DNA of 56,214 nt from Prevotella sp. (GTDB lineage Bacteria; Bacteroidota; Bacteroidia; Bacteroidales; Bacteroidaceae): assembly GCA_017470055.1 (NCBI GenBank), contig JAFUFD010000097.1:1-56214 (forward strand), read 5' to 3'. Both the position numbers and the translations under genes were made by a program. The notes under the pieces are model-generated. The model worked only from the letters and a program-made list of their open reading frames with translations. It made no database searches and was not told the origin of the DNA. Positions 1 to 56,214 of the stretch are shown here, in pieces. How positions within the stretch are numbered: the stretch's first letter is position 1; each line of letters begins with the position of its first letter.

Positions 1-219
1 GTACTTGATGGTCTCCACCACGGGCAGGCTCTCCACCACGCTCCAGCGCATCCCGTAACTCTCGATATACTCACGAAGGTCACGGATCTTCTCCCGTGTC
101 CATACTTGTCCTAAGGGAACGTCATGCAGTGCGGTGACGATACCCTCCACTCCGATTTGTCTCAGCATGGCAAGCGTGATCTTGTCCTTCTTGCCAAACC
201 ATCTCCATGTTCTTTCCAT
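1..219 (-). CDS. uxuA: Mannonate dehydratase, N-terminal fragment cut by window edge
   Basis: Reading the minus strand from an ATG at 217-219 gives 73 codons, open to base 1, beginning MERTWRWFGKKDKITLAMLR and continuing with a VTALHDVPLGQVW stretch. This is the characteristic start of UxuA, which dehydrates D-mannonate to 2-keto-3-deoxygluconate in the cytoplasm during uronate breakdown. Only the first fifth or so of a roughly 390-residue protein is present, so active-site residues cannot be checked. It starts 1 bp after the stop of the GH10 xylanase gene, so it is almost certainly the next cistron of the same operon. That position suggests the cell metabolises glucuronic acid cut from xylan side chains. 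Identification rests on recognising the N-terminus. Confidence 0.85.
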   Translation of the reverse strand, partial: MERTWRWFGKKDKITLAMLRQIGVEGIVTALHDVPLGQVWTREKIRDLREYIESYGMRWSVVESLPVVETIKY

Positions 220-220
220 A

Positions 221-1327
221 TTACTTATACAAATGAATGATTTCCTTTACTACTGCTTTCGGCTGATACTGTCGGTCAAAGAGTAGCGGATATGCCGTAC
301 GCCCTTTGATAGGCCAGTCGTTCATCCATGACTGAGCATCGCTCACACCCCAGACGCAGACACGAGTAATCTGATGCTCATGACGTTTGTATATCTGGAA
401 GAATTCCAACCACCGCTCATGGATACGTCTCTCCACATCAGCAGGCAACCCTTTCTTGTAGGGATCCATCCGTTCGTTATACTCAAAGTTCTGTGAAACC
501 TCTGCGCCACCGAAAGAGTCTGGGTTGGGCAACACGTTCAAATCGAGTTCTGTAATCATGACCTTGACACCACAAGCAGCGAAGGCATTCATACTTGCCT
601 CATAGTCCGCCATAGAGGGCCACGTCAATCCATGATGACTCTGCATACCTACTGCATCAATACGAATACCCTTTGCCTTCAGGTCACGTACTATCTCACA
701 AACCTTTTCCCTTTTGGCTGGGTTTGACATAGAGTAGTCGTTATAATACAGTTCCGCATCAGGATCAGCCTCATGGGCAAAGCGGAAGGCTAATTCTATA
801 TACTCAGGACCGATAATCTGATACCAAGGTGACTGGCGATAGGTGCCGTCATCCTCAATAGCCTCATTCACTACATCCCAGCCTTTGATACGCCCTTTGA
901 AATGTCCTACCACCGTCAGGATATGGGTCTTCATTCGCTCTATTAGTTGTTCCTTGGTCGCAGGATTTCCATTAGCATCTTTAAAGAACCAGTCGGGAGT
1001 CTGTGAATGCCATACCAGCACATGACCGATGACCGTCATTCCACGATCCTCTCCAAACTTCACAAAGCGCTCCGCCTTGCGCCATTTGAACTTACCTTCT
1101 GCGGGCTGCATCCCCTCTGGTTTCATACAATTCTCCGCTACGATACAATTGAAATGCTTCGTGATGGTGGCGGTCGACAGACTGTCTTTCCCTGTGGTCT
1201 GGTCCACATTGATGGCGGCACCCATCAGGAAATGCTTGCCAACAGCATCCTTCAAGCCCTGCGCCCCGACAGGCAGAAGCATCGAGGCGAGGGTAAGAAG
1301 AACACATAATACTCTCTTATTCTTCAT
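221..1327 (-). CDS. GH10 endo-1,4-beta-xylanase, secreted
   Basis: This 368-residue protein has a signal peptide (residues 1-23, ending in VGAQ) and one GH10 catalytic domain over nearly all the rest. The acid/base glutamate is E155 in WDVVNEA and the nucleophile is E260 in MITELDLN; the WHSQTPDW subsite motif lies near residue 106. GH10 enzymes cleave the beta-1,4-xylose backbone and tolerate side chains close to the cut. No lipobox and no extra binding module is visible, so a periplasmic location, acting on imported oligosaccharides, is plausible. It lies 2 bp after the GH98 gene and 1 bp before uxuA, at the promoter-distal end of the polysaccharide utilisation operon. Length fits a single-domain GH10. 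The family call is very secure; the periplasmic location is inferred. Confidence 0.95.
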   Translation of the reverse strand: MKNKRVLCVLLTLASMLLPVGAQGLKDAVGKHFLMGAAINVDQTTGKDSLSTATITKHFNCIVAENCMKPEGMQPAEGKFKWRKAERFVKFGEDRGMTVIGHVLVWHSQTPDWFFKDANGNPATKEQLIERMKTHILTVVGHFKGRIKGWDVVNEAIEDDGTYRQSPWYQIIGPEYIELAFRFAHEADPDAELYYNDYSMSNPAKREKVCEIVRDLKAKGIRIDAVGMQSHHGLTWPSMADYEASMNAFAACGVKVMITELDLNVLPNPDSFGGAEVSQNFEYNERMDPYKKGLPADVERRIHERWLEFFQIYKRHEHQITRVCVWGVSDAQSWMNDWPIKGRTAYPLLFDRQYQPKAVVKEIIHLYK

Positions 1328-1329
1328 AA

Positions 1330-4300
1330 CTATTTAAAAATCACTTTTCGCCCATTAACAATATAGACTCCCCTCTTGGTCGGCTGTGCGACACGATGTC
1401 CGTTCAGATCGTACCAGTGGACTGTGCCATCAACATCTGTCGTCTTGATACGATTGACACCCGTAGTACTTCCACCTATAACAGAATACATACGAGCACT
1501 ATTATTGGCAGAACTTACTATATAGGCACGGAATGGTGGAATATAGACAACACCATTATTTGCTGGAACCTTGTTCCATACATTGCCTTCCTGTAGGATA
1601 TAACATCCTTGCGCCTCGGCATTCGTCAGTCCGCGCAAAGTACCTTTGAGTTGATAGCCACCAATTGCCTCTCCATCGACAATTGGCGCATTGAAGTCTA
1701 CAGTAATAGCCTCTTCTTTACCTATATTTATACTGCCATCTGTCACTGCCACCAGATAAGGGGTGTTAGCCGCGACAGTCTCAGCCTCTACAAACTCCAG
1801 TGCTGTTCCACTGACATTGCCCAGCGTGTAGTATTTCAACCCTTCCGCCGTCGGAGGCTGGTAGGGCAGGCAAACGGTATATAGCCGTGCTGGCTGGAAG
1901 TTGACCGAAAGGTCACCGTTTCCTGACGGAGCCTCTAACAGACGGGTATAAGTAATGTCCTTCGTGGTCACGTCAGCAGGAATCACAGCAGGCACGCCTT
2001 TTGTCTCATCAATAACCCCGTCTGTCACGTTGACCTTGATCAGAATATCACTTATCGTCATGGTACGATCCGTCTCAGAGGAGACAGCAGACCACTCCAA
2101 CTTATAGATATGCTCGCTGGCAGCCTCATTCTGATATGATTCTGAGTAGGTCAAATTATACTTGCTGCTCCAGAATGCGCCATTGTTATTGACAGCCACA
2201 TCACCTAAGTCCGAGATGCGGAGTTTCTGGAAGATGTCATCACCCGACCGAGTGACAGTCACTTTTGTCACTTTCGTAAAGTCAGCATCATCCAGCAATA
2301 CCAGCATGGAACCTGTCTTACCTGCTGGAAGAGTCAATACTCCTGTTGAAGCGTCAAAGGTCAGGTCGCCTGTCACGGTGATGTTATTGAAGTCCACATG
2401 ATAGTCACCATTCAAGTCGTAGTTAAAGGGGGCAATCTTCTTTTTCTCCAACTTGATACAGTCCACATAGGTCTTCTTGCCACCCGTGTTCACCAGATCA
2501 ATCACCTGTTCCCCCTTCGTTAGAATGACTGGCATGACAGTCTCTGTCCACGAACTGGTCTGGGCGGTCGCTATCACATAACTGTCGTCCTTTGTGGTCA
2601 GCGTTGTCTCACCTGCGGCATCCGCCTTGTAGCGGAGCACCAACTCGTAATAGCCAGCCTTGGGGATGTTGACATGATAGCGCAGCGCACTCGTCGCACT
2701 GGTCATCTCCACATAGCCCTGTCCTAAGTTATTAGCATCACCTACCTTCTTGATGGTAACACCCTTGTAGTCAGCCAACTCAGCCTCATACTGCAAGGCG
2801 CCTGTATATTCAGCAGGAGCGGTTGGGGCACTTAACCTCGCCTCCGTATAATCCGTTTTCCGACCTGTTGCCACACCAGCGCAGTTTATTGTCAGATCTA
2901 CTGGTCCGTTATGCTCGACGGTCAGCGTATAGACATTATTCTCCCATAACTCTGTCACCGTGCTGCTTGTGTTGGTCCCCCTTTCCGTCTTGGAATAAGA
3001 GGGTTTCGTACTGGCACCATTGATCTTGATAACATCCGTCGACTTCGCTCCATTCTGGTAATTAGACAGATAGAAGGTCACCTTGTCGGCATACTCCTTC
3101 ATGATACCCAAGGAATAGGGCGCATAGTCCAATTCCACACTGGTACACGTATTATACTGGAAAGGAATCGTTCCTGTGGCACGCTGGGTAGCCTTACTCA
3201 ACGTACGAACCCCATCAGTGGTCACATCATCATATTGGTAGGGGTTATATGTCACCCACCCGTTCTCCTGTCGTCCAGCATAGATAGCACCTGTGTACTC
3301 CTCTGGGAACAGACTGTTCATATAAGCCTGTTTCGTTTCCACAGAACTCAGTGTACTGCTGATATCCTCCAGAGAACCGGCGCTCAGCATCTCAGGGATA
3401 GCAGGATAACGACCTGTCGATTTCATCCACCAACGGTTATTCAACCAGTTATTTGCCTCACGACCCTGCAAGCCCCCATAGTCTTTCTCATTACGATACA
3501 ACCCGTCAAAGAGAGAGGCATCTATGCGATAGGAAGCATTGTTAGAGCCGCTACCTGTGCTGACTACACAAACCTTAGTACGTGCCATAACCTCCTCTTT
3601 TGACATGATGCGGATGGTACCATCAAGTACCTTACGGAACAGGTCTAGGCTGATATTGTTGAATTGCGGGAACCACTCCCAGTTACGCTGTGTATACCCG
3701 TCTGCCGAGGTCGTACTTCCCTCTTTAGAGCATTCTGTCCATGTCAACTCAGGACCATCCATCATCGTCTGACCTGTCAGCATCATATGCTCAGCAATGG
3801 GGATGGCACCAGCAGCCCTGACAAAGTCAGAGGTACCAACAGTATATTCGGTATCTCCGTCCTGCATATCGGGTTTAACACCGTTCTCTACCCATCCGCT
3901 ACTATCAAAACGGATCCCATATTGACCTGTGATACCGCTAAGCCATGCACCCAGACAATAACTCTCATTAAAGAGGAAGTTCTTCTTCTGCGTGTACTTC
4001 TCGAAGCAGAGGAAATGATCTGGGTCACTGGTCAGGAACGTATTGATATCCGCATTACGTTTCACATAGGCGATGGGCATCTTATTGGCTCCATAGTAGG
4101 AGTCCGCAAAACTCACGGCAAGATAACCTCCATACGTATGAGACATCGTCAACAACTTCGCAAAGAGTTGAAGACGGTTGTCAAAGGTCACATGCCCCTC
4201 ATCGTCGAATCCCCAGTACTGCTCAGCGAAGTTAAAGCCGAGGAAGTTGGGATACTCTTTGAAATACTGCTCATACTTTGACACATCATTCGGTGTGTCT

Positions 4301-4647
4301 GGCATGCGGTTGAAATAGCCACTGGCACACTGAATCATTGTCCACACCCTGTTCTGGGCACAGACTTTCATCCATGAGTCGTAGATGGCAGGACCATTGG
4401 GCGACTTATCGTCACTTGACGAGGTGGCAATATTGAAAATCACATAGGGCCGCACATCCTCTGGCACCATATCGATAATCTTCTGCGGGTCAGCATATTG
4501 CCATACATCGATATGGATTATCCATGCTGGTTGCTCTGGTGATATGGGGCGACGAAGTGCCGTGCCGCTATGAGCGACACTTACTATACTGATTGCCGTC
4601 AGGCAAGTCAAGGCAAGGAGCCTCATGCTTAGGACAACTTTTTTCAT
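1330..4647 (-). CDS. GH98 endo-glycanase with CBM6/35-like module and sorting-type C-terminus
   Basis: This 1105-residue multidomain exported enzyme starts with a signal peptide (about 1-28). A GH98 domain follows at about 32-590, opening with RRPISPEQPAWIIHIDVW and containing the NFAEQYWG motif, whose E142 is a candidate catalytic acid. A CBM6/35-like beta-sandwich lies at about 618-735 (YEAELADYKG ... YVDCIKLEK). Two further beta-rich modules precede a final segment ending YDLNGHRVAQP ... GVYIVNGRKVIFK, which resembles type IX secretion sorting domains. GH98 was first known for cutting blood-group glycans, but from memory a Bacteroides ovatus GH98 in a complex-xylan locus is an endo-xylanase on glucuronoarabinoxylan. 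Linkage to GH10, uxuA and the SusC/D genes favours that activity here. Substrate is inferred; the family call is strong. Confidence 0.85.
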   Translation of the reverse strand: MKKVVLSMRLLALTCLTAISIVSVAHSGTALRRPISPEQPAWIIHIDVWQYADPQKIIDMVPEDVRPYVIFNIATSSSDDKSPNGPAIYDSWMKVCAQNRVWTMIQCASGYFNRMPDTPNDVSKYEQYFKEYPNFLGFNFAEQYWGFDDEGHVTFDNRLQLFAKLLTMSHTYGGYLAVSFADSYYGANKMPIAYVKRNADINTFLTSDPDHFLCFEKYTQKKNFLFNESYCLGAWLSGITGQYGIRFDSSGWVENGVKPDMQDGDTEYTVGTSDFVRAAGAIPIAEHMMLTGQTMMDGPELTWTECSKEGSTTSADGYTQRNWEWFPQFNNISLDLFRKVLDGTIRIMSKEEVMARTKVCVVSTGSGSNNASYRIDASLFDGLYRNEKDYGGLQGREANNWLNNRWWMKSTGRYPAIPEMLSAGSLEDISSTLSSVETKQAYMNSLFPEEYTGAIYAGRQENGWVTYNPYQYDDVTTDGVRTLSKATQRATGTIPFQYNTCTSVELDYAPYSLGIMKEYADKVTFYLSNYQNGAKSTDVIKINGASTKPSYSKTERGTNTSSTVTELWENNVYTLTVEHNGPVDLTINCAGVATGRKTDYTEARLSAPTAPAEYTGALQYEAELADYKGVTIKKVGDANNLGQGYVEMTSATSALRYHVNIPKAGYYELVLRYKADAAGETTLTTKDDSYVIATAQTSSWTETVMPVILTKGEQVIDLVNTGGKKTYVDCIKLEKKKIAPFNYDLNGDYHVDFNNITVTGDLTFDASTGVLTLPAGKTGSMLVLLDDADFTKVTKVTVTRSGDDIFQKLRISDLGDVAVNNNGAFWSSKYNLTYSESYQNEAASEHIYKLEWSAVSSETDRTMTISDILIKVNVTDGVIDETKGVPAVIPADVTTKDITYTRLLEAPSGNGDLSVNFQPARLYTVCLPYQPPTAEGLKYYTLGNVSGTALEFVEAETVAANTPYLVAVTDGSINIGKEEAITVDFNAPIVDGEAIGGYQLKGTLRGLTNAEAQGCYILQEGNVWNKVPANNGVVYIPPFRAYIVSSANNSARMYSVIGGSTTGVNRIKTTDVDGTVHWYDLNGHRVAQPTKRGVYIVNGRKVIFK

Positions 4648-4669
4648 AGAATTATCTTTTTCATTGTTT

Positions 4670-5560
4670 TTATGCCTTCACATCGATGGTCTTTGCGCTT
4701 TCCTCTTCCCAGTCGGTTACATAACTACCGTCTAAGACAAGTCCCTGGTCAGTCAGACGCATATTAATCGTATAGGTCTGTCCACCTTCCAACAGTACGG
4801 TCTCTGGCAAAGCATAAACCTGCCGAACACCATACACAGTAATAGCGAAGAAGTCTGTATTCGCCGCAATGGTCTGCGGTGGCAGGATTGCATAAGACGA
4901 CAAGCGCCAGTCGGTCACCATTTCCGGATACATCTGGATATCTGTCGTCGTATCCTCAATAGTCATCACTTTGACATTCTTGACATCCACATTCACGCTG
5001 TAAAATACATTCAGCAATTCTACGGAGACTTGCTGCAAGTCTATCACACCTGAGTCATCAATGATATGGATAACCACTTTCGCCATCATGTGCTGGAAAG
5101 AAATAGACGCATTGGTTTCATCCGATGTTGTCACCGCAGAACCTATCATGAGGTCACTCGCATTGTAAGAGGATAGGGATGACTGATCAGTCTGCACTTG
5201 GAAGACAGGAGTGGTTGTTAATACATCCTCACCCCACTCTTCTTGATAAGGACTGTATGCCACTATCTGCTTTCCTCGGGCAGAGGCTGTGAGGATGATA
5301 TGACCATCCTCATCAACCTTTACCTGCTGGAATGTCGTAGTTCCATCATTACCAATCATATAGATGCCTAACTGCGTTCCTGAGGGTATCGCCTGGGTAT
5401 TGCCATTCTCATCACTCAGGACAAAGGACATCTCCCCATTCTCATCATCGTCAATATAGACGAAGTCGTTGGAGTCACTGCATGCTGACAGCAATAGTAC
5501 AACTGCCATCACCAAGCAGGAGGTCAACTTATTGTATGATATGGATGGGAAATATTTCAT
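4670..5560 (-). CDS. Fimbrillin-like (Mfa_like_1 type) lipoprotein in the PUL
   Basis: This 296-residue lipoprotein has a lipobox ending at C27 (LLLSAC). The body has the fimbrillin/Mfa-like pattern: a YSPYQEEW segment, a ...ASDLMIGSA motif, then SFQHMMAKVVIHI, and a closing TDWEEE near the C-terminus. Proteins of this fold include fimbrial subunits, but in polysaccharide utilisation loci they sit where surface glycan-binding proteins are expected. It lies 21 bp after the larger fimbrillin-like gene and 22 bp before the GH98 gene, so it is part of the operon. It may be an accessory surface glycan binder or scaffold; no catalytic motif is visible. It is the most divergent of the three neighbouring fimbrillin-like proteins. 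Confidence 0.75.
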   Translation of the reverse strand: MKYFPSISYNKLTSCLVMAVVLLLSACSDSNDFVYIDDDENGEMSFVLSDENGNTQAIPSGTQLGIYMIGNDGTTTFQQVKVDEDGHIILTASARGKQIVAYSPYQEEWGEDVLTTTPVFQVQTDQSSLSSYNASDLMIGSAVTTSDETNASISFQHMMAKVVIHIIDDSGVIDLQQVSVELLNVFYSVNVDVKNVKVMTIEDTTTDIQMYPEMVTDWRLSSYAILPPQTIAANTDFFAITVYGVRQVYALPETVLLEGGQTYTINMRLTDQGLVLDGSYVTDWEEESAKTIDVKA

Positions 5561-5581
5561 AATAGATATGTGCTTTAATTA

Positions 5582-7333
5582 CTATTTCGAAAGGATCACA
5601 TCCTTGGCAAGGATATCGCAGGAGCCCGCATTACTACGTCCGCCAAAGGCTATCTTCGTCACTGTCGATAGGTCGATACCCAGTGCCGTCAGGTCAACCT
5701 CCTTGGTACCAGCGCTGTAGAAACCATTACCAAACTCCGTGAATGTCGAGCCTACATAATAACCCATACGAACTGGTCCGTCTACCAGGTTGCTAAAGGT
5801 GAAGGTCAGTTTGGAGTAGTTGGCAAGTTCACCATTGGCAAACTCAAACACTGTCATCAGATTACTGGTACTTCCTGTCCATGTGTAAGTAGGAGCATTG
5901 TAGGTGGCATTGCTACCTGGAGTACCAAAGGTGGCTGTCAAAGTGTTGTCATCTCCACTACCAGATCCTTCGCCACTACCACTTCCTGTTCCTTCCAGAT
6001 AGACATCTGAAGCAAGGATATCACAGGAGCCCGCATTACTACGTCCGCCAAAGGCTATCTTCGTCACTGTCGACAGGTCGATACCCAGTGCCGTCAGGTC
6101 AACCTCCTTGGTACCTGCACTGTAGTAGCCATTACCAAACTCCGTGAATGTCGAGCCAACATAGTAACCCATACGTACTGGTCCGTCTACCAAATTGCTA
6201 AAGGTGAATACTAATTTAGAAAAGTTTTTCAGTTCTCCATTGTTAAACTCAAAGATCGTCATCAGGTTACTGGTGCTACCTGTCCATGTATAGGTAGGAG
6301 CATTGTAAGAGGCGTTACTTGCTGGAGTCTGGAAGGTAGCATAAAGTTTAGTAGTCTCTCCTGGCTCATCAGGCTCATCAGAGCCGCCATTTTCTACCAA
6401 CTCGGCATCGCCTTCCAACGCGGTGGTATTGGAATCCCAATCAGTCACTTCCGTACTCATCTCAATCTCGATAGCAGCCTGAGCGCCCTCACCGAGAATC
6501 TTCACTGTATAGGTATATGCCTTACCAGACAGGAAACTGGTCTCACTCTTCAAAGGTGCCCTCAAGGTTCTGCCATCTGTCAGACTAATCTGGATGAAGT
6601 CATCAGCACCTACAGTCTGAGGAACGATAATCGCACTGGCGACAAACGCTGTGGCATCGGCAGCGAAGGTCACTGCCTTGATATCTGTTGCCGTACCCGA
6701 TGCGACACCCAATGTGGCATCACTCACCTTCAACGTCGTAGAGGGTTTCGTGTTGAGGATGCTGACGGAAGCCCCTTTCAGGTCCACATCAGTCTCTCCA
6801 CTGAAGGTAAACTTGATATTCAACTTAGAGAGCATGTGCTTAAACACCAAAGGCACTGCGGGTGTCGTCATGTTATAGGCATTCTCTCCTGCGGGTGCGC
6901 CACACAGCAGGTCGCTGGCAAGGTAATTGGCATCCGTACTCTGGTCTGTAGCGATGGAGAAATCCACTGCCTCGTCCATCTTACTGGTGAAAGCAGCATT
7001 ATAAGGAGCATAGGCATTCACGCTGACATTAGAGCCGTCCTCTGGGAAATAAAGGGTGTTTCCTGTGAAATTACCACTACCATCGGCTGTCATCTCGGCA
7101 TTGTCACCATCTTCAATATAGCCATTAGTACCTTTTACAAATACACCAATCTTCACACCCTCTGCTATCTGTGTCTTTTGCAGATTGGTGTTTGCCGTAC
7201 GCATGAGGTCCAAATTACTAACCAGTGTGATTGGTGTGGACTGACTGATGCTCTTTGTCTCTTGATCATCAGAAGAACAACTTGCAAAAGTAAGCATTGC
7301 AAGCCCTAAGGAAAGGATTGATAACTTTTTCAT
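5582..7333 (-). CDS. Fimbrillin-like lipoprotein fused to two near-identical beta-sandwich modules
   Basis: This 583-residue lipoprotein has its lipobox cysteine at C19 (TFASC). Residues about 30-300 form a fimbrillin-like domain (NAYAPY, YLASDLLCGAP, LVFKHMLSKLNIKF, EVTDWDSN). After an acidic linker come two almost identical modules at about 329-447 and 464-582, separated by a Gly/Ser linker. Each opens with ATF-x-TP, then YTWTGSTSNLM, and ends with KIAFGGRSNAGSCDIL. The modules look like binding domains rather than enzymes: no acid pair or nucleophile stands out and aromatic residues are plentiful. A related module appears in the exported protein at 25247-26668. In this operon a role in binding xylan at the cell surface is plausible but unproven. 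I know of no named family for the repeated module. Confidence 0.8.
   Translation of the reverse strand: MKKLSILSLGLAMLTFASCSSDDQETKSISQSTPITLVSNLDLMRTANTNLQKTQIAEGVKIGVFVKGTNGYIEDGDNAEMTADGSGNFTGNTLYFPEDGSNVSVNAYAPYNAAFTSKMDEAVDFSIATDQSTDANYLASDLLCGAPAGENAYNMTTPAVPLVFKHMLSKLNIKFTFSGETDVDLKGASVSILNTKPSTTLKVSDATLGVASGTATDIKAVTFAADATAFVASAIIVPQTVGADDFIQISLTDGRTLRAPLKSETSFLSGKAYTYTVKILGEGAQAAIEIEMSTEVTDWDSNTTALEGDAELVENGGSDEPDEPGETTKLYATFQTPASNASYNAPTYTWTGSTSNLMTIFEFNNGELKNFSKLVFTFSNLVDGPVRMGYYVGSTFTEFGNGYYSAGTKEVDLTALGIDLSTVTKIAFGGRSNAGSCDILASDVYLEGTGSGSGEGSGSGDDNTLTATFGTPGSNATYNAPTYTWTGSTSNLMTVFEFANGELANYSKLTFTFSNLVDGPVRMGYYVGSTFTEFGNGFYSAGTKEVDLTALGIDLSTVTKIAFGGRSNAGSCDILAKDVILSK
5588..6349 (-). 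repeat. Tandem intragenic duplication, two copies at a 405-bp period
   Basis: Copies at 5588-5944 and 5993-6349 encode the two C-terminal modules of the fimbrillin-like lipoprotein. Over long stretches they differ by only scattered single bases, many of them silent, so the duplication is recent or maintained by gene conversion. A short Gly/Ser-rich linker separates them. Such a repeat can gain or lose copies by homologous recombination. Confidence 0.9.
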
Positions 7334-7367
7334 AACTTATATTTTTTAGATTAATACTTATATTTAT

Positions 7368-8273
7368 TTAATTGTCTCTTGATTGTGCTGGCATGGACGC
7401 ATCCTCATCATTCAGGTCTGAGTCTATATCATCTGAGCCTATTCTCACAATGAGGGTATAAGACTTTCCGCTTACAAAAGTCACCGCATTAGCAAGTCTC
7501 ACCTGGAAAGTTTTCTCATCAGATACCAACTGCACGAGGACAGTACCTGCGGCAACCGTCTGAGGAACCAAAGCCACATAAGCAGCAGTGGATGTGCCAA
7601 GGGTGGCAAGTGCTGTGATATCCGCAACATCTCCTGTGGCTTCTCCAATAGCACCTGTCGACGGATTAAACGTCATGGCAATCTTGGTATTAGAAACCAA
7701 CACTTTTGCATTAGAGATGTCAATATCAGACTCATTCTGGATAACGATTTTCAGTCTTGCCATCTGATGCTTGAACTTCAAGACAACAGCATCCGCAGTC
7801 TGAGCGACAGGATTGGATGTCGGCACACCATAGACCAAGTCACTGGCAAGATAGCCTGCGTCTGTACTCTGGTCTTTGGCTACAGCAAACTCATTCGCGC
7901 TGTTATATATCCAACCAGTCTGGTAGGGAGCGTAGGCATAGAGGGTGACACTCCCTTTGGAGGGCCATTCCATCTCAGCCACGTCCGCACTCAGGACAGA
8001 GCCACTAACAGAATAGGGACTATTATTACCATTTGTCAAGACAGAACTGCCAGCGATACCAAAGACACCCACTTTCACACCGCTGTTCAACTGTGTAGTC
8101 TGCAGGATATTGACACCACGCATACCATCCAGTGAGGTCGTCAGGGAGATGGTATTTCCATGACCTGTCTGAGGGTCAAGTTCATCAGAACTGCAAGCCG
8201 CTATCCATGACGTAGCCACCAGCAGGAGTGTTGTCCTTAGAAGCAAATGAATCTTTTTCATTGTCGTACTCAT
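7368..8273 (-). CDS. Fimbrillin-like lipoprotein in the PUL
   Basis: This 301-residue lipoprotein has the lipobox ILAAC-like sequence WIAAC, cysteine at residue 27 from the first ATG. It shows the same fimbrillin pattern as the next gene: TLYAYAPYQTGW, DQSTDAGYLASDLVYG, LKFKHQMARLKIVI, and SGKSYTLIVRI near the end. It lacks the duplicated C-terminal modules of its neighbour and appears to be a single-domain paralogue. An alternative start is the internal ATG at 8261 (MKKIHLLL); the first ATG is chosen because an A/G-rich stretch, AAAAAGAGA, lies about 7 nt upstream of it. It begins 18 bp after the surface glycan-binding gene and is therefore operonic. Function is likely glycan binding or surface assembly, inferred from position. 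Confidence 0.78.
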   Translation of the reverse strand: MSTTMKKIHLLLRTTLLLVATSWIAACSSDELDPQTGHGNTISLTTSLDGMRGVNILQTTQLNSGVKVGVFGIAGSSVLTNGNNSPYSVSGSVLSADVAEMEWPSKGSVTLYAYAPYQTGWIYNSANEFAVAKDQSTDAGYLASDLVYGVPTSNPVAQTADAVVLKFKHQMARLKIVIQNESDIDISNAKVLVSNTKIAMTFNPSTGAIGEATGDVADITALATLGTSTAAYVALVPQTVAAGTVLVQLVSDEKTFQVRLANAVTFVSGKSYTLIVRIGSDDIDSDLNDEDASMPAQSRDN

Positions 8274-8291
8274 TGTAGATCTCTTTTTACG

Positions 8292-9791
8292 TTATTCGTT
8301 CTCTTTTGTGTTATTGGGGATTCCATAGGGTACCAGTCGCATATTCGCAATACAGAACTGAAAAGAAGAAACCGCATGTGCGGGATGCAAAGCATCAAGT
8401 TGGTAGTTCAGCATCTTGATAATTGTCTGTTTCTTCTTGTCAACCAAGAACGTTTTCAGACTACCCAAGGTAGGATAAGTGCTCTCCGTCACCTTGAAAG
8501 TATTGAGAGGTATCGTGAAGGTCTGCCATCCGTCTGCAAAAGAGACTGGATTCTCCATATCCCACATCGCCGTCTGAGCAAACCATGACTGGGTCAGTGA
8601 CTTTCCTTGGTCTTTGTCCAGACGGAAAGAGATAAAACCAGTATCCCATACAGGCTCTCCGTCGGTATATACATAGATATCCATCTCCACGGCAAGATTG
8701 GCGCACTTGCTCTTGTCGGTGATCAGTCCATCGGAATGGTCTATCACGTACTGGATACGGTCGCCAAAACTGAAACGGAGATTTCCCGTGGAGGGATCCA
8801 GATTGCCATCCACTGCCCATGCCACTGGGGTGTCACCAAAGAAGGTGAGCATATAGTCTGGGTTGATCACATCGGTAGCCTCAGCCAGTGCATGTCCCTC
8901 AGGCAGTGCATCAGAGGCATGAACGGCTATTTTGTCAAACAGTGACTGCGTGATGTCTATCGTATTCTCAAACTCAGAGCCCGTGTAGGGTGCTTTCGTA
9001 TCATTCGTACTGAAGGTACGGAAGAATACACAGTTGTTACAGAACATATAGGGAGAGTAGGCACTAACATGCGCACCCTCTGACAGGCAACGGATAGGAC
9101 CTGCCACAAGATCAGCAACCGCAGGCATCACAAACTCAATCTGCTTAGAGGTAGAGGTAAAATCTGACACTTTCTCCTCACCAGTGGTAGTGGGCAGGTA
9201 GATATGATCTACGAACTGCAGGTTACGACCTGTCAGGATAATCTTCTCACCAGCCTTGGGCAACGTGCGGTTGACACCCGTGATAGCAGGCTCCGGGTCG
9301 CCAGTACGAGTCAGTGTACACATCAAGGTAGTGATATCCCCATTGGTCGTATACAAGTTCATCACATTATTACCAGTATGCACAGCCTTGATAGCGACTG
9401 CGCCATTCGCCTTTGCCGATGCAGTCGGTGTTAGTTCGATTGTCTTACCATCGAAGGAATAAGCGTATTCCATGTTGCAGACAGAATCACGAATAGAGGT
9501 CTGGGCATCCACAAACCAGTGTGACAGAATTGCCTCCTGGTCGTCCACACTTTGGAACTCCACTTTATAGGACTGCTCGAAATGGTCGGACTTGGTCTCC
9601 CCTACTTCCAGTGTTCCTTCCCAGATTCCAAACAACTGCTCGGCACCCAGTGCCACGCCCTCTGCTATCGTCACACCCTCAGGTGCGGGCAGCGAGGGAC
9701 CTTCGATGTCCTTGCTGCATCCCACGACAAGAAACAAGCAGCACAAAAGGAGAATCCCTTTCACCTTATTTATATTATATAATGTATTCAT
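8292..9791 (-). CDS. Surface glycan-binding lipoprotein (SGBP type, IPT domain)
   Basis: The protein is 499 residues when started at MNTLYNINKV (ATG at 9791). A longer reading to 10028 would run deep into the neighbouring gene and adds an Arg-rich, non-secretory N-terminus. The lipobox ends at C25 (FLVVGC). An IPT/TIG-like Ig fold (GVNRTLPKAGEKIILTGRNL) lies in the middle. The last 230 residues resemble the C-terminal glycan-binding domain of SGBP-B proteins of xyloglucan and xylan loci, with several aromatic residues suited to stacking on sugars. It would sit on the outer membrane beside SusC/SusD and capture polysaccharide. It starts 13 bp after the smaller IPT lipoprotein gene. Ligand is inferred from the locus enzymes. 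Confidence 0.85.
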   Translation of the reverse strand: MNTLYNINKVKGILLLCCLFLVVGCSKDIEGPSLPAPEGVTIAEGVALGAEQLFGIWEGTLEVGETKSDHFEQSYKVEFQSVDDQEAILSHWFVDAQTSIRDSVCNMEYAYSFDGKTIELTPTASAKANGAVAIKAVHTGNNVMNLYTTNGDITTLMCTLTRTGDPEPAITGVNRTLPKAGEKIILTGRNLQFVDHIYLPTTTGEEKVSDFTSTSKQIEFVMPAVADLVAGPIRCLSEGAHVSAYSPYMFCNNCVFFRTFSTNDTKAPYTGSEFENTIDITQSLFDKIAVHASDALPEGHALAEATDVINPDYMLTFFGDTPVAWAVDGNLDPSTGNLRFSFGDRIQYVIDHSDGLITDKSKCANLAVEMDIYVYTDGEPVWDTGFISFRLDKDQGKSLTQSWFAQTAMWDMENPVSFADGWQTFTIPLNTFKVTESTYPTLGSLKTFLVDKKKQTIIKMLNYQLDALHPAHAVSSFQFCIANMRLVPYGIPNNTKENE

Positions 9792-9804
9792 ATATCTCAA
9801 TGCC

Positions 9805-10485
9805 TTAATTCGTAAAATTAGTTGATGAGGAATAAACCTTCTCCGTATAGGTGATGTCACGTACCTCGTCGTATTTCTCCATGGCAATCTCACAGATTCC
9901 TGTGGCAAAGGTGGCATTCTCAGGAATGATGACATGCACCGTCTCGTCGTCATTCTCCTGCGTCTCGTCAAAGACACACTGTACCTTCTCCCCATAGACG
10001 AGAGGTAACCAGACCTCTTTGGCACCACCCAGGAAGGTTCCTGTGATAGTCAGTGTGCGACCTGGAATCAATGTCGTAGACGAGAAGGCGGTAATGGTAG
10101 GCTGCTCATCCTTCGATCTGACGACAAAAGGAAAGTCGCACATCCCCTTCGAGGTCACCACACGGATATTGTCTCCTGTCGTCTTCACATCAGAGGGCAG
10201 TTGGAAAGTGATATTATTGTCTGAGGCATAGACATACAATGTCGTCAGATTAATAGAGGTGCCATTGACTATCAGTTTCTTCAAGTCGCCAAAACCGCTT
10301 CCACGCAGGCAGATGGTCTGACCGGCATAGGCACAGGGTGCCTGTTCTATGGGGCGGGACACCATATTAAACCACACACTGTCAATACGGGGTGCCTCAT
10401 CATCGTCATTGCTACAAGAGGTGAACATAAAGAGAGCCACACCTATCAGCAACAATCCGTAAAGGTTCTTGATATTCTTATTCAT
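9805..10485 (-). CDS. IPT/TIG-domain surface lipoprotein
   Basis: The preferred start is the ATG at 10485 (MNKNIKNLYG), giving 226 residues with a lipobox ending at C24 (FMFTSC). Further ATGs at 10488 and 10512 are possible, but the chosen one gives a normal signal peptide. Two IPT/TIG-like Ig repeats are visible: PCAYAGQTICLRGSGFGDLKK and later LIPGRTLTITGTFLGG. Such small IPT proteins often follow susD and act as spacer-like or glycan-binding surface components. The start overlaps the end of susD by 8 bp, a sign of translational coupling. No enzymatic motif is present. Whether it binds glycan itself is unknown. Confidence 0.8.
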   Translation of the reverse strand: MNKNIKNLYGLLLIGVALFMFTSCSNDDDEAPRIDSVWFNMVSRPIEQAPCAYAGQTICLRGSGFGDLKKLIVNGTSINLTTLYVYASDNNITFQLPSDVKTTGDNIRVVTSKGMCDFPFVVRSKDEQPTITAFSSTTLIPGRTLTITGTFLGGAKEVWLPLVYGEKVQCVFDETQENDDETVHVIIPENATFATGICEIAMEKYDEVRDITYTEKVYSSSTNFTN

Positions 10486-12433
10486 CATAGCGGTAAGCGT
10501 TTTTATTTTCAATTACATTCGTAAAGTCATAATCGATAGGGGCTTCCAACAGATTGGCATCCTGCATAACCTCCGTAGGCGGATAGATCATCGACCAGAG
10601 GTTGTCATTGGTTGTCATATCCTGTGAGTGACACCAACTGCCAGTTGGGATATTATGCACACACTCCCTACTGGGTTGGATAATCTGATAACTGCCGTCC
10701 GCATCGTTGGTCTTCAGATAAGGCTCTCCTATCTTCGTCAAGTCGGCATTCTTTCGGTAGCCATAGTTATACAGGCGGTAGCAACCCATCAGCGGCTCAT
10801 CCTCCTGCTCTGCAATTTGGTTGTTCATATAGTTGACCATGCGTTTCAGATGGCTCTCACCCATATAGGAGCGACGCACGATATCCGACCAATAGAGACC
10901 CTCTGCGAAAAACTCCAGACGACGCTCTATCAACAGGGAATCGAGGTTCAAGGTGGTATAGTCACCTGTGTTTCCGTCAAGACCATAGGTACCCGCCTCT
11001 ATCTCCCTCTTATAGGCACGTTGACGGATGATATTGACGTTATCAAGCACTCTTGCACGAGTGGTGGTCTCCTCTCCGTTAAGTCCCATCAGTGCCTCGG
11101 CGAGATTCAGATAGACCTCACTTAGGCGCAACATCGGAGTACAGAAACCAGAGTTACCTTGGATAGCGATATTATCGGTACCCATCGGACCACCCACCAC
11201 CTGTTTCTTGACGGCTACGGGGTTCCAAGAGTCACGCACCACCGTCCAAGTATCACCCTGATGCTTGCCATAGTGGGTCTTACAGGTATCCTGCTCATGA
11301 TAGAGATAATCGTAAGTCATACCGTGGGGCATGATGTTTCCACGGCTACGGCTCAGACCACCACGCTGCTGACAAGCGAGCACGATATCATAACTTGCCC
11401 AGTTGGAGTAGGTCATACCATAGTTCTTATTCACGCAACGGTCGTAACAAAACATACCTTGCAACTCGTTACCCAGTCCGTAAGAGGTGCTTGATGCCAC
11501 AGACTGGATGGCGAAGAGTACTTCCTTACAGTTGTTGTTCTGTACACGGAAAATCTCCTCATAGTCATCCATCAGTCCATAACCACCGTTCGGTGCCTGT
11601 TCTATACAGATACGGGCGGCAAGGGCTGCCTTGGCATAGTAGAACTCCGCAAGATCCAGTTTTGCCTCGTATTCCACGTCACCCTCATAATAGGTATCCA
11701 GCACCCTTTTCTGGAAGTCATTGGTAAAATGGTTACCTTTCGCCCAGGCGGCTGCCGTCAGGTAGAGACGGGAGAGCAATCCCCATGCACTGACCTGTGA
11801 GACACGTCCTCTGGAGAGGGGTGACACTGGCAACCATTTTGCCGCATACTCTGCCTCACAGACAGCATACTGGATGACATTCTCGAAACTATTGGGATAA
11901 GCGGTGGGGCTCTGCGTCGTAGGTTCGTCCACGATGGGCACGTCATGCCAGTAGATGGCGAGGTACCAGTAGGCGATGGCACGCATGAAACGAGCCTCAG
12001 CAACACACGTGTTTGCCTCTTCCTCCGTACATATCTCATGCTCGATGCAATAGGGTGCGTAGTCGTTAATGATATAGGCAGCCTGTGTGATCACGTTATA
12101 CAGACTTGCCCATGAATACTGGATAGAGGCGTTCTGCTTCTCCTCATTCAGAGTAGCCTGCGCATTCACCTCTCCTAATGTGGAGTTGGAGACATACAGG
12201 TTATTGGCACGGGCATCACCCAAGGAGATGAAACGCTGCTTGTGGAAATAGTACCAAGGCTGGGCATAGAGATTTGCCGTCGTGGCACGCAGTGCGTCGA
12301 TATCCGTCAGTTCCTCATGTGCAGGAACCACACGCTCATTGTCGGTGTCCAGGTATTTATCGCAACTTGTCAGACAGACTAACAGGCTGGGAAGACACAG
12401 TAACATAAGAACATATTTTGTCTTGGTTTTCAT
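10478..12433 (-). CDS. susD: SusD/RagB-family starch-utilisation-like lipoprotein
   Basis: This 651-residue outer-membrane lipoprotein has its lipobox at C24 (LVCLTSC) followed by DKYLDTDNE, typical of the family. The long alpha-helical TPR-like body includes ARFMRAIAYWYLAIYWHDVPIV and, toward the end, LRLSEVYLNLAEALMG and ERRLEFFAEGLYWSDIVR, signatures of SusD_RagB proteins. SusD forms a lid on the SusC barrel and captures oligosaccharides. It lies 33 bp downstream of susC and overlaps the next gene. It is somewhat longer than the common 500-600 residues. The ligand is most likely a xylan oligosaccharide given GH10 and GH98 in the operon. The symbol denotes the family only. Confidence 0.95.
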   Translation of the reverse strand: MKTKTKYVLMLLCLPSLLVCLTSCDKYLDTDNERVVPAHEELTDIDALRATTANLYAQPWYYFHKQRFISLGDARANNLYVSNSTLGEVNAQATLNEEKQNASIQYSWASLYNVITQAAYIINDYAPYCIEHEICTEEEANTCVAEARFMRAIAYWYLAIYWHDVPIVDEPTTQSPTAYPNSFENVIQYAVCEAEYAAKWLPVSPLSRGRVSQVSAWGLLSRLYLTAAAWAKGNHFTNDFQKRVLDTYYEGDVEYEAKLDLAEFYYAKAALAARICIEQAPNGGYGLMDDYEEIFRVQNNNCKEVLFAIQSVASSTSYGLGNELQGMFCYDRCVNKNYGMTYSNWASYDIVLACQQRGGLSRSRGNIMPHGMTYDYLYHEQDTCKTHYGKHQGDTWTVVRDSWNPVAVKKQVVGGPMGTDNIAIQGNSGFCTPMLRLSEVYLNLAEALMGLNGEETTTRARVLDNVNIIRQRAYKREIEAGTYGLDGNTGDYTTLNLDSLLIERRLEFFAEGLYWSDIVRRSYMGESHLKRMVNYMNNQIAEQEDEPLMGCYRLYNYGYRKNADLTKIGEPYLKTNDADGSYQIIQPSRECVHNIPTGSWCHSQDMTTNDNLWSMIYPPTEVMQDANLLEAPIDYDFTNVIENKNAYRYDE

Positions 12434-12466
12434 AATTACTAATTTCTAATTACTAATTCCTAATTA

Positions 12467-15400
12467 TTAAAACGTTGCATCAATACCAAAGATGACGGAG
12501 CGGGGAGCAGGCACACGACCAGTATCCACACCATACATCAACATACCTTGTCCCGTCATGGAGTACTGTCCGTTCTGGCTACCCACCTCAGGGTCATAAC
12601 CCGTATAGTTGGTCAGCGTCCATACATTCTGGACATTCACAGAGAAGCGAAGGTCTGACAGATAATATTTCTTGATGAGTTTCTTAGGCACATTATAGGT
12701 TAGTGTGATATTCTTGACACGCAGGTAACTGGCATCCTCCACATAGCGGTCGCTCACACGACTATTGTAGTTATTGTGCAGGTTGTCGATACGGGGAATA
12801 GACGACTCTGCACCTGGTGCCACATAGACATTCCAGACATTCTGGTTGCCACTATTGCCGTCATAATAGTCCCATTTCGCATAGTTACTCGTGCGTACAT
12901 ATTTATTCCATGCGGCACCGCCTGGCGTCAACGAGGGATCGTCCATACGACGGCGGGTCCAGTTGAACACCTTGTTGCCTACGCTGCCATACATGAAGAC
13001 TGAGAGGGCGAACTGCTTCCAGGTGAAGGTGTTGTTCCAGCCGAAGGTGTATTTCGGCAGACCATTGCCTAAGAAAGTCTTATCGCTGTCATCGATAAAA
13101 CCGTCACCGTTCAGGTCCTTGAACAGCAGGTCACCGACAGAGGTCAGGAGATCTTTCGCAGAACCATTGCTGACAACTGTTCCGACACGATAGTTAGGTG
13201 TTGCCACCGTCACCGTACTGGTTCCATCACCATTGTCACGGAGGAAGTCTGCGGCGGAGTTGACGCGTCCTGCCACCTGGAAACCATAGAACTGACTGAT
13301 GCCATAACCTACGGCAGTACGGGTAATCGTCTCACCAGAGCCCTCATAGTCCAGCGTCTTGTCGATAAAGCCCGACTCGCTGTTCAGTTTCGTTACCTCA
13401 TTCTTCACCAGTGAGTAGGTAAGGGAGGTCTTCCATTTGAAGTTCTTCTTGTTGAAGACATGGGCATTCAGTGTCAACTCAATACCCTTGTTACGCATGT
13501 TACCGATATTCGCCCACTGTGGCTCTGCGGCGCCCGTCACCTTGGTAGAGGTCCCGGAATAGAAAGGCAGGGCGGTCTGCATGAGCAGATCCCGGGTGTT
13601 CTTCAGGAACATATCGAAGATAAACTCGATGCGACTGTCAAACAGGTTCAGGTCGACACCTGCGTTCCATGAGTCGGTCTTCTCCCAGGTCAGTTTATCG
13701 TAGTTCGGCATGTTCGCTGTCTTGTAACTTGTTCCGAAGTTCGACTCCAGATTGGCGAAGTTCGCCATGAAGGTGCTCTCTGTCAGATTGGCATTACCAA
13801 CCAGTCCATAGCCCACACGCAGTTTCAGGGAACTGATGGCAGCGAAGATGGATGACTTCTCCTGAAGCATCATCCAGAAGTCTTCCTCCGACACACGCCA
13901 TGCGAGTGCCGCAGAGGGGAAGGTGCCCCAACGCTGTCCACGCTCAAAGAGTGAGGAGCCGTCATGACGAAGCGTTCCTGTGAACATATACCTTTCCTTA
14001 TAATTATAGGTGACACGTCCGAAGAAACTGCTGAAACGCTTCGTAGTGGTATAGCCTGCGTTATCGTCACGGCTCGCATCACCACCTGACAGTGCCATAT
14101 TCGTATTACTACCACCCAGACGTCTGCCATAGAGGTAGTCACGATAGCGGTTGTTCATCTCATAGCCCAGCATCACGGAGAGGTTATGGAACTTCTTGAT
14201 TTTCCACTTACCTGTTGCCACCGACTTCAATGACCAGTATTCGTTATAGGTCTTGGAAGTCTCGTGAGTGGCATACTCCCTGGTGGCACCATTCTCACCC
14301 AACTGGTAGGCGGGTTGCATATAACGGTAATTGTCGGTATTCACGTCAAAAGTTGCCTCATTCTTCCAAGTCAGCCATTTCCAAGGCTTCAGGGTGAAGT
14401 AGATATTAGCACGTGTACTTGTGATCTTATTCTTACGAGTGGTAATCTCTGCGAGTGCGACAGGGTTCGGTTGCCAGGTATCTGTGTCACCGTTATAGCC
14501 CGACTTCGCCCATGAGCCGTCAGGGAGCATCACGGCATTATTCGGAGTGTCACTCAAGGCATTGGGCACTACGTCCCACGATGCCATACCCGTGTTACGG
14601 TTCGACTGTCCGAGGTTGAAGGTGGCACCGAGGTCCAGCCACTTATACGCTTTCACGTCAATGGCACCACGTAAGGTGATACGTGAGAAGTCATTATTGA
14701 TGGTGATACCCTCCTGTGAGAAGTAGCCACCCGACAGACTATAGTTCACGCCCTTACCACCGCCACGTACGGAGACATTATATTCCTGACGAAGACCCGT
14801 GCGGAACAGTGCGTCCTGCCAATCAGCACCAGCACCAAGGGTAGCGGGGTTGGCAAACATATCACTCTCCTTTGCCGTCGAGCGCTGCAGGTTCGCCTCA
14901 CGAGCCCACTCGGCAAACTGGTGAAGATCCATCACATCGAGTTTATGGGGCAGCATGTCGAAACCGACCTGCGCTTTGAAGTTGATTTTAGGAGCACTGC
15001 CCTCAAAACCCTTCTTCATATTCACGATGATGACACCGTTTGCCGCCTGGGCACCATAGATAGCGGTAGCGGAGGCATCTTTCAGAATCTCGATACTCTC
15101 CACATCGTTCGGGTTCAGGTCGGCAAGGGGATTAGAGAACACGTCAGCACCAGCCTCTGAGGTGATGATGGCGCCGTCGATGACATACACGGGCTCATTC
15201 GAGGAGTTCAGCGAGTTGACACCACGAATTTGGATGCTGGTGCTACCACCTGCGGCACCACTGTTGGAGGTCAACTGCATACCTGCGGCACGTCCTTGCA
15301 GCATCTGGTCCATCGTCGAGGAACTGGTCTGCTGCATGTCCTCTGCCTTCACGGAGACGACGGAACCCGTGATATCGCTACGCTTCATCGTACCGTAGCC

Positions 15401-15721
15401 GACTACCACGACCTCATCCATCACATGGGAGTCTTCCTTCATGACAACCTTCATGGTCGCAGTAGCCTTGATCTCCTGTGTCTTGTAACCGATAAAGGAG
15501 AAAACCAGTATGGTATTCTTCGGCACCTGGATTTTGAAGTTTCCATCCAAGTCAGCCACGGTACCTGCTGATCCACCCTTCTGCTGGACGGTACAGCCAA
15601 TCAGTGGCTCACCTGTAGCATCCACGATGTTACCAGACACCGTCATCGTCTCTTGCGCCATCATGCCCATTGGCAGGAAAGCGAAGAGGAAGAGGAGTCT
15701 TCTAAAGATCTTTTTTCTCAT
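12467..15721 (-). CDS. susC: SusC/RagA-family TonB-dependent outer-membrane transporter
   Basis: This 1084-residue protein has a signal peptide (about 1-22, ending MMAQ), a carboxypeptidase-regulatory-like domain at about 26-100 (GNIVDATGEPLIGCTVQQ), a TonB-box-like VMDEVVVVGYGT and a plug domain (about 110-230, with QIRGVNSLNSSNEPVYVIDG). A 22-stranded barrel follows, ending in an aromatic-terminated strand, FGIDATF. It imports oligosaccharides across the outer membrane using TonB energy, with SusD as lid. It is the first gene of the operon that continues to uxuA. A TAACTTTG promoter element and a strong hairpin lie in the 140 bp before it. The hybrid two-component regulator is directly upstream in the same direction and is the likely activator. 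Confidence 0.96.
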   Translation of the reverse strand: MRKKIFRRLLFLFAFLPMGMMAQETMTVSGNIVDATGEPLIGCTVQQKGGSAGTVADLDGNFKIQVPKNTILVFSFIGYKTQEIKATATMKVVMKEDSHVMDEVVVVGYGTMKRSDITGSVVSVKAEDMQQTSSSTMDQMLQGRAAGMQLTSNSGAAGGSTSIQIRGVNSLNSSNEPVYVIDGAIITSEAGADVFSNPLADLNPNDVESIEILKDASATAIYGAQAANGVIIVNMKKGFEGSAPKINFKAQVGFDMLPHKLDVMDLHQFAEWAREANLQRSTAKESDMFANPATLGAGADWQDALFRTGLRQEYNVSVRGGGKGVNYSLSGGYFSQEGITINNDFSRITLRGAIDVKAYKWLDLGATFNLGQSNRNTGMASWDVVPNALSDTPNNAVMLPDGSWAKSGYNGDTDTWQPNPVALAEITTRKNKITSTRANIYFTLKPWKWLTWKNEATFDVNTDNYRYMQPAYQLGENGATREYATHETSKTYNEYWSLKSVATGKWKIKKFHNLSVMLGYEMNNRYRDYLYGRRLGGSNTNMALSGGDASRDDNAGYTTTKRFSSFFGRVTYNYKERYMFTGTLRHDGSSLFERGQRWGTFPSAALAWRVSEEDFWMMLQEKSSIFAAISSLKLRVGYGLVGNANLTESTFMANFANLESNFGTSYKTANMPNYDKLTWEKTDSWNAGVDLNLFDSRIEFIFDMFLKNTRDLLMQTALPFYSGTSTKVTGAAEPQWANIGNMRNKGIELTLNAHVFNKKNFKWKTSLTYSLVKNEVTKLNSESGFIDKTLDYEGSGETITRTAVGYGISQFYGFQVAGRVNSAADFLRDNGDGTSTVTVATPNYRVGTVVSNGSAKDLLTSVGDLLFKDLNGDGFIDDSDKTFLGNGLPKYTFGWNNTFTWKQFALSVFMYGSVGNKVFNWTRRRMDDPSLTPGGAAWNKYVRTSNYAKWDYYDGNSGNQNVWNVYVAPGAESSIPRIDNLHNNYNSRVSDRYVEDASYLRVKNITLTYNVPKKLIKKYYLSDLRFSVNVQNVWTLTNYTGYDPEVGSQNGQYSMTGQGMLMYGVDTGRVPAPRSVIFGIDATF

Positions 15722-15762
15722 ACTTGATTTATTTATAGTTTGGTTATATACCTAAAAAATTA

Positions 15763-15799
15763 CACTCGCCGAAGAGAACAGTGTCTCTTTCGACGAGTG
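15763..15799 (-). terminator. Hairpin with U-tract in the susC leader
   Basis: On the minus strand a stem formed by CACTCGTCGAAAGAG and CTCTTCGGCGAGTG (one bulge, one G-T pair, 8-nt loop) is followed by TAATTTTTTAG. This looks like an intrinsic terminator. It lies 63 bp after the regulator gene and directly after a promoter-like TAACTTTG, so it could end the regulator transcript, attenuate the susC transcript, or both. Confidence 0.6.
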
Positions 15800-15807
15800 C
15801 AAAGTTA
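15800..15807 (-). promoter_or_regulatory. Putative susC promoter, -7 element
   Basis: TAACTTTG on the minus strand matches the Bacteroidetes -7 consensus TAnnTTTG, about 80 bp before the susC start. No convincing -33 TTG was found, which fits a promoter needing an activator. Transcription would start inside or next to the hairpin at 15763-15799. Confidence 0.5.
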
Positions 15808-15861
15808 CGATATATTAATAAGACGGGCTTTGCTTATAATTTTCTAAACCCCATGATTTGT

Positions 15862-17604
15862 TTAGTCAACTGATGATTTTGTTTCATCCTCTATTGAATT
15901 TGTGTCACTACCCCTTTTCTCCCGTTGATGTTTGGCAATATACTCTGATGGAGTGACTCCAAAATACTTCTTGAAAGCAGCGGTAAAATTGGTCGGATTG
16001 GCGAAGCCGACGGCATAGGTGACCTGTGAGACGGAGATGTCACCAGCGGCAAGCAACTTGGCGGCTTGCTGCATGCGCAGGTTACGGATGAACTCTCCGA
16101 CGGTGATTCCCGTCAGTTCTTTCATACGACGGTGCAACTGGGCACGGCTCAGTCCCACCTCTTCGGCAAGTGCCTCCACATTGAAGTCGCTGTCGTCCAA
16201 CCGCTCGTTGACCACTTTCATGATTTTGTCCATCAGCGAGGCATCATTCCCTTTCAGTTCCACCTGCCTTACAACACCCTCCTGCTCCTGAATACCCGAG
16301 AACTTTCCTTTTACACGGATACGGTTGGCTATCAGACTGGCGGCACGAGCCTCCAGTTCCTCCAGATTGAAGGGTTTGTCGATATACGCCTCGGCACCCT
16401 GCTCCAGTCCCTCAATACGTGACTGCTGGGCAGTCTTTGTCGTCAACAGGATAACGGGAATATGACTGGTCTTTGTACTGCCCTTGATGCGTTTCAGCAG
16501 TTCAATACCATCCATCTCCGGCATCACGACATCTGATATGACAAGATCGGGCACAATATCAGCAATACCCTCTAATGCCTTTTCCCCGTCAGGATAGGTA
16601 TGTACATGGTAGGTGGCTCCCAACTCCGTCTCCAAGAAGGAGCGTATCTCCTCGTCATCGTCAACGACCACCACATGATAGGTTGTCTTCTTCCTGACTT
16701 TCTTTGGACGCACATCATGGGTAGTCACCATACCTTTCTCTTCTGGTGAAGACGAGGCAAAGTAGTCTCCTTCCACCAGTTGCTCCTTGGCGAGATGACT
16801 ATTGCCTAACGGGATGGATACCAAGAACTCCGCTCCATGACCATCACCACGGTTGGATACCTTGATCTCTCCTCCATGCAGTTTTACAATCTGAGAGGCG
16901 AGGTTCAGTCCGATGCCGTAGCCCATCTGTCCTGCCACTGGTCGTGCGGAGGTCTGGTAGAAGCGTTCAAAGACTTTCTTCAACTGGTCCTCATCAATAC
17001 CTGGTCCGTTATCACGCACGGCAAGCCGGAAGAGTTGCTGCTCTGGCAAATGTATCAGTTCCACATCCACCTTACCACCGTCTTCCACATATTTCAACGC
17101 ATTATTGATGAGGTTGCTGACTACCTTGTCGAAATTCTCCCTGTCAATCCATACATTCAACGGGTCGACGGGACTATAGAACGACAACTGGATTTTACGC
17201 TTCTCCACCACATAGTCATATTGCTTACAGATATCTCCCACAAAGGCTGTCATATTCGTCTCTGCGAAATGCAGTTTCATTTGTCCCTTCTCTATCTTGC
17301 GAATACTCAATATCTGGTTGACCAGCATCAGCAGACGGTTGGTATTACGCTCCATGTTCTGCAAGGCATGAGTCGTCTCCGGGTCATAACTGCCTTTCAA
17401 CAGTTTGTCGAGCGGACTCTTGATAAGGGTCAACGGAGAGCGTAACTCATGACTGATATCCACGAAGAACTTGATCTTCTCCTCGTTGGTCTCTGCCTGC
17501 CGCTTGTTCCAGAACGAACGCCACCACAGCATGACGATAGCGGCAAGCAGTAGCAGGTAGAACATATAGGCTCCCCAGGAACGATACCAGGGGGGGGGTA
17601 ACAT
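15862..17604 (-). CDS. Hybrid two-component system regulator, C-terminal half (frame-split)
   Basis: This reading frame of up to 580 residues carries the cytoplasmic half of a PUL hybrid regulator. It has a transmembrane helix (about 11-28, YMFYLLLLAAIVMLWW), a HisKA domain with phospho-acceptor His52 in DISHELRSPLTL, and an ATPase domain with N-box NLINNAL and DNGPGIDE. A receiver domain follows with the phospho-acceptor Asp358 in LVISDVVMPEMDG, then an AraC-type double helix-turn-helix at about 470-565 (SRAQLHRRMKELTG). It lacks its own sensor: the periplasmic part is in the upstream frame, and the two meet at a run of nine C. With eight C the frames join as HVTPPWYRSW, matching the usual PPWWR-type junction. 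All catalytic residues are intact, so this is a phase or sequencing shift, not decay. Confidence 0.9.
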   Translation of the reverse strand: MLPPPWYRSWGAYMFYLLLLAAIVMLWWRSFWNKRQAETNEEKIKFFVDISHELRSPLTLIKSPLDKLLKGSYDPETTHALQNMERNTNRLLMLVNQILSIRKIEKGQMKLHFAETNMTAFVGDICKQYDYVVEKRKIQLSFYSPVDPLNVWIDRENFDKVVSNLINNALKYVEDGGKVDVELIHLPEQQLFRLAVRDNGPGIDEDQLKKVFERFYQTSARPVAGQMGYGIGLNLASQIVKLHGGEIKVSNRGDGHGAEFLVSIPLGNSHLAKEQLVEGDYFASSSPEEKGMVTTHDVRPKKVRKKTTYHVVVVDDDEEIRSFLETELGATYHVHTYPDGEKALEGIADIVPDLVISDVVMPEMDGIELLKRIKGSTKTSHIPVILLTTKTAQQSRIEGLEQGAEAYIDKPFNLEELEARAASLIANRIRVKGKFSGIQEQEGVVRQVELKGNDASLMDKIMKVVNERLDDSDFNVEALAEEVGLSRAQLHRRMKELTGITVGEFIRNLRMQQAAKLLAAGDISVSQVTYAVGFANPTNFTAAFKKYFGVTPSEYIAKHQREKRGSDTNSIEDETKSSVD

Positions 17605-19849
17605 GGATTCTCAGTTCCTTGACGGGTGAGTATACCCCATTATCGTATGCCCTGACCTGCAAGCGATGACTCCCCACGGCAAGGCGGGTGAAGAATATCT
17701 CACTGACTCCGGAGGCTGTCTGGTGCCATACATCCTTCGCCTCATCATTGAAACGGTATTCATAGTGTACATTCTGCGCATCCCGGAAATCCATGGACGA
17801 GAAGCGCAAACTAAACGTATTGTCGTAATAGGAGATAGTGATGTCGGTGGTCTCCTCCAACGACTTGGTGATGATATGCCTGCCATCCGACAGCGTAGTG
17901 CCGTTCACTTCCAGATTCCCCAATCGTATACCCGTCAGGGTAATACTCTCTTCAAACCGCTCCTTGACAATCTTATTCGGGACGAAATAGGTGATACCAT
18001 TCAGGTGACCCATGATGATCTCTCCTTGACAGGAATAGGCGAACACACCCCGCAGGTACGACCAGTTCTCCAGTCCGTTGCCACGATAGTAACGGGTGAA
18101 GGTTCCGTTGGCATCAAACTGTGCCAGTCCACGGAAAGTACTAATCCAGACGGTGCCATCTTTCGTGATGACGAGTCCGCAGACAACATCGTTAGGCAAG
18201 CCATCTTTGGAGGTGAAACGTTTCCACTGTCCCTCCTTATTATATTTAAAGAGTCCCTTGTTACTGCCAATCCATATTGAGCCGTCGGACGACTGGCTAA
18301 TGGCATAGACGATGGCAGGACGTAGCATCGAGTCTACAGGAATATCCACCAACTGGTCGGTCTTAGGGTCATAGACATCAATACCATAGTAATGCCCAAT
18401 CCAGATACGCCCGTCCTTGTCAGTATATAGCGTGTTCAGATACTTGTTATGGAGATCGAGGTTGCCCTTGCCCAGTACCCGCTCCGTCAGACCGTCGGGG
18501 CTATAACTGTGCAACCCGTCATTGAAGGAGGCGGTATAGATATTCCCCTCCCTGTCTTGGGTGATACTATGAATACGCTGAGTTCCCGTTGAGGCTATCC
18601 ATTCCTCCTTACCCGTCCGGGGATCTATCTTAAACAGACCATTGCGGAAAGTACCAGCCCAGTAAGTACCTTGGCGGTCTACAAACATCGTCATGACGGT
18701 ATGGTTGCCCATCCAATGGCGCAATGTCTTCCCCTCATGAGTAATATCCGTAATGCCTCCCTGCTCCTGACAGACATATACATGATGGTCCCTATCGGTG
18801 AAGACGGCACGCAGATGATTGCCGTTGTCGGTCTCCATCTGGTGGAGCCCCAGGTAATGGAAGGCATTGGCTCTTGCGGGTATAAACGCCAGCCCTTTCT
18901 GGAAACAGCCTATCCAGCGGTTGCCGTTACGGTCTTCCAAGAAGGAGCGTATCTTGACAAGCCCCTGTCCTACCTGCCCTTCCATCTGAATGTCCATCGT
19001 ATTTACCTCCCTCTTGGCAAAGTCGACCTGCCAAAGACCGCTACCCATAGTGCCGATGAAATACTGCTTCTTAGGTGTCTGGTAAATATACAATACAGAA
19101 CTACGGGGATAGGAGATGATGGACTCAAACTCCATGGTTTGCTCATTCAGTTGCATGACCTCACTATAAGAGGTGATAGTGAGGCGATGCTGCTGGTCCT
19201 CGATGATATCACAAGGACGTCGTGCATTCAACTGTTGCTCATCATAGTAGCGGCTCTTGCCCGTCTTCAAGTCAATCATCTGCAGTCCCGACATCCGATA
19301 GCCTAACCAGAGGCGATCCTTGCTGTCAAGATACATGTTGTCGCCTTCCTCCTTTTTCTGTACCAGGCGGTTGATGCGCTCCACTGGGGTTGCCGTCATA
19401 TCATTGGTATTCACCTTGAAAATACCGTCATGGGAACTCAGTAACCATATCTCGCCGTCGGGAGTCTGCAGGATATCATTGACATCGCTCTGAGGACTAC
19501 CATGGAACAAAAGGGACTCAAAACTATCGGACATCCTGTTGTAACGCTGTACACCACTGTTGCCGATAACCCATACCGTACCATCACGGTCGACCATCAA
19601 CAGACGGACGATATCGTCAGACAGGGAATGGGGGTCGCTGTCATCGTGGTAATACTGGGTGAAATGCCCCCCGTCAAACTTATTCAGTCCGTACTCAGTT
19701 CCTATCCAGATATAGCCCTGCTGGTCCTGACACAGACTCGTAATCAGATTTGACGACAGGTCGTCGTCAGTATAAAAGCGGGCTGCGCTTGCCGCCAATG
19801 GCAACATAACAGCCAATAACAGTATTTTAAGTCTAAATAGTAGCCTCAT
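17447..19849 (-). CDS. Hybrid two-component system regulator, N-terminal sensor half (frame-split)
   Basis: Starting at ATG 19849 (MRLLFRLKILLLAVMLPLAA) gives a clean signal peptide; an upstream ATG at 19894 adds 15 residues and is less likely. The periplasmic region is a two-bladed-propeller sensor built from repeats of the kind GYIWIGTEYGLNKFD, DGRIWIGHYYGIDVYD and DGTVWISTFRGLAQFD. A Y_Y_Y-type Ig domain (about residues 690-770) precedes the membrane. After HVTPP the frame runs into about 40 nonsense residues ending in a stop at 17447. In the family this part binds a polysaccharide-derived oligosaccharide and signals to the kinase half. Restoring the frame gives 1328 residues, a normal length. 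Placement directly upstream of susC indicates control of the xylan operon. Confidence 0.9.
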   Translation of the reverse strand: MRLLFRLKILLLAVMLPLAASAARFYTDDDLSSNLITSLCQDQQGYIWIGTEYGLNKFDGGHFTQYYHDDSDPHSLSDDIVRLLMVDRDGTVWVIGNSGVQRYNRMSDSFESLLFHGSPQSDVNDILQTPDGEIWLLSSHDGIFKVNTNDMTATPVERINRLVQKKEEGDNMYLDSKDRLWLGYRMSGLQMIDLKTGKSRYYDEQQLNARRPCDIIEDQQHRLTITSYSEVMQLNEQTMEFESIISYPRSSVLYIYQTPKKQYFIGTMGSGLWQVDFAKREVNTMDIQMEGQVGQGLVKIRSFLEDRNGNRWIGCFQKGLAFIPARANAFHYLGLHQMETDNGNHLRAVFTDRDHHVYVCQEQGGITDITHEGKTLRHWMGNHTVMTMFVDRQGTYWAGTFRNGLFKIDPRTGKEEWIASTGTQRIHSITQDREGNIYTASFNDGLHSYSPDGLTERVLGKGNLDLHNKYLNTLYTDKDGRIWIGHYYGIDVYDPKTDQLVDIPVDSMLRPAIVYAISQSSDGSIWIGSNKGLFKYNKEGQWKRFTSKDGLPNDVVCGLVITKDGTVWISTFRGLAQFDANGTFTRYYRGNGLENWSYLRGVFAYSCQGEIIMGHLNGITYFVPNKIVKERFEESITLTGIRLGNLEVNGTTLSDGRHIITKSLEETTDITISYYDNTFSLRFSSMDFRDAQNVHYEYRFNDEAKDVWHQTASGVSEIFFTRLAVGSHRLQVRAYDNGVYSPVKELRIHVTPPLVSFLGSLYVLPATACRYRHAVVAFVLEQAAGRDQRGEDQVLRGYQS
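17590..17598 (-). other. Homopolymeric C9 tract splitting the regulator gene
   Basis: Nine consecutive C (G on the plus strand) lie exactly where the sensor frame and the kinase frame should join. Eight C would make one continuous 1329-codon gene from 19849 to 15862 (3987 bases). Slippage at the tract, or a miscount in the assembly, explains the split. Confidence 0.9.
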
Positions 19850-19865
19850 AGTTATAATTTTGCTA

Positions 19866-19873
19866 CAAAGATA
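19866..19873 (-). promoter_or_regulatory. Putative promoter of the hybrid regulator, -7 element
   Basis: TATCTTTG on the minus strand, followed by TAGCA, matches TAnnTTTG. It lies 16 bp before the preferred ATG at 19849, which would leave a leader of only about ten nucleotides and argues against the longer start at 19894. Confidence 0.6.
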
Positions 19874-20024
19874 CACTTTTTCCGAAGAATACATATCTTT
19901 TTACCATATTTTTTTAAACAGACAGGTTTACCCACATCAAATAACATATATGTATTCTCGGAGAGTGGGCTGCTAAATTGGCTTGGTGGGTATATGGCGG
20001 GCATTAGGTAGAAGGCAACTGCTT

Positions 20025-20129
20025 AATTCTCTCGAGAATTGAAACGTTTGTGGGCTCCTGACGGAGAATAGGAGCCTACTTTTGGATGGATTCTCTTGAG
20101 AATTCAACAGAAAGTTGGCACATAATTTG
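20025..20129 (+). promoter_or_regulatory. Palindrome-rich control region upstream of the HU-like gene
   Basis: In the 379 bp between the regulator and the HU-like gene there are two related palindromes: AATTCTC-TC-GAGAATT at 20025-20040 and ATTCTC-TT-GAGAAT at 20090-20103. Between them lies a GGCTCCT/AGGAGCC inverted repeat at 20053-20076. The palindrome centres are 64 bp apart. A weak promoter-like ATAATTTG lies at 20122-20129, so the second palindrome would cover the upstream promoter region. This reads as a repressor or activator control region; the binding protein is unknown. The rest of the gap, apart from a weaker TCTC-G-GAGA at 19956-19964, shows nothing. Confidence 0.55.
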
Positions 20130-20228
20130 CAGTATGATAAGAGTAAAATTTATTATTAACCTATTAAATTAATTTTCCGAGATGTAACCAGTACGTCATG
20201 ACAACCTTTTGATAAAAACCATATAAGT

Positions 20229-20615
20229 ATGAAATATAAATTAGTAAAAGAGACCAAGCCAAGACTATCGACCTTCGGCAAATACAAGGCAAAGACTATC
20301 CATCACAGGACAGTGAGCAGTGACGAGATCATCAGGGAAGTATCCCAGCGTGACGGCATTGACGAGGGTGCCGTCATCACCGTTATGATGGGACTCGCCC
20401 ATGTCATTAACTATCACCTCAGACAGGGTGACAAGGTGAAATTATATAGATGGGGGACGATGAAACTGGAGATAGAGAGTGAGAAAGTGGATGACCCCAA
20501 GAATTTCAAGACGAGGAAGCACATCCGTGGTGTCCGCCTCCACTTCCTGCCAGAGAGCAGGGGAGGCAGTCCGGAACTCTACCAGGATCTCAAATTTGAG
20601 AAAGAAAAAGTATAG
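20229..20615 (+). CDS. HU-like DNA-binding protein
   Basis: This 128-residue basic protein resembles the HU/IHF-related family common in Bacteroidales, often annotated as histone-like or HU-HIG. It has the typical VSSDEIIREVSQRDGIDEGAV helical region, AHVINYHLRQGDKVKLYRWGTMKLEI for the beta-arm core, and a charged C-terminal tail (KTRKHIRGVRLHFLPES). Such proteins bend or coat DNA; some members lie next to mobile or surface-polysaccharide genes. It is alone on the plus strand, converging with the HxlR gene (35 bp apart). The upstream control region with paired palindromes suggests it is regulated. Whether it acts locally or as a nucleoid protein cannot be told. Confidence 0.85.
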   Translation: MKYKLVKETKPRLSTFGKYKAKTIHHRTVSSDEIIREVSQRDGIDEGAVITVMMGLAHVINYHLRQGDKVKLYRWGTMKLEIESEKVDDPKNFKTRKHIRGVRLHFLPESRGGSPELYQDLKFEKEKV

Positions 20616-20619
20616 TTGT

Positions 20620-20637
20620 TTAGCATCTTTTTGCTAA
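20620..20637 (+). terminator. Weak hairpin between convergent genes
   Basis: TTAGCA, a six-base T-rich loop, then TGCTAA, lies between the HU-like gene and the oppositely directed HxlR gene. The stem is only 6 bp and A/T-rich, so a role as a bidirectional terminator is tentative. Confidence 0.3.
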
Positions 20638-20650
20638 TAATGTCTCTATA

Positions 20651-21022
20651 TTATTGATGATAATACGCCTTACGGTCGTTGACGATACCACTCAAGTTGT
20701 TGAGTGCCCAGTCCACAAGGTCGTGGATGTGGGGCAACAGTGACCGTGAGCGGTCTGTGAGTTCATATTCCACACGAGGTGGCACTTCGGCATAGGCATG
20801 ACGAAGTACCAGACCATCTGCCTCAAGGTCGCGCAAGGTCTGGGCAAGCATTTTCTGACTGATATCAGGGATGGCGGTCTCAATAGCCTTGAAGCGCATG
20901 GGCTGACTGGCGCCATCGAGGGTGAGCAGCACGAGGATAGACCACTTGTCGCCTATCCGTGCAATGATGTTACGGATAGGGCACTCAGGAAATATCGGGT
21001 CAACAACTTGATTTTTCGTCAT
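20651..21022 (-). CDS. HxlR-family transcriptional regulator
   Basis: This 123-residue winged-helix protein has the HxlR signature: IARIGDKWSILVLLTL, MRFKAIETAIPDISQKMLAQTL, LEADGLVLRHAYAEVPPRVEYELT and a C-terminal helix. Cys14 (PECPIRN) lies where redox-sensing members such as YodB and HypR have their reactive cysteine. Those regulators respond to quinones, aldehydes or hypochlorite and often control nitroreductases. Its ATG overlaps the stop of the nitroreductase gene by 4 bp, so it is the last gene of the five-gene operon beginning with the ACG-repeat peptide. It probably regulates this operon, perhaps in response to thiol stress. Family call is secure, signal is inferred. Confidence 0.9.
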   Translation of the reverse strand: MTKNQVVDPIFPECPIRNIIARIGDKWSILVLLTLDGASQPMRFKAIETAIPDISQKMLAQTLRDLEADGLVLRHAYAEVPPRVEYELTDRSRSLLPHIHDLVDWALNNLSGIVNDRKAYYHQ

Positions 21023-21603
21023 AAGTCTTCAATAATATTATAGCGTCCTGGTTTGCGGGGCTTCTCTTTCGGGTAGTCGCCTTTGCAGTAGCCTAAGAGT
21101 ACGAAACAGCGGGCAACATAGCCATAGGGAACACCCCAGTTATACATCAACTGGTGACCATAGTCGCTGTCAAAGGTCTCCTCACCACGGGCAATGATGC
21201 AGGAACTGATGCCGAGTTCGGTGGCGGCAAGCACCATGTTCTCCGCACAGCAGAAGGCATCGGGGATGCTGTAGAGGAAATTGCCCTGGGCGAAGATGAC
21301 GCACACCGTCGGCGCTCCGTAGAAACCGCTCTTGATGGTGGGGTCGTCTATGATGCTGGGCTGCTCATTGGAGACGAAATTACCTGCCAGACGACTTCGG
21401 TCCATCTTACCCAGATTCATCTTGCCGACAGCCTCCGTCAACTTCGGGTCGCGCAGGGCAACAATCATGCTACGCTGCCCGCCGCCGGCATTGGGAGCAT
21501 AAAGACCTGCCTCGATAATCTTCTCCAAGTCTTCCCTTGGTATCTGCCGCTCCTCATACTTGCGGATGGAACGGCGGTAACGGATGAGTTCAAATAGGTT
21601 CAT
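21019..21603 (-). CDS. Nitroreductase-family FMN oxidoreductase
   Basis: This 194-residue protein has the nitroreductase fold signature: an N-terminal RRSIRKYEERQIPREDLEKI, the FMN-contacting GLYAPNAGGGQ, and the central AFCCAENMVLAATELGISSC. Members reduce quinones or nitro compounds using NAD(P)H, and some act as flavin dehydrogenases on peptide natural products. It lies 2 bp after the small monooxygenase gene and overlaps the HxlR gene. The neighbourhood allows two readings: detoxification of electrophiles under HxlR control, or a tailoring enzyme for the ACG-repeat peptide. The sequence does not decide. No signal peptide, so it is cytoplasmic. Confidence 0.88.
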   Translation of the reverse strand: MNLFELIRYRRSIRKYEERQIPREDLEKIIEAGLYAPNAGGGQRSMIVALRDPKLTEAVGKMNLGKMDRSRLAGNFVSNEQPSIIDDPTIKSGFYGAPTVCVIFAQGNFLYSIPDAFCCAENMVLAATELGISSCIIARGEETFDSDYGHQLMYNWGVPYGYVARCFVLLGYCKGDYPKEKPRKPGRYNIIEDL

Positions 21604-21605
21604 AT

Positions 21606-21890
21606 TTACTTCTCAAAACGTTCTACCTTCAGCCCATCAGCAGTCAATGCTCTAAGAGCAGGGATGGCACTGGTGAGGTGTGGGGCTTTTGAGTGCTTGT
21701 CGAGGACTTCTGCGTTCTCCCAACTCTCACAGAACATGAAGACTTTGGGATTGATTGTACTCTGAAACAGATCGTAACCGAGACAGCCCTCATCCTGACG
21801 GGACTTGGCGACAAGTTCATTGGTGATTGCCAGCACATCTTCAGTGCTTGCGCCCTCTTTGAGGGTAAAGAATACATTAAGACGAATCAT
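21606..21890 (-). CDS. ABM-domain monooxygenase (antibiotic biosynthesis monooxygenase-like)
   Basis: This 94-residue protein forms one dimeric alpha/beta-barrel ABM domain: MIRLNVFFTLKEGASTEDV, then RQDEGCLGYDLFQS, VFMFCESWEN and HSKAPHL. Relatives include YgiN-type quinol monooxygenases and cofactor-free oxygenases of antibiotic pathways. It lies 21 bp after the radical SAM gene and 2 bp before the nitroreductase gene, so co-expression is very likely. It could pair with the nitroreductase in quinone metabolism or help finish the peptide product. Substrate unknown. The short length is complete for the family. Confidence 0.85.
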   Translation of the reverse strand: MIRLNVFFTLKEGASTEDVLAITNELVAKSRQDEGCLGYDLFQSTINPKVFMFCESWENAEVLDKHSKAPHLTSAIPALRALTADGLKVERFEK

Positions 21891-21911
21891 GTCTGTTTTT
21901 GTTCTTTTGAT

Positions 21912-22952
21912 TTACGAGTTACTATTTACTTCTTTCCAGCATTGAGGGTCTGATGCATAGAAGTTTTTGGTATAGCCATAGGCGACGGCAGGACAGCCAC
22001 GACAGAAACGGAGCAGTTCGCAGTTGCGGCATTTCTCGAAGCGCTCATGCTGGCGGTATTGCTCCATTTTCGAACCATGGAAGACATCGTACAGTTCCTC
22101 ATCGACCGTTCCCACATAACTCTCAAAGCGGCGACAAGCCATCAGTCGACCTTCGGCAGAGATCGTAAAGTGGCAGTTGCCACAGTTGCAGCCGTCGTAG
22201 ATAGTGTCTTCGTCGAGTCCCTCGGGAATCTTGAAGAGTCCCTTCTCATAGAGGAACAGCGTCCAGAGGTGATCTTTCAGGTTGAAAGTCGTCTCGGAGT
22301 CTTTGTACTGCTCGAACTTTGCCCAGCATTCCTCCAAGAACTGGCGGTAGCGTTCTGGCTCCACATGCCATGTCTCTTGGTGGGCACGGTCCTCACTTGT
22401 CGGACAATAGCGTCCAAAGGCGAAGATGTCCGCTTGATGCTCCACGATGACATCTATCAACTGCGGAATCTCATCAATATTCGTTGATGAGATGGTGGAC
22501 ATGATGGCACAGTGCATCCCGCTCTTGCGGACGGTCTCGATGGCTCGTAGCGTTGCATCGAAAGAGCCAGGCTTGCGGAAACGGTCATGCGTCTCACGCA
22601 GTCCGTCAAGACTCAACTGATATTTCCTGCATCCCAACGACTTCATCCTTCGGCATACCTCATCCGTCAGATGGAACGGGTTGCCCATCAGTGTGAAAGG
22701 AATACCATGCGAGTGAACCAGTTCGAGGAAATCCCAGAAACGACTATGCAGAATCGGGTCGCCACCTGTTATATATAAATAAGGTGTACGTCGCATTCGC
22801 TCCGCCATGCGCTCTACGTTTGCAAGCACTGCCACTAACCTGTCCCAAGACATCTCCACCAGTTTCGGATGCCCATTGGAGAAGATGTAACAGTGCTTGC
22901 AACGCTGGTCGCACTCGTCAGTAATATGCCACTGGAATGCAAAATAGTCCAT
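21912..22952 (-). CDS. Radical SAM/SPASM peptide-maturase-like enzyme
   Basis: This 346-residue enzyme has the radical SAM cluster motif C-x3-C-x2-C at C14, C18 and C21 (TDECDQRCKHCYIF), followed by the YITGGDPILH segment. A Cys-rich SPASM region fills the last third: CNCGNCHFTISAEGRLMACRR, then CRNCELLRFCRGCP and a final Cys near the end. SPASM enzymes bind extra iron-sulfur clusters and commonly modify ribosomal peptides by forming thioether or carbon-carbon links. The gene starts 5 bp after the ACG-repeat peptide gene, the classic precursor-maturase arrangement. From memory, family databases name a radical SAM/SPASM group for an ACGX system; I could not check. No leader-binding (RRE) domain is evident. 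Confidence 0.9.
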   Translation of the reverse strand: MDYFAFQWHITDECDQRCKHCYIFSNGHPKLVEMSWDRLVAVLANVERMAERMRRTPYLYITGGDPILHSRFWDFLELVHSHGIPFTLMGNPFHLTDEVCRRMKSLGCRKYQLSLDGLRETHDRFRKPGSFDATLRAIETVRKSGMHCAIMSTISSTNIDEIPQLIDVIVEHQADIFAFGRYCPTSEDRAHQETWHVEPERYRQFLEECWAKFEQYKDSETTFNLKDHLWTLFLYEKGLFKIPEGLDEDTIYDGCNCGNCHFTISAEGRLMACRRFESYVGTVDEELYDVFHGSKMEQYRQHERFEKCRNCELLRFCRGCPAVAYGYTKNFYASDPQCWKEVNSNS

Positions 22953-22957
22953 GGTGC

Positions 22958-23170
22958 TTATTTCTCACCAGCACCACAGGCGCTACCGCAAGCGGCAGGT
23001 TTTTCCTCGGCGGTCTTGTCACCAGTACCGCAGGCACTTCCGCAAGCAGCGGGTTTCTCCTCGGCGGGTTTGTCACCAGTACCACAGGCTGCACCGCATG
23101 CGGCGGGTTTCTCGTCCTGTTTCATCATTCCCTGTGCGCTATGCGCAAAGTTGTAATCGATTCTTTTCAT
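22958..23170 (-). CDS. ACG-repeat peptide, candidate RiPP precursor
   Basis: This 70-residue peptide has a 19-residue leader-like start (MKRIDYNFAHSAQGMMKQD) and then three repeats of 18 residues containing KPAACG(A/S)ACG. Six cysteines fall in three C-x3-C pairs (25/29, 43/47, 61/65) separated by charged GDK(P/T)AEE spacers; the third repeat ends the protein. No hydrophobic export signal is seen. The composition, modular repeats and the radical SAM/SPASM gene 5 bp downstream make it a strong candidate substrate for ribosomal peptide modification, perhaps Cys-based crosslinks. A metal-binding or redox-buffer role is an alternative, given the HxlR/nitroreductase neighbours. A good promoter lies upstream. 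Confidence 0.85.
   Translation of the reverse strand: MKRIDYNFAHSAQGMMKQDEKPAACGAACGTGDKPAEEKPAACGSACGTGDKTAEEKPAACGSACGAGEK
22961..23113 (-). repeat. Three 54-bp intragenic repeats in the peptide gene
   Basis: Copies at 23060-23113 and 23006-23059 are full length; 22961-23005 is truncated by the end of the gene. They encode the ACG-x-ACG units and are nearly identical, so copy number could vary by slippage. Confidence 0.9.
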
Positions 23171-23227
23171 TGTCTCAAAATGTTTTTAGTTTATATGCTA
23201 ATAGTTACTTTTCGTTCGTAACCGATG

Positions 23228-23257
23228 CAAAGATACTAAAATCCTCTTAAAAGACAA
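23228..23257 (-). promoter_or_regulatory. Promoter of the radical SAM peptide operon
   Basis: On the minus strand TTG (23255-23257) and TATCTTTG (23228-23235) are separated by 19 bp, an excellent match to the Bacteroidetes consensus. The start of the peptide gene is about 57 bp downstream. This is the only clear promoter for the five-gene cluster. Confidence 0.75.
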
Positions 23258-23340
23258 TGAACGAACCAGAAAGTTTGTTACTTCCTAAAGGTAACTATTG
23301 CTTATTGCCAGAAGGTTACGCTTTTCACGATTGTGCTTTT

Positions 23341-25101
23341 TTAATAGTTCTCTATGCAAAACACGATGACTGGTTGGTTGGGGAGCGTCTTGGGACACTT
23401 GATCCGCAAGCCTTCAGCCGTCTGTCTCCATTTCAGTTGTCCGTCATAGCCGAGCAGGGAGACACGCCTCACCTGTTGCGAGCCCTTGGCAAGGCTCTTG
23501 ATGGTGACGGTCTGTCCCGCCTCGGGCACCGCCATGCAGAAAGCATAGAGGTTATTGTCCTTGCCGACGGTAAAACGGATATCCTTTGGGGCATATTGGA
23601 AATCAGCATGCTTCTTTCCCAGATTACCACCAGGGAGCGTCCTCAGTTTCCCATTGACCACCTCACCCTCTCCGAGCGTCGTCCACGCACGACTGCCATA
23701 GACCGCCTGCCCGTTCACGCCAAGCCACTGCCCTACCCGCTCAAGCATCTTGACACAGTCGTCCTCGATGGAGCCGTCAGGACGCAGTGGGATGTTCAGC
23801 GCCGCATTACCGTCACGGCTGATTGCCTCGATGATGAAACGGATGACGGAGGGGGCGTCGTAGATGAAGCCCGGCGCATAGAACCAGTCACCGACAGGTG
23901 CCTCACGGATCCATGCCTGTGAGGTGATGATGCTGTCGGGGAAGTCCCACTCTGCGGTGTTCACGGCACCGTTGGTTGGTTTGCGGAACTTGATGATGCT
24001 GAAGGTGTTCACCTCGCCCCGACGTTTCAATGTGCGGTTATAGAAATCGGCAAGCACGGTCTGCATCGCATTACACTTATAACCAGTTCCCGTGCCATTG
24101 CCCACGAAAGGTCCTTGGGTGATGCCATCGGTATAGATGAAGTCTGGCTCGTAGTTCCTGACGACATCCATCATACGGAGTGCCCATTGTGTGGCATACC
24201 ACTTGGCATAGTCCAGATGATTGACAAAGATTCCGTCACGGGGATTCGTCCAGTCGGTATGCGCCATCTCGTCGACAGACTCATACTCACGGAGGTCGAT
24301 GCCATAGAGGCGGCGTGGGTCGAGTCCCTCCCACCATTTGCCTTTCCCGTCGGCAAGTGTCAGGTGACCGTCATAGGGAAGGCACGCCTTATCGCCCTTC
24401 TTGTCAGCGCCAAAGGCTGTCTGCCACCACCACCAAGTGTACTCATGATGGAAAGTGACCCCATAGTGCATATTATGTTTATGACAAGCGTCCGCCCATT
24501 CCCGCAACAGGTCACGCTGGGGACCCACGTTCACTGAGTTCCACGGTTGGTAGCGGGAGTTCCACAGGTCGTAGTTGTCATGGTGCACACCCTGTATCAT
24601 GAGGAAGCGGGCACCCGCTTTCTGATAGAGAGCCGTCAGCGCCTCAGGGTCGAGTTTGGTAGGGTTCCAGGCATGAAGCACGTCCTTATAGCCCACCTCC
24701 GAGGGATGCCCATAGTTACGGACATGGTTCTGATAGGCGTTATGTCCCTCCTTATAGAGGTTACGGGCATACCAGTCGCCACTCTTTCCTGCCGCCTGCG
24801 GACCGAAATGCACCCAGAAGCCGACCTTGGCGTCACGCAGCCACTGCGGTGTGCCTGGGTAGTTCTTTTCTATCGACTCCCAATTAGGCTGGAAAGGACC
24901 CTCGGCAATCGGGATGTCGAGTTGCACTTCAGGAAACGACCATGAGTCGCCCATCGGAATACTGTTCACTGCCTTGGCAGGCTGCGCCTCAGGCATCGGT
25001 GGCAGTACGGGTATCTCCTCGTCTTGCGCTGTGGCGGGAAGCCATCCTGCTACCATCATAGCGGTAGCCAGTAAAATCATATTTCTCTTCATCTCTCGCA
25101 T
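23341..25101 (-). CDS. GH29-family alpha-L-fucosidase-like glycoside hydrolase
   Basis: This 586-residue protein has a signal peptide (about 1-25, ending LPATA) and a GH29 catalytic barrel. Family landmarks are KVGFWVHFGPQAAG near residue 92, GVHHDNYDLWNSRY near 171 and PDFIYTDG, whose Asp325 is the candidate nucleophile; WWWWQTAF lies in between. A C-terminal beta domain follows. GH29 enzymes release alpha-L-fucose with retention. The sequence diverges from the textbook HWG and HHDGF motifs, so a related terminal sugar is possible. No lipobox; likely periplasmic. An internal ATG at 25092 (MKRNMILL) is an alternative start. A strong terminator lies just upstream, so it needs its own promoter, which I did not find. 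Confidence 0.85.
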   Translation of the reverse strand: MREMKRNMILLATAMMVAGWLPATAQDEEIPVLPPMPEAQPAKAVNSIPMGDSWSFPEVQLDIPIAEGPFQPNWESIEKNYPGTPQWLRDAKVGFWVHFGPQAAGKSGDWYARNLYKEGHNAYQNHVRNYGHPSEVGYKDVLHAWNPTKLDPEALTALYQKAGARFLMIQGVHHDNYDLWNSRYQPWNSVNVGPQRDLLREWADACHKHNMHYGVTFHHEYTWWWWQTAFGADKKGDKACLPYDGHLTLADGKGKWWEGLDPRRLYGIDLREYESVDEMAHTDWTNPRDGIFVNHLDYAKWYATQWALRMMDVVRNYEPDFIYTDGITQGPFVGNGTGTGYKCNAMQTVLADFYNRTLKRRGEVNTFSIIKFRKPTNGAVNTAEWDFPDSIITSQAWIREAPVGDWFYAPGFIYDAPSVIRFIIEAISRDGNAALNIPLRPDGSIEDDCVKMLERVGQWLGVNGQAVYGSRAWTTLGEGEVVNGKLRTLPGGNLGKKHADFQYAPKDIRFTVGKDNNLYAFCMAVPEAGQTVTIKSLAKGSQQVRRVSLLGYDGQLKWRQTAEGLRIKCPKTLPNQPVIVFCIENY

Positions 25102-25124
25102 GGGTAATGGTTATTCAAACTAAA

Positions 25125-25164
25125 GAGCCCGCACCTTGAAACTTTTACAAAGAGGTGCGGGCTC
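25125..25164 (-). terminator. Strong 12-bp terminator hairpin
   Basis: Perfect arms GAGCCCGCACCT and AGGTGCGGGCTC enclose a 16-base loop and, on the minus strand, are followed by TTTAGTTTG. It closes the exported-protein operon ending at 25247 and separates it from the GH29 gene. Confidence 0.8.
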
Positions 25165-25246
25165 GTGCTTTTCATTTCTTACAATTTACTAATACTAACT
25201 ACTATTTAATAACAAACTTTAATTTTCCTATTGATGAACTTTACGC

Positions 25247-26668
25247 TTACTTCATCACAACCTTCTTACCATTCTTAATAACAACACCCTTGTAGTCTGC
25301 GCTCACGCGTTGACCATTGAGGTTATAGATGGCGCTGTCTGTGCTCTGTGCCTTCTTTGCCTCAGAGATACCTGTGGACAGACCGTCAATGACAATATCC
25401 AAATCACGGGCAGCGGCACCGCCAGTGGCAATGATATAGGCACGGAAAGGGGCTATGCTAACCGCATTGGCTTCTGTTACCTGTGAGAAGTTACCATTTT
25501 CATTATTAAAACCATAAGCGCCTGCTGGTGCCTTAATGTCACCCATAGTACCTACAAAGGTGTAGTCACCAACAGTGTAGGAACATGTTGTAGGAGCGAC
25601 AATGGTCTTTGACTTCATCTCAGAGAACGGAGTCCCTGATTCTTTCGCCACAAAAATATAGGGCTTATATGCCTCAGGAGTAGACACCTCCTTGAATGTC
25701 AACGTTGTGCTTGTGGCGGCATTCAACTCATAGAAAGTACCTGCCTCGGCTGCCTCGGCCGCAGTCAGTTCGAAAGGCAACCATACTGTGGCAGTCTGCT
25801 CCGCTGTGAACTGGCGATTGTAAACATCGCTACGAACAAGATAAATTTGATCAGGGCGGATAGTACAACTGCCAGCAGCGGCTGTACCACCAAACTGTAT
25901 CTTAACCGCAGCAGAAAGGTCAAATCCGCTCAAATCCACCTGTTTCGTACCATCTGTATAATAGTTACCTTCATTAAAGGTATTGAAGTTTGAGCCATCT
26001 GTAGAATAACCAATGCGGACAGCACCAGCAGTCTTTCCGCTGAATGTAAACTGAAGTACGCCAAACTTAGAGAAATCACCTGCCGTTCCTGTGTAGATGT
26101 CGATGAGGTTGCTATAAGTCGCATCCCATGTATAGGTGTCTGGAATATATGTAGCCTGATTGGCTATCTTGCTAAAGGTTGCGATTTCTACAGCGTCATC
26201 ATCGTTCTCCAAATAGACACACGACCAGTCAAGAACTACAGCACCATCGTCGGAGGCACCACCAATACGGATGGCAGTCACGTCTGCCAATGTATGGGTG
26301 ACATCATCGACAGTCAAGTTCTGACCTGCCCAGTCTCCTGCAGAAAGGTCAATGTTTTTGTCATTATAGTTATACCAAGAGAAACTCTTGTTCTTACCGT
26401 CACTGAAAAGCACGTTGGCACGCCATGGGTTGCTATAGGTTCCACCAACTCTGACTACATGTAGCGATTTGTAGTTTGCCAACTCACCATTCTCAAAAGT
26501 GAAAACATTCATCAGGTTATCTGAGTTCTTGGTCCAAGTATATGTACGCGTCTCTGCGTTATAAGAGCCACCAGTACCTGTTGGAGCAACAAAAGTCGCA
26601 TACTTCACGTTAGCACTTGCCGTAACCACAGTGAGCATCATGGCAAAAAGGAATAATATCTTTTTCAT
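25247..26668 (-). CDS. Exported protein with two binding-like modules and sorting-type C-terminus
   Basis: This 473-residue protein has a signal peptide (about 1-19). Modules at about 22-155 and 160-280 open with KYATFVAPTG and EIATFSKIAN, contain YTW and SNLI/DNLM, and the second closes with KIQFGGTAAAGSCTIRPDQIYL. They resemble the duplicated modules of the fimbrillin-like lipoprotein at 5582-7333. A pre-C-terminal module (about 285-415, TATVWLPFELT ... APFRAYII) and a final YNLNGQRVSADYKG ... NGKKVVMK segment follow, resembling type IX secretion sorting domains. It is last in an operon with the 70-residue peptide 19 bp upstream. Function is unknown; surface glycan binding or adhesion is a guess from the modules. 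Confidence 0.75.
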   Translation of the reverse strand: MKKILFLFAMMLTVVTASANVKYATFVAPTGTGGSYNAETRTYTWTKNSDNLMNVFTFENGELANYKSLHVVRVGGTYSNPWRANVLFSDGKNKSFSWYNYNDKNIDLSAGDWAGQNLTVDDVTHTLADVTAIRIGGASDDGAVVLDWSCVYLENDDDAVEIATFSKIANQATYIPDTYTWDATYSNLIDIYTGTAGDFSKFGVLQFTFSGKTAGAVRIGYSTDGSNFNTFNEGNYYTDGTKQVDLSGFDLSAAVKIQFGGTAAAGSCTIRPDQIYLVRSDVYNRQFTAEQTATVWLPFELTAAEAAEAGTFYELNAATSTTLTFKEVSTPEAYKPYIFVAKESGTPFSEMKSKTIVAPTTCSYTVGDYTFVGTMGDIKAPAGAYGFNNENGNFSQVTEANAVSIAPFRAYIIATGGAAARDLDIVIDGLSTGISEAKKAQSTDSAIYNLNGQRVSADYKGVVIKNGKKVVMK

Positions 26669-26687
26669 CGTCTTTGTGTTTTTAAGA

Positions 26688-26900
26688 TTACATATTCAAT
26701 AATGTTGTGATATCTGGTCCCAACAAATCTTCCAACTCACGTGAACCGAGTTCGCCGCTGTCCATAGGTTCGGCATCGTCAAGACTCTCCGATAACGATC
26801 CAGCCAGCAACTGCTGTTGGGCGTTGATCTTTACTACCTCCATTTCTGGAGTGAAATATTCTTGCTTTTGCAAGCGATTAAAATCGATTACTTTTTTCAT
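26688..26900 (-). CDS. Small peptide with PE...LLAGS motif, family unknown
   Basis: This 70-residue peptide begins MKKVIDFNRLQKQ and contains YFTPEMEVVKINAQQQLLAGS (residues 15-35), followed by an acidic tail with GELGSRELEDLLG. No transmembrane segment or lipobox is seen. The Y-x-x-PE...VV...Q-x-LL-x-GS pattern recurs in the 38-residue peptide just upstream. I have seen such small proteins widely in Prevotella but know of no function. The pattern looks like a leader ending at a Gly-Ser, though no protease or transporter gene is adjacent. It lies between the 38-residue peptide (28 bp) and the exported protein (19 bp), all in one direction. Confidence 0.7.
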   Translation of the reverse strand: MKKVIDFNRLQKQEYFTPEMEVVKINAQQQLLAGSLSESLDDAEPMDSGELGSRELEDLLGPDITTLLNM

Positions 26901-26928
26901 TTTGCTATATCGTTTATTATTTCAACTT

Positions 26929-27045
26929 TTATAAGGTCTCATACTCCTCATTAGCATCACCATAAATATTGCTACCATCCAATAGATGTTGATGTATCTT
27001 CATCTCAACAACGGTCTCTTCGGGCTTGATATATTTCTTTTTCAT
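26929..27045 (-). CDS. 38-residue peptide, relative of the LLAGS peptide
   Basis: An ATG at 27045 opens 38 codons to a TAA at 26929-26931: it begins MKKKYIKPEETVVEMKIHQH, continues LLDGS and ends NEEYETL. Residues 5-25 align with residues 15-35 of the next peptide through Y-x-x-PE, VV, Q-x-LL and GS, which supports it as a real gene despite its size. It lies 33 bp after the beta-helix-like protein gene and 28 bp before the 70-residue peptide. Function unknown. Confidence 0.65.
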   Translation of the reverse strand: MKKKYIKPEETVVEMKIHQHLLDGSNIYGDANEEYETL

Positions 27046-27078
27046 ATCGCTTTCTCTTTATAAGGTTATGAACTATAC

Positions 27079-28791
27079 TTATTTCACCACGAACTTCTTA
27101 CCGTTCTGAATAACGACACCTTTATAGTCACTGCCCACACGCTGTCCGCTGAGGCTATAAACTGGAGCATTGTTTGTCTCCTGAGTTTTCATTTCATTGA
27201 TACCTGTAGTATTGCCATTGATGTCTATACCAAGGAACTCACGAGATCCAGAATAATCAAACGTCGCGTAAGCACGGAAAGAAGTTATTTTAATCTTATT
27301 AGCCTCCTTGACTTTATAGAAGCCAAGACCTGAAGCACCATTCTGTAGCACGTAACTGTTTTCAGGAACGTAAGCAATGGGGTTATAGCCACTGGAAGCA
27401 TTAGCATCCACGTAAACACCCGTCAGAACACCATTAGTATGCGCTTTTACTCCATCAGTTAATGTTCCAGCATAGGTTCCACCAAAGGAGGAGGAGGCCT
27501 CGAACTTATACTTCGCACCTGCTGTACCGTTGATAAGAACTGGCTTGTTGGCAGTTATCTTCGTAACAGAGGTTGCAGTCACTTTATCACCTGAAGTATA
27601 AGAGATGTCGTAGGCTGTAATACCAGAGGGCAAATCACAATCGAAAGGAAGAACAATAGTCATTGCTGCTGCAGGGAGCGTGATGCAATACATTCCTGTC
27701 GTTGTTTCCAGTTTGCTTGTACCATATGTGAAGGTATCACCTTCTGTTGGCATTGTCTCAAGAGAATATGCATCACCAGAACTAAGTTTGAATCCTGTTT
27801 TACCAAAGCGACAAGGATTAGGTGCTGCTCCACCAGGATTTACAAATGGTGTTGTACTCATACCATTAATATTTACTTGAACCACTTTCTTTTTAGGATC
27901 ATTGGTCAAGGAAGGATAAGCATCAACATTAGACCTATTCAGATTACCCTGACCCCAAAATAATGTATTATTGGTGTCATCTGCAGAAGCCAGGTTATAG
28001 GCAAGTTGACCATTGAGTAGTTCCTTAGAAGTTGCCGCAGTTCCATCATCAGCAGTGCCATTGCCTTTAGTAATGTAATACATGTTTCCAGTTGTACCAG
28101 AATTACTTGCTCGATAGATATTACGGATATTACTCGTACCTGTACACTTAATCGTTCCAGCAAAGAGTACATTTTTCAAAGTGAAGGTCGCACTGGAACC
28201 ATTTCGGAAATAACCTACGATGCCTGAAACACCACTTTCGGCTGTCAGCGTTCCAACATAGGCGCAGTTGGTAATAGTTGTGTTAGCACCATTATCACCA
28301 CGAGCCAAGATACCGCCATTAGTAGCATCCTCAGAGACCGTGCAACTAATATCCATTGAACTGGTGCAGTTGGTAATAGTACTTGTACCCGATGCCTCTG
28401 AAACAATACCAGCCATTAAACCTTTGTTGGCATCCAATTTACCAGCAGTTTTCAAATTCTTAATAGTTGCGTCACTAATGAATTGGAATGGAGCAACATT
28501 TGACAGCCCTGTGATCCCTGTTTTATTGAAAGTTAGGGTGAAGCCTTGTCCGTCAAAAACACCATTGAACTTATTGGATGAGGTTCCTACTGTCGTCTCA
28601 GAAACAGTTCCATCCACTACTACATCAGCGGTTAGTTTGACTATAGTTGAAGAATAGTCATCCCCACTATTTACACTCGAAACGAAAGCCTTCCAAGACG
28701 CATTGTCACTGATGCTTGTAACTATTGTCGCCATCACACTTCCTGTTCCCAGAACAAGTGCAGTTACTAATAGCGTAAATATTTTCTTCAT
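27079..28791 (-). CDS. Exported GLUG/beta-helix-like protein with sorting-type C-terminus
   Basis: Started at ATG 28791 (MKKIFTLLVTALVLGTG) this protein is 570 residues with a normal signal peptide; an upstream ATG at 28827 gives an unlikely charged extension. The first half has GLUG-like repeats of beta strands (KFNGVFDGQGFTLTF, GLMAGIVSEASGTSTITNCT, GGILARGDNGANTTITNCA, GIVGYFRNGSS), typical of beta-helical surface adhesins. A pre-C-terminal module (about 370-520, MTIVLPFDCDLPSG ... ITSFRAYATF) and a final YSLSGQRVGSDYKG ... NGKKFVVK segment match those of two other exported proteins here. Probably sent to the surface by a type IX-like route; ligand unknown. It is 77 bp after the 164-residue secreted protein. 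Confidence 0.78.
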   Translation of the reverse strand: MKKIFTLLVTALVLGTGSVMATIVTSISDNASWKAFVSSVNSGDDYSSTIVKLTADVVVDGTVSETTVGTSSNKFNGVFDGQGFTLTFNKTGITGLSNVAPFQFISDATIKNLKTAGKLDANKGLMAGIVSEASGTSTITNCTSSMDISCTVSEDATNGGILARGDNGANTTITNCAYVGTLTAESGVSGIVGYFRNGSSATFTLKNVLFAGTIKCTGTSNIRNIYRASNSGTTGNMYYITKGNGTADDGTAATSKELLNGQLAYNLASADDTNNTLFWGQGNLNRSNVDAYPSLTNDPKKKVVQVNINGMSTTPFVNPGGAAPNPCRFGKTGFKLSSGDAYSLETMPTEGDTFTYGTSKLETTTGMYCITLPAAAMTIVLPFDCDLPSGITAYDISYTSGDKVTATSVTKITANKPVLINGTAGAKYKFEASSSFGGTYAGTLTDGVKAHTNGVLTGVYVDANASSGYNPIAYVPENSYVLQNGASGLGFYKVKEANKIKITSFRAYATFDYSGSREFLGIDINGNTTGINEMKTQETNNAPVYSLSGQRVGSDYKGVVIQNGKKFVVK

Positions 28792-28813
28792 AATCCTAAT
28801 GTTTCTTTTAAAA

Positions 28814-28852
28814 GGGTCTTGCCCCATAGAGGCAAGCCCAATGACAAAATTA
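28814..28852 (-). promoter_or_regulatory. Promoter-like element and leader hairpin before the GLUG protein
   Basis: TAATTTTG at 28845-28852 (minus strand) matches TAnnTTTG. It is followed within six bases by a hairpin at 28814-28839 (GGGCTTGCC / GGCAAGACCC, one bulge) and then TTTTAAAAG. The arrangement resembles the susC leader and could be an attenuator or the terminator of the preceding gene. Confidence 0.45.
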
Positions 28853-28868
28853 GACTAACTACAAACGC

Positions 28869-29363
28869 TTATTGTATAGTTACCTCACCGAACTGAGTCT
28901 CCCAAGGCTCCTCGTTGCCGTCAACAGCCTTCGCCATAGAGATGCGGATGCTGGTGATATTTTTCAGCACATCCTCCCCGATCTTACCCTTGTTGGTCAG
29001 GTCAACCTTCACTTTCTTATCCTTCTCAATAGTCTTACCCATGCTGTAATAGAGGGTAGAGGCGTCAACCTGCTGCTGCTTGCCGTCAGCGTCCTTGTAG
29101 CGGAGAACAACCTTCAGCATACAGGTACTCTTCTTGATAGTCATGTTCAACTGGGTGTGACCCGTGAAGTCACCATTTGTCTCAGGCAGGTCGAACCAAC
29201 GGTCCCACTTCTCCTTGAAGGTAGCGGTCAGCGTCTCATCATCCCAGTCACAGTTACCACCATGCTTAGTCACTTGCTCCAGGTCGATGATCTTCCAAGG
29301 GGTCTGAGCGTTCATTGTCACTGCAAACATTGCCATGAGGCAAAATAACATCATCTTTTTCAT
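28869..29363 (-). CDS. Small secreted protein, family not recognised
   Basis: This 164-residue protein has a signal peptide (about 1-19, ending VTMNA) and a single beta-rich domain starting TPWKIIDLEQVTKHGG. Notable segments are FKEKWDRWFDLPETNGDF, MLKVVLRYKDADGKQQ and a final ETQFGEVTIQ. It has two cysteines after the signal peptide and no lipobox. The fold may resemble small binding beta-sandwiches, but I cannot assign a family. It is the first gene of a minus-strand group of five exported or small proteins ending at 25247, with a promoter about 50 bp upstream. Confidence 0.7.
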   Translation of the reverse strand: MKKMMLFCLMAMFAVTMNAQTPWKIIDLEQVTKHGGNCDWDDETLTATFKEKWDRWFDLPETNGDFTGHTQLNMTIKKSTCMLKVVLRYKDADGKQQQVDASTLYYSMGKTIEKDKKVKVDLTNKGKIGEDVLKNITSIRISMAKAVDGNEEPWETQFGEVTIQ

Positions 29364-29412
29364 AATTTTCTGTTTTTAAATTGTTATTGATTTTTGTTTC
29401 ATTTCGATGTTG

Positions 29413-29420
29413 CAAAGGTA
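29413..29420 (-). promoter_or_regulatory. Putative promoter of the exported-protein operon, -7 element
   Basis: TACCTTTG on the minus strand, followed by CAACATCG, matches TAnnTTTG, 50 bp before the small secreted protein. No clear -33 TTG at the usual distance. Confidence 0.5.
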
Positions 29421-29654
29421 GAGACTTTCTACGAAACAGGCATTTGAATAGATTTCATGCATCTATGCTTTTGTTACGTCAGTTGTTAGATTTTGTATCA
29501 TTCACCTACGAATTTGTTGCACGACACGCCATAGTCCTATTTTTATGCTGCAAATCAGTTGATTTGGTATATCTTCTCCTGTCCCTGATAGGTGCAGCGG
29601 ACTATGGCTCTGCCGCTGGTAACAGTACCTCCACCTCGACAGCAGATTAGCAAT
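29421..29654. other. Intergenic stretch without a recognisable gene
   Basis: Between divergent promoters. Open frames here are short, lack a start context and have no family-like composition. Nothing else was seen until the iterons at 29655. Confidence 0.6.
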
Positions 29655-29734
29655 AATATTTTCGGATTCTACCTTAAGAATATTATAAGATTTTTGGATT
29701 CTATTCCAAAAAAATATTAATATTTTTGGATTCC
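29655..29734 (+). repeat. Three iterons at an exact 32-bp period
   Basis: A 16-bp element, consensus AA(T/G)ATTTT(T/C)GGATTC(T/C), occurs at 29655-29670, 29687-29702 and 29719-29734. The period of 32 bp (about three helical turns) puts all copies on one DNA face. The last copy covers the -33 element of the ATPase promoter, so binding there should control that gene. Confidence 0.7.
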
Positions 29735-29756
29735 GTTCTGTTTTTTTATATATTTG
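29725..29756 (+). promoter_or_regulatory. Promoter of the AAA/DUF4143 ATPase gene
   Basis: TTTG at 29725-29728 and TATATTTG at 29749-29756, 20 bp apart, match the Bacteroidetes consensus. The leader is only about 15 nt. The -33 part is inside the third iteron. Confidence 0.75.
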
Positions 29757-29774
29757 CCCCCAAATACTTAGGAT

Positions 29775-30899
29775 ATGATACATCGAATATTAGAAAACCA
29801 GATTAAATCTATTCTTGGAAATAGAAAGGCAGTTCTTATCATGGGTGCCAGACAAGTAGGTAAGTCGACTTTGCTGGAAACTATTTTCCAAAATCGAGAG
29901 AACCTGATTTGGATGACAGGTGACGATATGGACGTACAAGAACTATTCAGTCAAATGACATCCACGCGTCTCAAAGCCCTTTTGGGGAATTGCCAAACAC
30001 TTGTCATCGACGAGGCGCAGCGCATCCCTGACATCGGACTCCGCCTGAAACTCATCACTGACCAGATAAAAGACGTACAAGTCGTTGCCACGGGTAGCAG
30101 TTCCTTTGAATTGGCCTCAAAAGTCAATGAATCACTTGCAGGGCGTAAGAGAGAGTTCCGAATGTTTCCCGTTTCTTTTAAAGAGATGGTCGAGCATACC
30201 AATCTCCTCGAAGAACTTCGTCTCATTCCCCACAGGATGATATATGGTTACTATCCTGAAGTAGTCAGTAATTTGGGCAACGAGCAAATTATTTTGAAAG
30301 AACTTGCTGACAGTTTCTTATATAAAGATATCCTGTCCTTTGAGAGTATTAACAAGCCTGATAAAATTGTCCGACTTTTAAAGGCGTTAGCCTTTCAAAT
30401 AGGCAGCCAGGTGAGTTATAATGAGGTCGCACAACTTATCGGTTTAGACTCTAAGACTGTTGAGCGTTACATCGACATCCTGGAGAAATCCTATATCATT
30501 TTCCGTCTTGGTACTTTTTCCCGTAATTTACGCAACGAACTGAAAGCCAGCCGTAAAATCTACTTTTGGGATCTCGGTATCCGCAACCTTCTGATTGGAA
30601 ATCTTGCCCAGGTGGAAAGCCGTACGGATGTAGGAGCCATGTGGGAGAATTTCATGATAGCGGAGCGCCTGAAACGCAATGCGTATAATGGAAGTATCGC
30701 CCAATATTGGTTCTGGCGTACCCAACAACAAAAAGAAATTGACTATCTCGAAGAAGAGAATGGTGAGTTGAATGCCTATGAATTTAAATGGAACGAGAAA
30801 AAGTCCAATACTCGTATTCCAGAATCATTTGCAAGGGCATACCCTGAGGCAAAATACCATGTCGTCACCCCTAAGAATGCTGATGAATTCCTTCTCTAA
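29775..30899 (+). CDS. AAA ATPase with DUF4143 C-terminal domain
   Basis: This 374-residue protein has a Walker A motif GARQVGKST (24-32), a Walker B LVIDEA (76-81) and an arginine-rich sensor region, followed by a DUF4143 domain (about 170-350) with SYNEVAQLIGLDSKTVERYIDIL, a winged-helix-like segment, and DLGIRNLLIG. The C-terminus (EIDYLEEENGELNAYEFKW) has the nuclease-like D...E-x-K arrangement often noted in this family. These proteins are common and repeated in Bacteroidetes; their role is unsettled, with links to mobile or stress functions proposed. It is a single gene with its own iteron-bearing promoter, converging with the SGNH gene 27 bp away. No partner gene is adjacent. Confidence 0.88.
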   Translation: MIHRILENQIKSILGNRKAVLIMGARQVGKSTLLETIFQNRENLIWMTGDDMDVQELFSQMTSTRLKALLGNCQTLVIDEAQRIPDIGLRLKLITDQIKDVQVVATGSSSFELASKVNESLAGRKREFRMFPVSFKEMVEHTNLLEELRLIPHRMIYGYYPEVVSNLGNEQIILKELADSFLYKDILSFESINKPDKIVRLLKALAFQIGSQVSYNEVAQLIGLDSKTVERYIDILEKSYIIFRLGTFSRNLRNELKASRKIYFWDLGIRNLLIGNLAQVESRTDVGAMWENFMIAERLKRNAYNGSIAQYWFWRTQQQKEIDYLEEENGELNAYEFKWNEKKSNTRIPESFARAYPEAKYHVVTPKNADEFLL

Positions 30900-30926
30900 A
30901 GTCTTGTAAATTTCTTGCACGATGCA

Positions 30927-32105
30927 TTATTCTGCCGCTTTTTGTATCATTTCAGCGGCGTAACGTCCCATGTGAAGGTAGCCCTCCGCATTGGGATGAA
31001 GCCAGTCGGATTGCCATTCTGGGCGCATCTGGGTAGGTTGTTGTGGATCACGTGTAAGTTGGTCGAAGTCGATGATGCCATCCACCTCCTTATTGGCACG
31101 TATCCATTCGTTGACGGTCTGGCGACAAGCCTCATGGTAATAACTCCAATAGCCAGTGTTACCCAGTTGGGTGATCGTGCCTAAATACACCTTCATCCCT
31201 GCCTCACGAGCCTTCTTGATGAATTTCTCATAGGAGCGGATGAGTTGACGCCCCGTCTTCTCCACCTGCTTGGAACCGCCAATATCGTTGATACCCTCGT
31301 AGATGACGAGTGTTGTCACCCCACGCTGTCCGAGGATGTCCCGTTCAAAGCGGTCTACCGCAGGCTGACCAAGTCCTCCTTGCAGCACACAGTTGCCGCC
31401 AATGCCGAGATTCAGCACACCATAGTTGCCTCCTAATGTCTCGGCAAGGACATCCGTCCAGCGGTTCTGCTGGTCGGTAGTGCTGCCACGCCCGTCGGTA
31501 ATGCTATTGCCCAGGACGGCGATACACTCCTTGCCCTCCGCTTGCACATCAATGGCGGCAATGGTGTACCAGTGTTCCAGTTTCTCACCCACAGAAAAGA
31601 CCTGCTTGGGTTTGCACTCACCCACCATGATATACGAGTTGGTGCGTGAACCGCGATGGGTCGTTATCGTCTTAGGCATACTGCCACCATAATGGATAGT
31701 GACAGACAGGCACTGCAAGGGTTTCAACCTGTATTCCAGCGCATCGCTGAAAACGACCTGATGGGGAGCGATAGTCACACTCTGCTTGCCATTGAACTTC
31801 AGATATTGTGCTGTCTTAGCATCAATCTGCTCACCGACGGCAGCATCGGCAATATAGACCGACTTGATATCCAATGGCTCATCGCCAAAGGCATTCGACA
31901 ACTCTATACGTAGCACATCGCCGCCCAGCGACACATGAACAATCTGGCGTAGCGTGTTATTACTCAACGACACCTTCTGAGGCACATCGTTCTTACCGAA
32001 AGGAGTTTCCGTTGCCGTCGCCCAAGTGCCTGTCCACTGCTGGGCAAGGCACGGGATAGATACGATGCCACACAAGATAGCGGATAGGATATATTTTTTC
32101 ATCAT
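30927..32105 (-). CDS. SGNH/GDSL-family esterase, secreted
   Basis: This 392-residue protein has a signal peptide (about 1-21, ending CLAQ), an N-terminal beta domain and an SGNH hydrolase domain. Block I is LGNSITDG with nucleophile Ser201, block II is LGIGGN, block III is IYEGINDI, and block V is DWLHPNAEGY with Asp367 and His370. Relatives are carbohydrate esterases that remove acetyl groups from plant polysaccharides. It lies 4 bp after the GH115 alpha-glucuronidase gene, which strongly suggests it de-esterifies the same glucuronoxylan oligosaccharides. No lipobox, so likely periplasmic. The acetyl-xylan substrate is an inference from the neighbour. Confidence 0.88.
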   Translation of the reverse strand: MMKKYILSAILCGIVSIPCLAQQWTGTWATATETPFGKNDVPQKVSLSNNTLRQIVHVSLGGDVLRIELSNAFGDEPLDIKSVYIADAAVGEQIDAKTAQYLKFNGKQSVTIAPHQVVFSDALEYRLKPLQCLSVTIHYGGSMPKTITTHRGSRTNSYIMVGECKPKQVFSVGEKLEHWYTIAAIDVQAEGKECIAVLGNSITDGRGSTTDQQNRWTDVLAETLGGNYGVLNLGIGGNCVLQGGLGQPAVDRFERDILGQRGVTTLVIYEGINDIGGSKQVEKTGRQLIRSYEKFIKKAREAGMKVYLGTITQLGNTGYWSYYHEACRQTVNEWIRANKEVDGIIDFDQLTRDPQQPTQMRPEWQSDWLHPNAEGYLHMGRYAAEMIQKAAE

Positions 32106-32109
32106 ACTA

Positions 32110-34635
32110 TTATTTCAAGGTCTCAGGGGCTCCCAAGTAACTCTTATGCATACCTCCTAAGTTAATAAGGACTTTCTGGAGCACCAGCGCATTGTCGAGC
32201 GGACGGATGCGCAGGGTATGCTTACCTGCCTTCAAGGCATGGATGGTCTGCGAGTCGATGACATGCTCACGATGCCAGGCATTACCTGTCTCACCATTGT
32301 AGTCACCGTTGATATTGATGACCTGTTCCTCGCCACCATCGAAACTGACGGCATAGCGCAGACCTGTCGTATTGAAATTCAGCGTAGGACAGAAGCGCAG
32401 GGTGACACGAGCCGTCGCCTCTGCGGGAATCTCCATGTCGTACTCCAATGCCATGCCGTCGACAGGGGCTGTCACGGGCTGTGGGGTAATGGCGGAGAGG
32501 GTACGTCCCATCTCTGGAATCACCGTCCACTTCGCCTGTTTGCCATCCGTCTTACGAGTGAAATGCTCCGCCTCGATGCTCACATAACCGTCCTTGCCAG
32601 TAAAGACAGGTGTCCCCTTCGGCTGGGTATACGTGATATAGGCGGGTGTCGGCAGGGTGATAGCGGCAGGGGCATTGCCCTCCACACGTTTCACCTCTGG
32701 CATAATCTTCTTGTCGGGCGACTTCCAAGACTTATAACCTATATATTGCTCGTCCATCATATGGTTCCACTTTCCACCGTTCATTTTATGATACTGGTCG
32801 GCAAGGGCGGCATCTTTCTTGAAACAGTCCTCTACCCGCTTTGCCCATCCGTTTGCCATCGGATCTTTCTTCTTGGCAAGACGCTGGTTCATTGCCTGGG
32901 CGTAGTACATATCATAGAGGTTTGCCATCGCCTTGGTGGGATAGCCTAAGAGTTGGAACCACGCATCTTGCATCTGCTGGGGCAGTTTGCTGCCTAATGC
33001 GTCAGCATCGAGGGCAAGTTGGTCGTACTCTCCTGTGACACGAGCCCACTCATCGTAGTTAATCACGGAATAGGTACGCATATTGAGTAACTCTGGAGTG
33101 ACACGGCGGTTGAACTTGGCATAGGTGCGCAACAGGCGTGCCGCCTCCTCGGCATACTGGTCGCCAAAAACACTACGACAGAACTCCACACTGTGCTGTG
33201 ACAGGTTATTGGGATTGAACTGGTCGGGGTTCCACGCCATATCGAGGAAGAAGGTGATGGGGTATTCCATCGGCTTCAAGTCACCCACATTCAGAATCCA
33301 CATCTGGTCAACACCATATTGATAGGTGAGATTCATCTGCTCCCAGATACGGGGTATCGGGCTCACGTTAATCCACTTGGAGTTGCGGGGACCGCCCACG
33401 TAGTCGACGTGGTAGTACATACCGAAACCACCTTTGCGCTTCTTGCTATCCAAGGCAGGCAGACGACGGATATTACCCCAGTTGTCGTCACACAACAACA
33501 GGATAATATCATCGGGCACCTGCATCCCCTGGTCGTAGAAGTCCTGTACCTCTTTATATAATGCCCATACCTGAGGGACATCAGCGGCTTTCTTACCAGT
33601 GACCTTCTCCAACAGTTCACGCTGCTCCTTGACGATCTGCTCCATCAGTTCCACGGAAGCCTTGTCCTCCATTGCCTCATCACCGTCACCACGCATACCG
33701 ACAGTATACATCGTCTCCCAGTCTTTGGCACGCTCCACGCCGCCACGCCAGAAGTCCATCATCTCGTCGTGGTTGGTGGTGAAACTCCATTTGCCATGTC
33801 CCTTGCGACGCTTCCAGTCCTGCTGGGCAAGTGCCATCGGCTCATGGTGGGAGGTACCCATCACAATACCCATCTTACTGGCAAGAGGACCATTCTCTTT
33901 GTCATCATCATAGAAAGCGCTGCCCCACATGGCGGGCCACATATAGTTTGCCTTCAGACGGAGCATCAACTCAAAGATGTGCTGGTAGCACTTGGCATTG
34001 ATACCACCGAATTTCTCAACAGCCCAGTTGCCAAACGAGGGCCACTCGTCATTGATAAAGATACCACGGTAGCGCACCTTCGGCTCTCCATCGGTATAGA
34101 CACCTTTCTTGATATAGATGTCAGAATGGGGCGCCACGGGAACATCGGCAAACCAATACCAGGGTGACACGCCCATCTGGCGTGACAACTCATAGATACC
34201 ATAGATAGTACCTCGCTTGTCACTGCCTGCGATGACCAGTGCCTGAGGAACTCCGTTTACGGGTTTGTCGACGACTTGCAGGAGGTATTTCTCCGTCTTG
34301 CCCTGCAGGTCTTTCTTCGAGATCTTCCCTGCGCTCATCAACTGCTGGATGGTCTGGGACTTCGGACTACCGATGATAATACAGGGGGTGTTGGCTGTTG
34401 GCGATTGGCTGTTGGCTGTCGGGGCAACACCCGTCACCGCCTTGAAGTCTGCCTGCAGACTCTCTATCGCCATGCGTACCCCCTCGTCTTCTTGGGCATC
34501 ATAGACGATATTCAACACCTGACCGCCCTTTGCCACGGCAAGAGCGGCATCCCCTTTCTTAAACGTCACAAACTGGTCGGCTGCCTGAGCGGCGACCGTT
34601 GTGAGAAGCATCCATGCAAGAAATAATTTCTTCAT
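32110..34635 (-). CDS. GH115 xylan alpha-1,2-glucuronidase
   Basis: This 841-residue secreted enzyme has a signal peptide (about 1-18, ending AAQA). GH115 signatures include RYRGIFINDEWPSFGNWAVE, LKANYMWPAMWGSAFYDDD, MGTSHHEPM, TVGMRGDGDEAM and YYHVDYVGGPRNSKWIN. A C-terminal beta domain begins around residue 670 (YVSIEAEHFTRK). GH115 removes (4-O-methyl)-glucuronic acid from internal or terminal xylose of xylan, unlike GH67. The freed uronate fits the mannonate dehydratase gene at the left edge. It starts a two-gene operon with the SGNH esterase and has a near-consensus promoter. Family assignment is very secure. Confidence 0.95.
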   Translation of the reverse strand: MKKLFLAWMLLTTVAAQAADQFVTFKKGDAALAVAKGGQVLNIVYDAQEDEGVRMAIESLQADFKAVTGVAPTANSQSPTANTPCIIIGSPKSQTIQQLMSAGKISKKDLQGKTEKYLLQVVDKPVNGVPQALVIAGSDKRGTIYGIYELSRQMGVSPWYWFADVPVAPHSDIYIKKGVYTDGEPKVRYRGIFINDEWPSFGNWAVEKFGGINAKCYQHIFELMLRLKANYMWPAMWGSAFYDDDKENGPLASKMGIVMGTSHHEPMALAQQDWKRRKGHGKWSFTTNHDEMMDFWRGGVERAKDWETMYTVGMRGDGDEAMEDKASVELMEQIVKEQRELLEKVTGKKAADVPQVWALYKEVQDFYDQGMQVPDDIILLLCDDNWGNIRRLPALDSKKRKGGFGMYYHVDYVGGPRNSKWINVSPIPRIWEQMNLTYQYGVDQMWILNVGDLKPMEYPITFFLDMAWNPDQFNPNNLSQHSVEFCRSVFGDQYAEEAARLLRTYAKFNRRVTPELLNMRTYSVINYDEWARVTGEYDQLALDADALGSKLPQQMQDAWFQLLGYPTKAMANLYDMYYAQAMNQRLAKKKDPMANGWAKRVEDCFKKDAALADQYHKMNGGKWNHMMDEQYIGYKSWKSPDKKIMPEVKRVEGNAPAAITLPTPAYITYTQPKGTPVFTGKDGYVSIEAEHFTRKTDGKQAKWTVIPEMGRTLSAITPQPVTAPVDGMALEYDMEIPAEATARVTLRFCPTLNFNTTGLRYAVSFDGGEEQVININGDYNGETGNAWHREHVIDSQTIHALKAGKHTLRIRPLDNALVLQKVLINLGGMHKSYLGAPETLK

Positions 34636-34688
34636 ATCTATAGTTTTTTACGATTTTGTCACTTATTCGGTTTCCCGATTCTCGCTGG

Positions 34689-34719
34689 CAAAGATAAAAA
34701 GGATGTTTTATACGTGCAA
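34689..34719 (-). promoter_or_regulatory. Promoter of the GH115-esterase operon
   Basis: On the minus strand TTG (34717-34719) and TATCTTTG (34689-34696) are 20 bp apart. The leader to the GH115 start is about 50 nt. Confidence 0.75.
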
Positions 34720-34815
34720 TAGCGTGTAACAAAATCGTAAATGAATGCAACGAAAACAGAAAGTCAGACAGACATCCCAAAAAGGAGATGAAACAAATGA
34801 TTTAGTCTATGAAAC

Positions 34816-34849
34816 AAGAAAAGGCGCTTCACACGAAACGCCTTTTCTT
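34816..34849 (-). terminator. Terminator hairpin after the outer-membrane barrel gene
   Basis: Arms AAGAAAAGGCG and CGCCTTTTCTT (11 bp, perfect) lie 6 bp after the stop of the gene ending at 34856. On the minus strand the T-rich 3' arm and GTTTC follow, as expected of an intrinsic terminator. Confidence 0.75.
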
Positions 34850-34855
34850 AATATC

Positions 34856-37825
34856 TTAGAATCTCGGACCGCCAAAGCCTCCCCCACCGGGACGACCACC
34901 ACCAGGACCACCAAAGCCACCACCCCGACGACCGCCAGCACCTCCACCAGGACCTCCCTCAGGTCCTCTCGGACCGCCATTCTTACCACCAAAGATATTC
35001 AAGCGATAGATAACGTGCAGCATGGCATAGTTGGTAATGGCGTTATACTCGGTATCACTTCTGCGCATCGCATCCACCGTGCGACTGAAAGTTGACTGCT
35101 GGTGTAGGATGTCATACATCTGGAGTGAGAGTGTCAAGGCGTTACCACGAAGGAAAGAGTGTGACAACTGGGCGTTCCATATCAACTCATTGGTATTCAT
35201 CGATGCGTCGTTATACCCACGCCGACTGTTCATATTCATACTCGTGGAGAGTTGGGTTCCCCAAGGTGCCGTCAACTGCAAACTACCACCATACGAGAAA
35301 GTCCACGTATCAAGGTCATTATTGCTCTGCAACTCACTGCGGGCATGCATATACTCCAACGAGCCGTTGAGTTCAAACTCCAACCAGTCGTTACGATAAC
35401 TTGCCGCCAAGCGCTCATTGACCGTTGTACTACGTGTCGTCGATTTCTGTGAGTTGGCATTCCGATCCACACTCACATAGCCAACACTATTGGCATAGCG
35501 CAAGGTCGTGAACGTGTTGACATTGAAGAAACCTGCCGAGTCGATAGCGGTATTAAACATAAACATACCGAAGGTGTTCCAGTTACCATTGATATTCTCG
35601 GGTCTGGTGGTACGTCCACCCGACTTCTCGTCGTAGGTCACCATGTTCGAGATGGAGTTGTTGGTGGTCGAGAAGTTCAAATGAGCCATGATACTCCGCT
35701 GATGGTTCTGGATATAGTTATTATAGAACAAGCGGAAGTTCTGGGTGAACGAGGGTTTCAGACCCGGATTACCCTTCCGGATATTCAGGGGGTCGCTGTC
35801 GTCGGTGATATCCAACAGGTCGCTCATCGAGGGCTGACTACTGTTGGCACGATACGTGAAACGCAACTGGCTCACCTTAGATATCTTCCAACGGAAGTCT
35901 GCTGTCGGAGCAAAATTCGTCACTGTACGAACCGTATCGGTATGCACCCCCTGATAGTCTTGGGTGAAATGAGAGCGTTGCGGCATCAACTGCAAACCGA
36001 CATTCAGGTTATATGCCTTCCGGACAACACGCAGCATGATCTCTGCTGTATGATTGTAGTTACGGTATTCAGAGAAACGACTTAACTTATCGTCCCTGTA
36101 GTCCGCCAAGGGAGTACCTGGTCCCAGCAAGGCGAGATACTCTTCCCAACCACGATAGAGCGGGGTTACCCCAAAGAAATCAGCGGCAACATCATAGAAG
36201 TCGTACGTGGCACGGTCGCTCTTGGTATAACTGTACTGATACTGATAACTGAACTGGAGATAGGTCTGGCGGAAGATGGGCTCACTATAGGTGGCACGGA
36301 TGCCATAGTTCCAGTTCTTGGTGGGAGTCACGGCATAACGGTTAGCCTGATAGGTAGAGTCGTTGCCTTGCTTGTTCAACAATTGGAAATACTCCACCAA
36401 ACTATTGGAGAACGACTTGCTCGTGCCCTCGCCCGCATTGCCAGAGAAGCGCAGGGTGATATTCCTCCCGTTATTATTCAGTCGGCGGTTGAGTTGCAAC
36501 CAGCCTCCCGCACTCTTCGAGTCACTATAGGAGATGGAGTTGTTCAGGTTCCTGTTCTTGACAATGCCATGGTCTTTCAATATCTGCAACACCTCATCGT
36601 CAAGAGGATTGCCCACATACTGATAAGGATCCTCGTCGAAAGTCAGTGACAGCCCCTCACTCAGTCCGTCGCTGGAGTTATAGTTGAACTGCGGGCGCAG
36701 CATGATATTCGTCATGGAGTCAGGCGTCCATTCCAGACGAAAACGGGCATCCCAACTATTGCTACGGGAGAGGTTGCTGCTAAGACTGTTACCAAACGAC
36801 GAGGTCGTACCACTCATAAAGTCCTCTGTGGAACGACGTACGACAGCATCCCCGTCCCGATGGTTCCATCGGATACTGGCATCAAACTTCAAGAGGTCTT
36901 TCTTCTCGTAGTTAAGATTAAAGCCTGCCATCTTCGTGGCTGTCAGACCTTGCCTGCCACCTCCGAAACGACCACCTCCCCCGCCAGGGAATCCCATATC
37001 GTTCACATTATTAGCACTCAAAGGAACGAATATTTTCAGGTCAGAACTCTGCATACCAGCAAACAGTCGCCCGCTGTAACGGTTTCGGGTACCTGCCGCC
37101 AAGTCGGCATTCAGCATGAAACCTTTGTTCATACCCCGCTTGATACCAAAGTCAAGCACCGTCTCTTCCTCACCATCATCGATACCGCTGACACGGGCAA
37201 GGTCACTCTTCTGGTCGTAAGCCTTCACACGCTCCACGATAGAGGTAGGCAGGTTCTTCATCGCCGTCTTGGTATCGCCCGTCATAAACTCTTTCCCGTC
37301 AATGAGGATTTTCTTCACCTCTTTTCCGTTAATGGTCACCTTACCATCGTCATCCACCTGTGCTCCAGGTAACTTACGGACCAGTTCCTCAATGACAGAG
37401 CCCTCTGGGGTACGGTAGGCTGAGGCATTATACACGAAGGTGTCCTCCTTCAGGGTCACCTTTGCCGCCTGTCCTGTGACAATGGCACCTTTCAGCATGA
37501 TAGCATCCGGGCTTAGGCTGACAGTCCCTAAGGCGATGTCTTTGTCGGCAGCCACCTTCACCGTCTTGGTGTAAGGCTTAAAGCCCACACAAGTGATCTG
37601 AATGATATAGTTACCAGCGGCAGGTGCCTTGACACGGAATTTTCCGTCCAAGTCGGTCAGCGCCCCTGTCACCATCGTGCTATCGGTCTTCAATAGCCTA
37701 ACAGTCGTTTGTGCCACAGGTTCCTGAGAGTCACTCTCAAGCACCTTTCCCGTAATGTTTCTCTGAGCCATCGCCTGTATCCCCGATACGGCAATGAGCA
37801 TGAACAGCAACAATTTCTTCATCAT
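34856..37825 (-). CDS. TonB-dependent-like outer-membrane barrel protein with Gly-rich tail
   Basis: This 989-residue protein has a signal peptide (about 1-20, ending QAMA), a carboxypeptidase-regulatory-like domain (about 23-110, GKVLESDSQEPVAQTTVRLL), a plug-like region (GSVIEELVRKLPGAQVDDDG, KKILIDGKEFMTGD) and a large beta-barrel of the OMP_b-brl_3 type. It is not a SusC: no SusD partner is adjacent. The C-terminus after about residue 945 is an unusual Gly/Pro/Arg tail (GGPGGGAGGRRGGGFGG), and a shorter Gly-rich loop (GFPGGGGGRFGGGRQG) occurs in the barrel near residue 280. Relatives are thought to handle peptides, metals or signalling; the substrate is unknown. It forms a single-gene unit with a terminator. 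Confidence 0.85.
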   Translation of the reverse strand: MMKKLLLFMLIAVSGIQAMAQRNITGKVLESDSQEPVAQTTVRLLKTDSTMVTGALTDLDGKFRVKAPAAGNYIIQITCVGFKPYTKTVKVAADKDIALGTVSLSPDAIMLKGAIVTGQAAKVTLKEDTFVYNASAYRTPEGSVIEELVRKLPGAQVDDDGKVTINGKEVKKILIDGKEFMTGDTKTAMKNLPTSIVERVKAYDQKSDLARVSGIDDGEEETVLDFGIKRGMNKGFMLNADLAAGTRNRYSGRLFAGMQSSDLKIFVPLSANNVNDMGFPGGGGGRFGGGRQGLTATKMAGFNLNYEKKDLLKFDASIRWNHRDGDAVVRRSTEDFMSGTTSSFGNSLSSNLSRSNSWDARFRLEWTPDSMTNIMLRPQFNYNSSDGLSEGLSLTFDEDPYQYVGNPLDDEVLQILKDHGIVKNRNLNNSISYSDSKSAGGWLQLNRRLNNNGRNITLRFSGNAGEGTSKSFSNSLVEYFQLLNKQGNDSTYQANRYAVTPTKNWNYGIRATYSEPIFRQTYLQFSYQYQYSYTKSDRATYDFYDVAADFFGVTPLYRGWEEYLALLGPGTPLADYRDDKLSRFSEYRNYNHTAEIMLRVVRKAYNLNVGLQLMPQRSHFTQDYQGVHTDTVRTVTNFAPTADFRWKISKVSQLRFTYRANSSQPSMSDLLDITDDSDPLNIRKGNPGLKPSFTQNFRLFYNNYIQNHQRSIMAHLNFSTTNNSISNMVTYDEKSGGRTTRPENINGNWNTFGMFMFNTAIDSAGFFNVNTFTTLRYANSVGYVSVDRNANSQKSTTRSTTVNERLAASYRNDWLEFELNGSLEYMHARSELQSNNDLDTWTFSYGGSLQLTAPWGTQLSTSMNMNSRRGYNDASMNTNELIWNAQLSHSFLRGNALTLSLQMYDILHQQSTFSRTVDAMRRSDTEYNAITNYAMLHVIYRLNIFGGKNGGPRGPEGGPGGGAGGRRGGGFGGPGGGRPGGGGFGGPRF

Positions 37826-37944
37826 ATTACGATAATCATGCTTTTAGGACGCACAATCATTGGGAAAGTTTAAGCCACTGGGCAAAAAAAATGTCTTTTC
37901 TACAATTATTTCGCTTTTTATCCACGTATTTACATTTTTTATAG

Positions 37945-37952
37945 TAATTTTG
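37945..37952 (+). promoter_or_regulatory. Putative aroB promoter, -7 element
   Basis: TAATTTTG, followed by CAACCG, matches TAnnTTTG and lies 10 bp before the ATG at 37962. It fixes the gene start, as the longer upstream reading would lie before the transcription start. Confidence 0.6.
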
Positions 37953-37961
37953 CAACCGAAA

Positions 37962-39023
37962 ATGGAACAACAGAAGGTTATCATCTCAGAATATCTGCAA
38001 CAGACGCTCAGTGTTGCCGTGGAGGAATGCGCCCACGACCGCCTGCTGGTGCTTGTCGACGAGACAACAAAACGCTGCTGTCTGCCTTTGGTGAAAGACT
38101 ATGAGTGCATGAGAGAGGCACAGGTCATCACGATTGGGACCACCGACACTCATAAGACGCTCGACACCCTCACCCATGTCTGGAGCGAGATGCAGCGACT
38201 GGGTGCCACCCGCCATTCCCTGATGATCAACTTAGGAGGTGGCATGGTGACTGACTTAGGCGGTTTTGCCGCCTCAACGTTCAAGCGTGGTATACCTTAT
38301 ATTAATATACCCACCACCCTGCTATCCATGGTGGATGCCAGTGTGGGAGGCAAGACGGGCATCAACTTCGGAGGTCTGAAGAATGAGATTGGAGTCTTCA
38401 ACAATGCCCGTTGTGTGATTCTCGATACCACTTTCCTACAAACACTTGACCAAGAGAATGTCCTCTCTGGCTATGCCGAGATGCTCAAGCACGGACTCAT
38501 CGACAGCGAGAGCCACTGGGCAGAACTGGTTAATTTCGATATAGAGTCTATAGACAATATAAAGAATCAGGAATCTATAACCCGACTCCTTGCTAGAAGC
38601 GTTGCCGTCAAGCAACATATTGTCACGGAAGACCCTACGGAGAAAGGCATTCGCAAGGCACTGAACCTCGGGCATACAATAGGGCATGCCTTTGAGTCGT
38701 TTGCCTTAAAGCACAAGCCTGTCCTCCATGGTTATGCGGTAGCCTACGGACTGGTGGTCGAGTTATATCTCTGTTGCGTCAAGACAGGATTCCCGCAGGA
38801 TAAGATGCGCCAGACTGTCAACTTCATCAAGGAGCACTATGGACGCATGGCTATCACCTGCGACGACTACCCTTACCTGCTGGAACTGATGCACCACGAC
38901 AAGAAGAACGTGGGCAGCGACATCAACTTCACCCTGTTGGGTGGTATTGGAGACATCCGCATCAACCAGACAGCATCAGAAGAAGAGATCAAGGAGGCGT
39001 TAGACTTCTACCGTGAGGTCTGA
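37962..39023 (+). CDS. aroB: 3-Dehydroquinate synthase
   Basis: Started at ATG 37962 (MEQQKVIISEYLQQ) the protein is 353 residues, normal for AroB. It converts DAHP to 3-dehydroquinate in the shikimate pathway, using NAD and a metal ion. Family motifs are INLGGGMVTDLGGFAASTFKRG, PTTLLSMVDASVGGKTGIN, YAEMLKHGLI and LNLGHTIGHAFE, with metal-binding His residues in the last. An open frame extends upstream to 37860, but it starts with a hydrophobic stretch not found in AroB and precedes the promoter element. It is a solitary housekeeping gene, unlinked in function to its surface-protein neighbours, and ends at a bidirectional hairpin. Confidence 0.95.
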   Translation: MEQQKVIISEYLQQTLSVAVEECAHDRLLVLVDETTKRCCLPLVKDYECMREAQVITIGTTDTHKTLDTLTHVWSEMQRLGATRHSLMINLGGGMVTDLGGFAASTFKRGIPYINIPTTLLSMVDASVGGKTGINFGGLKNEIGVFNNARCVILDTTFLQTLDQENVLSGYAEMLKHGLIDSESHWAELVNFDIESIDNIKNQESITRLLARSVAVKQHIVTEDPTEKGIRKALNLGHTIGHAFESFALKHKPVLHGYAVAYGLVVELYLCCVKTGFPQDKMRQTVNFIKEHYGRMAITCDDYPYLLELMHHDKKNVGSDINFTLLGGIGDIRINQTASEEEIKEALDFYREV

Positions 39024-39069
39024 TTCCTTCCACAAGATACTACTACCTATTTAGATTGCTAACAACCGA

Positions 39070-39103
39070 AGGCGGGACACATCCGTGAGGATACGTCCCG
39101 CTT
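39070..39103. terminator. Bidirectional terminator hairpin
   Basis: GCGGGAC and GTCCCGC enclose a second stem ATCC/GGAT with a GTGA loop, between aroB and the oppositely directed giant gene. TATATTTTG follows on the plus strand. Confidence 0.7.
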
Positions 39104-39131
39104 ATATTTTGTCTTAACTGGCTGGAATTTC

Positions 39132-42100
39132 CTATTCCACCAACACCTTCTTCGTCACTTGGCATTTCTCCGTAGCGGCTTTGACGACAGCAACACCCTT
39201 CGGCAGAGGCACCTCATAGTTTGCCACACCAGGGTTCGCACGATAGAGGAGGCGTCCGCCCAGATCATAGGCTGCGACATACGTCAAAGGCGCTGTGGTG
39301 GTTGACAGCACACGGGCACCCCCGACATGGGGTATCACCTGGATATTGCTCTCCGCTACCGCCTCCTCCAACGGTCCCGTCACGATATAGTAACGGTTCT
39401 GGGTAGAGCCTGGCACACGCACCTTACTCCCCTCCTTTAACGGAGTAATTTGCTGTTCCAGCGCATCGTAGAGTCGCAACTCCTGTCCCAATGTCTCAAC
39501 ACCCGTAAAGGTCAGCGTCACCGCATCGTAACTGTTGCTCTCAATACCGATAGGCAACGAGCGGAAGTCGTGCAGACGGTTAACGCTGGTGGCAAGTCGC
39601 CCTGTCAGCGTATACACCACGGGAATGTCATTGGTGACACCCTCCACCACGAAGGTCTCCAAATCCTCTTCCACCTTAAATGTATTACTTGCCGTCTCAC
39701 TGACATAGACCCGTGCCTCACTGGTATTACCATCACGCTCGGCAAGGATATTGAGGTATCGGCTCTCACCATGATCCGATTCTGGAACGATGGTTTCCAA
39801 AACCACTGGCGAGGTATTTTCCCGTCCAGCCACCATCATATCGGCAGTGAAAGTGACATCTACCTGACTGACACTTCCTGGCGCTTTCACGAAGAACGCA
39901 TAGCGGGCAGGCATCACCATATTACCCATATAGCCCTCGCCATTCTTTCCGCCACGGAAACTCATATCCGTCCATTTCCACGAAGCGCCTCCTAAGGTCG
40001 TCGTCACATCCGCATTGGTTGAGGCGACCTCATCCTCGTCCTTGAGTGTCAGGTATGCAGGTACTAAAGAGGTATTCTCGGCAAAGAACCTCTCCATATC
40101 CAGTCCACAGATGAAAGGATTGGCGACGAGGAAGTAGCCTACCTTGCTTCCGCCTTCGTTCTTCAGCGTTATCGTATATGAGGCACCCGCCTTCAGGGCA
40201 TCCGAGCGGAGTTTACCACGATGAGGCAGATAGACTGTCTGAGCATCTGGAGCCACTGGGGCATCATCCTCTACGATGTCGACATGTACTCTGTCTCCAA
40301 CATCCTTATAAGATTGGTTCCAGTCCCATATCTCGTAGAATGTGTCCTCCTTCGGCAGACGGAATACCGTCTTTACGGTGCTGTCATCAGAGGTTTCCTT
40401 CAGGTTATTAATCGGCAGCACACTAAAGCCACCGTCACTATAACGCACGGTATGGTCATTGTAGACACCGCTCCACGTACCTTTCACGGCGACATTTGCC
40501 TTACTATTGCCAATAGGCTTATATGTCAAACGCCTCAGATAGTCATCGGCATTGAGCCCGTCATCTTCAACCCACTTGAAATCACGCCCATCAGTGGCTT
40601 GCCACTCTCCTGTTTCCCCTGAGCCAAGATTTACCGTCTGACTACCATCGGTAGAATCCCATACGGCACCACGCTCATAGAGTACCGCCTTCGCCTTATC
40701 CCAGGAGCGCTGATAGACGGCAGGAGAGAAACGGTCGTAGTCCGTGGTATTGAAAACGACATCCTCGTAATAAGTGGTCTCCTGACGTGCTGTTCCCGTA
40801 GGCGCATACCACTCACCAGACAGCATATCCTGTAATGGAGAACTGAGCAGGTGCCATTTATTCTTTGACAGCGCATACTCTATCCATGCCTTATTATAAG
40901 TAAGGTAGTGCGCCTTCACCAGTTCCGTCTCTGGCTGGAAGGCTATCTTGTCACAGACATTGGAGGAATAGAGTTCGGTCACCAAGTCGCCCACGCCAGC
41001 ATCCTCATCATAATAGCACTCACTTTGCTTGTCAGCACTTGCCTCACTCTCAAGTGTAGCGTTCCACTCTCTCGCCTGGAAGTCGTAACGGATGAGCGGT
41101 GACGACGTTTCCCGCATCAGGGGGAAACCATTAACACCCAATGGCGCATCATACAGTTCCGATGCGGGTACATTCTCCTTGGTCAGCATTAGGATATTAG
41201 TACAATAGAGTGGTGCGAAACCTTGACGACGCTCTCGATCGCCCTTGGTCACGTAATTATAAGCATCGCCATTATCCTCCCCTACGGTCTCTGGATCACC
41301 ATTCGGCATATATTTGTCTTTCAATGAGGCTCCATTACCAGCATACAACTCATCATAATCTGCGCGTCGCCAGTTCTCGTCATTATTCCAGTCCGTATTG
41401 CTGGAGCCACCTGTCCATACCTCATAGTCAGGCACAATTTTCAGGATGACATCCATGGTTCCCTCGCAGGTCACAGGGAAACCATCTGCATTGAAGTAGA
41501 AACCATAGAAGCCGAGTTTTGATCCCGAACTGAGCATGTAGTAAGTACTGTTAGCCTTTACTGGGAACTGTACGAAGCCATAGAGTTTCTCGCTCACCTT
41601 GTCATCGGGTGTCAGGTATTTCACGGTACCCTCCTTGTCGGTGATGATAATCTGGTCGTTGATACATACTGCCTCTTCCTCTTCTTTCTTTTCTATCACG
41701 AATAGCGATTTACCGTCGTTCAACACGATACCTGCCTTGATATATCCATCACTATTGGGCACAAACTTATAATAGGTACCACTGACAGGTAGTTTAGGTG
41801 TCGAGTCACTCTTTTTATAGCCTGAGTTTGAGTTGTCTTTAGGATTGCTGCCACCAATCACGTAATGCTGCATATTGGCATCCAGTTTATTATCCTTTTC
41901 TTCCCATTTATTATCTGCGCCATAGATCAGTGTCACATCGGTCGGATTTTCCCCAGTATTGTGTGTCAGAGTTGTCTCCGCACCGCCTAAGATATACCCA
42001 TCAGTGACGACATACTGCTGAGTAGTCGTTCCAAACATCTCCTCATAGTATATACGAAGGGTATAACTGTATCCCTCACGCACCTTGAAGTCAGGCGTAA

Positions 42101-45100
42101 AGTGAATTTTCGCCAACCTATTCTTGTAAATATTATTATCCCCTGTGTTGTAGTTCGCATCTTTCAACGCATAGAAGTAATCCACCACACCGACAGGTGG
42201 AGCCAGCAGGTTATGGGTATTGTCGGTGATATACTTCTCCATAATACCATCAGTAGTACTCACTAACCGCACATAGTTACCTTGCTCGGTACCAATGTCC
42301 TTCACGCCGATAGCGGCATTTGTCGATACATTCACATCACGCAGGGGAATATGCAGCATGGGGCGGAACTGGGTTGTCACATCCGATGGGTCAGTATAAG
42401 GTGAGCCCCCGTAGTTCACCTTCTCGAACTGGCTCTTGGCAATACGGATGCTCAGAGTTCCGAGACCAGCAGGATAGGTCTTCGAACTGAAGCCCTCACG
42501 AACCGTAGGCGCATGCTGGTTGACCAGCACACGGAAAGGCACTGGCTCGGCACAGAAATAGACATAGTCTTTCTTTGCCGCCTCGTTGATATGCTCCTCA
42601 ATGGGGATAGCGATAAAATAGAGGTAATCTTTTCCATCCTCCCGTTCCACATTATCACTCGTCGCCCGGATCTTCACAATCTTCTGATGGATAATCAACT
42701 GGGGGTCTGAGCCATCAGCAGGCTGTGAGAGTTCACGCAGATAGTCAAGCATCTCTTGGGTGAATTCTGTCATGGCAGAATAGAGGGAGTTCTTGCCTAA
42801 CTTGATGTCGTCAGAGAACAGACTTGTCGCATCAGGGTTCATCAGGCGGAAGTTCTTGATGGCCTCTTGAAGACTTACGCCACCATCTGAAGTCAAATTC
42901 TGATAATTCTCTATCGTCGCTTTTGTATTTGCAGTGCCCACCCACCAGTCGAAATAGACATCCTGCATGACGACATCCTTACCATCATCCTTCTCTATAC
43001 CTGCCAGTTCTACTCCGAAAGTCAGGTCTGTATCCTTACAGAACTCCACCTCATCTATCGCCATCGCACCCGTAGTACCCAGAATCTGCGTCTTCGGTCT
43101 GAAATAGAGCATGGATCGACTGGAACAAAGGCTACGAATATCAAACAGATCGAGGTAACCTGCCGTATCATCAACGAAATCCTCTGGCGTTTTCTCTCCT
43201 ATATCCAAACTTGACGAGCGATACAATGCCAGCAAAGCGTAGTTATGGAAGAACTCAAAGTTTTCAATAGCCATGTCACTGCTGAATACACCATTGAAGA
43301 TAAGGCGGCGATTCTCACCTTCTCCATCACGATAGATAACAGAATGGTCTTCCGCTGTGGCTATTTTCTGGAATGTATATTCCTCATGGCGCTCAAAATA
43401 ATTATACCATTTATAATTACCGTATGCGACATTACCATCCACGTTTGTCATCAATGCACGTTGGAAACTGGTCTTATAAAGATCATTGTATTCTGCCTTG
43501 CTAAACTCACTGGTGTTCAGTAGTGTTACCAATTGGTCAGTTGTCAGGTCACTACCTTGCACGGTTGTCTCGTCAATAGTATATGAATGTCCGCTCAATC
43601 CTGTTCTGAACTCATTAAGGAACTTATCCCAGTCCACACATATAAAAGACAAATAGCCTTCTTCACTTTCCCCCTCGCTTTGAGCCTCACCGGCAGGAAT
43701 AGTACCTAACAGTGAGTCGTAGTCTATCTCCAACTGCACCAATTCCAAGCCACCGCCACACAACGGACTGGTACGTTCCGCTGCCACTGTAGGCACTTGA
43801 CTGAATACCCAGATATCATCCAGGAAATAGTCTGCACCCTCTGTCGACCGACAGTTATTCTCAATTCGAAGACTATAACTGTCAAACTCATGTGGCAGAT
43901 AAAAAGTGAAATAGAATTGTTGCCAACAAAACTCTCCTGAGGAAGCCGTGAGACTGGTTTCCTTGTCCCGACGATAAGACGAGCCTACACTTCCAGGGCA
44001 AAATGCGTAGATTTCCTCATCTGGTTGTCCGTCTGTATGACCTATCACCTTCAGGATGACGCTGGCTGGCTCTTGATCGACACGACTGGTAATCCAACCC
44101 GTACACATTAATTTACTACCAGGGCACAATTCGCCCTCAAACGGTATAGTGGCTACGGTTCCTGGCAAGTCTGAGGCATCCAGATATAGGAATCCCGCTG
44201 TCAGTTCCGGATTCACCTGATACCCCGTTTTCTGGGTCACAGGGTAGGTATATTTCTGTATGCCCGCAGTACCATTATAAGTTTCTGATCCTATAGAATA
44301 ATCGCCCCAGTGGGTCCACCACAAATTATCATTTTCCAATGTGGCAAAACTATAGTTAGTCCTGTCAAAGTCCAAAGGCAATGGAGAGGTATAGGGGAAT
44401 GAGCGCTCGGGAGATATCTTCTGCCCATCCTCCGTAAAATTGGTGTATCCCTTATTTGGCAGCACGAAAGTCTCGTATCCCGCTGGTTGGGGATAGTCAA
44501 AATCGATATGCGCCACCGGGTCACGCCCGCCTACGAGGTCACGCAAGTTCTTGGGGTCACGCTCAGGTCGAGTGGCTTCAATATCCTTGCTTTCATCACC
44601 AACAACATCCATCCACGGCAGTGTCTCACTCTGCTCGTTAAAGACGATGGTAAACTTTGCGAGATTATAGTCTTCATCTGTTAAGGGATTATGTGCTTTC
44701 ACCAGAATATCCATTCTCGACCCACCAGGCACTTCGCCAGAGACAGGATAGGTAAACTCTATCAGTCGGCGGCGCAGCATCTCCGTATTATTAATGGTAT
44801 ATGGAATACTCATGTCGACAGGACGGTCATTATTAGGCGCAAGTACCATACGAAAGTCCGAGAACCCCATTGCCTCGCCTTCTGGGCAACTAACCGTAAT
44901 GAATTCGTCGTTGATGATATTCTGAAGATCGTCATCACTATTGCTATCAGGATCACCACTGAGGAAAAACCAATAATCACGCAACTCAAGACTCAAAGGA
45001 ACATGGTCTGCACGATTTCGGGTGATGGTTCGGCTCGGGAAATGTATCTCATATTTCTCAAGCCATTCATCACCTTTCTTTGCCGTCAGTTGGGCAGCCA

Positions 45101-48100
45101 TCTCTTTAGCGTCACGCAATTCAAAAATATGGCGCATGGTCAAGGAGGGCTCTTCCAGATTACCTGCTAAGGAAACACTCGCTGCCCCCGACGTGGCATA
45201 AGTCATATCACTATAACGTGACATATCCCCTGCTATGGCTATACTCTGCATTCCTTTTGGCAAAGCGAGTAATAGCGAGAAATTCACTGGACTTGTAATC
45301 GTACTATAATCATGACCTTCAGCCACTCCACTGATGCGGTTAACAAGTTGCGTACCCATCACCAGACCGTTTTGATACTGATAGCCATAGAACTCTGGAG
45401 CCATCATCGCTGTAGAGAGCGGTTTCTCATTTCCTGACTCATCGAAATAATACCATCGTTGATAGTATTTATGCAAGACGCGTGCGTCTGTCTTATTGGT
45501 GGTAGTCAGGAACACTGGCGACATCTCTCCTGGCTTCACATAGTGAATGGTGATATTCTCCGAAGTGTTCTGTACATTACCTGTTCCCTTATATGGCGAT
45601 TTCCAACCATCACCTGGCTGCAAGAACTCTGTAGGGAATTTCACGCCCGCACCATTATTCCAAATACTATTCGCCCGTTCCGCAAGATAGGATTGGCGAT
45701 GAGTCACCTTAAATGTGCTGGTAGACGTATCGGCATTATAAGCGTCCTGCGTATTCTCATCAGTTAGCGGTCCTATGTAATACAGTTCAAAGTTATCCCA
45801 TACAGCCCAGATATCCTCACGTGTGCTTTTAGCACCAATAGTCAGGGTATTGTCTGTTATTTCCACCTCTATCCATGCTGTCCAGTAAGAGCCTGCCTCA
45901 AAACTTTTTGCTAATTTGGCTTGGGATTGTAACTGATCAGCAGCAACCATCTCTATGAAATCGACTGTCGAACTATTAGCATAGACAACAGGAGCATTAC
46001 TGCCATTATAATTCTTTATCTTACGATTGTCATGGTAGGTCACTGCCGCTTGCGCACGCACCTTATATTTACCATTGGGAATGCCCATTAATGTCTGGTG
46101 GACATCAAAGGTCTTCATGTATGCCTCCAGATTATGGCTTACGTGGACACTATCCGCAGGACCAAGTGTCACATTATTTATGCCTTGCCAACTGCTCTGG
46201 AAACGGTTGTTCAGTCCAAAGTCAAAGTCTTTGATAAGCCATGTTCCATCTTGGGGAGCCAATGCTGTTCCTGTCAACATATGGTCTATCATCTGCTGAT
46301 GGGTCAAGATTTCCCAATAACTTCCGTCAGAGCCTGGCGTGACGGGATACACACGTATCGGGTCATCCATCGTCTTACCAGTACCTATTACTGTTCCTTT
46401 AGGCAAGGAACTATAACCATAGTACAGATCACCATTACTAATAGTATAATACCCCCCAAATGCTGGTGTGATAGTCAGATGGAAAGGCGTTCCGTAATCC
46501 ATCATCGGATTATAGGGATCATTTCCCATATAAACGCCACTACCTTGCACATGACCTTCCATTGTGAATGTCCCATCACTTAATTCTCCGAGTCTGACAT
46601 ACTGCGGGTGCTTTAGCAACGAGGCTCTTGTACCATAGCGGGTTCCTGCACTGAGCCAGTTATTGCCTTCTGGAGCCCCGATATTACGCAGATAGTAGAC
46701 ACCTGCGGTTATCGGCTCTTGCATAGGATTGCCCAGATATTCCAATTCAAAATTGTCTAAGCATACCCACAATAAATCATTACCTCCCTCCAATTCCGCA
46801 CCAAGTGTGATTGTTCCATTGGTCACTACCACTCGAATCTTATCTGTATAGAATTGCTCATTGGAAAAGGCATCTGATGCCAGCGCTGTCGTAATCAGTG
46901 TCTCGTCCGTCAGGAGCGGGAACTCTGTTTTCGCCCCATTTATAAACAGATAAGGCTTTGCCTCGTTGGCACCATCGTATGCCCGATAAAAGCCTTGTGC
47001 CCTTAGTTTATAAACGCCGTTGGGAACATTGGTGATGGTCTGAGACATCTGGAAGTCATGTCTATATACCTGAGCATTACCTATCTGGATATAATTATTA
47101 TTATCCTTAAGGTAATCAGCCATTCGGACATCACCGTTATTTACATTATAAAAGACATTCACCCCTTCAGGTAACGTCCATTCCCAACTACTTGCATACC
47201 GATGGTTTCGGTCAATATTCGGGTCTACGATGAAGTAGGTAGCATCCTCTGGATTGCCCTCCGTGGCTTTCATCACCTGGGCATCCATCTCTGCGCGAGA
47301 ATAGACCTGCCAAAGTTGTTGCTTAGGAACGGCAAAATGATTGGTAGTACCATCAGATCCATATATGTTACCATTATAACTAAATTGGTAAATATAAGTG
47401 TAATCATCCAGTGCTATGATGTCCCACTGCAAGGCTACGTCACTGGCAACAGTGGCTGTCGGTTGAGTAGCATCTCCCCCTAAGAAGTTACTGCCTGTCA
47501 ATTCTGTTTCAATGGTGAATTTCGTACCTACTTCATGTTGTAATATATATTGTGGGTGTTCTGTCATAACTGCTTTTGTACCCTCAACGCCTAACCACTT
47601 GTTGGTTGCAAGATTTCGGTAATAGACATGACCTTCATCATGATAATAATTAGTATACCATGTCGTAAGCCAACTTTCATTTTCACCTCCCAGATACTCC
47701 AACGTGAAATTATCCCAGATACACCATAATGTAGTATTTTCCTCTAATCTGGAACCAATGGTTAATGTGTGATCAGACACTTCAATCTCTAAATAGTCGA
47801 TTGTATATTCTCCAGATGAGAACCTAACAGATGCTTCATTCATATTAGACTCTGAATATTGGCTGACAGGGAAAGTCTTAGTAACCTCTGTCTCTCCACT
47901 ACGTGCATAGAACACGGGTAGATGCTCATTATCCGTACCGTCCTGCCGATAAAAGCCTTGCGCTCTCAAGCGGTACGTACCATTAGGCACGTGTTCTATA
48001 GTTTGAGTTAATGTATAGTTAGCATGCCAAGACTCCGCACATCTGTTGTCATCACTACCACCAGAGAGAGTCTGGTTAGTGGCAGTCATCGTCCACCTGC

Positions 48101-48710
48101 TTGCATCACGATTATTCATACTGAAACCAGGATCGCCAATTAAGAATGTAGCATCCATGACATAGGACTCTGTAGCCCAAGTCACCAATGCAGCATACAT
48201 ATTATAGTAATTGTATTTCTGCCAGTAATATGCAGTTCTGCTTGGATTGTAGTTATTCCCTGTTGCTATTGGCTCAATGACCACCCCGAACTCATCACCT
48301 TTATTGCCATAATAGGTGCCGTTATAGTTGATAGTGTAGTAATTATCGTATACATTGGTGAAGGTCAGTGGGAATGCCTCACTTGATGATCGGTCAAAGT
48401 ATGGATTATCTGCAGTGTTAGCAAACCAGTAATTCCCAGAAGCAGGACCATTTGCCACCTGAGACTCCATCTTGTAATTACTGCCCGACTGATGTAACTT
48501 CACCCATGCGGGATGCTTGCGAAGCGATGCCTGCGATCCCCATGCACGATCTGGTCCCAGCCATTTCCCTGTCGCCACATTCCTCAGGTAGTACTCGCCA
48601 CCATTCTTAATACCCTGCGCACAGAGTTTGCCGCACATGGCGACTGCTGCCAGAAGCAGCAGCGCCAGGCGGCTGAAGCAGGTTATTATATAGTAGTAGT
48701 TTGTGTTCAT
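39132..48710 (-). CDS. Giant 3192-residue surface protein, probable fimbrial tip adhesin
   Basis: A signal peptide (about 1-31) leads three related units of roughly 320-340 residues (about 36-345, 358-680, 690-1025). Each begins with YYLRNVATGKWLG-like sequence, contains NGTYRLRAQGFYR and ends W-x-x-WDNFTLEYLG, suggesting a ricin-like plus galactose-binding-like pair. A long unrecognised middle follows, with a WTGGSSNTDWNNDENW segment near residue 2430. The last about 70 residues (YDLGGRLLYRA ... PLPKGVAVVKA ... KKVLVE) resemble a type IX secretion sorting domain. It overlaps the preceding fimbrial gene by 4 bp and ends a four-gene operon. In Porphyromonas gingivalis the last mfa gene, mfa5, is also large with such a domain; this is the likely analogue. 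The middle is not assigned. Confidence 0.72.
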   Translation of the reverse strand: MNTNYYYIITCFSRLALLLLAAVAMCGKLCAQGIKNGGEYYLRNVATGKWLGPDRAWGSQASLRKHPAWVKLHQSGSNYKMESQVANGPASGNYWFANTADNPYFDRSSSEAFPLTFTNVYDNYYTINYNGTYYGNKGDEFGVVIEPIATGNNYNPSRTAYYWQKYNYYNMYAALVTWATESYVMDATFLIGDPGFSMNNRDASRWTMTATNQTLSGGSDDNRCAESWHANYTLTQTIEHVPNGTYRLRAQGFYRQDGTDNEHLPVFYARSGETEVTKTFPVSQYSESNMNEASVRFSSGEYTIDYLEIEVSDHTLTIGSRLEENTTLWCIWDNFTLEYLGGENESWLTTWYTNYYHDEGHVYYRNLATNKWLGVEGTKAVMTEHPQYILQHEVGTKFTIETELTGSNFLGGDATQPTATVASDVALQWDIIALDDYTYIYQFSYNGNIYGSDGTTNHFAVPKQQLWQVYSRAEMDAQVMKATEGNPEDATYFIVDPNIDRNHRYASSWEWTLPEGVNVFYNVNNGDVRMADYLKDNNNYIQIGNAQVYRHDFQMSQTITNVPNGVYKLRAQGFYRAYDGANEAKPYLFINGAKTEFPLLTDETLITTALASDAFSNEQFYTDKIRVVVTNGTITLGAELEGGNDLLWVCLDNFELEYLGNPMQEPITAGVYYLRNIGAPEGNNWLSAGTRYGTRASLLKHPQYVRLGELSDGTFTMEGHVQGSGVYMGNDPYNPMMDYGTPFHLTITPAFGGYYTISNGDLYYGYSSLPKGTVIGTGKTMDDPIRVYPVTPGSDGSYWEILTHQQMIDHMLTGTALAPQDGTWLIKDFDFGLNNRFQSSWQGINNVTLGPADSVHVSHNLEAYMKTFDVHQTLMGIPNGKYKVRAQAAVTYHDNRKIKNYNGSNAPVVYANSSTVDFIEMVAADQLQSQAKLAKSFEAGSYWTAWIEVEITDNTLTIGAKSTREDIWAVWDNFELYYIGPLTDENTQDAYNADTSTSTFKVTHRQSYLAERANSIWNNGAGVKFPTEFLQPGDGWKSPYKGTGNVQNTSENITIHYVKPGEMSPVFLTTTNKTDARVLHKYYQRWYYFDESGNEKPLSTAMMAPEFYGYQYQNGLVMGTQLVNRISGVAEGHDYSTITSPVNFSLLLALPKGMQSIAIAGDMSRYSDMTYATSGAASVSLAGNLEEPSLTMRHIFELRDAKEMAAQLTAKKGDEWLEKYEIHFPSRTITRNRADHVPLSLELRDYWFFLSGDPDSNSDDDLQNIINDEFITVSCPEGEAMGFSDFRMVLAPNNDRPVDMSIPYTINNTEMLRRRLIEFTYPVSGEVPGGSRMDILVKAHNPLTDEDYNLAKFTIVFNEQSETLPWMDVVGDESKDIEATRPERDPKNLRDLVGGRDPVAHIDFDYPQPAGYETFVLPNKGYTNFTEDGQKISPERSFPYTSPLPLDFDRTNYSFATLENDNLWWTHWGDYSIGSETYNGTAGIQKYTYPVTQKTGYQVNPELTAGFLYLDASDLPGTVATIPFEGELCPGSKLMCTGWITSRVDQEPASVILKVIGHTDGQPDEEIYAFCPGSVGSSYRRDKETSLTASSGEFCWQQFYFTFYLPHEFDSYSLRIENNCRSTEGADYFLDDIWVFSQVPTVAAERTSPLCGGGLELVQLEIDYDSLLGTIPAGEAQSEGESEEGYLSFICVDWDKFLNEFRTGLSGHSYTIDETTVQGSDLTTDQLVTLLNTSEFSKAEYNDLYKTSFQRALMTNVDGNVAYGNYKWYNYFERHEEYTFQKIATAEDHSVIYRDGEGENRRLIFNGVFSSDMAIENFEFFHNYALLALYRSSSLDIGEKTPEDFVDDTAGYLDLFDIRSLCSSRSMLYFRPKTQILGTTGAMAIDEVEFCKDTDLTFGVELAGIEKDDGKDVVMQDVYFDWWVGTANTKATIENYQNLTSDGGVSLQEAIKNFRLMNPDATSLFSDDIKLGKNSLYSAMTEFTQEMLDYLRELSQPADGSDPQLIIHQKIVKIRATSDNVEREDGKDYLYFIAIPIEEHINEAAKKDYVYFCAEPVPFRVLVNQHAPTVREGFSSKTYPAGLGTLSIRIAKSQFEKVNYGGSPYTDPSDVTTQFRPMLHIPLRDVNVSTNAAIGVKDIGTEQGNYVRLVSTTDGIMEKYITDNTHNLLAPPVGVVDYFYALKDANYNTGDNNIYKNRLAKIHFTPDFKVREGYSYTLRIYYEEMFGTTTQQYVVTDGYILGGAETTLTHNTGENPTDVTLIYGADNKWEEKDNKLDANMQHYVIGGSNPKDNSNSGYKKSDSTPKLPVSGTYYKFVPNSDGYIKAGIVLNDGKSLFVIEKKEEEEAVCINDQIIITDKEGTVKYLTPDDKVSEKLYGFVQFPVKANSTYYMLSSGSKLGFYGFYFNADGFPVTCEGTMDVILKIVPDYEVWTGGSSNTDWNNDENWRRADYDELYAGNGASLKDKYMPNGDPETVGEDNGDAYNYVTKGDRERRQGFAPLYCTNILMLTKENVPASELYDAPLGVNGFPLMRETSSPLIRYDFQAREWNATLESEASADKQSECYYDEDAGVGDLVTELYSSNVCDKIAFQPETELVKAHYLTYNKAWIEYALSKNKWHLLSSPLQDMLSGEWYAPTGTARQETTYYEDVVFNTTDYDRFSPAVYQRSWDKAKAVLYERGAVWDSTDGSQTVNLGSGETGEWQATDGRDFKWVEDDGLNADDYLRRLTYKPIGNSKANVAVKGTWSGVYNDHTVRYSDGGFSVLPINNLKETSDDSTVKTVFRLPKEDTFYEIWDWNQSYKDVGDRVHVDIVEDDAPVAPDAQTVYLPHRGKLRSDALKAGASYTITLKNEGGSKVGYFLVANPFICGLDMERFFAENTSLVPAYLTLKDEDEVASTNADVTTTLGGASWKWTDMSFRGGKNGEGYMGNMVMPARYAFFVKAPGSVSQVDVTFTADMMVAGRENTSPVVLETIVPESDHGESRYLNILAERDGNTSEARVYVSETASNTFKVEEDLETFVVEGVTNDIPVVYTLTGRLATSVNRLHDFRSLPIGIESNSYDAVTLTFTGVETLGQELRLYDALEQQITPLKEGSKVRVPGSTQNRYYIVTGPLEEAVAESNIQVIPHVGGARVLSTTTAPLTYVAAYDLGGRLLYRANPGVANYEVPLPKGVAVVKAATEKCQVTKKVLVE

Positions 48711-50230
48711 GAGGTCTTCTTCTTGATGATATTATAGGTGAACTGGTATTCGTATTTCGGATCGGATCCGAGTTTCACTTTCAGGGTGACGGTGACGGTA
48801 CCATATTCTTCTTCGTTGGTGAGTTTTCCCACGATGTCGCCTGAGGGCAGTTTCACCAGTCTTTGCTCCAGGATATTGAGGTCGCCCTCAAGGACGAGAC
48901 CAGTATTGCTGGTGCCGTCTATCCACGATACCTTATTGCCGTCTGTGGTATAACTGTCTTCCGCCGTGGGCAAGTCGAGGGTGATGTCCGCATCCTCAAG
49001 TCCACGCCATGTTCCCTCGGGGTCATCGCTCTTGCGGAAGCGGGGAGCAAGGGTGATATAGCCGCCACTGTTGAAAGTGATGCTCTGTGCGTCAGCGGTC
49101 ACCATGCGTGCCTGGAAGCCTGCGATAGGCGGGAAAGGCAGTGCCTCTATCTGGAACTGCCAGTCGGTGAAGTGGATGGGTATCTTGATCCAGTCGTTAC
49201 GACGGATGACATTAAAGCCATCGGAGGTTCCTGAGATATATGGCAGGGTGATGGCATAGCGGTATTCTGTGACCGTCCCGCCACGCCTCACTTTGAAACG
49301 CAGGGAGAACTGGTTGTTGACAGCAGTATAACTGGCATCCGTCTCATTGAGATAGACGGTGTAAGTGGCAGTCCCATTGGTGCTACCACTCTTTGCCAGC
49401 ACATTCACCAGATGAGGGTCGGATGCTGCGGACTCTATTTTCCATGATTTGTTCTGCACCCCTTCCACTACTTTAATGCCTCCATGCAAGTCATTATCCT
49501 CTGAGGAAAGGTCTGCGGATTGTATCAGGGGAGTCCCTACAGTCCCATCGTTGACGGGCTCTATCTCAATACCGAGGATCTCCATGGACTGTGCCGACTC
49601 GTTGATGAAGTCAAACTCCATTTTCGCCATCATGCGCCAGAGAATCAGTTTGTCTGTAATGGTTGTGGTCTGCTGGGGCAGGATGGTGACGTTCTCCACG
49701 AGTGTGCCGCTCATGGGTATGCCGCCTGTGGGAAGGGTTGCCGTATTGGACATCTTAACTGCTTTGTCCTCAAAATTGGATGGTAAGGCATTTCCTATCG
49801 TCGTTGACCCAAAGACATCAGTCAGCATTGCATCCGTGAAATTGGCAAGACAATAGAAGGTCAGGGTGTAGTTGCCTGTCGGGATATTGTCAGAAGTGAA
49901 AGTGGTTGTCGAGGGATAATAATGATTGGTGGCATCATGACCACCCCACGTGATAGCAGGGTCGTTGGTGAACACTTGCAGGATACTTGTCCCGTTGCAC
50001 ATCAGAAGTACATAGCGATTAATGGCACGCTCCTCTGGCGTACCCTCCAGCCACGCAGGGGTCCCGACCCCACGCATGACCGTCTCTGGGGTTGCGATGG
50101 TCAGTGCCAGTCGCCCGTAACCCTCAGGGATCGGATCCTCCTCGCCTGCCGTGTCGTTAGCACAGGCTACGGCAAACAGGGCTACCGTCAACAGAAGGGG
50201 GATATGTCGGAATAACGCTCTCATGCTCAC
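48707..50230 (-). CDS. Mfa-like fimbrial accessory lipoprotein
   Basis: This 507-residue lipoprotein has a lipobox ending at C23 (LFAVAC). The fimbrial subunit pattern is visible: an early YGRLALTIATPETVMRG strand, INRYVLLMCNG, a GNYTLTFYCLANF segment and an ...AKMEFDFINES motif. The end lacks the donor-strand-like W/V pattern seen in the other two subunits and instead stops in YEYQFTYNIIKKKTS. It could be an anchor or tip-associated subunit like Mfa3/Mfa4. It lies 12 bp after the second subunit and overlaps the giant gene by 4 bp, so the two are translationally coupled. Family assignment is moderate. Confidence 0.7.
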   Translation of the reverse strand: MSMRALFRHIPLLLTVALFAVACANDTAGEEDPIPEGYGRLALTIATPETVMRGVGTPAWLEGTPEERAINRYVLLMCNGTSILQVFTNDPAITWGGHDATNHYYPSTTTFTSDNIPTGNYTLTFYCLANFTDAMLTDVFGSTTIGNALPSNFEDKAVKMSNTATLPTGGIPMSGTLVENVTILPQQTTTITDKLILWRMMAKMEFDFINESAQSMEILGIEIEPVNDGTVGTPLIQSADLSSEDNDLHGGIKVVEGVQNKSWKIESAASDPHLVNVLAKSGSTNGTATYTVYLNETDASYTAVNNQFSLRFKVRRGGTVTEYRYAITLPYISGTSDGFNVIRRNDWIKIPIHFTDWQFQIEALPFPPIAGFQARMVTADAQSITFNSGGYITLAPRFRKSDDPEGTWRGLEDADITLDLPTAEDSYTTDGNKVSWIDGTSNTGLVLEGDLNILEQRLVKLPSGDIVGKLTNEEEYGTVTVTLKVKLGSDPKYEYQFTYNIIKKKTS

Positions 50231-50242
50231 ATTTACACCTTA

Positions 50243-51697
50243 TTATATATATATACTCGGATGCTCCACATGGCGCCAGTCATGCACAGCAAGTCCCAGT
50301 TGCAGTTTGCCTGTCGTCTCCACACCATCTATCCATACCCTATAGATATTGTTGCGGACAATGCCGATATTCATGGCGGTACCTGCAGTGGACTGGGAGC
50401 CTGGCGACACACTGGGATAGATGTCATACGAGTCGGCTTCTCCCTGATGACGCAGATAGGTATAATAGACATAGCGGGTTGGACTGGCATCCGTGAGTCC
50501 GCCTACATAATAGTAGCCCTCGATAGCGATACCTGTGGCGTGGTAGTAGAGATCGGACGCAGGCAACAGGCAGTTCTCCATCGGGTAGGCGACGACGACA
50601 TCCTCACCTGTTCTGCCCATATCATCAAGACTGCTATACCCTCCCCCACTCGCAATAGCGTCATGCATCGAAGTGACCCTATGATAATAACCACTCGAAT
50701 GAAATGCCTCCTCGCCTAAGTCCTCGACCGTCGATAATGGATTCGCCAGAGTTGGTCTCACATCTGCTGTTTTGCTCAAAGTCATGGGGTCAAGCACGTA
50801 GTTTTCGGTTGTCTCGTCAATCAGCCACTGGGAGGTGACGGGCGTGTCAAGACTGGTCGTGAGTCGTTTCAGCAGGTATTCCTTGCCATAGGTGCTATGC
50901 CCGTTAGTCAGGTTAAAGGGCATGATGCCTGTCACCACAAACTTATCCGTACTATTCGTCACGTCATAGACATAGCCACCCTTGCCTGCATCGTAACTGC
51001 CATTCACTGCCCAGAAGTCGATACGTGCCGCCATGCGCTCAATCTGAACAGGGGCATCCGTCATATCGTAGTAATAGTCGCCTGCGGCATCCCGCTCTGG
51101 CGTCTTACTGCCGAAATCCAAGGTCTGGTCTGCCTCTGACGACATCACGAAGCCTAAGCACTGGATGGCTGATCGTGTGGGATCGCCATAGTAGATATCG
51201 CTGAGGGTCATGTCTCGTACGTCATTCAGATAGTTACTGGTAGTGATACTGCTCGTCAGGTTGGCATTTGCCACGATGATGGCATGGTAAGTCTTCGAGA
51301 AGTCGATGCTGTTATGTGCCACTTTCTGATAGCCTGTCTCGTAGGTCGCCTCCACACTGGCATCGTCAGCCTTAGTGGTGGATACGATGGGATAGTAGGC
51401 TACAAAGTCGATGGACGGATTATTTGCGGTATTGATGCCTGCCGCATCCTGATAGAGGATGAGGGTGATACCACTTATCGCATTCTCACGACTGAAGCCC
51501 ACCTCACGACCGTCACCATTCTCACCGCCAGTGGGGGTGCCACGCATCGACGGCTGATTGCCATTGCTGACAGAGATGGCAAAATTGATATACAGGTTGC
51601 CTACGTTAGGCATCCTGTTATCTTCCTCGCCACTGCCGCTGCAAGCGGTCAATAAGACGGGTGCCATGAGTGCTACGAGATATTTCCTCAGCATCAT
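50243..51697 (-). CDS. Mfa1-like fimbrial subunit lipoprotein
   Basis: This 484-residue lipoprotein has its lipobox at C19 (VLLTAC). Hallmarks of type V pilin subunits are NLYINFAISVSNG at the mature start, ISGITLILYQDAAG, HAIIVANANLTSS, MAARIDFWAVNG, and near the end NIGIVRNNIYRVWIDG followed by LQLGLAVHDWRHVEHPSIYI, which looks like a C-terminal donor strand. In this family the lipoprotein is exported, trimmed and polymerised by strand exchange. It follows the major subunit by 53 bp, with an intervening hairpin. It may be a minor subunit or anchor. The second of four operon genes. Confidence 0.75.
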   Translation of the reverse strand: MMLRKYLVALMAPVLLTACSGSGEEDNRMPNVGNLYINFAISVSNGNQPSMRGTPTGGENGDGREVGFSRENAISGITLILYQDAAGINTANNPSIDFVAYYPIVSTTKADDASVEATYETGYQKVAHNSIDFSKTYHAIIVANANLTSSITTSNYLNDVRDMTLSDIYYGDPTRSAIQCLGFVMSSEADQTLDFGSKTPERDAAGDYYYDMTDAPVQIERMAARIDFWAVNGSYDAGKGGYVYDVTNSTDKFVVTGIMPFNLTNGHSTYGKEYLLKRLTTSLDTPVTSQWLIDETTENYVLDPMTLSKTADVRPTLANPLSTVEDLGEEAFHSSGYYHRVTSMHDAIASGGGYSSLDDMGRTGEDVVVAYPMENCLLPASDLYYHATGIAIEGYYYVGGLTDASPTRYVYYTYLRHQGEADSYDIYPSVSPGSQSTAGTAMNIGIVRNNIYRVWIDGVETTGKLQLGLAVHDWRHVEHPSIYI

Positions 51698-51708
51698 GAT
51701 AGGTATAT

Positions 51709-51738
51709 GGTGGGCTACCTGAATACGGTAGCCACACC
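51709..51738 (-). promoter_or_regulatory. Intercistronic hairpin between fimbrial genes
   Basis: GGTGGGCTACC and GGTAGCC(A)CACC form an 11-bp stem with one bulge and a 7-nt loop, just after the major-subunit stop. No T-run follows, so it is more likely an RNA-stabilising or processing hairpin that raises the level of the first gene. Confidence 0.5.
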
Positions 51739-51750
51739 ATCGATTAGGAA

Positions 51751-53691
51751 TTACTTCAGTTTCACACCCTGTGGACGCTTAGCCCATGACAGGATATTGA
51801 TGCGAGCCTTGATGTACAACTCATCCAGTTCGTCATCGGGATGAATGGTCAAGTCTGGTACTGTCGAGTCACCAATCTTTAAGATTTCACCAACCTGAAG
51901 GTCGTACCAGTTGTTGCGTACCATACCATAGCGACCGAGGTAGTTGGCGTCTTGACGACCATCCGTTCCTGCAGGATAAATAGTGGCGATGGTACTCTCT
52001 GCAGGCTTATGCGTATCTTCATATTCGCCATCATTCCAAGGAGTCTGGGCATCCCCAAAATGCTTGATACGCACTTCATAGTATGCAACTCCATCTTTGA
52101 AACGCTCGACATTAGCCAATTGCGCATTCAAGGTTGCAAAAAGTGTATTGCCAGACATTGTCTTTGTTGTTTCGTAGGTATAATCATCTGTGCTATTGAT
52201 TTCTTGGGCAGTACTATTCTTCATGTTACTCGCAGGAATTGTAATTTTTGTCACAGTAATCTTTCCTGCATCATTACTATTCCACTCAACGGTAATGTTA
52301 TTGGCAGGAGTAGGATCATCCGCTTTCAACGTACCCGTTCCTTGATCTGCAAACCACTCTTGGAATACAGGCTGCGACATGACATAAGAAATAATCTTTT
52401 TCTCCACCTCAGTTTCTGTATATAAGGTCTTACGGTCAGCACCTATCACATAGAAATCTGTACTTGATTCATTAATCAACTTCACGGCAAGAAGGGCACG
52501 GGTCGTATTCTGGGATGTCTGGTGTTCTACGTCAAAAGTATTCTCCAAGCAATAAAGAGGATGGTCATTTCCCTTATTAGTATTCGTACCTACTTCATCC
52601 ACCTTAGTGAAATTAGCAGCATCATAATCAATGCCGTAATTAGGATCCTCTGCCCAATAAGTTCGATACAAAGCAACAGTAGGCTCCACTGGATTACCAC
52701 CCACAAACCGATAAGGATCGTTCGTAACACTTTCTTTACTCTTTAATTCCCATGAGAAAGAAGCAGGAACCTGACGGATGATGTACGAACTCTTGTTGGT
52801 GTTGTCAAGTGTCCAACCTGTAAGTGAGGCGTTTAGTGATATACCAGAACCTGATACTCCCAAAGCATCTGTTTCCAAGTATTTGCCTGTTTCAGAGGTT
52901 TCATTCAATGTCACCTTTGCCACAGCACGCTCGACATAGATATCAGTGGCAGCCTTAGATCCCTCTTTCTTTGCGTCTTCTTCCGTTTCATAAACATAAG
53001 TGGGGTCAACGGGTGCCAATGTTTGTGGAGTAACACCTGTGGGCTGAGCAGAGCCACCTGCCTTATCACTCAACACGGCATTGGTCATAAAGAAATAAGT
53101 TACTGCAGGATCTCCTGCCGTATAAATGAAATCATTAGTACTCACTGATGTTGATGCGGCTAACTTTTCCTTAATAGCCGCTAAATTAGGACCATCCAAC
53201 TCATCACCTTTCACTTTAATCTTGTTGGCTGTTCCTGTCGTAGCGATTACACTTCCAGGGTTAACCACTGCCAAGGCATAGAGTTTATTCGTTCCAGTAG
53301 GTAAATTATTCAACTTTGCCACGTAATCTTTTCGAGTGGTAATCTGATTAGGAGTATCATTATATGTTGATTCACCCCATGCCCCCAAATCGATTGCCTG
53401 TTTTAAAGTAGCCTCTGATTCACTGGCACCTTCAAATATCAGCAATAATACTTTATCTACAGCATATTCTGTATCAAGTCCATCATCTAAATTACTTGAC
53501 TCGATCCAACCTTCGGCTCGCATAGAGCCTGTCACTACAGTTGCAGGCAGATTAATATTTACTTTAAAGAAGCCTTCTGTCTGCCCCCTGAAATTAGGAT
53601 TCGAACCGTCCGCTGCCACGTCCTTATCCGACGAGCAGGCAACAAATAGCAGACCAACGGCTGCCATAGCAATTAAAGCAAGTTTTTTCAT
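51751..53691 (-). CDS. Mfa1-family fimbrial major subunit-like lipoprotein
   Basis: This 646-residue lipoprotein has a lipobox at C19 (LLFVAC). It shows Mfa1 family features: AVDKVLLLIFEG, TNKLYALAVVNPGS, VERAVAKVTLNE, and close to the end RYGMVRNNWYDLQVGEIL followed by YIKARINILSWAKRPQGVKL, the expected C-terminal donor strand. Mfa1 is the shaft of the P. gingivalis minor fimbria. As the first gene behind the promoter and the intercistronic hairpin it should be the most abundant product. It would be lipidated, moved to the surface, cleaved and polymerised. At 646 residues it is longer than P. gingivalis Mfa1 (about 560). The mfa1 name denotes family only. Confidence 0.8.
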   Translation of the reverse strand: MKKLALIAMAAVGLLFVACSSDKDVAADGSNPNFRGQTEGFFKVNINLPATVVTGSMRAEGWIESSNLDDGLDTEYAVDKVLLLIFEGASESEATLKQAIDLGAWGESTYNDTPNQITTRKDYVAKLNNLPTGTNKLYALAVVNPGSVIATTGTANKIKVKGDELDGPNLAAIKEKLAASTSVSTNDFIYTAGDPAVTYFFMTNAVLSDKAGGSAQPTGVTPQTLAPVDPTYVYETEEDAKKEGSKAATDIYVERAVAKVTLNETSETGKYLETDALGVSGSGISLNASLTGWTLDNTNKSSYIIRQVPASFSWELKSKESVTNDPYRFVGGNPVEPTVALYRTYWAEDPNYGIDYDAANFTKVDEVGTNTNKGNDHPLYCLENTFDVEHQTSQNTTRALLAVKLINESSTDFYVIGADRKTLYTETEVEKKIISYVMSQPVFQEWFADQGTGTLKADDPTPANNITVEWNSNDAGKITVTKITIPASNMKNSTAQEINSTDDYTYETTKTMSGNTLFATLNAQLANVERFKDGVAYYEVRIKHFGDAQTPWNDGEYEDTHKPAESTIATIYPAGTDGRQDANYLGRYGMVRNNWYDLQVGEILKIGDSTVPDLTIHPDDELDELYIKARINILSWAKRPQGVKLK

Positions 53692-53770
53692 ACGCTTGTT
53701 TTTAAATGATTTATATACATAGATTTATTTTGATTCGACAATTAGTCATTTCCCTTTTTACAAAGTGATG

Positions 53771-53801
53771 CAAAAATAGTTACCTTTGGTAATATAGACA
53801 A
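53771..53801 (-). promoter_or_regulatory. Promoter of the fimbrial operon
   Basis: On the minus strand TTG (53799-53801) and TATTTTTG (53771-53778) are 20 bp apart. The leader to the first fimbrial gene is about 75 nt. A direct repeat adjoins the TTG element. Confidence 0.72.
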
Positions 53802-53802
53802 A

Positions 53803-53836
53803 TCCATAACGAACAAAAATGTATCTATAACGAACA
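53803..53836. promoter_or_regulatory. Direct-repeat operator between fimbrial and AraC genes
   Basis: TC(C/T)ATAACGAACA occurs at 53803-53815 and 53824-53836, a 21-bp period (two helical turns) in the same orientation, typical for AraC-family binding. It directly abuts the -33 element of the fimbrial promoter and is 30-60 bp upstream of the AraC promoter, so one regulator could control both. Confidence 0.65.
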
Positions 53837-53864
53837 TCATGGGTGTTTTCTCTCAGATTCTTCG

Positions 53865-53872
53865 TAATTTTG
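53865..53872 (+). promoter_or_regulatory. Putative promoter of the AraC-family gene, -7 element
   Basis: TAATTTTG, followed by TGCCTG, matches TAnnTTTG, 37 bp before the GTG start at 53910. No clear -33 element. Confidence 0.5.
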
Positions 53873-53909
53873 TGCCTGTAAAACCATCCACTACCAGACA
53901 TCGTCGAAA

Positions 53910-54791
53910 GTGTATAATCTACAGAGTTACCTACAAGCCATCACGGAAAGACCCACAGAGGAGTTACCCTTCCATGAGTTCTTCTGCTCGGAGACCAACC
54001 TCGAGCAGACCCTGCTTACCAATAAGATGCAAGAGACACTGGCAGCGTTCTCCTATACCCTTATCCGACAGGGGACGCTCCATATCGTCTATAACAGGCA
54101 ACCTATCACCTTGCGGTCTGGCGACCTCTATTTCTACTCACCTGGGATGCAAATCAGCATCACCAGCGGATCGGACGACTATCGGGGCATCTGCCTGATA
54201 GCCGACGAGGATGTGACCTTCGAGTCGACAGCCGTACACACCGCTATCAGCACCGCCTTCCTGCCAACGGCAGAAGTGGGGAAACCCGTCATCCACCTGA
54301 ACGACCAACAGGCGGAGATGATAGGGAAGCGCATGACGGAGATATCCCTTTACCAGAACACGCCCCATCGCCATCTGGCAGAGGGCTTACGCACCCTCTA
54401 CTCGATGTTCATCTTCGACCTGATGGACATCGTGGAACTGGGGGGGGTAGAAAAACTGCACGTGGGAGAGCGCAGCGTAGAATTGTTTGATGGCTTCATG
54501 CGACTGGTGTCCCGACATTTCGCCGAGCATCATGACATAGGATTCTATGCCTCTGAACTCTGCATCACGACGACCCACCTGTCACGCATCGTACGACAAC
54601 ACACTGGGCGTACCGTCGTGGACTATATCAACAGGCTGCTGATACTGGAGGCTTCGTGGCTCCTGCTGCATACCGACCAGACCATCACGACCATAGCCGA
54701 GCAACTGCATTTCGCCAACCAGCATAACTTCAGCCGTTTCTTCACCCGCCTGAAGGGAATCAGTCCCAAGGCTTACCGCATGAAAAGATGA
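53910..54791 (+). CDS. AraC-family transcriptional regulator, probable fimbrial regulator
   Basis: This 293-residue protein begins with GTG at 53910. The N-terminal half is a cupin-like sensing domain (LIRQGTLHIVYNRQPITLRSGDLYFYSPG), and the last 100 residues are an AraC double helix-turn-helix: FYASELCITTTHLSRIVRQHTG and TITTIAEQLHFANQHNFSRFFTRLKGISPKAYR. It is divergent from the fimbrial operon and shares a short control region with a 21-bp-spaced direct repeat, so it is the likely regulator of that operon. An in-frame run of eight G at 54440-54447 (codons of ELGGVE) could slip and switch the gene off. It ends 111 bp before the UDP-glucuronate decarboxylase gene. Confidence 0.9.
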   Translation: MYNLQSYLQAITERPTEELPFHEFFCSETNLEQTLLTNKMQETLAAFSYTLIRQGTLHIVYNRQPITLRSGDLYFYSPGMQISITSGSDDYRGICLIADEDVTFESTAVHTAISTAFLPTAEVGKPVIHLNDQQAEMIGKRMTEISLYQNTPHRHLAEGLRTLYSMFIFDLMDIVELGGVEKLHVGERSVELFDGFMRLVSRHFAEHHDIGFYASELCITTTHLSRIVRQHTGRTVVDYINRLLILEASWLLLHTDQTITTIAEQLHFANQHNFSRFFTRLKGISPKAYRMKR

Positions 54792-54863
54792 GAAACGCCA
54801 TAAAGCCATGAATAATTAGAATAATTTAACAGACCTATTGTGTGGCACTCGGGAAGAAATTCG

Positions 54864-54871
54864 TACCTTTG
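54864..54871 (+). promoter_or_regulatory. Putative promoter of the UDP-glucuronate decarboxylase gene, -7 element
   Basis: TACCTTTG, followed by TCTCAC, matches TAnnTTTG, 31 bp before the ATG at 54903. Confidence 0.55.
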
Positions 54872-54902
54872 TCTCACATTCTAAAACTACTATAACTGAA
54901 CT

Positions 54903-55841
54903 ATGAAAAGAATCTTAGTAACTGGCGGAGCCGGCTTTATCGGTTCCCACCTCTGTGAGCGACTGGTCAATGAAGGACACGATGTCATCTGTATCGACAA
55001 TTTCTATAGCGGCTCGAAGGAGAATGTTTGGCATCTCATCGGGAAGCCCAACTTCGAACTGGTGCGCCATGATGTCATCAATCCCTATTGGGCTGAGGTG
55101 GACGAGATATATAATCTCGCTTGCCCAGCCTCCCCTATCTATTACCAGAATGACCCTATCCAGACCACGAAGACGAGTTTCTTCGGAGCCTATCACATGC
55201 TGGGACTCGCCCGCCGTACCAAGGCTAAGATTCTGCAGTCGTCGACCAGTGAGGTCTATGGCGACCCTAACGTCCACCCACAGCCCGAGAGTTACTGGGG
55301 CAATGTCAATCCGATCGGACTGCGCTCGTGCTACGATGAGGGTAAGCGTGTCGCCGAGACGCTGTTCTTTGACTACCACCGCCTGCATGGTGTCCGTACG
55401 AAGGTCATCCGCATCTTCAACACCTATGGTCCCCGCATGGCTGTCAACGATGGTCGTGTGGTCTCTAACTTCGTCGTGCAGGCACTGCGTGGTGAGGACC
55501 TCACCATCTATGGCGACGGTCAGCAGACTCGTTCTTTCCAGTATGTCAGCGACCTGATAGAGGGAATGATGCGAATGATGGATACTCCCGACGACTTCGC
55601 AGGACCTGTCAACCTGGGTAACCCTGGTGAGTTTACCATGCTCGAACTCGCTGAGAAGGTGCTCAAGAAGATTGGCGGTAAGAGTAAGATCGTGTATCGT
55701 CCGTTGCCCAGCGACGATCCGAAGATGCGTCGCCCTGACATCACCGTCGCCAAACGTGAGTTAGGATGGGAGCCAAAAGTAAAACTGGACGAGGGACTCG
55801 ACCATATCATCGCCTATTTCCGTGAATATCTAAAGCGTTAA
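54903..55841 (+). CDS. uxs: UDP-glucuronate decarboxylase (UDP-xylose synthase)
   Basis: This 312-residue cytoplasmic enzyme is an extended short-chain dehydrogenase. It has the NAD-binding GGAGFIGS (G8, G11, G14), the family-typical [20 protein letters not shown], the SSTSEVYG motif, catalytic Tyr144 and Lys148 in SCYDEGKR, and [18 protein letters not shown]. It converts UDP-glucuronate to UDP-xylose, used in surface polysaccharides or glycoproteins. It is a single gene with its own promoter, ending in a hairpin that includes its stop codon. It works in synthesis, not in the xylan breakdown of the rest of the window; the closeness may be chance. Confidence 0.93.
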
Positions 55842-55863
55842 GTGCAGTGGCACTTAACGCTTT
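55832..55863 (+). terminator. Terminator overlapping the uxs stop codon
   Basis: Perfect arms AAAGCGTTAAGTGC and GCACTTAACGCTTT (14 bp, AGTG loop) begin inside the last codons; the stop TAA lies in the stem. CCTCTTTG follows, a modest T-run. Confidence 0.75.
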
Positions 55864-55941
55864 CCTCTTTGATGGACCTGTTGACTCTAAGTCGGCAGGT
55901 GTCTTCGACGAATTTTGTTGTCAGAAAAGTCGCAGTTTGAT

Positions 55942-56046
55942 GTGAGGAGGCTGGTAATTTTTGTGAGGAGCCTTCTCAATTTTGTGAGGAGCCTGGTATT
56001 TTTCGTGAGGAGCCTCCTAATTTTCGTGAGGAGCCTCCTCACGGAA
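55942..56046. repeat. Five tandem copies of a 21-bp repeat
   Basis: GTGAGGAG starts at 55942, 55963, 55984, 56005 and 56026. The unit reads approximately GTGAGGAGCCTNNTNATTTT; the last copy holds the perfect palindrome GTGAGGAG-C-CTCCTCAC. The copies differ by several bases. No gene covers them: 55864-56214 shows no convincing coding region. Confidence 0.85.
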
Positions 56047-56090
56047 GAAGCCCCTACATCCTGTGTTTGTGGCTGTAGTGTACTGATTTT

Positions 56091-56214
56091 GGTTGACAGT
56101 TTATTACTTTATTCCTGCTTCGGTTTACACTTTTTGTTTTTATTCCTAAGATGGTTGTCACTCCAAAATCTTAGTCCTAAGACGGTTGACAGTCAGGTCT
56201 CAAAGCAGCCTGCA
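56091..56214. repeat. Four degenerate tandem units with an exact 31-bp period, open at the window edge
   Basis: GGTTGACAGT, GGTTTACACT, GGTTGTCACT and GGTTGACAGT start at 56091, 56122, 56153 and 56184, each 31 bp apart. A second conserved segment (TTCCTGCTTC, TTCCTAAGAT, GTCCTAAGAC) falls at the same place in the first three units. The array may continue beyond the window. Confidence 0.7.

Follow-up and report, generated by a model that had tools for sequence, protein, structure and literature searches.

The window analysed here, a stretch of 56,214 nucleotides of Prevotella sp. (contig JAFUFD010000097.1), carries at 20651-23170 five genes (Table 1) that open reading frame calls and family profiles confirm to be tightly packed, all on the minus strand and with gaps of 21 bp or less, as a sequence-only reading of this DNA had described them. 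acgA and acgM are separated by 5 bp, acgM and the ABM gene by 21 bp, and the ABM and nitroreductase genes by 2 bp; the nitroreductase and HxlR genes overlap by 4 bp. The single consensus promoter placed ahead of the cluster was likewise recovered, as a Bacteroidetes-type box at 23258-23228. The pattern TTG-N-TANNTTTG, an application of the Bacteroidetes promoter consensus, has 3 matches in the window against 0.61 expected, a number reached in 4 of 100 shuffles, and of 60 loci, 32 have a similar box 5' of the peptide gene, where letter-shuffled sequence gives 0.49.

Table 1. Features of the acgA-acgM locus, with the match or count behind each assignment
Feature	Position	Strand	Evidence
acgA, 70-aa ACGX-repeat peptide	22958..23170	-	TIGR04341 59.4 bits, cut-off 28
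acgM, radical SAM/SPASM enzyme, 346 aa	21912..22952	-	TIGR04340 552.6 bits, cut-off 400
ABM-domain protein, 94 aa, accessory	21606..21890	-	PF03992 58.4 bits, over Pfam cut-off
FMN-type nitroreductase, 194 aa	21019..21603	-	PF00881 83.1 bits, over Pfam cut-off
HxlR/DUF24 regulator, 123 aa, Cys14 (CPIRN)	20651..21022	-	PF01638 94.2 bits, over Pfam cut-off
Promoter TTG-N19-TATCTTTG, Bacteroidetes -33/-7 type	23228..23258	-	pattern match; similar boxes 5' of relatives' peptides
Operator-like dyad GTTAC-N9-GTAAC, directly 3' of the -7 box	23204..23222	-	footprint counts across loci
Second dyad GTTAC-N9-GTAAC, 5' of the promoter	23277..23295	-	perfect match at -125

The peptide and its enzyme belong to the ACGX pair of NCBIfam (TIGR04341 target_ACGX and TIGR04340 rSAM_ACGX, acgA and acgM in RefSeq); the earlier suspicion that the pair might be known by name is borne out, since both window proteins lie far above the curated cut-offs. 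These models cover the pair only, and what is new is its setting: this analysis contributes the reductase slot, the HxlR dyad, and the associations with PNPOx-ferredoxin and SirTM/macrodomain. Literature searches, judged by the titles listed, showed no paper on the product or role of the pair; the available parts of a Bacteroidales RiPP survey (PMC10352776) and of a review of rSAM RiPPs (PMC8326336) contain nothing on it, and the terms searched are absent from a zinc-macrodomain paper (PMC11490716).

AcgA starts with the leader MKRxDxNFAHSAQG, followed by three ACGxACGx units at a spacing of 18 residues. The three C-x3-C pairs noticed previously are present (6 Cys), but the pair does not hold as the repeat unit: lone ACG units occur in several relatives and the archaeal relative has nothing else, so that the unit is the single ACG triplet. 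The second Cys of a pair has Asp or Glu at +4 in 160 of 177 cases; neither Treponema-labelled locus has the acidic residue, nor do some members of the group L074-L084, and the archaeal peptide has none at +4. A quinone cofactor similar to PQQ or mycofactocin was considered and set aside, the ACG repeats being without an aromatic residue.

AcgM has the CX3CX2C motif at C14/C18/C21, each present in 48/48, and nine C-terminal Cys for two auxiliary clusters, which place it in the SPASM subclass: C255, C273, C308, C311, C317, C320 and C338 are found in 48/48, C257 in 47 and C260 in 45. Its SPASM domain scores 27.5 bits on PF13186 (cut-off 21.5), no RRE domain was seen in the protein, and the predicted structure (pLDDT 85.8) has SuiB, SkfB and anSME as closest folds. 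The RiPP-like layout, precursor plus SPASM enzyme, that had been recognised from the gene order is supported. On the PapB-family model NF047865 (NCBIfam), AcgM reaches 61 bits against a cut-off of 340 and thus falls outside that family.

We compared the cassette across 76 locus rows, reduced to 67 by dropping one row that is the same as the window (L006), three rows with an rSAM protein shorter than 330 aa (L073, L097, L098) and five at least 98.5% identical to a retained row (L005, L008, L009, L010, L012). AcgA relatives are located 5' of acgM in 61 of the 67 loci, and because the pair recurs to this extent, the pairing of peptide and enzyme cannot be put down to chance. In 301 genomes of the same family acgM was found in nine; locus and genome counts are not independent, the loci being related and two of the genomes (G089 and G244) belonging to the same genus. 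Peptide homologues lacking the SAM gene had been named as evidence that would count against the link; in fact, all eight of the 301 genomes with an over-cut-off peptide also hold the enzyme, and one further genome (G282) has a peptide-like frame below the cut-off, apparently decayed, with no over-cut-off enzyme. None of the 10 genomes checked among 237 of the order has acgM over the cut-off, and phage genome records gave no close match (8 records, the five listed having 22-26% identity).

The reductase slot follows acgM closely. The nitroreductase subfamily occurs in four of the 301 genomes, all with acgM, and a quinone-reductase-like MDR, unrelated to the nitroreductase, in five, which are the remaining five with acgM; together they make up exactly the nine acgM genomes, and at the thresholds used neither enzyme was found in same-family genomes without acgM. 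At the level of the order, one genome without over-cut-off acgM (G339) has an MDR at E 6e-66 and 40% identity, which passes the MDR threshold. The window nitroreductase has 3ek3 as nearest fold; the best other nitroreductase in the 237 order genomes has 37% identity to it, and those adjoining acgM in Treponema-labelled loci retain 59-62%. Among 72,556 plasmid records searched, nine have any match to it; in the two that reach 60% or above, the nitroreductase gene lies next to acgM.

Across the 67 loci, 38 have the MDR, 21 the nitroreductase, eight neither and none both. Six of these eight have no reductase despite a visible place for it: two with the peptide (L069, L072), one with peptide, PNPOx and SirTM (L093), and three with no ACG peptide either (L088-L090); the other two loci (L058, L092) are cut short. 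The swap between nitroreductase and MDR is recurrent on the acgM tree, with 11 changes, of which the starred branches alone force 5-6; these counts are approximate, since the tree was built by a quick method and leaves 26 of its 64 inner branches open.

The ABM protein, previously listed as one of the five genes of the cluster, is not supported as part of its core: it is found at 60% or more in only seven of the 67 loci and is better regarded as an accessory; a PNPOx-ferredoxin fusion is present in 20, neither in 40 and both in none. At E <= 1e-15 the fusion occurs in one of the 301 genomes, an acgM genome, and it remains a candidate electron donor for AcgM. The MDR family is flavin-free and transfers hydride. 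Single-electron supply to AcgM by the reductase slot was set aside because its MDR alternative comes from this family and because NADPH without FMN yielded no product with PapB, as stated in the accessible part of PMC10470005.

An HxlR gene lies near 48 of the 67 loci, and in all 48 the protein has the N-terminal Cys of the CP motif. Such a Cys is a general trait of HxlR/DUF24-type regulators. The window protein matches the YybR (HypR) structures 4a5m/4a5n. A GTNAC-N9-GTNAC dyad, counted with at most one mismatch at -44 to -60 from acgA and with promoter-box overlaps excluded, is found in 15 of 24 loci with a same-strand downstream HxlR, in 0 of 23 with an upstream HxlR and in 3 of 13 where no HxlR is visible; a looser count anywhere in 220 bp, in which some dyads overlap the promoter box, gives 18 of 24, against a mean of 1.18 in shuffles. 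According to the available sections of PMC6943732 and PMC6798810, nitro- and quinone reductases are under the control of DUF24 regulators, and the HypR/HypO-type regulons of PMC6943732 resemble this locus in having an N-terminal-Cys HxlR/DUF24 regulator beside a nitroreductase; the operon described here differs in that its leading genes are those for the peptide and the radical SAM enzyme.

Of 66 genome loci, 8 have SirTM and a macrodomain protein next to the cassette, as do two of three plasmids; one locus (L095) has SirTM by itself, at the end of a contig. The SirTM matches 5a3a at 1.9e-42, and neither protein has a match within the 56-kb window. In the portion of PMC4518038 at hand, SirTM operons are paired with oxidoreductases and linked to oxidative stress. 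The redox operon described there (SirTM, macrodomain, GcvH-L, LplA2, OYE/LLM) is similar to a subset of our loci in combining SirTM and macrodomain, nearby oxidoreductases and a small modified partner, which here is the ACG peptide; no GcvH or lipoate ligase was recognised with Pfam in 10 neighbour ORFs (L048, L049, L064, L091, L096). The conserved HxlR Cys, the operator-like dyad and these neighbours in some loci strengthen the earlier hint of a putative thiol-stress control.

In our best reading, the cassette is a redox module that is mobile, under HxlR control and equipped with a hydride reductase dedicated to the peptide. Specifically, we give a probability of about 0.45 to a redox-response operon that, under HxlR control, would produce an rSAM-modified, Cys-rich intracellular peptide together with its own NAD(P)H reductase. 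This proposal is built from sequence features, namely the gene set, the locus-specific and mutually exclusive reductases, the conserved regulator Cys, the dyad footprint and the lack of an export gene among annotated neighbours. Counting against it are the MDR of G339, the six loci with no reductase in a visible slot, the presence of HxlR near no more than 48 of the 67 loci, and the missing SirTM and macrodomain in the window. That the operon of peptide and radical enzyme also encodes a redox-type regulator, and a reductase of its own, suggests a role inside the cell in redox stress, not as a secreted antibiotic. An electrophile or oxidant would react with Cys14 of the dyad-bound HxlR and switch the operon on; AcgM, with a flavin/ferredoxin partner as electron source in loci that have one, would modify every ACG unit of AcgA; the nitroreductase, or the MDR in other loci, would pass hydride to the modified AcgA, finishing or re-reducing it; and the peptide would not leave the cell, where it would serve as a thiol or redox agent with multiple sites.

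A peptide natural product is an alternative that deserves attention even if we consider it improbable: AcgM would oxidise a residue (to a dehydro or other form), the reductase would hydrogenate it and a bioactive product would be secreted. The locus-specific reductases agree with it, and exchange of a Zn/NADPH for a flavin reductase has a precedent in LanJA and LanJB, respectively, which reduce dehydroalanine to D-Ala in lanthipeptides (PMC11519912, in the part available); the likeness, two reductase types for one slot, is drawn from function and not from sequence. However, no exporter ATPase, immunity gene or leader peptidase occurs among the listed 25 of 58 Pfam families of 45 non-core same-strand operon ORFs (the remaining 33 have few members each), and ORF clusters present in at least five loci show none either, judged by their sequence starts; export genes could sit elsewhere in the genome, but HxlR, PNPOx-ferredoxin and SirTM/macrodomain are unlike an antimicrobial cluster. 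QorR/Qor2 is, like HypR/HypO, a regulator/reductase type, and an ordinary quinone or nitro detoxification operon of this kind, with the peptide pair linked by transfer and acting apart from the reductase, is unlikely in our judgement. It would account for the mobility of the cassette, for the related MDR of G339 and for the DUF24 regulator, under which such reductases are commonly placed in what is available of PMC6943732 and PMC6798810; generic enzymes, on the other hand, need not be confined over threshold to the acgM genomes of the 301, nor swap among acgM loci without co-occurring.

Two further readings concern the peptide itself. PapB joins Cys to the Asp of CX3D (PMC10470005, as far as the text is available). 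AcgM resembles such PapB/freyrasin-type maturases in being a SPASM rSAM protein whose gene adjoins that of a Cys peptide, and many units of the ACG peptides read C-x3-D/E; the prevalent Asp/Glu at +4 would fit a thioether-bridged ranthipeptide or sactipeptide in which each Cys is tied to a residue close by, as in PapA/PapB, with a structural or signalling product. We hold this to be quite unlikely, given the score of AcgM far under the PapB cut-off and the relatives in which the acidic residue is missing. Still more remote, indeed highly improbable, is a metal-binding peptide, metallothionein-like or a metallophore: the Cys are dense and regularly spaced, but lone ACG units and an rSAM partner speak against simple chelation, and no metal transporter or metalloregulator is found among the families listed for operon neighbours (25 of 58).

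The redox-module reading could be carried further, in a form that we consider doubtful: AcgA would be a genetically encoded redox carrier whose ACG units AcgM makes redox-active or thiol-protected, which the nitroreductase or MDR recharges with NAD(P)H, and which SirTM/macrodomain hosts switch by ADP-ribosylation, in the place that SirTM operons give to lipoyl-GcvH-L, the cassette crossing phyla, into archaea, on plasmids and phages. If the reductase acts on AcgA, the system would be a ribosomal peptide for intracellular redox chemistry, present in microbes of rumen and gut and spread by plasmids, perhaps also by phage. Whatever AcgM's product is, it should be reducible both by a nitroreductase-fold flavoenzyme and by an MDR; the mutually exclusive reductases therefore turn the question of this product into a direct assay.

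Close linkage of the cassette genes could reflect block transfer and not common function. The cassette is mobile, being found on plasmids and on a phage contig; one plasmid, from Roseburia, has annotations for the same acgA/acgM pair.

The five genes that the sequence-only reading had proposed as one cluster are present in the order claimed, and its suspicion that the ACG-type pair was already known by name is borne out: the window peptide and its radical SAM/SPASM enzyme score far over the NCBI curated cut-offs, and the same pair on a Roseburia plasmid is annotated as acgA and acgM. The remaining three window genes encode an ABM-domain protein, a nitroreductase and an HxlR regulator. The window's genome carries a single acgM, whose two other protein matches are remote (22-24% identity). 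AcgA consists of a leader, MKR..NFAHSAQG, followed by repeats, and an ACG peptide lies 5' of acgM in 61 of 67 dereplicated loci. Among the other six, L039 and L091 are truncated by a contig end and L058 at 469 bp; in L088-L090 none was seen. Counting +4 from the second Cys of each of the 177 CGxxCG pairs gives 122 Asp, 38 Glu and 9 Lys; in the remaining 8 pairs the chain has ended. Lone ACG units occur in several relatives, for example L076, L078 and L082, and the Methanosphaera plasmid peptide has no pairs, its seven units all being lone (ACG in six, PCG in one). The ACG triplet itself is thus the conserved repeat unit.

Coordinates of the cassette, related loci and accompanying features
Feature	Location	Coordinates	Strand
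Five-gene cassette	window	20651-23170	minus
Operator-like dyad	window	23204-23222	
Apparent hybrid two-component sensor	window	15862-19894	
Overlapping ORFs of the sensor	window	17447-19894 and 15862-17604	
Small CGTSC/CGTC-type proteins	L088	4497-4805 and 7018-7362	minus
Locus with ThuA-like protein 5' of peptide	L048	2215-5743	
acgM fragment with two stops	G013, C3	112459-112740	
Archaeal version	L154, Methanosphaera sp. ISO3-F5 plasmid pNP174	3434-7018	
Cassette on viral contig (24 kb, IMG/VR)	L161, IMGVR_UViG_3300010998_001242	9743-12310	
Radical SAM gene on viral contig (504 kb)	L162, IMGVR_UViG_3300028886_000026	9941-11026	

In 48 aligned acgM sequences the three radical-SAM cysteines and seven of the nine SPASM-region cysteines are invariant, C257 being kept in 47 and C260 in 45. 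The AlphaFold2 model (pLDDT 85.8; residues 14-29, the cluster loop, below 50) is closest in fold to SuiB, SkfB and anSME, and the next-best NCBIfam models, SbtM (178.7 bits, cut-off 350), AhbD, TIGR04053 and NirJ, all stay under their cut-offs. Among 301 same-family genomes, acgM is over cut-off in 9 and acgA in 8, all 8 falling within the 9; in the ninth, G113, acgM begins at base 51 of its contig. An acgA-like frame under cut-off, with no enzyme over cut-off, is found in G282 (L107), and G013 holds an acgM fragment; these remnants suggest loss in some lineages. L088-L090 form a deep acgM branch with neither ACG peptide nor reductase, and in all three the enzyme is flanked by a pair of small proteins, each with a hydrophobic N-terminal stretch and a CGTSC- or CGTC-type end; these are possible anchored substrates.

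The reductase slot is occupied either by a nitroreductase (NTR) or by a quinone-reductase-like oxidoreductase (MDR): the 76 acgM rows hold MDR only in 45, NTR only in 22, both in none and neither in 9, and after dereplication the 67 loci give 38, 21, 0 and 8. The same holds in the 301 genomes, where NTR (window query, E <= 1e-40) is found in 4 and MDR (L034 query, E <= 1e-60) in 5, without overlap, together exactly the 9 acgM genomes. Counting against this rule, neither reductase is present within the DNA seen of L069, L072, L093 and L088-L090. In 237 genomes from the order, the best nitroreductase other than the window's own reaches 37% identity. The best MDR there, in G339, has 40% identity and E 6e-66 and would pass the 1e-60 threshold; other full-length MDRs stay at or below 31%, and one 91-residue fragment reaches 47%. 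Of ten order genomes checked for acgM (G339 and nine others with the better reductase matches), none has it over cut-off, so at least one genome without acgM over cut-off holds a looser relative of the MDR subfamily; MDRs adjoining acgM go down to 52-55% identity. Among 72,556 plasmid records only 9 have any NTR match, and both of those at >= 60% identity have it adjoining acgM. On the acgM tree the reductase label changes 11 times, the starred branches alone forcing 5-6. The NTRs of L076, L081 and L082 are 91-92% identical to the window's, their acgM being only 63-64% identical, and pairs at like acgM distance (L004, L011, L091) have NTRs at 64-68%; we read this as a cassette exchanged between ACGX loci.

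The HxlR proteins adjoining the cassette match YybR (HypR) structures and carry the N-terminal CP motif in 48/48 dereplicated loci. Of 60 loci, 32 have a promoter, TTG-N17..21-TANNTTTG, 5' of the peptide (0.49 in shuffles). The dyad GTNAC-N9-GTNAC, with at most one mismatch and positioned -44 to -60 relative to the start codon, is present in 15/24 loci where HxlR lies 3' on the same strand, in 0/8 and 0/15 where it lies 5' on the same strand or 5' and divergent, and in 3/13 with no visible HxlR, all three of these ending within 1.4 kb downstream. Anywhere in 220 bp, the counts are 18/24 (shuffle mean 1.18, maximum 4), 0/8, 2/15 and 4/13, respectively. Perfect dyads with a spacer of 9 occur in 11/24 loci of the first class, against 0-1 for other spacers; a few with spacers of 6 and 14 are seen in the divergent class.

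The simplest account of these gene arrangements would be an HxlR-controlled intracellular redox module, in which the nitroreductase, or the MDR, would act on the modified peptide. Judging from their families, a flavoenzyme of the nitroreductase fold and an MDR, which transfers hydride, can share one job only if the substrate accepts hydride. A fusion of a PNPOx-like domain to a ferredoxin-type 4Fe-4S region is found in 20/67 loci and the ABM protein (>= 60% identity) in 7, never together, with neither in 40; at E <= 1e-15 the fusion occurs in 1/301 genomes, an acgM carrier. A sirtuin (SirTM) and its macrodomain partner (match to 5a3a, E 1.9e-42; NF003163 over cut-off) adjoin the cassette in 8/66 genome loci (L048, L049, L053, L064, L091, L093, L096, L099); L095 has SirTM without the macrodomain, at a contig end, L034 has SirTM fragments and 2/3 plasmids have both; SirTM was not found in the window. 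According to PMC4518038, SirTM operons include a lipoylated carrier and oxidoreductases and are associated with oxidative stress. The ACGX modified peptide would occupy the carrier's place, a likeness rather than membership; GcvH and lipoate ligase are absent from ten neighbour ORFs of five loci.

The main rival is that the reductase might instead tailor a peptide product, by analogy with LanJA/LanJB, for which PMC11519912 gives a precedent in lanthipeptides. A secreted product is possible, although it is disfavoured by the redox neighbours and by the lack of export genes among annotated operon neighbours. A Pfam scan covered 45 non-core same-strand ORFs continuing the operon, taken from 66 of the 67 loci (window omitted), and gave 58 families. 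The 25 of these listed are headed by the macrodomain and a ThuA-like protein, with 5 members apiece (the ThuA-like protein also matches ABC_transp_aux weakly), and include neither an exporter ATPase nor a leader peptidase. In the part of the literature covered, we found no earlier account of the setting, the reductase rule or the dyad. The ThuA-like protein lies 5' of the peptide in L048, L049, L053, L056 and L066, with a tandem-ABM protein further 5' in some, and the region upstream in L048 also holds a ferredoxin-nitroreductase fusion. By eye, L088 has symporter- and permease-like genes 3' on the opposite strand.

Plasmid-borne acgM occurs in Roseburia, Subdoligranulum and the rumen archaeon Methanosphaera, whose version comprises a PNPOx-ferredoxin-like protein, an HxlR-like regulator, the lone-ACG peptide, the radical SAM enzyme (annotated as two CDS) and an MDR. 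The full window order (peptide, enzyme, ABM, nitroreductase, HxlR), with a promoter and dyad 5' by eye, is found on the viral contig L161 between a lysis amidase (phrog_822) and a tape-measure gene (phrog_25337), possibly as a moron. On another viral contig, L162, a radical SAM gene that exceeds the ACGX cut-off with 480.6 bits lies near a tail-fibre gene, with no match to peptide or partner queries within 3 kb on each side. In the window itself, the apparent hybrid two-component sensor consists of two overlapping ORFs and, from the ORFs alone, may be frameshifted or misassembled.
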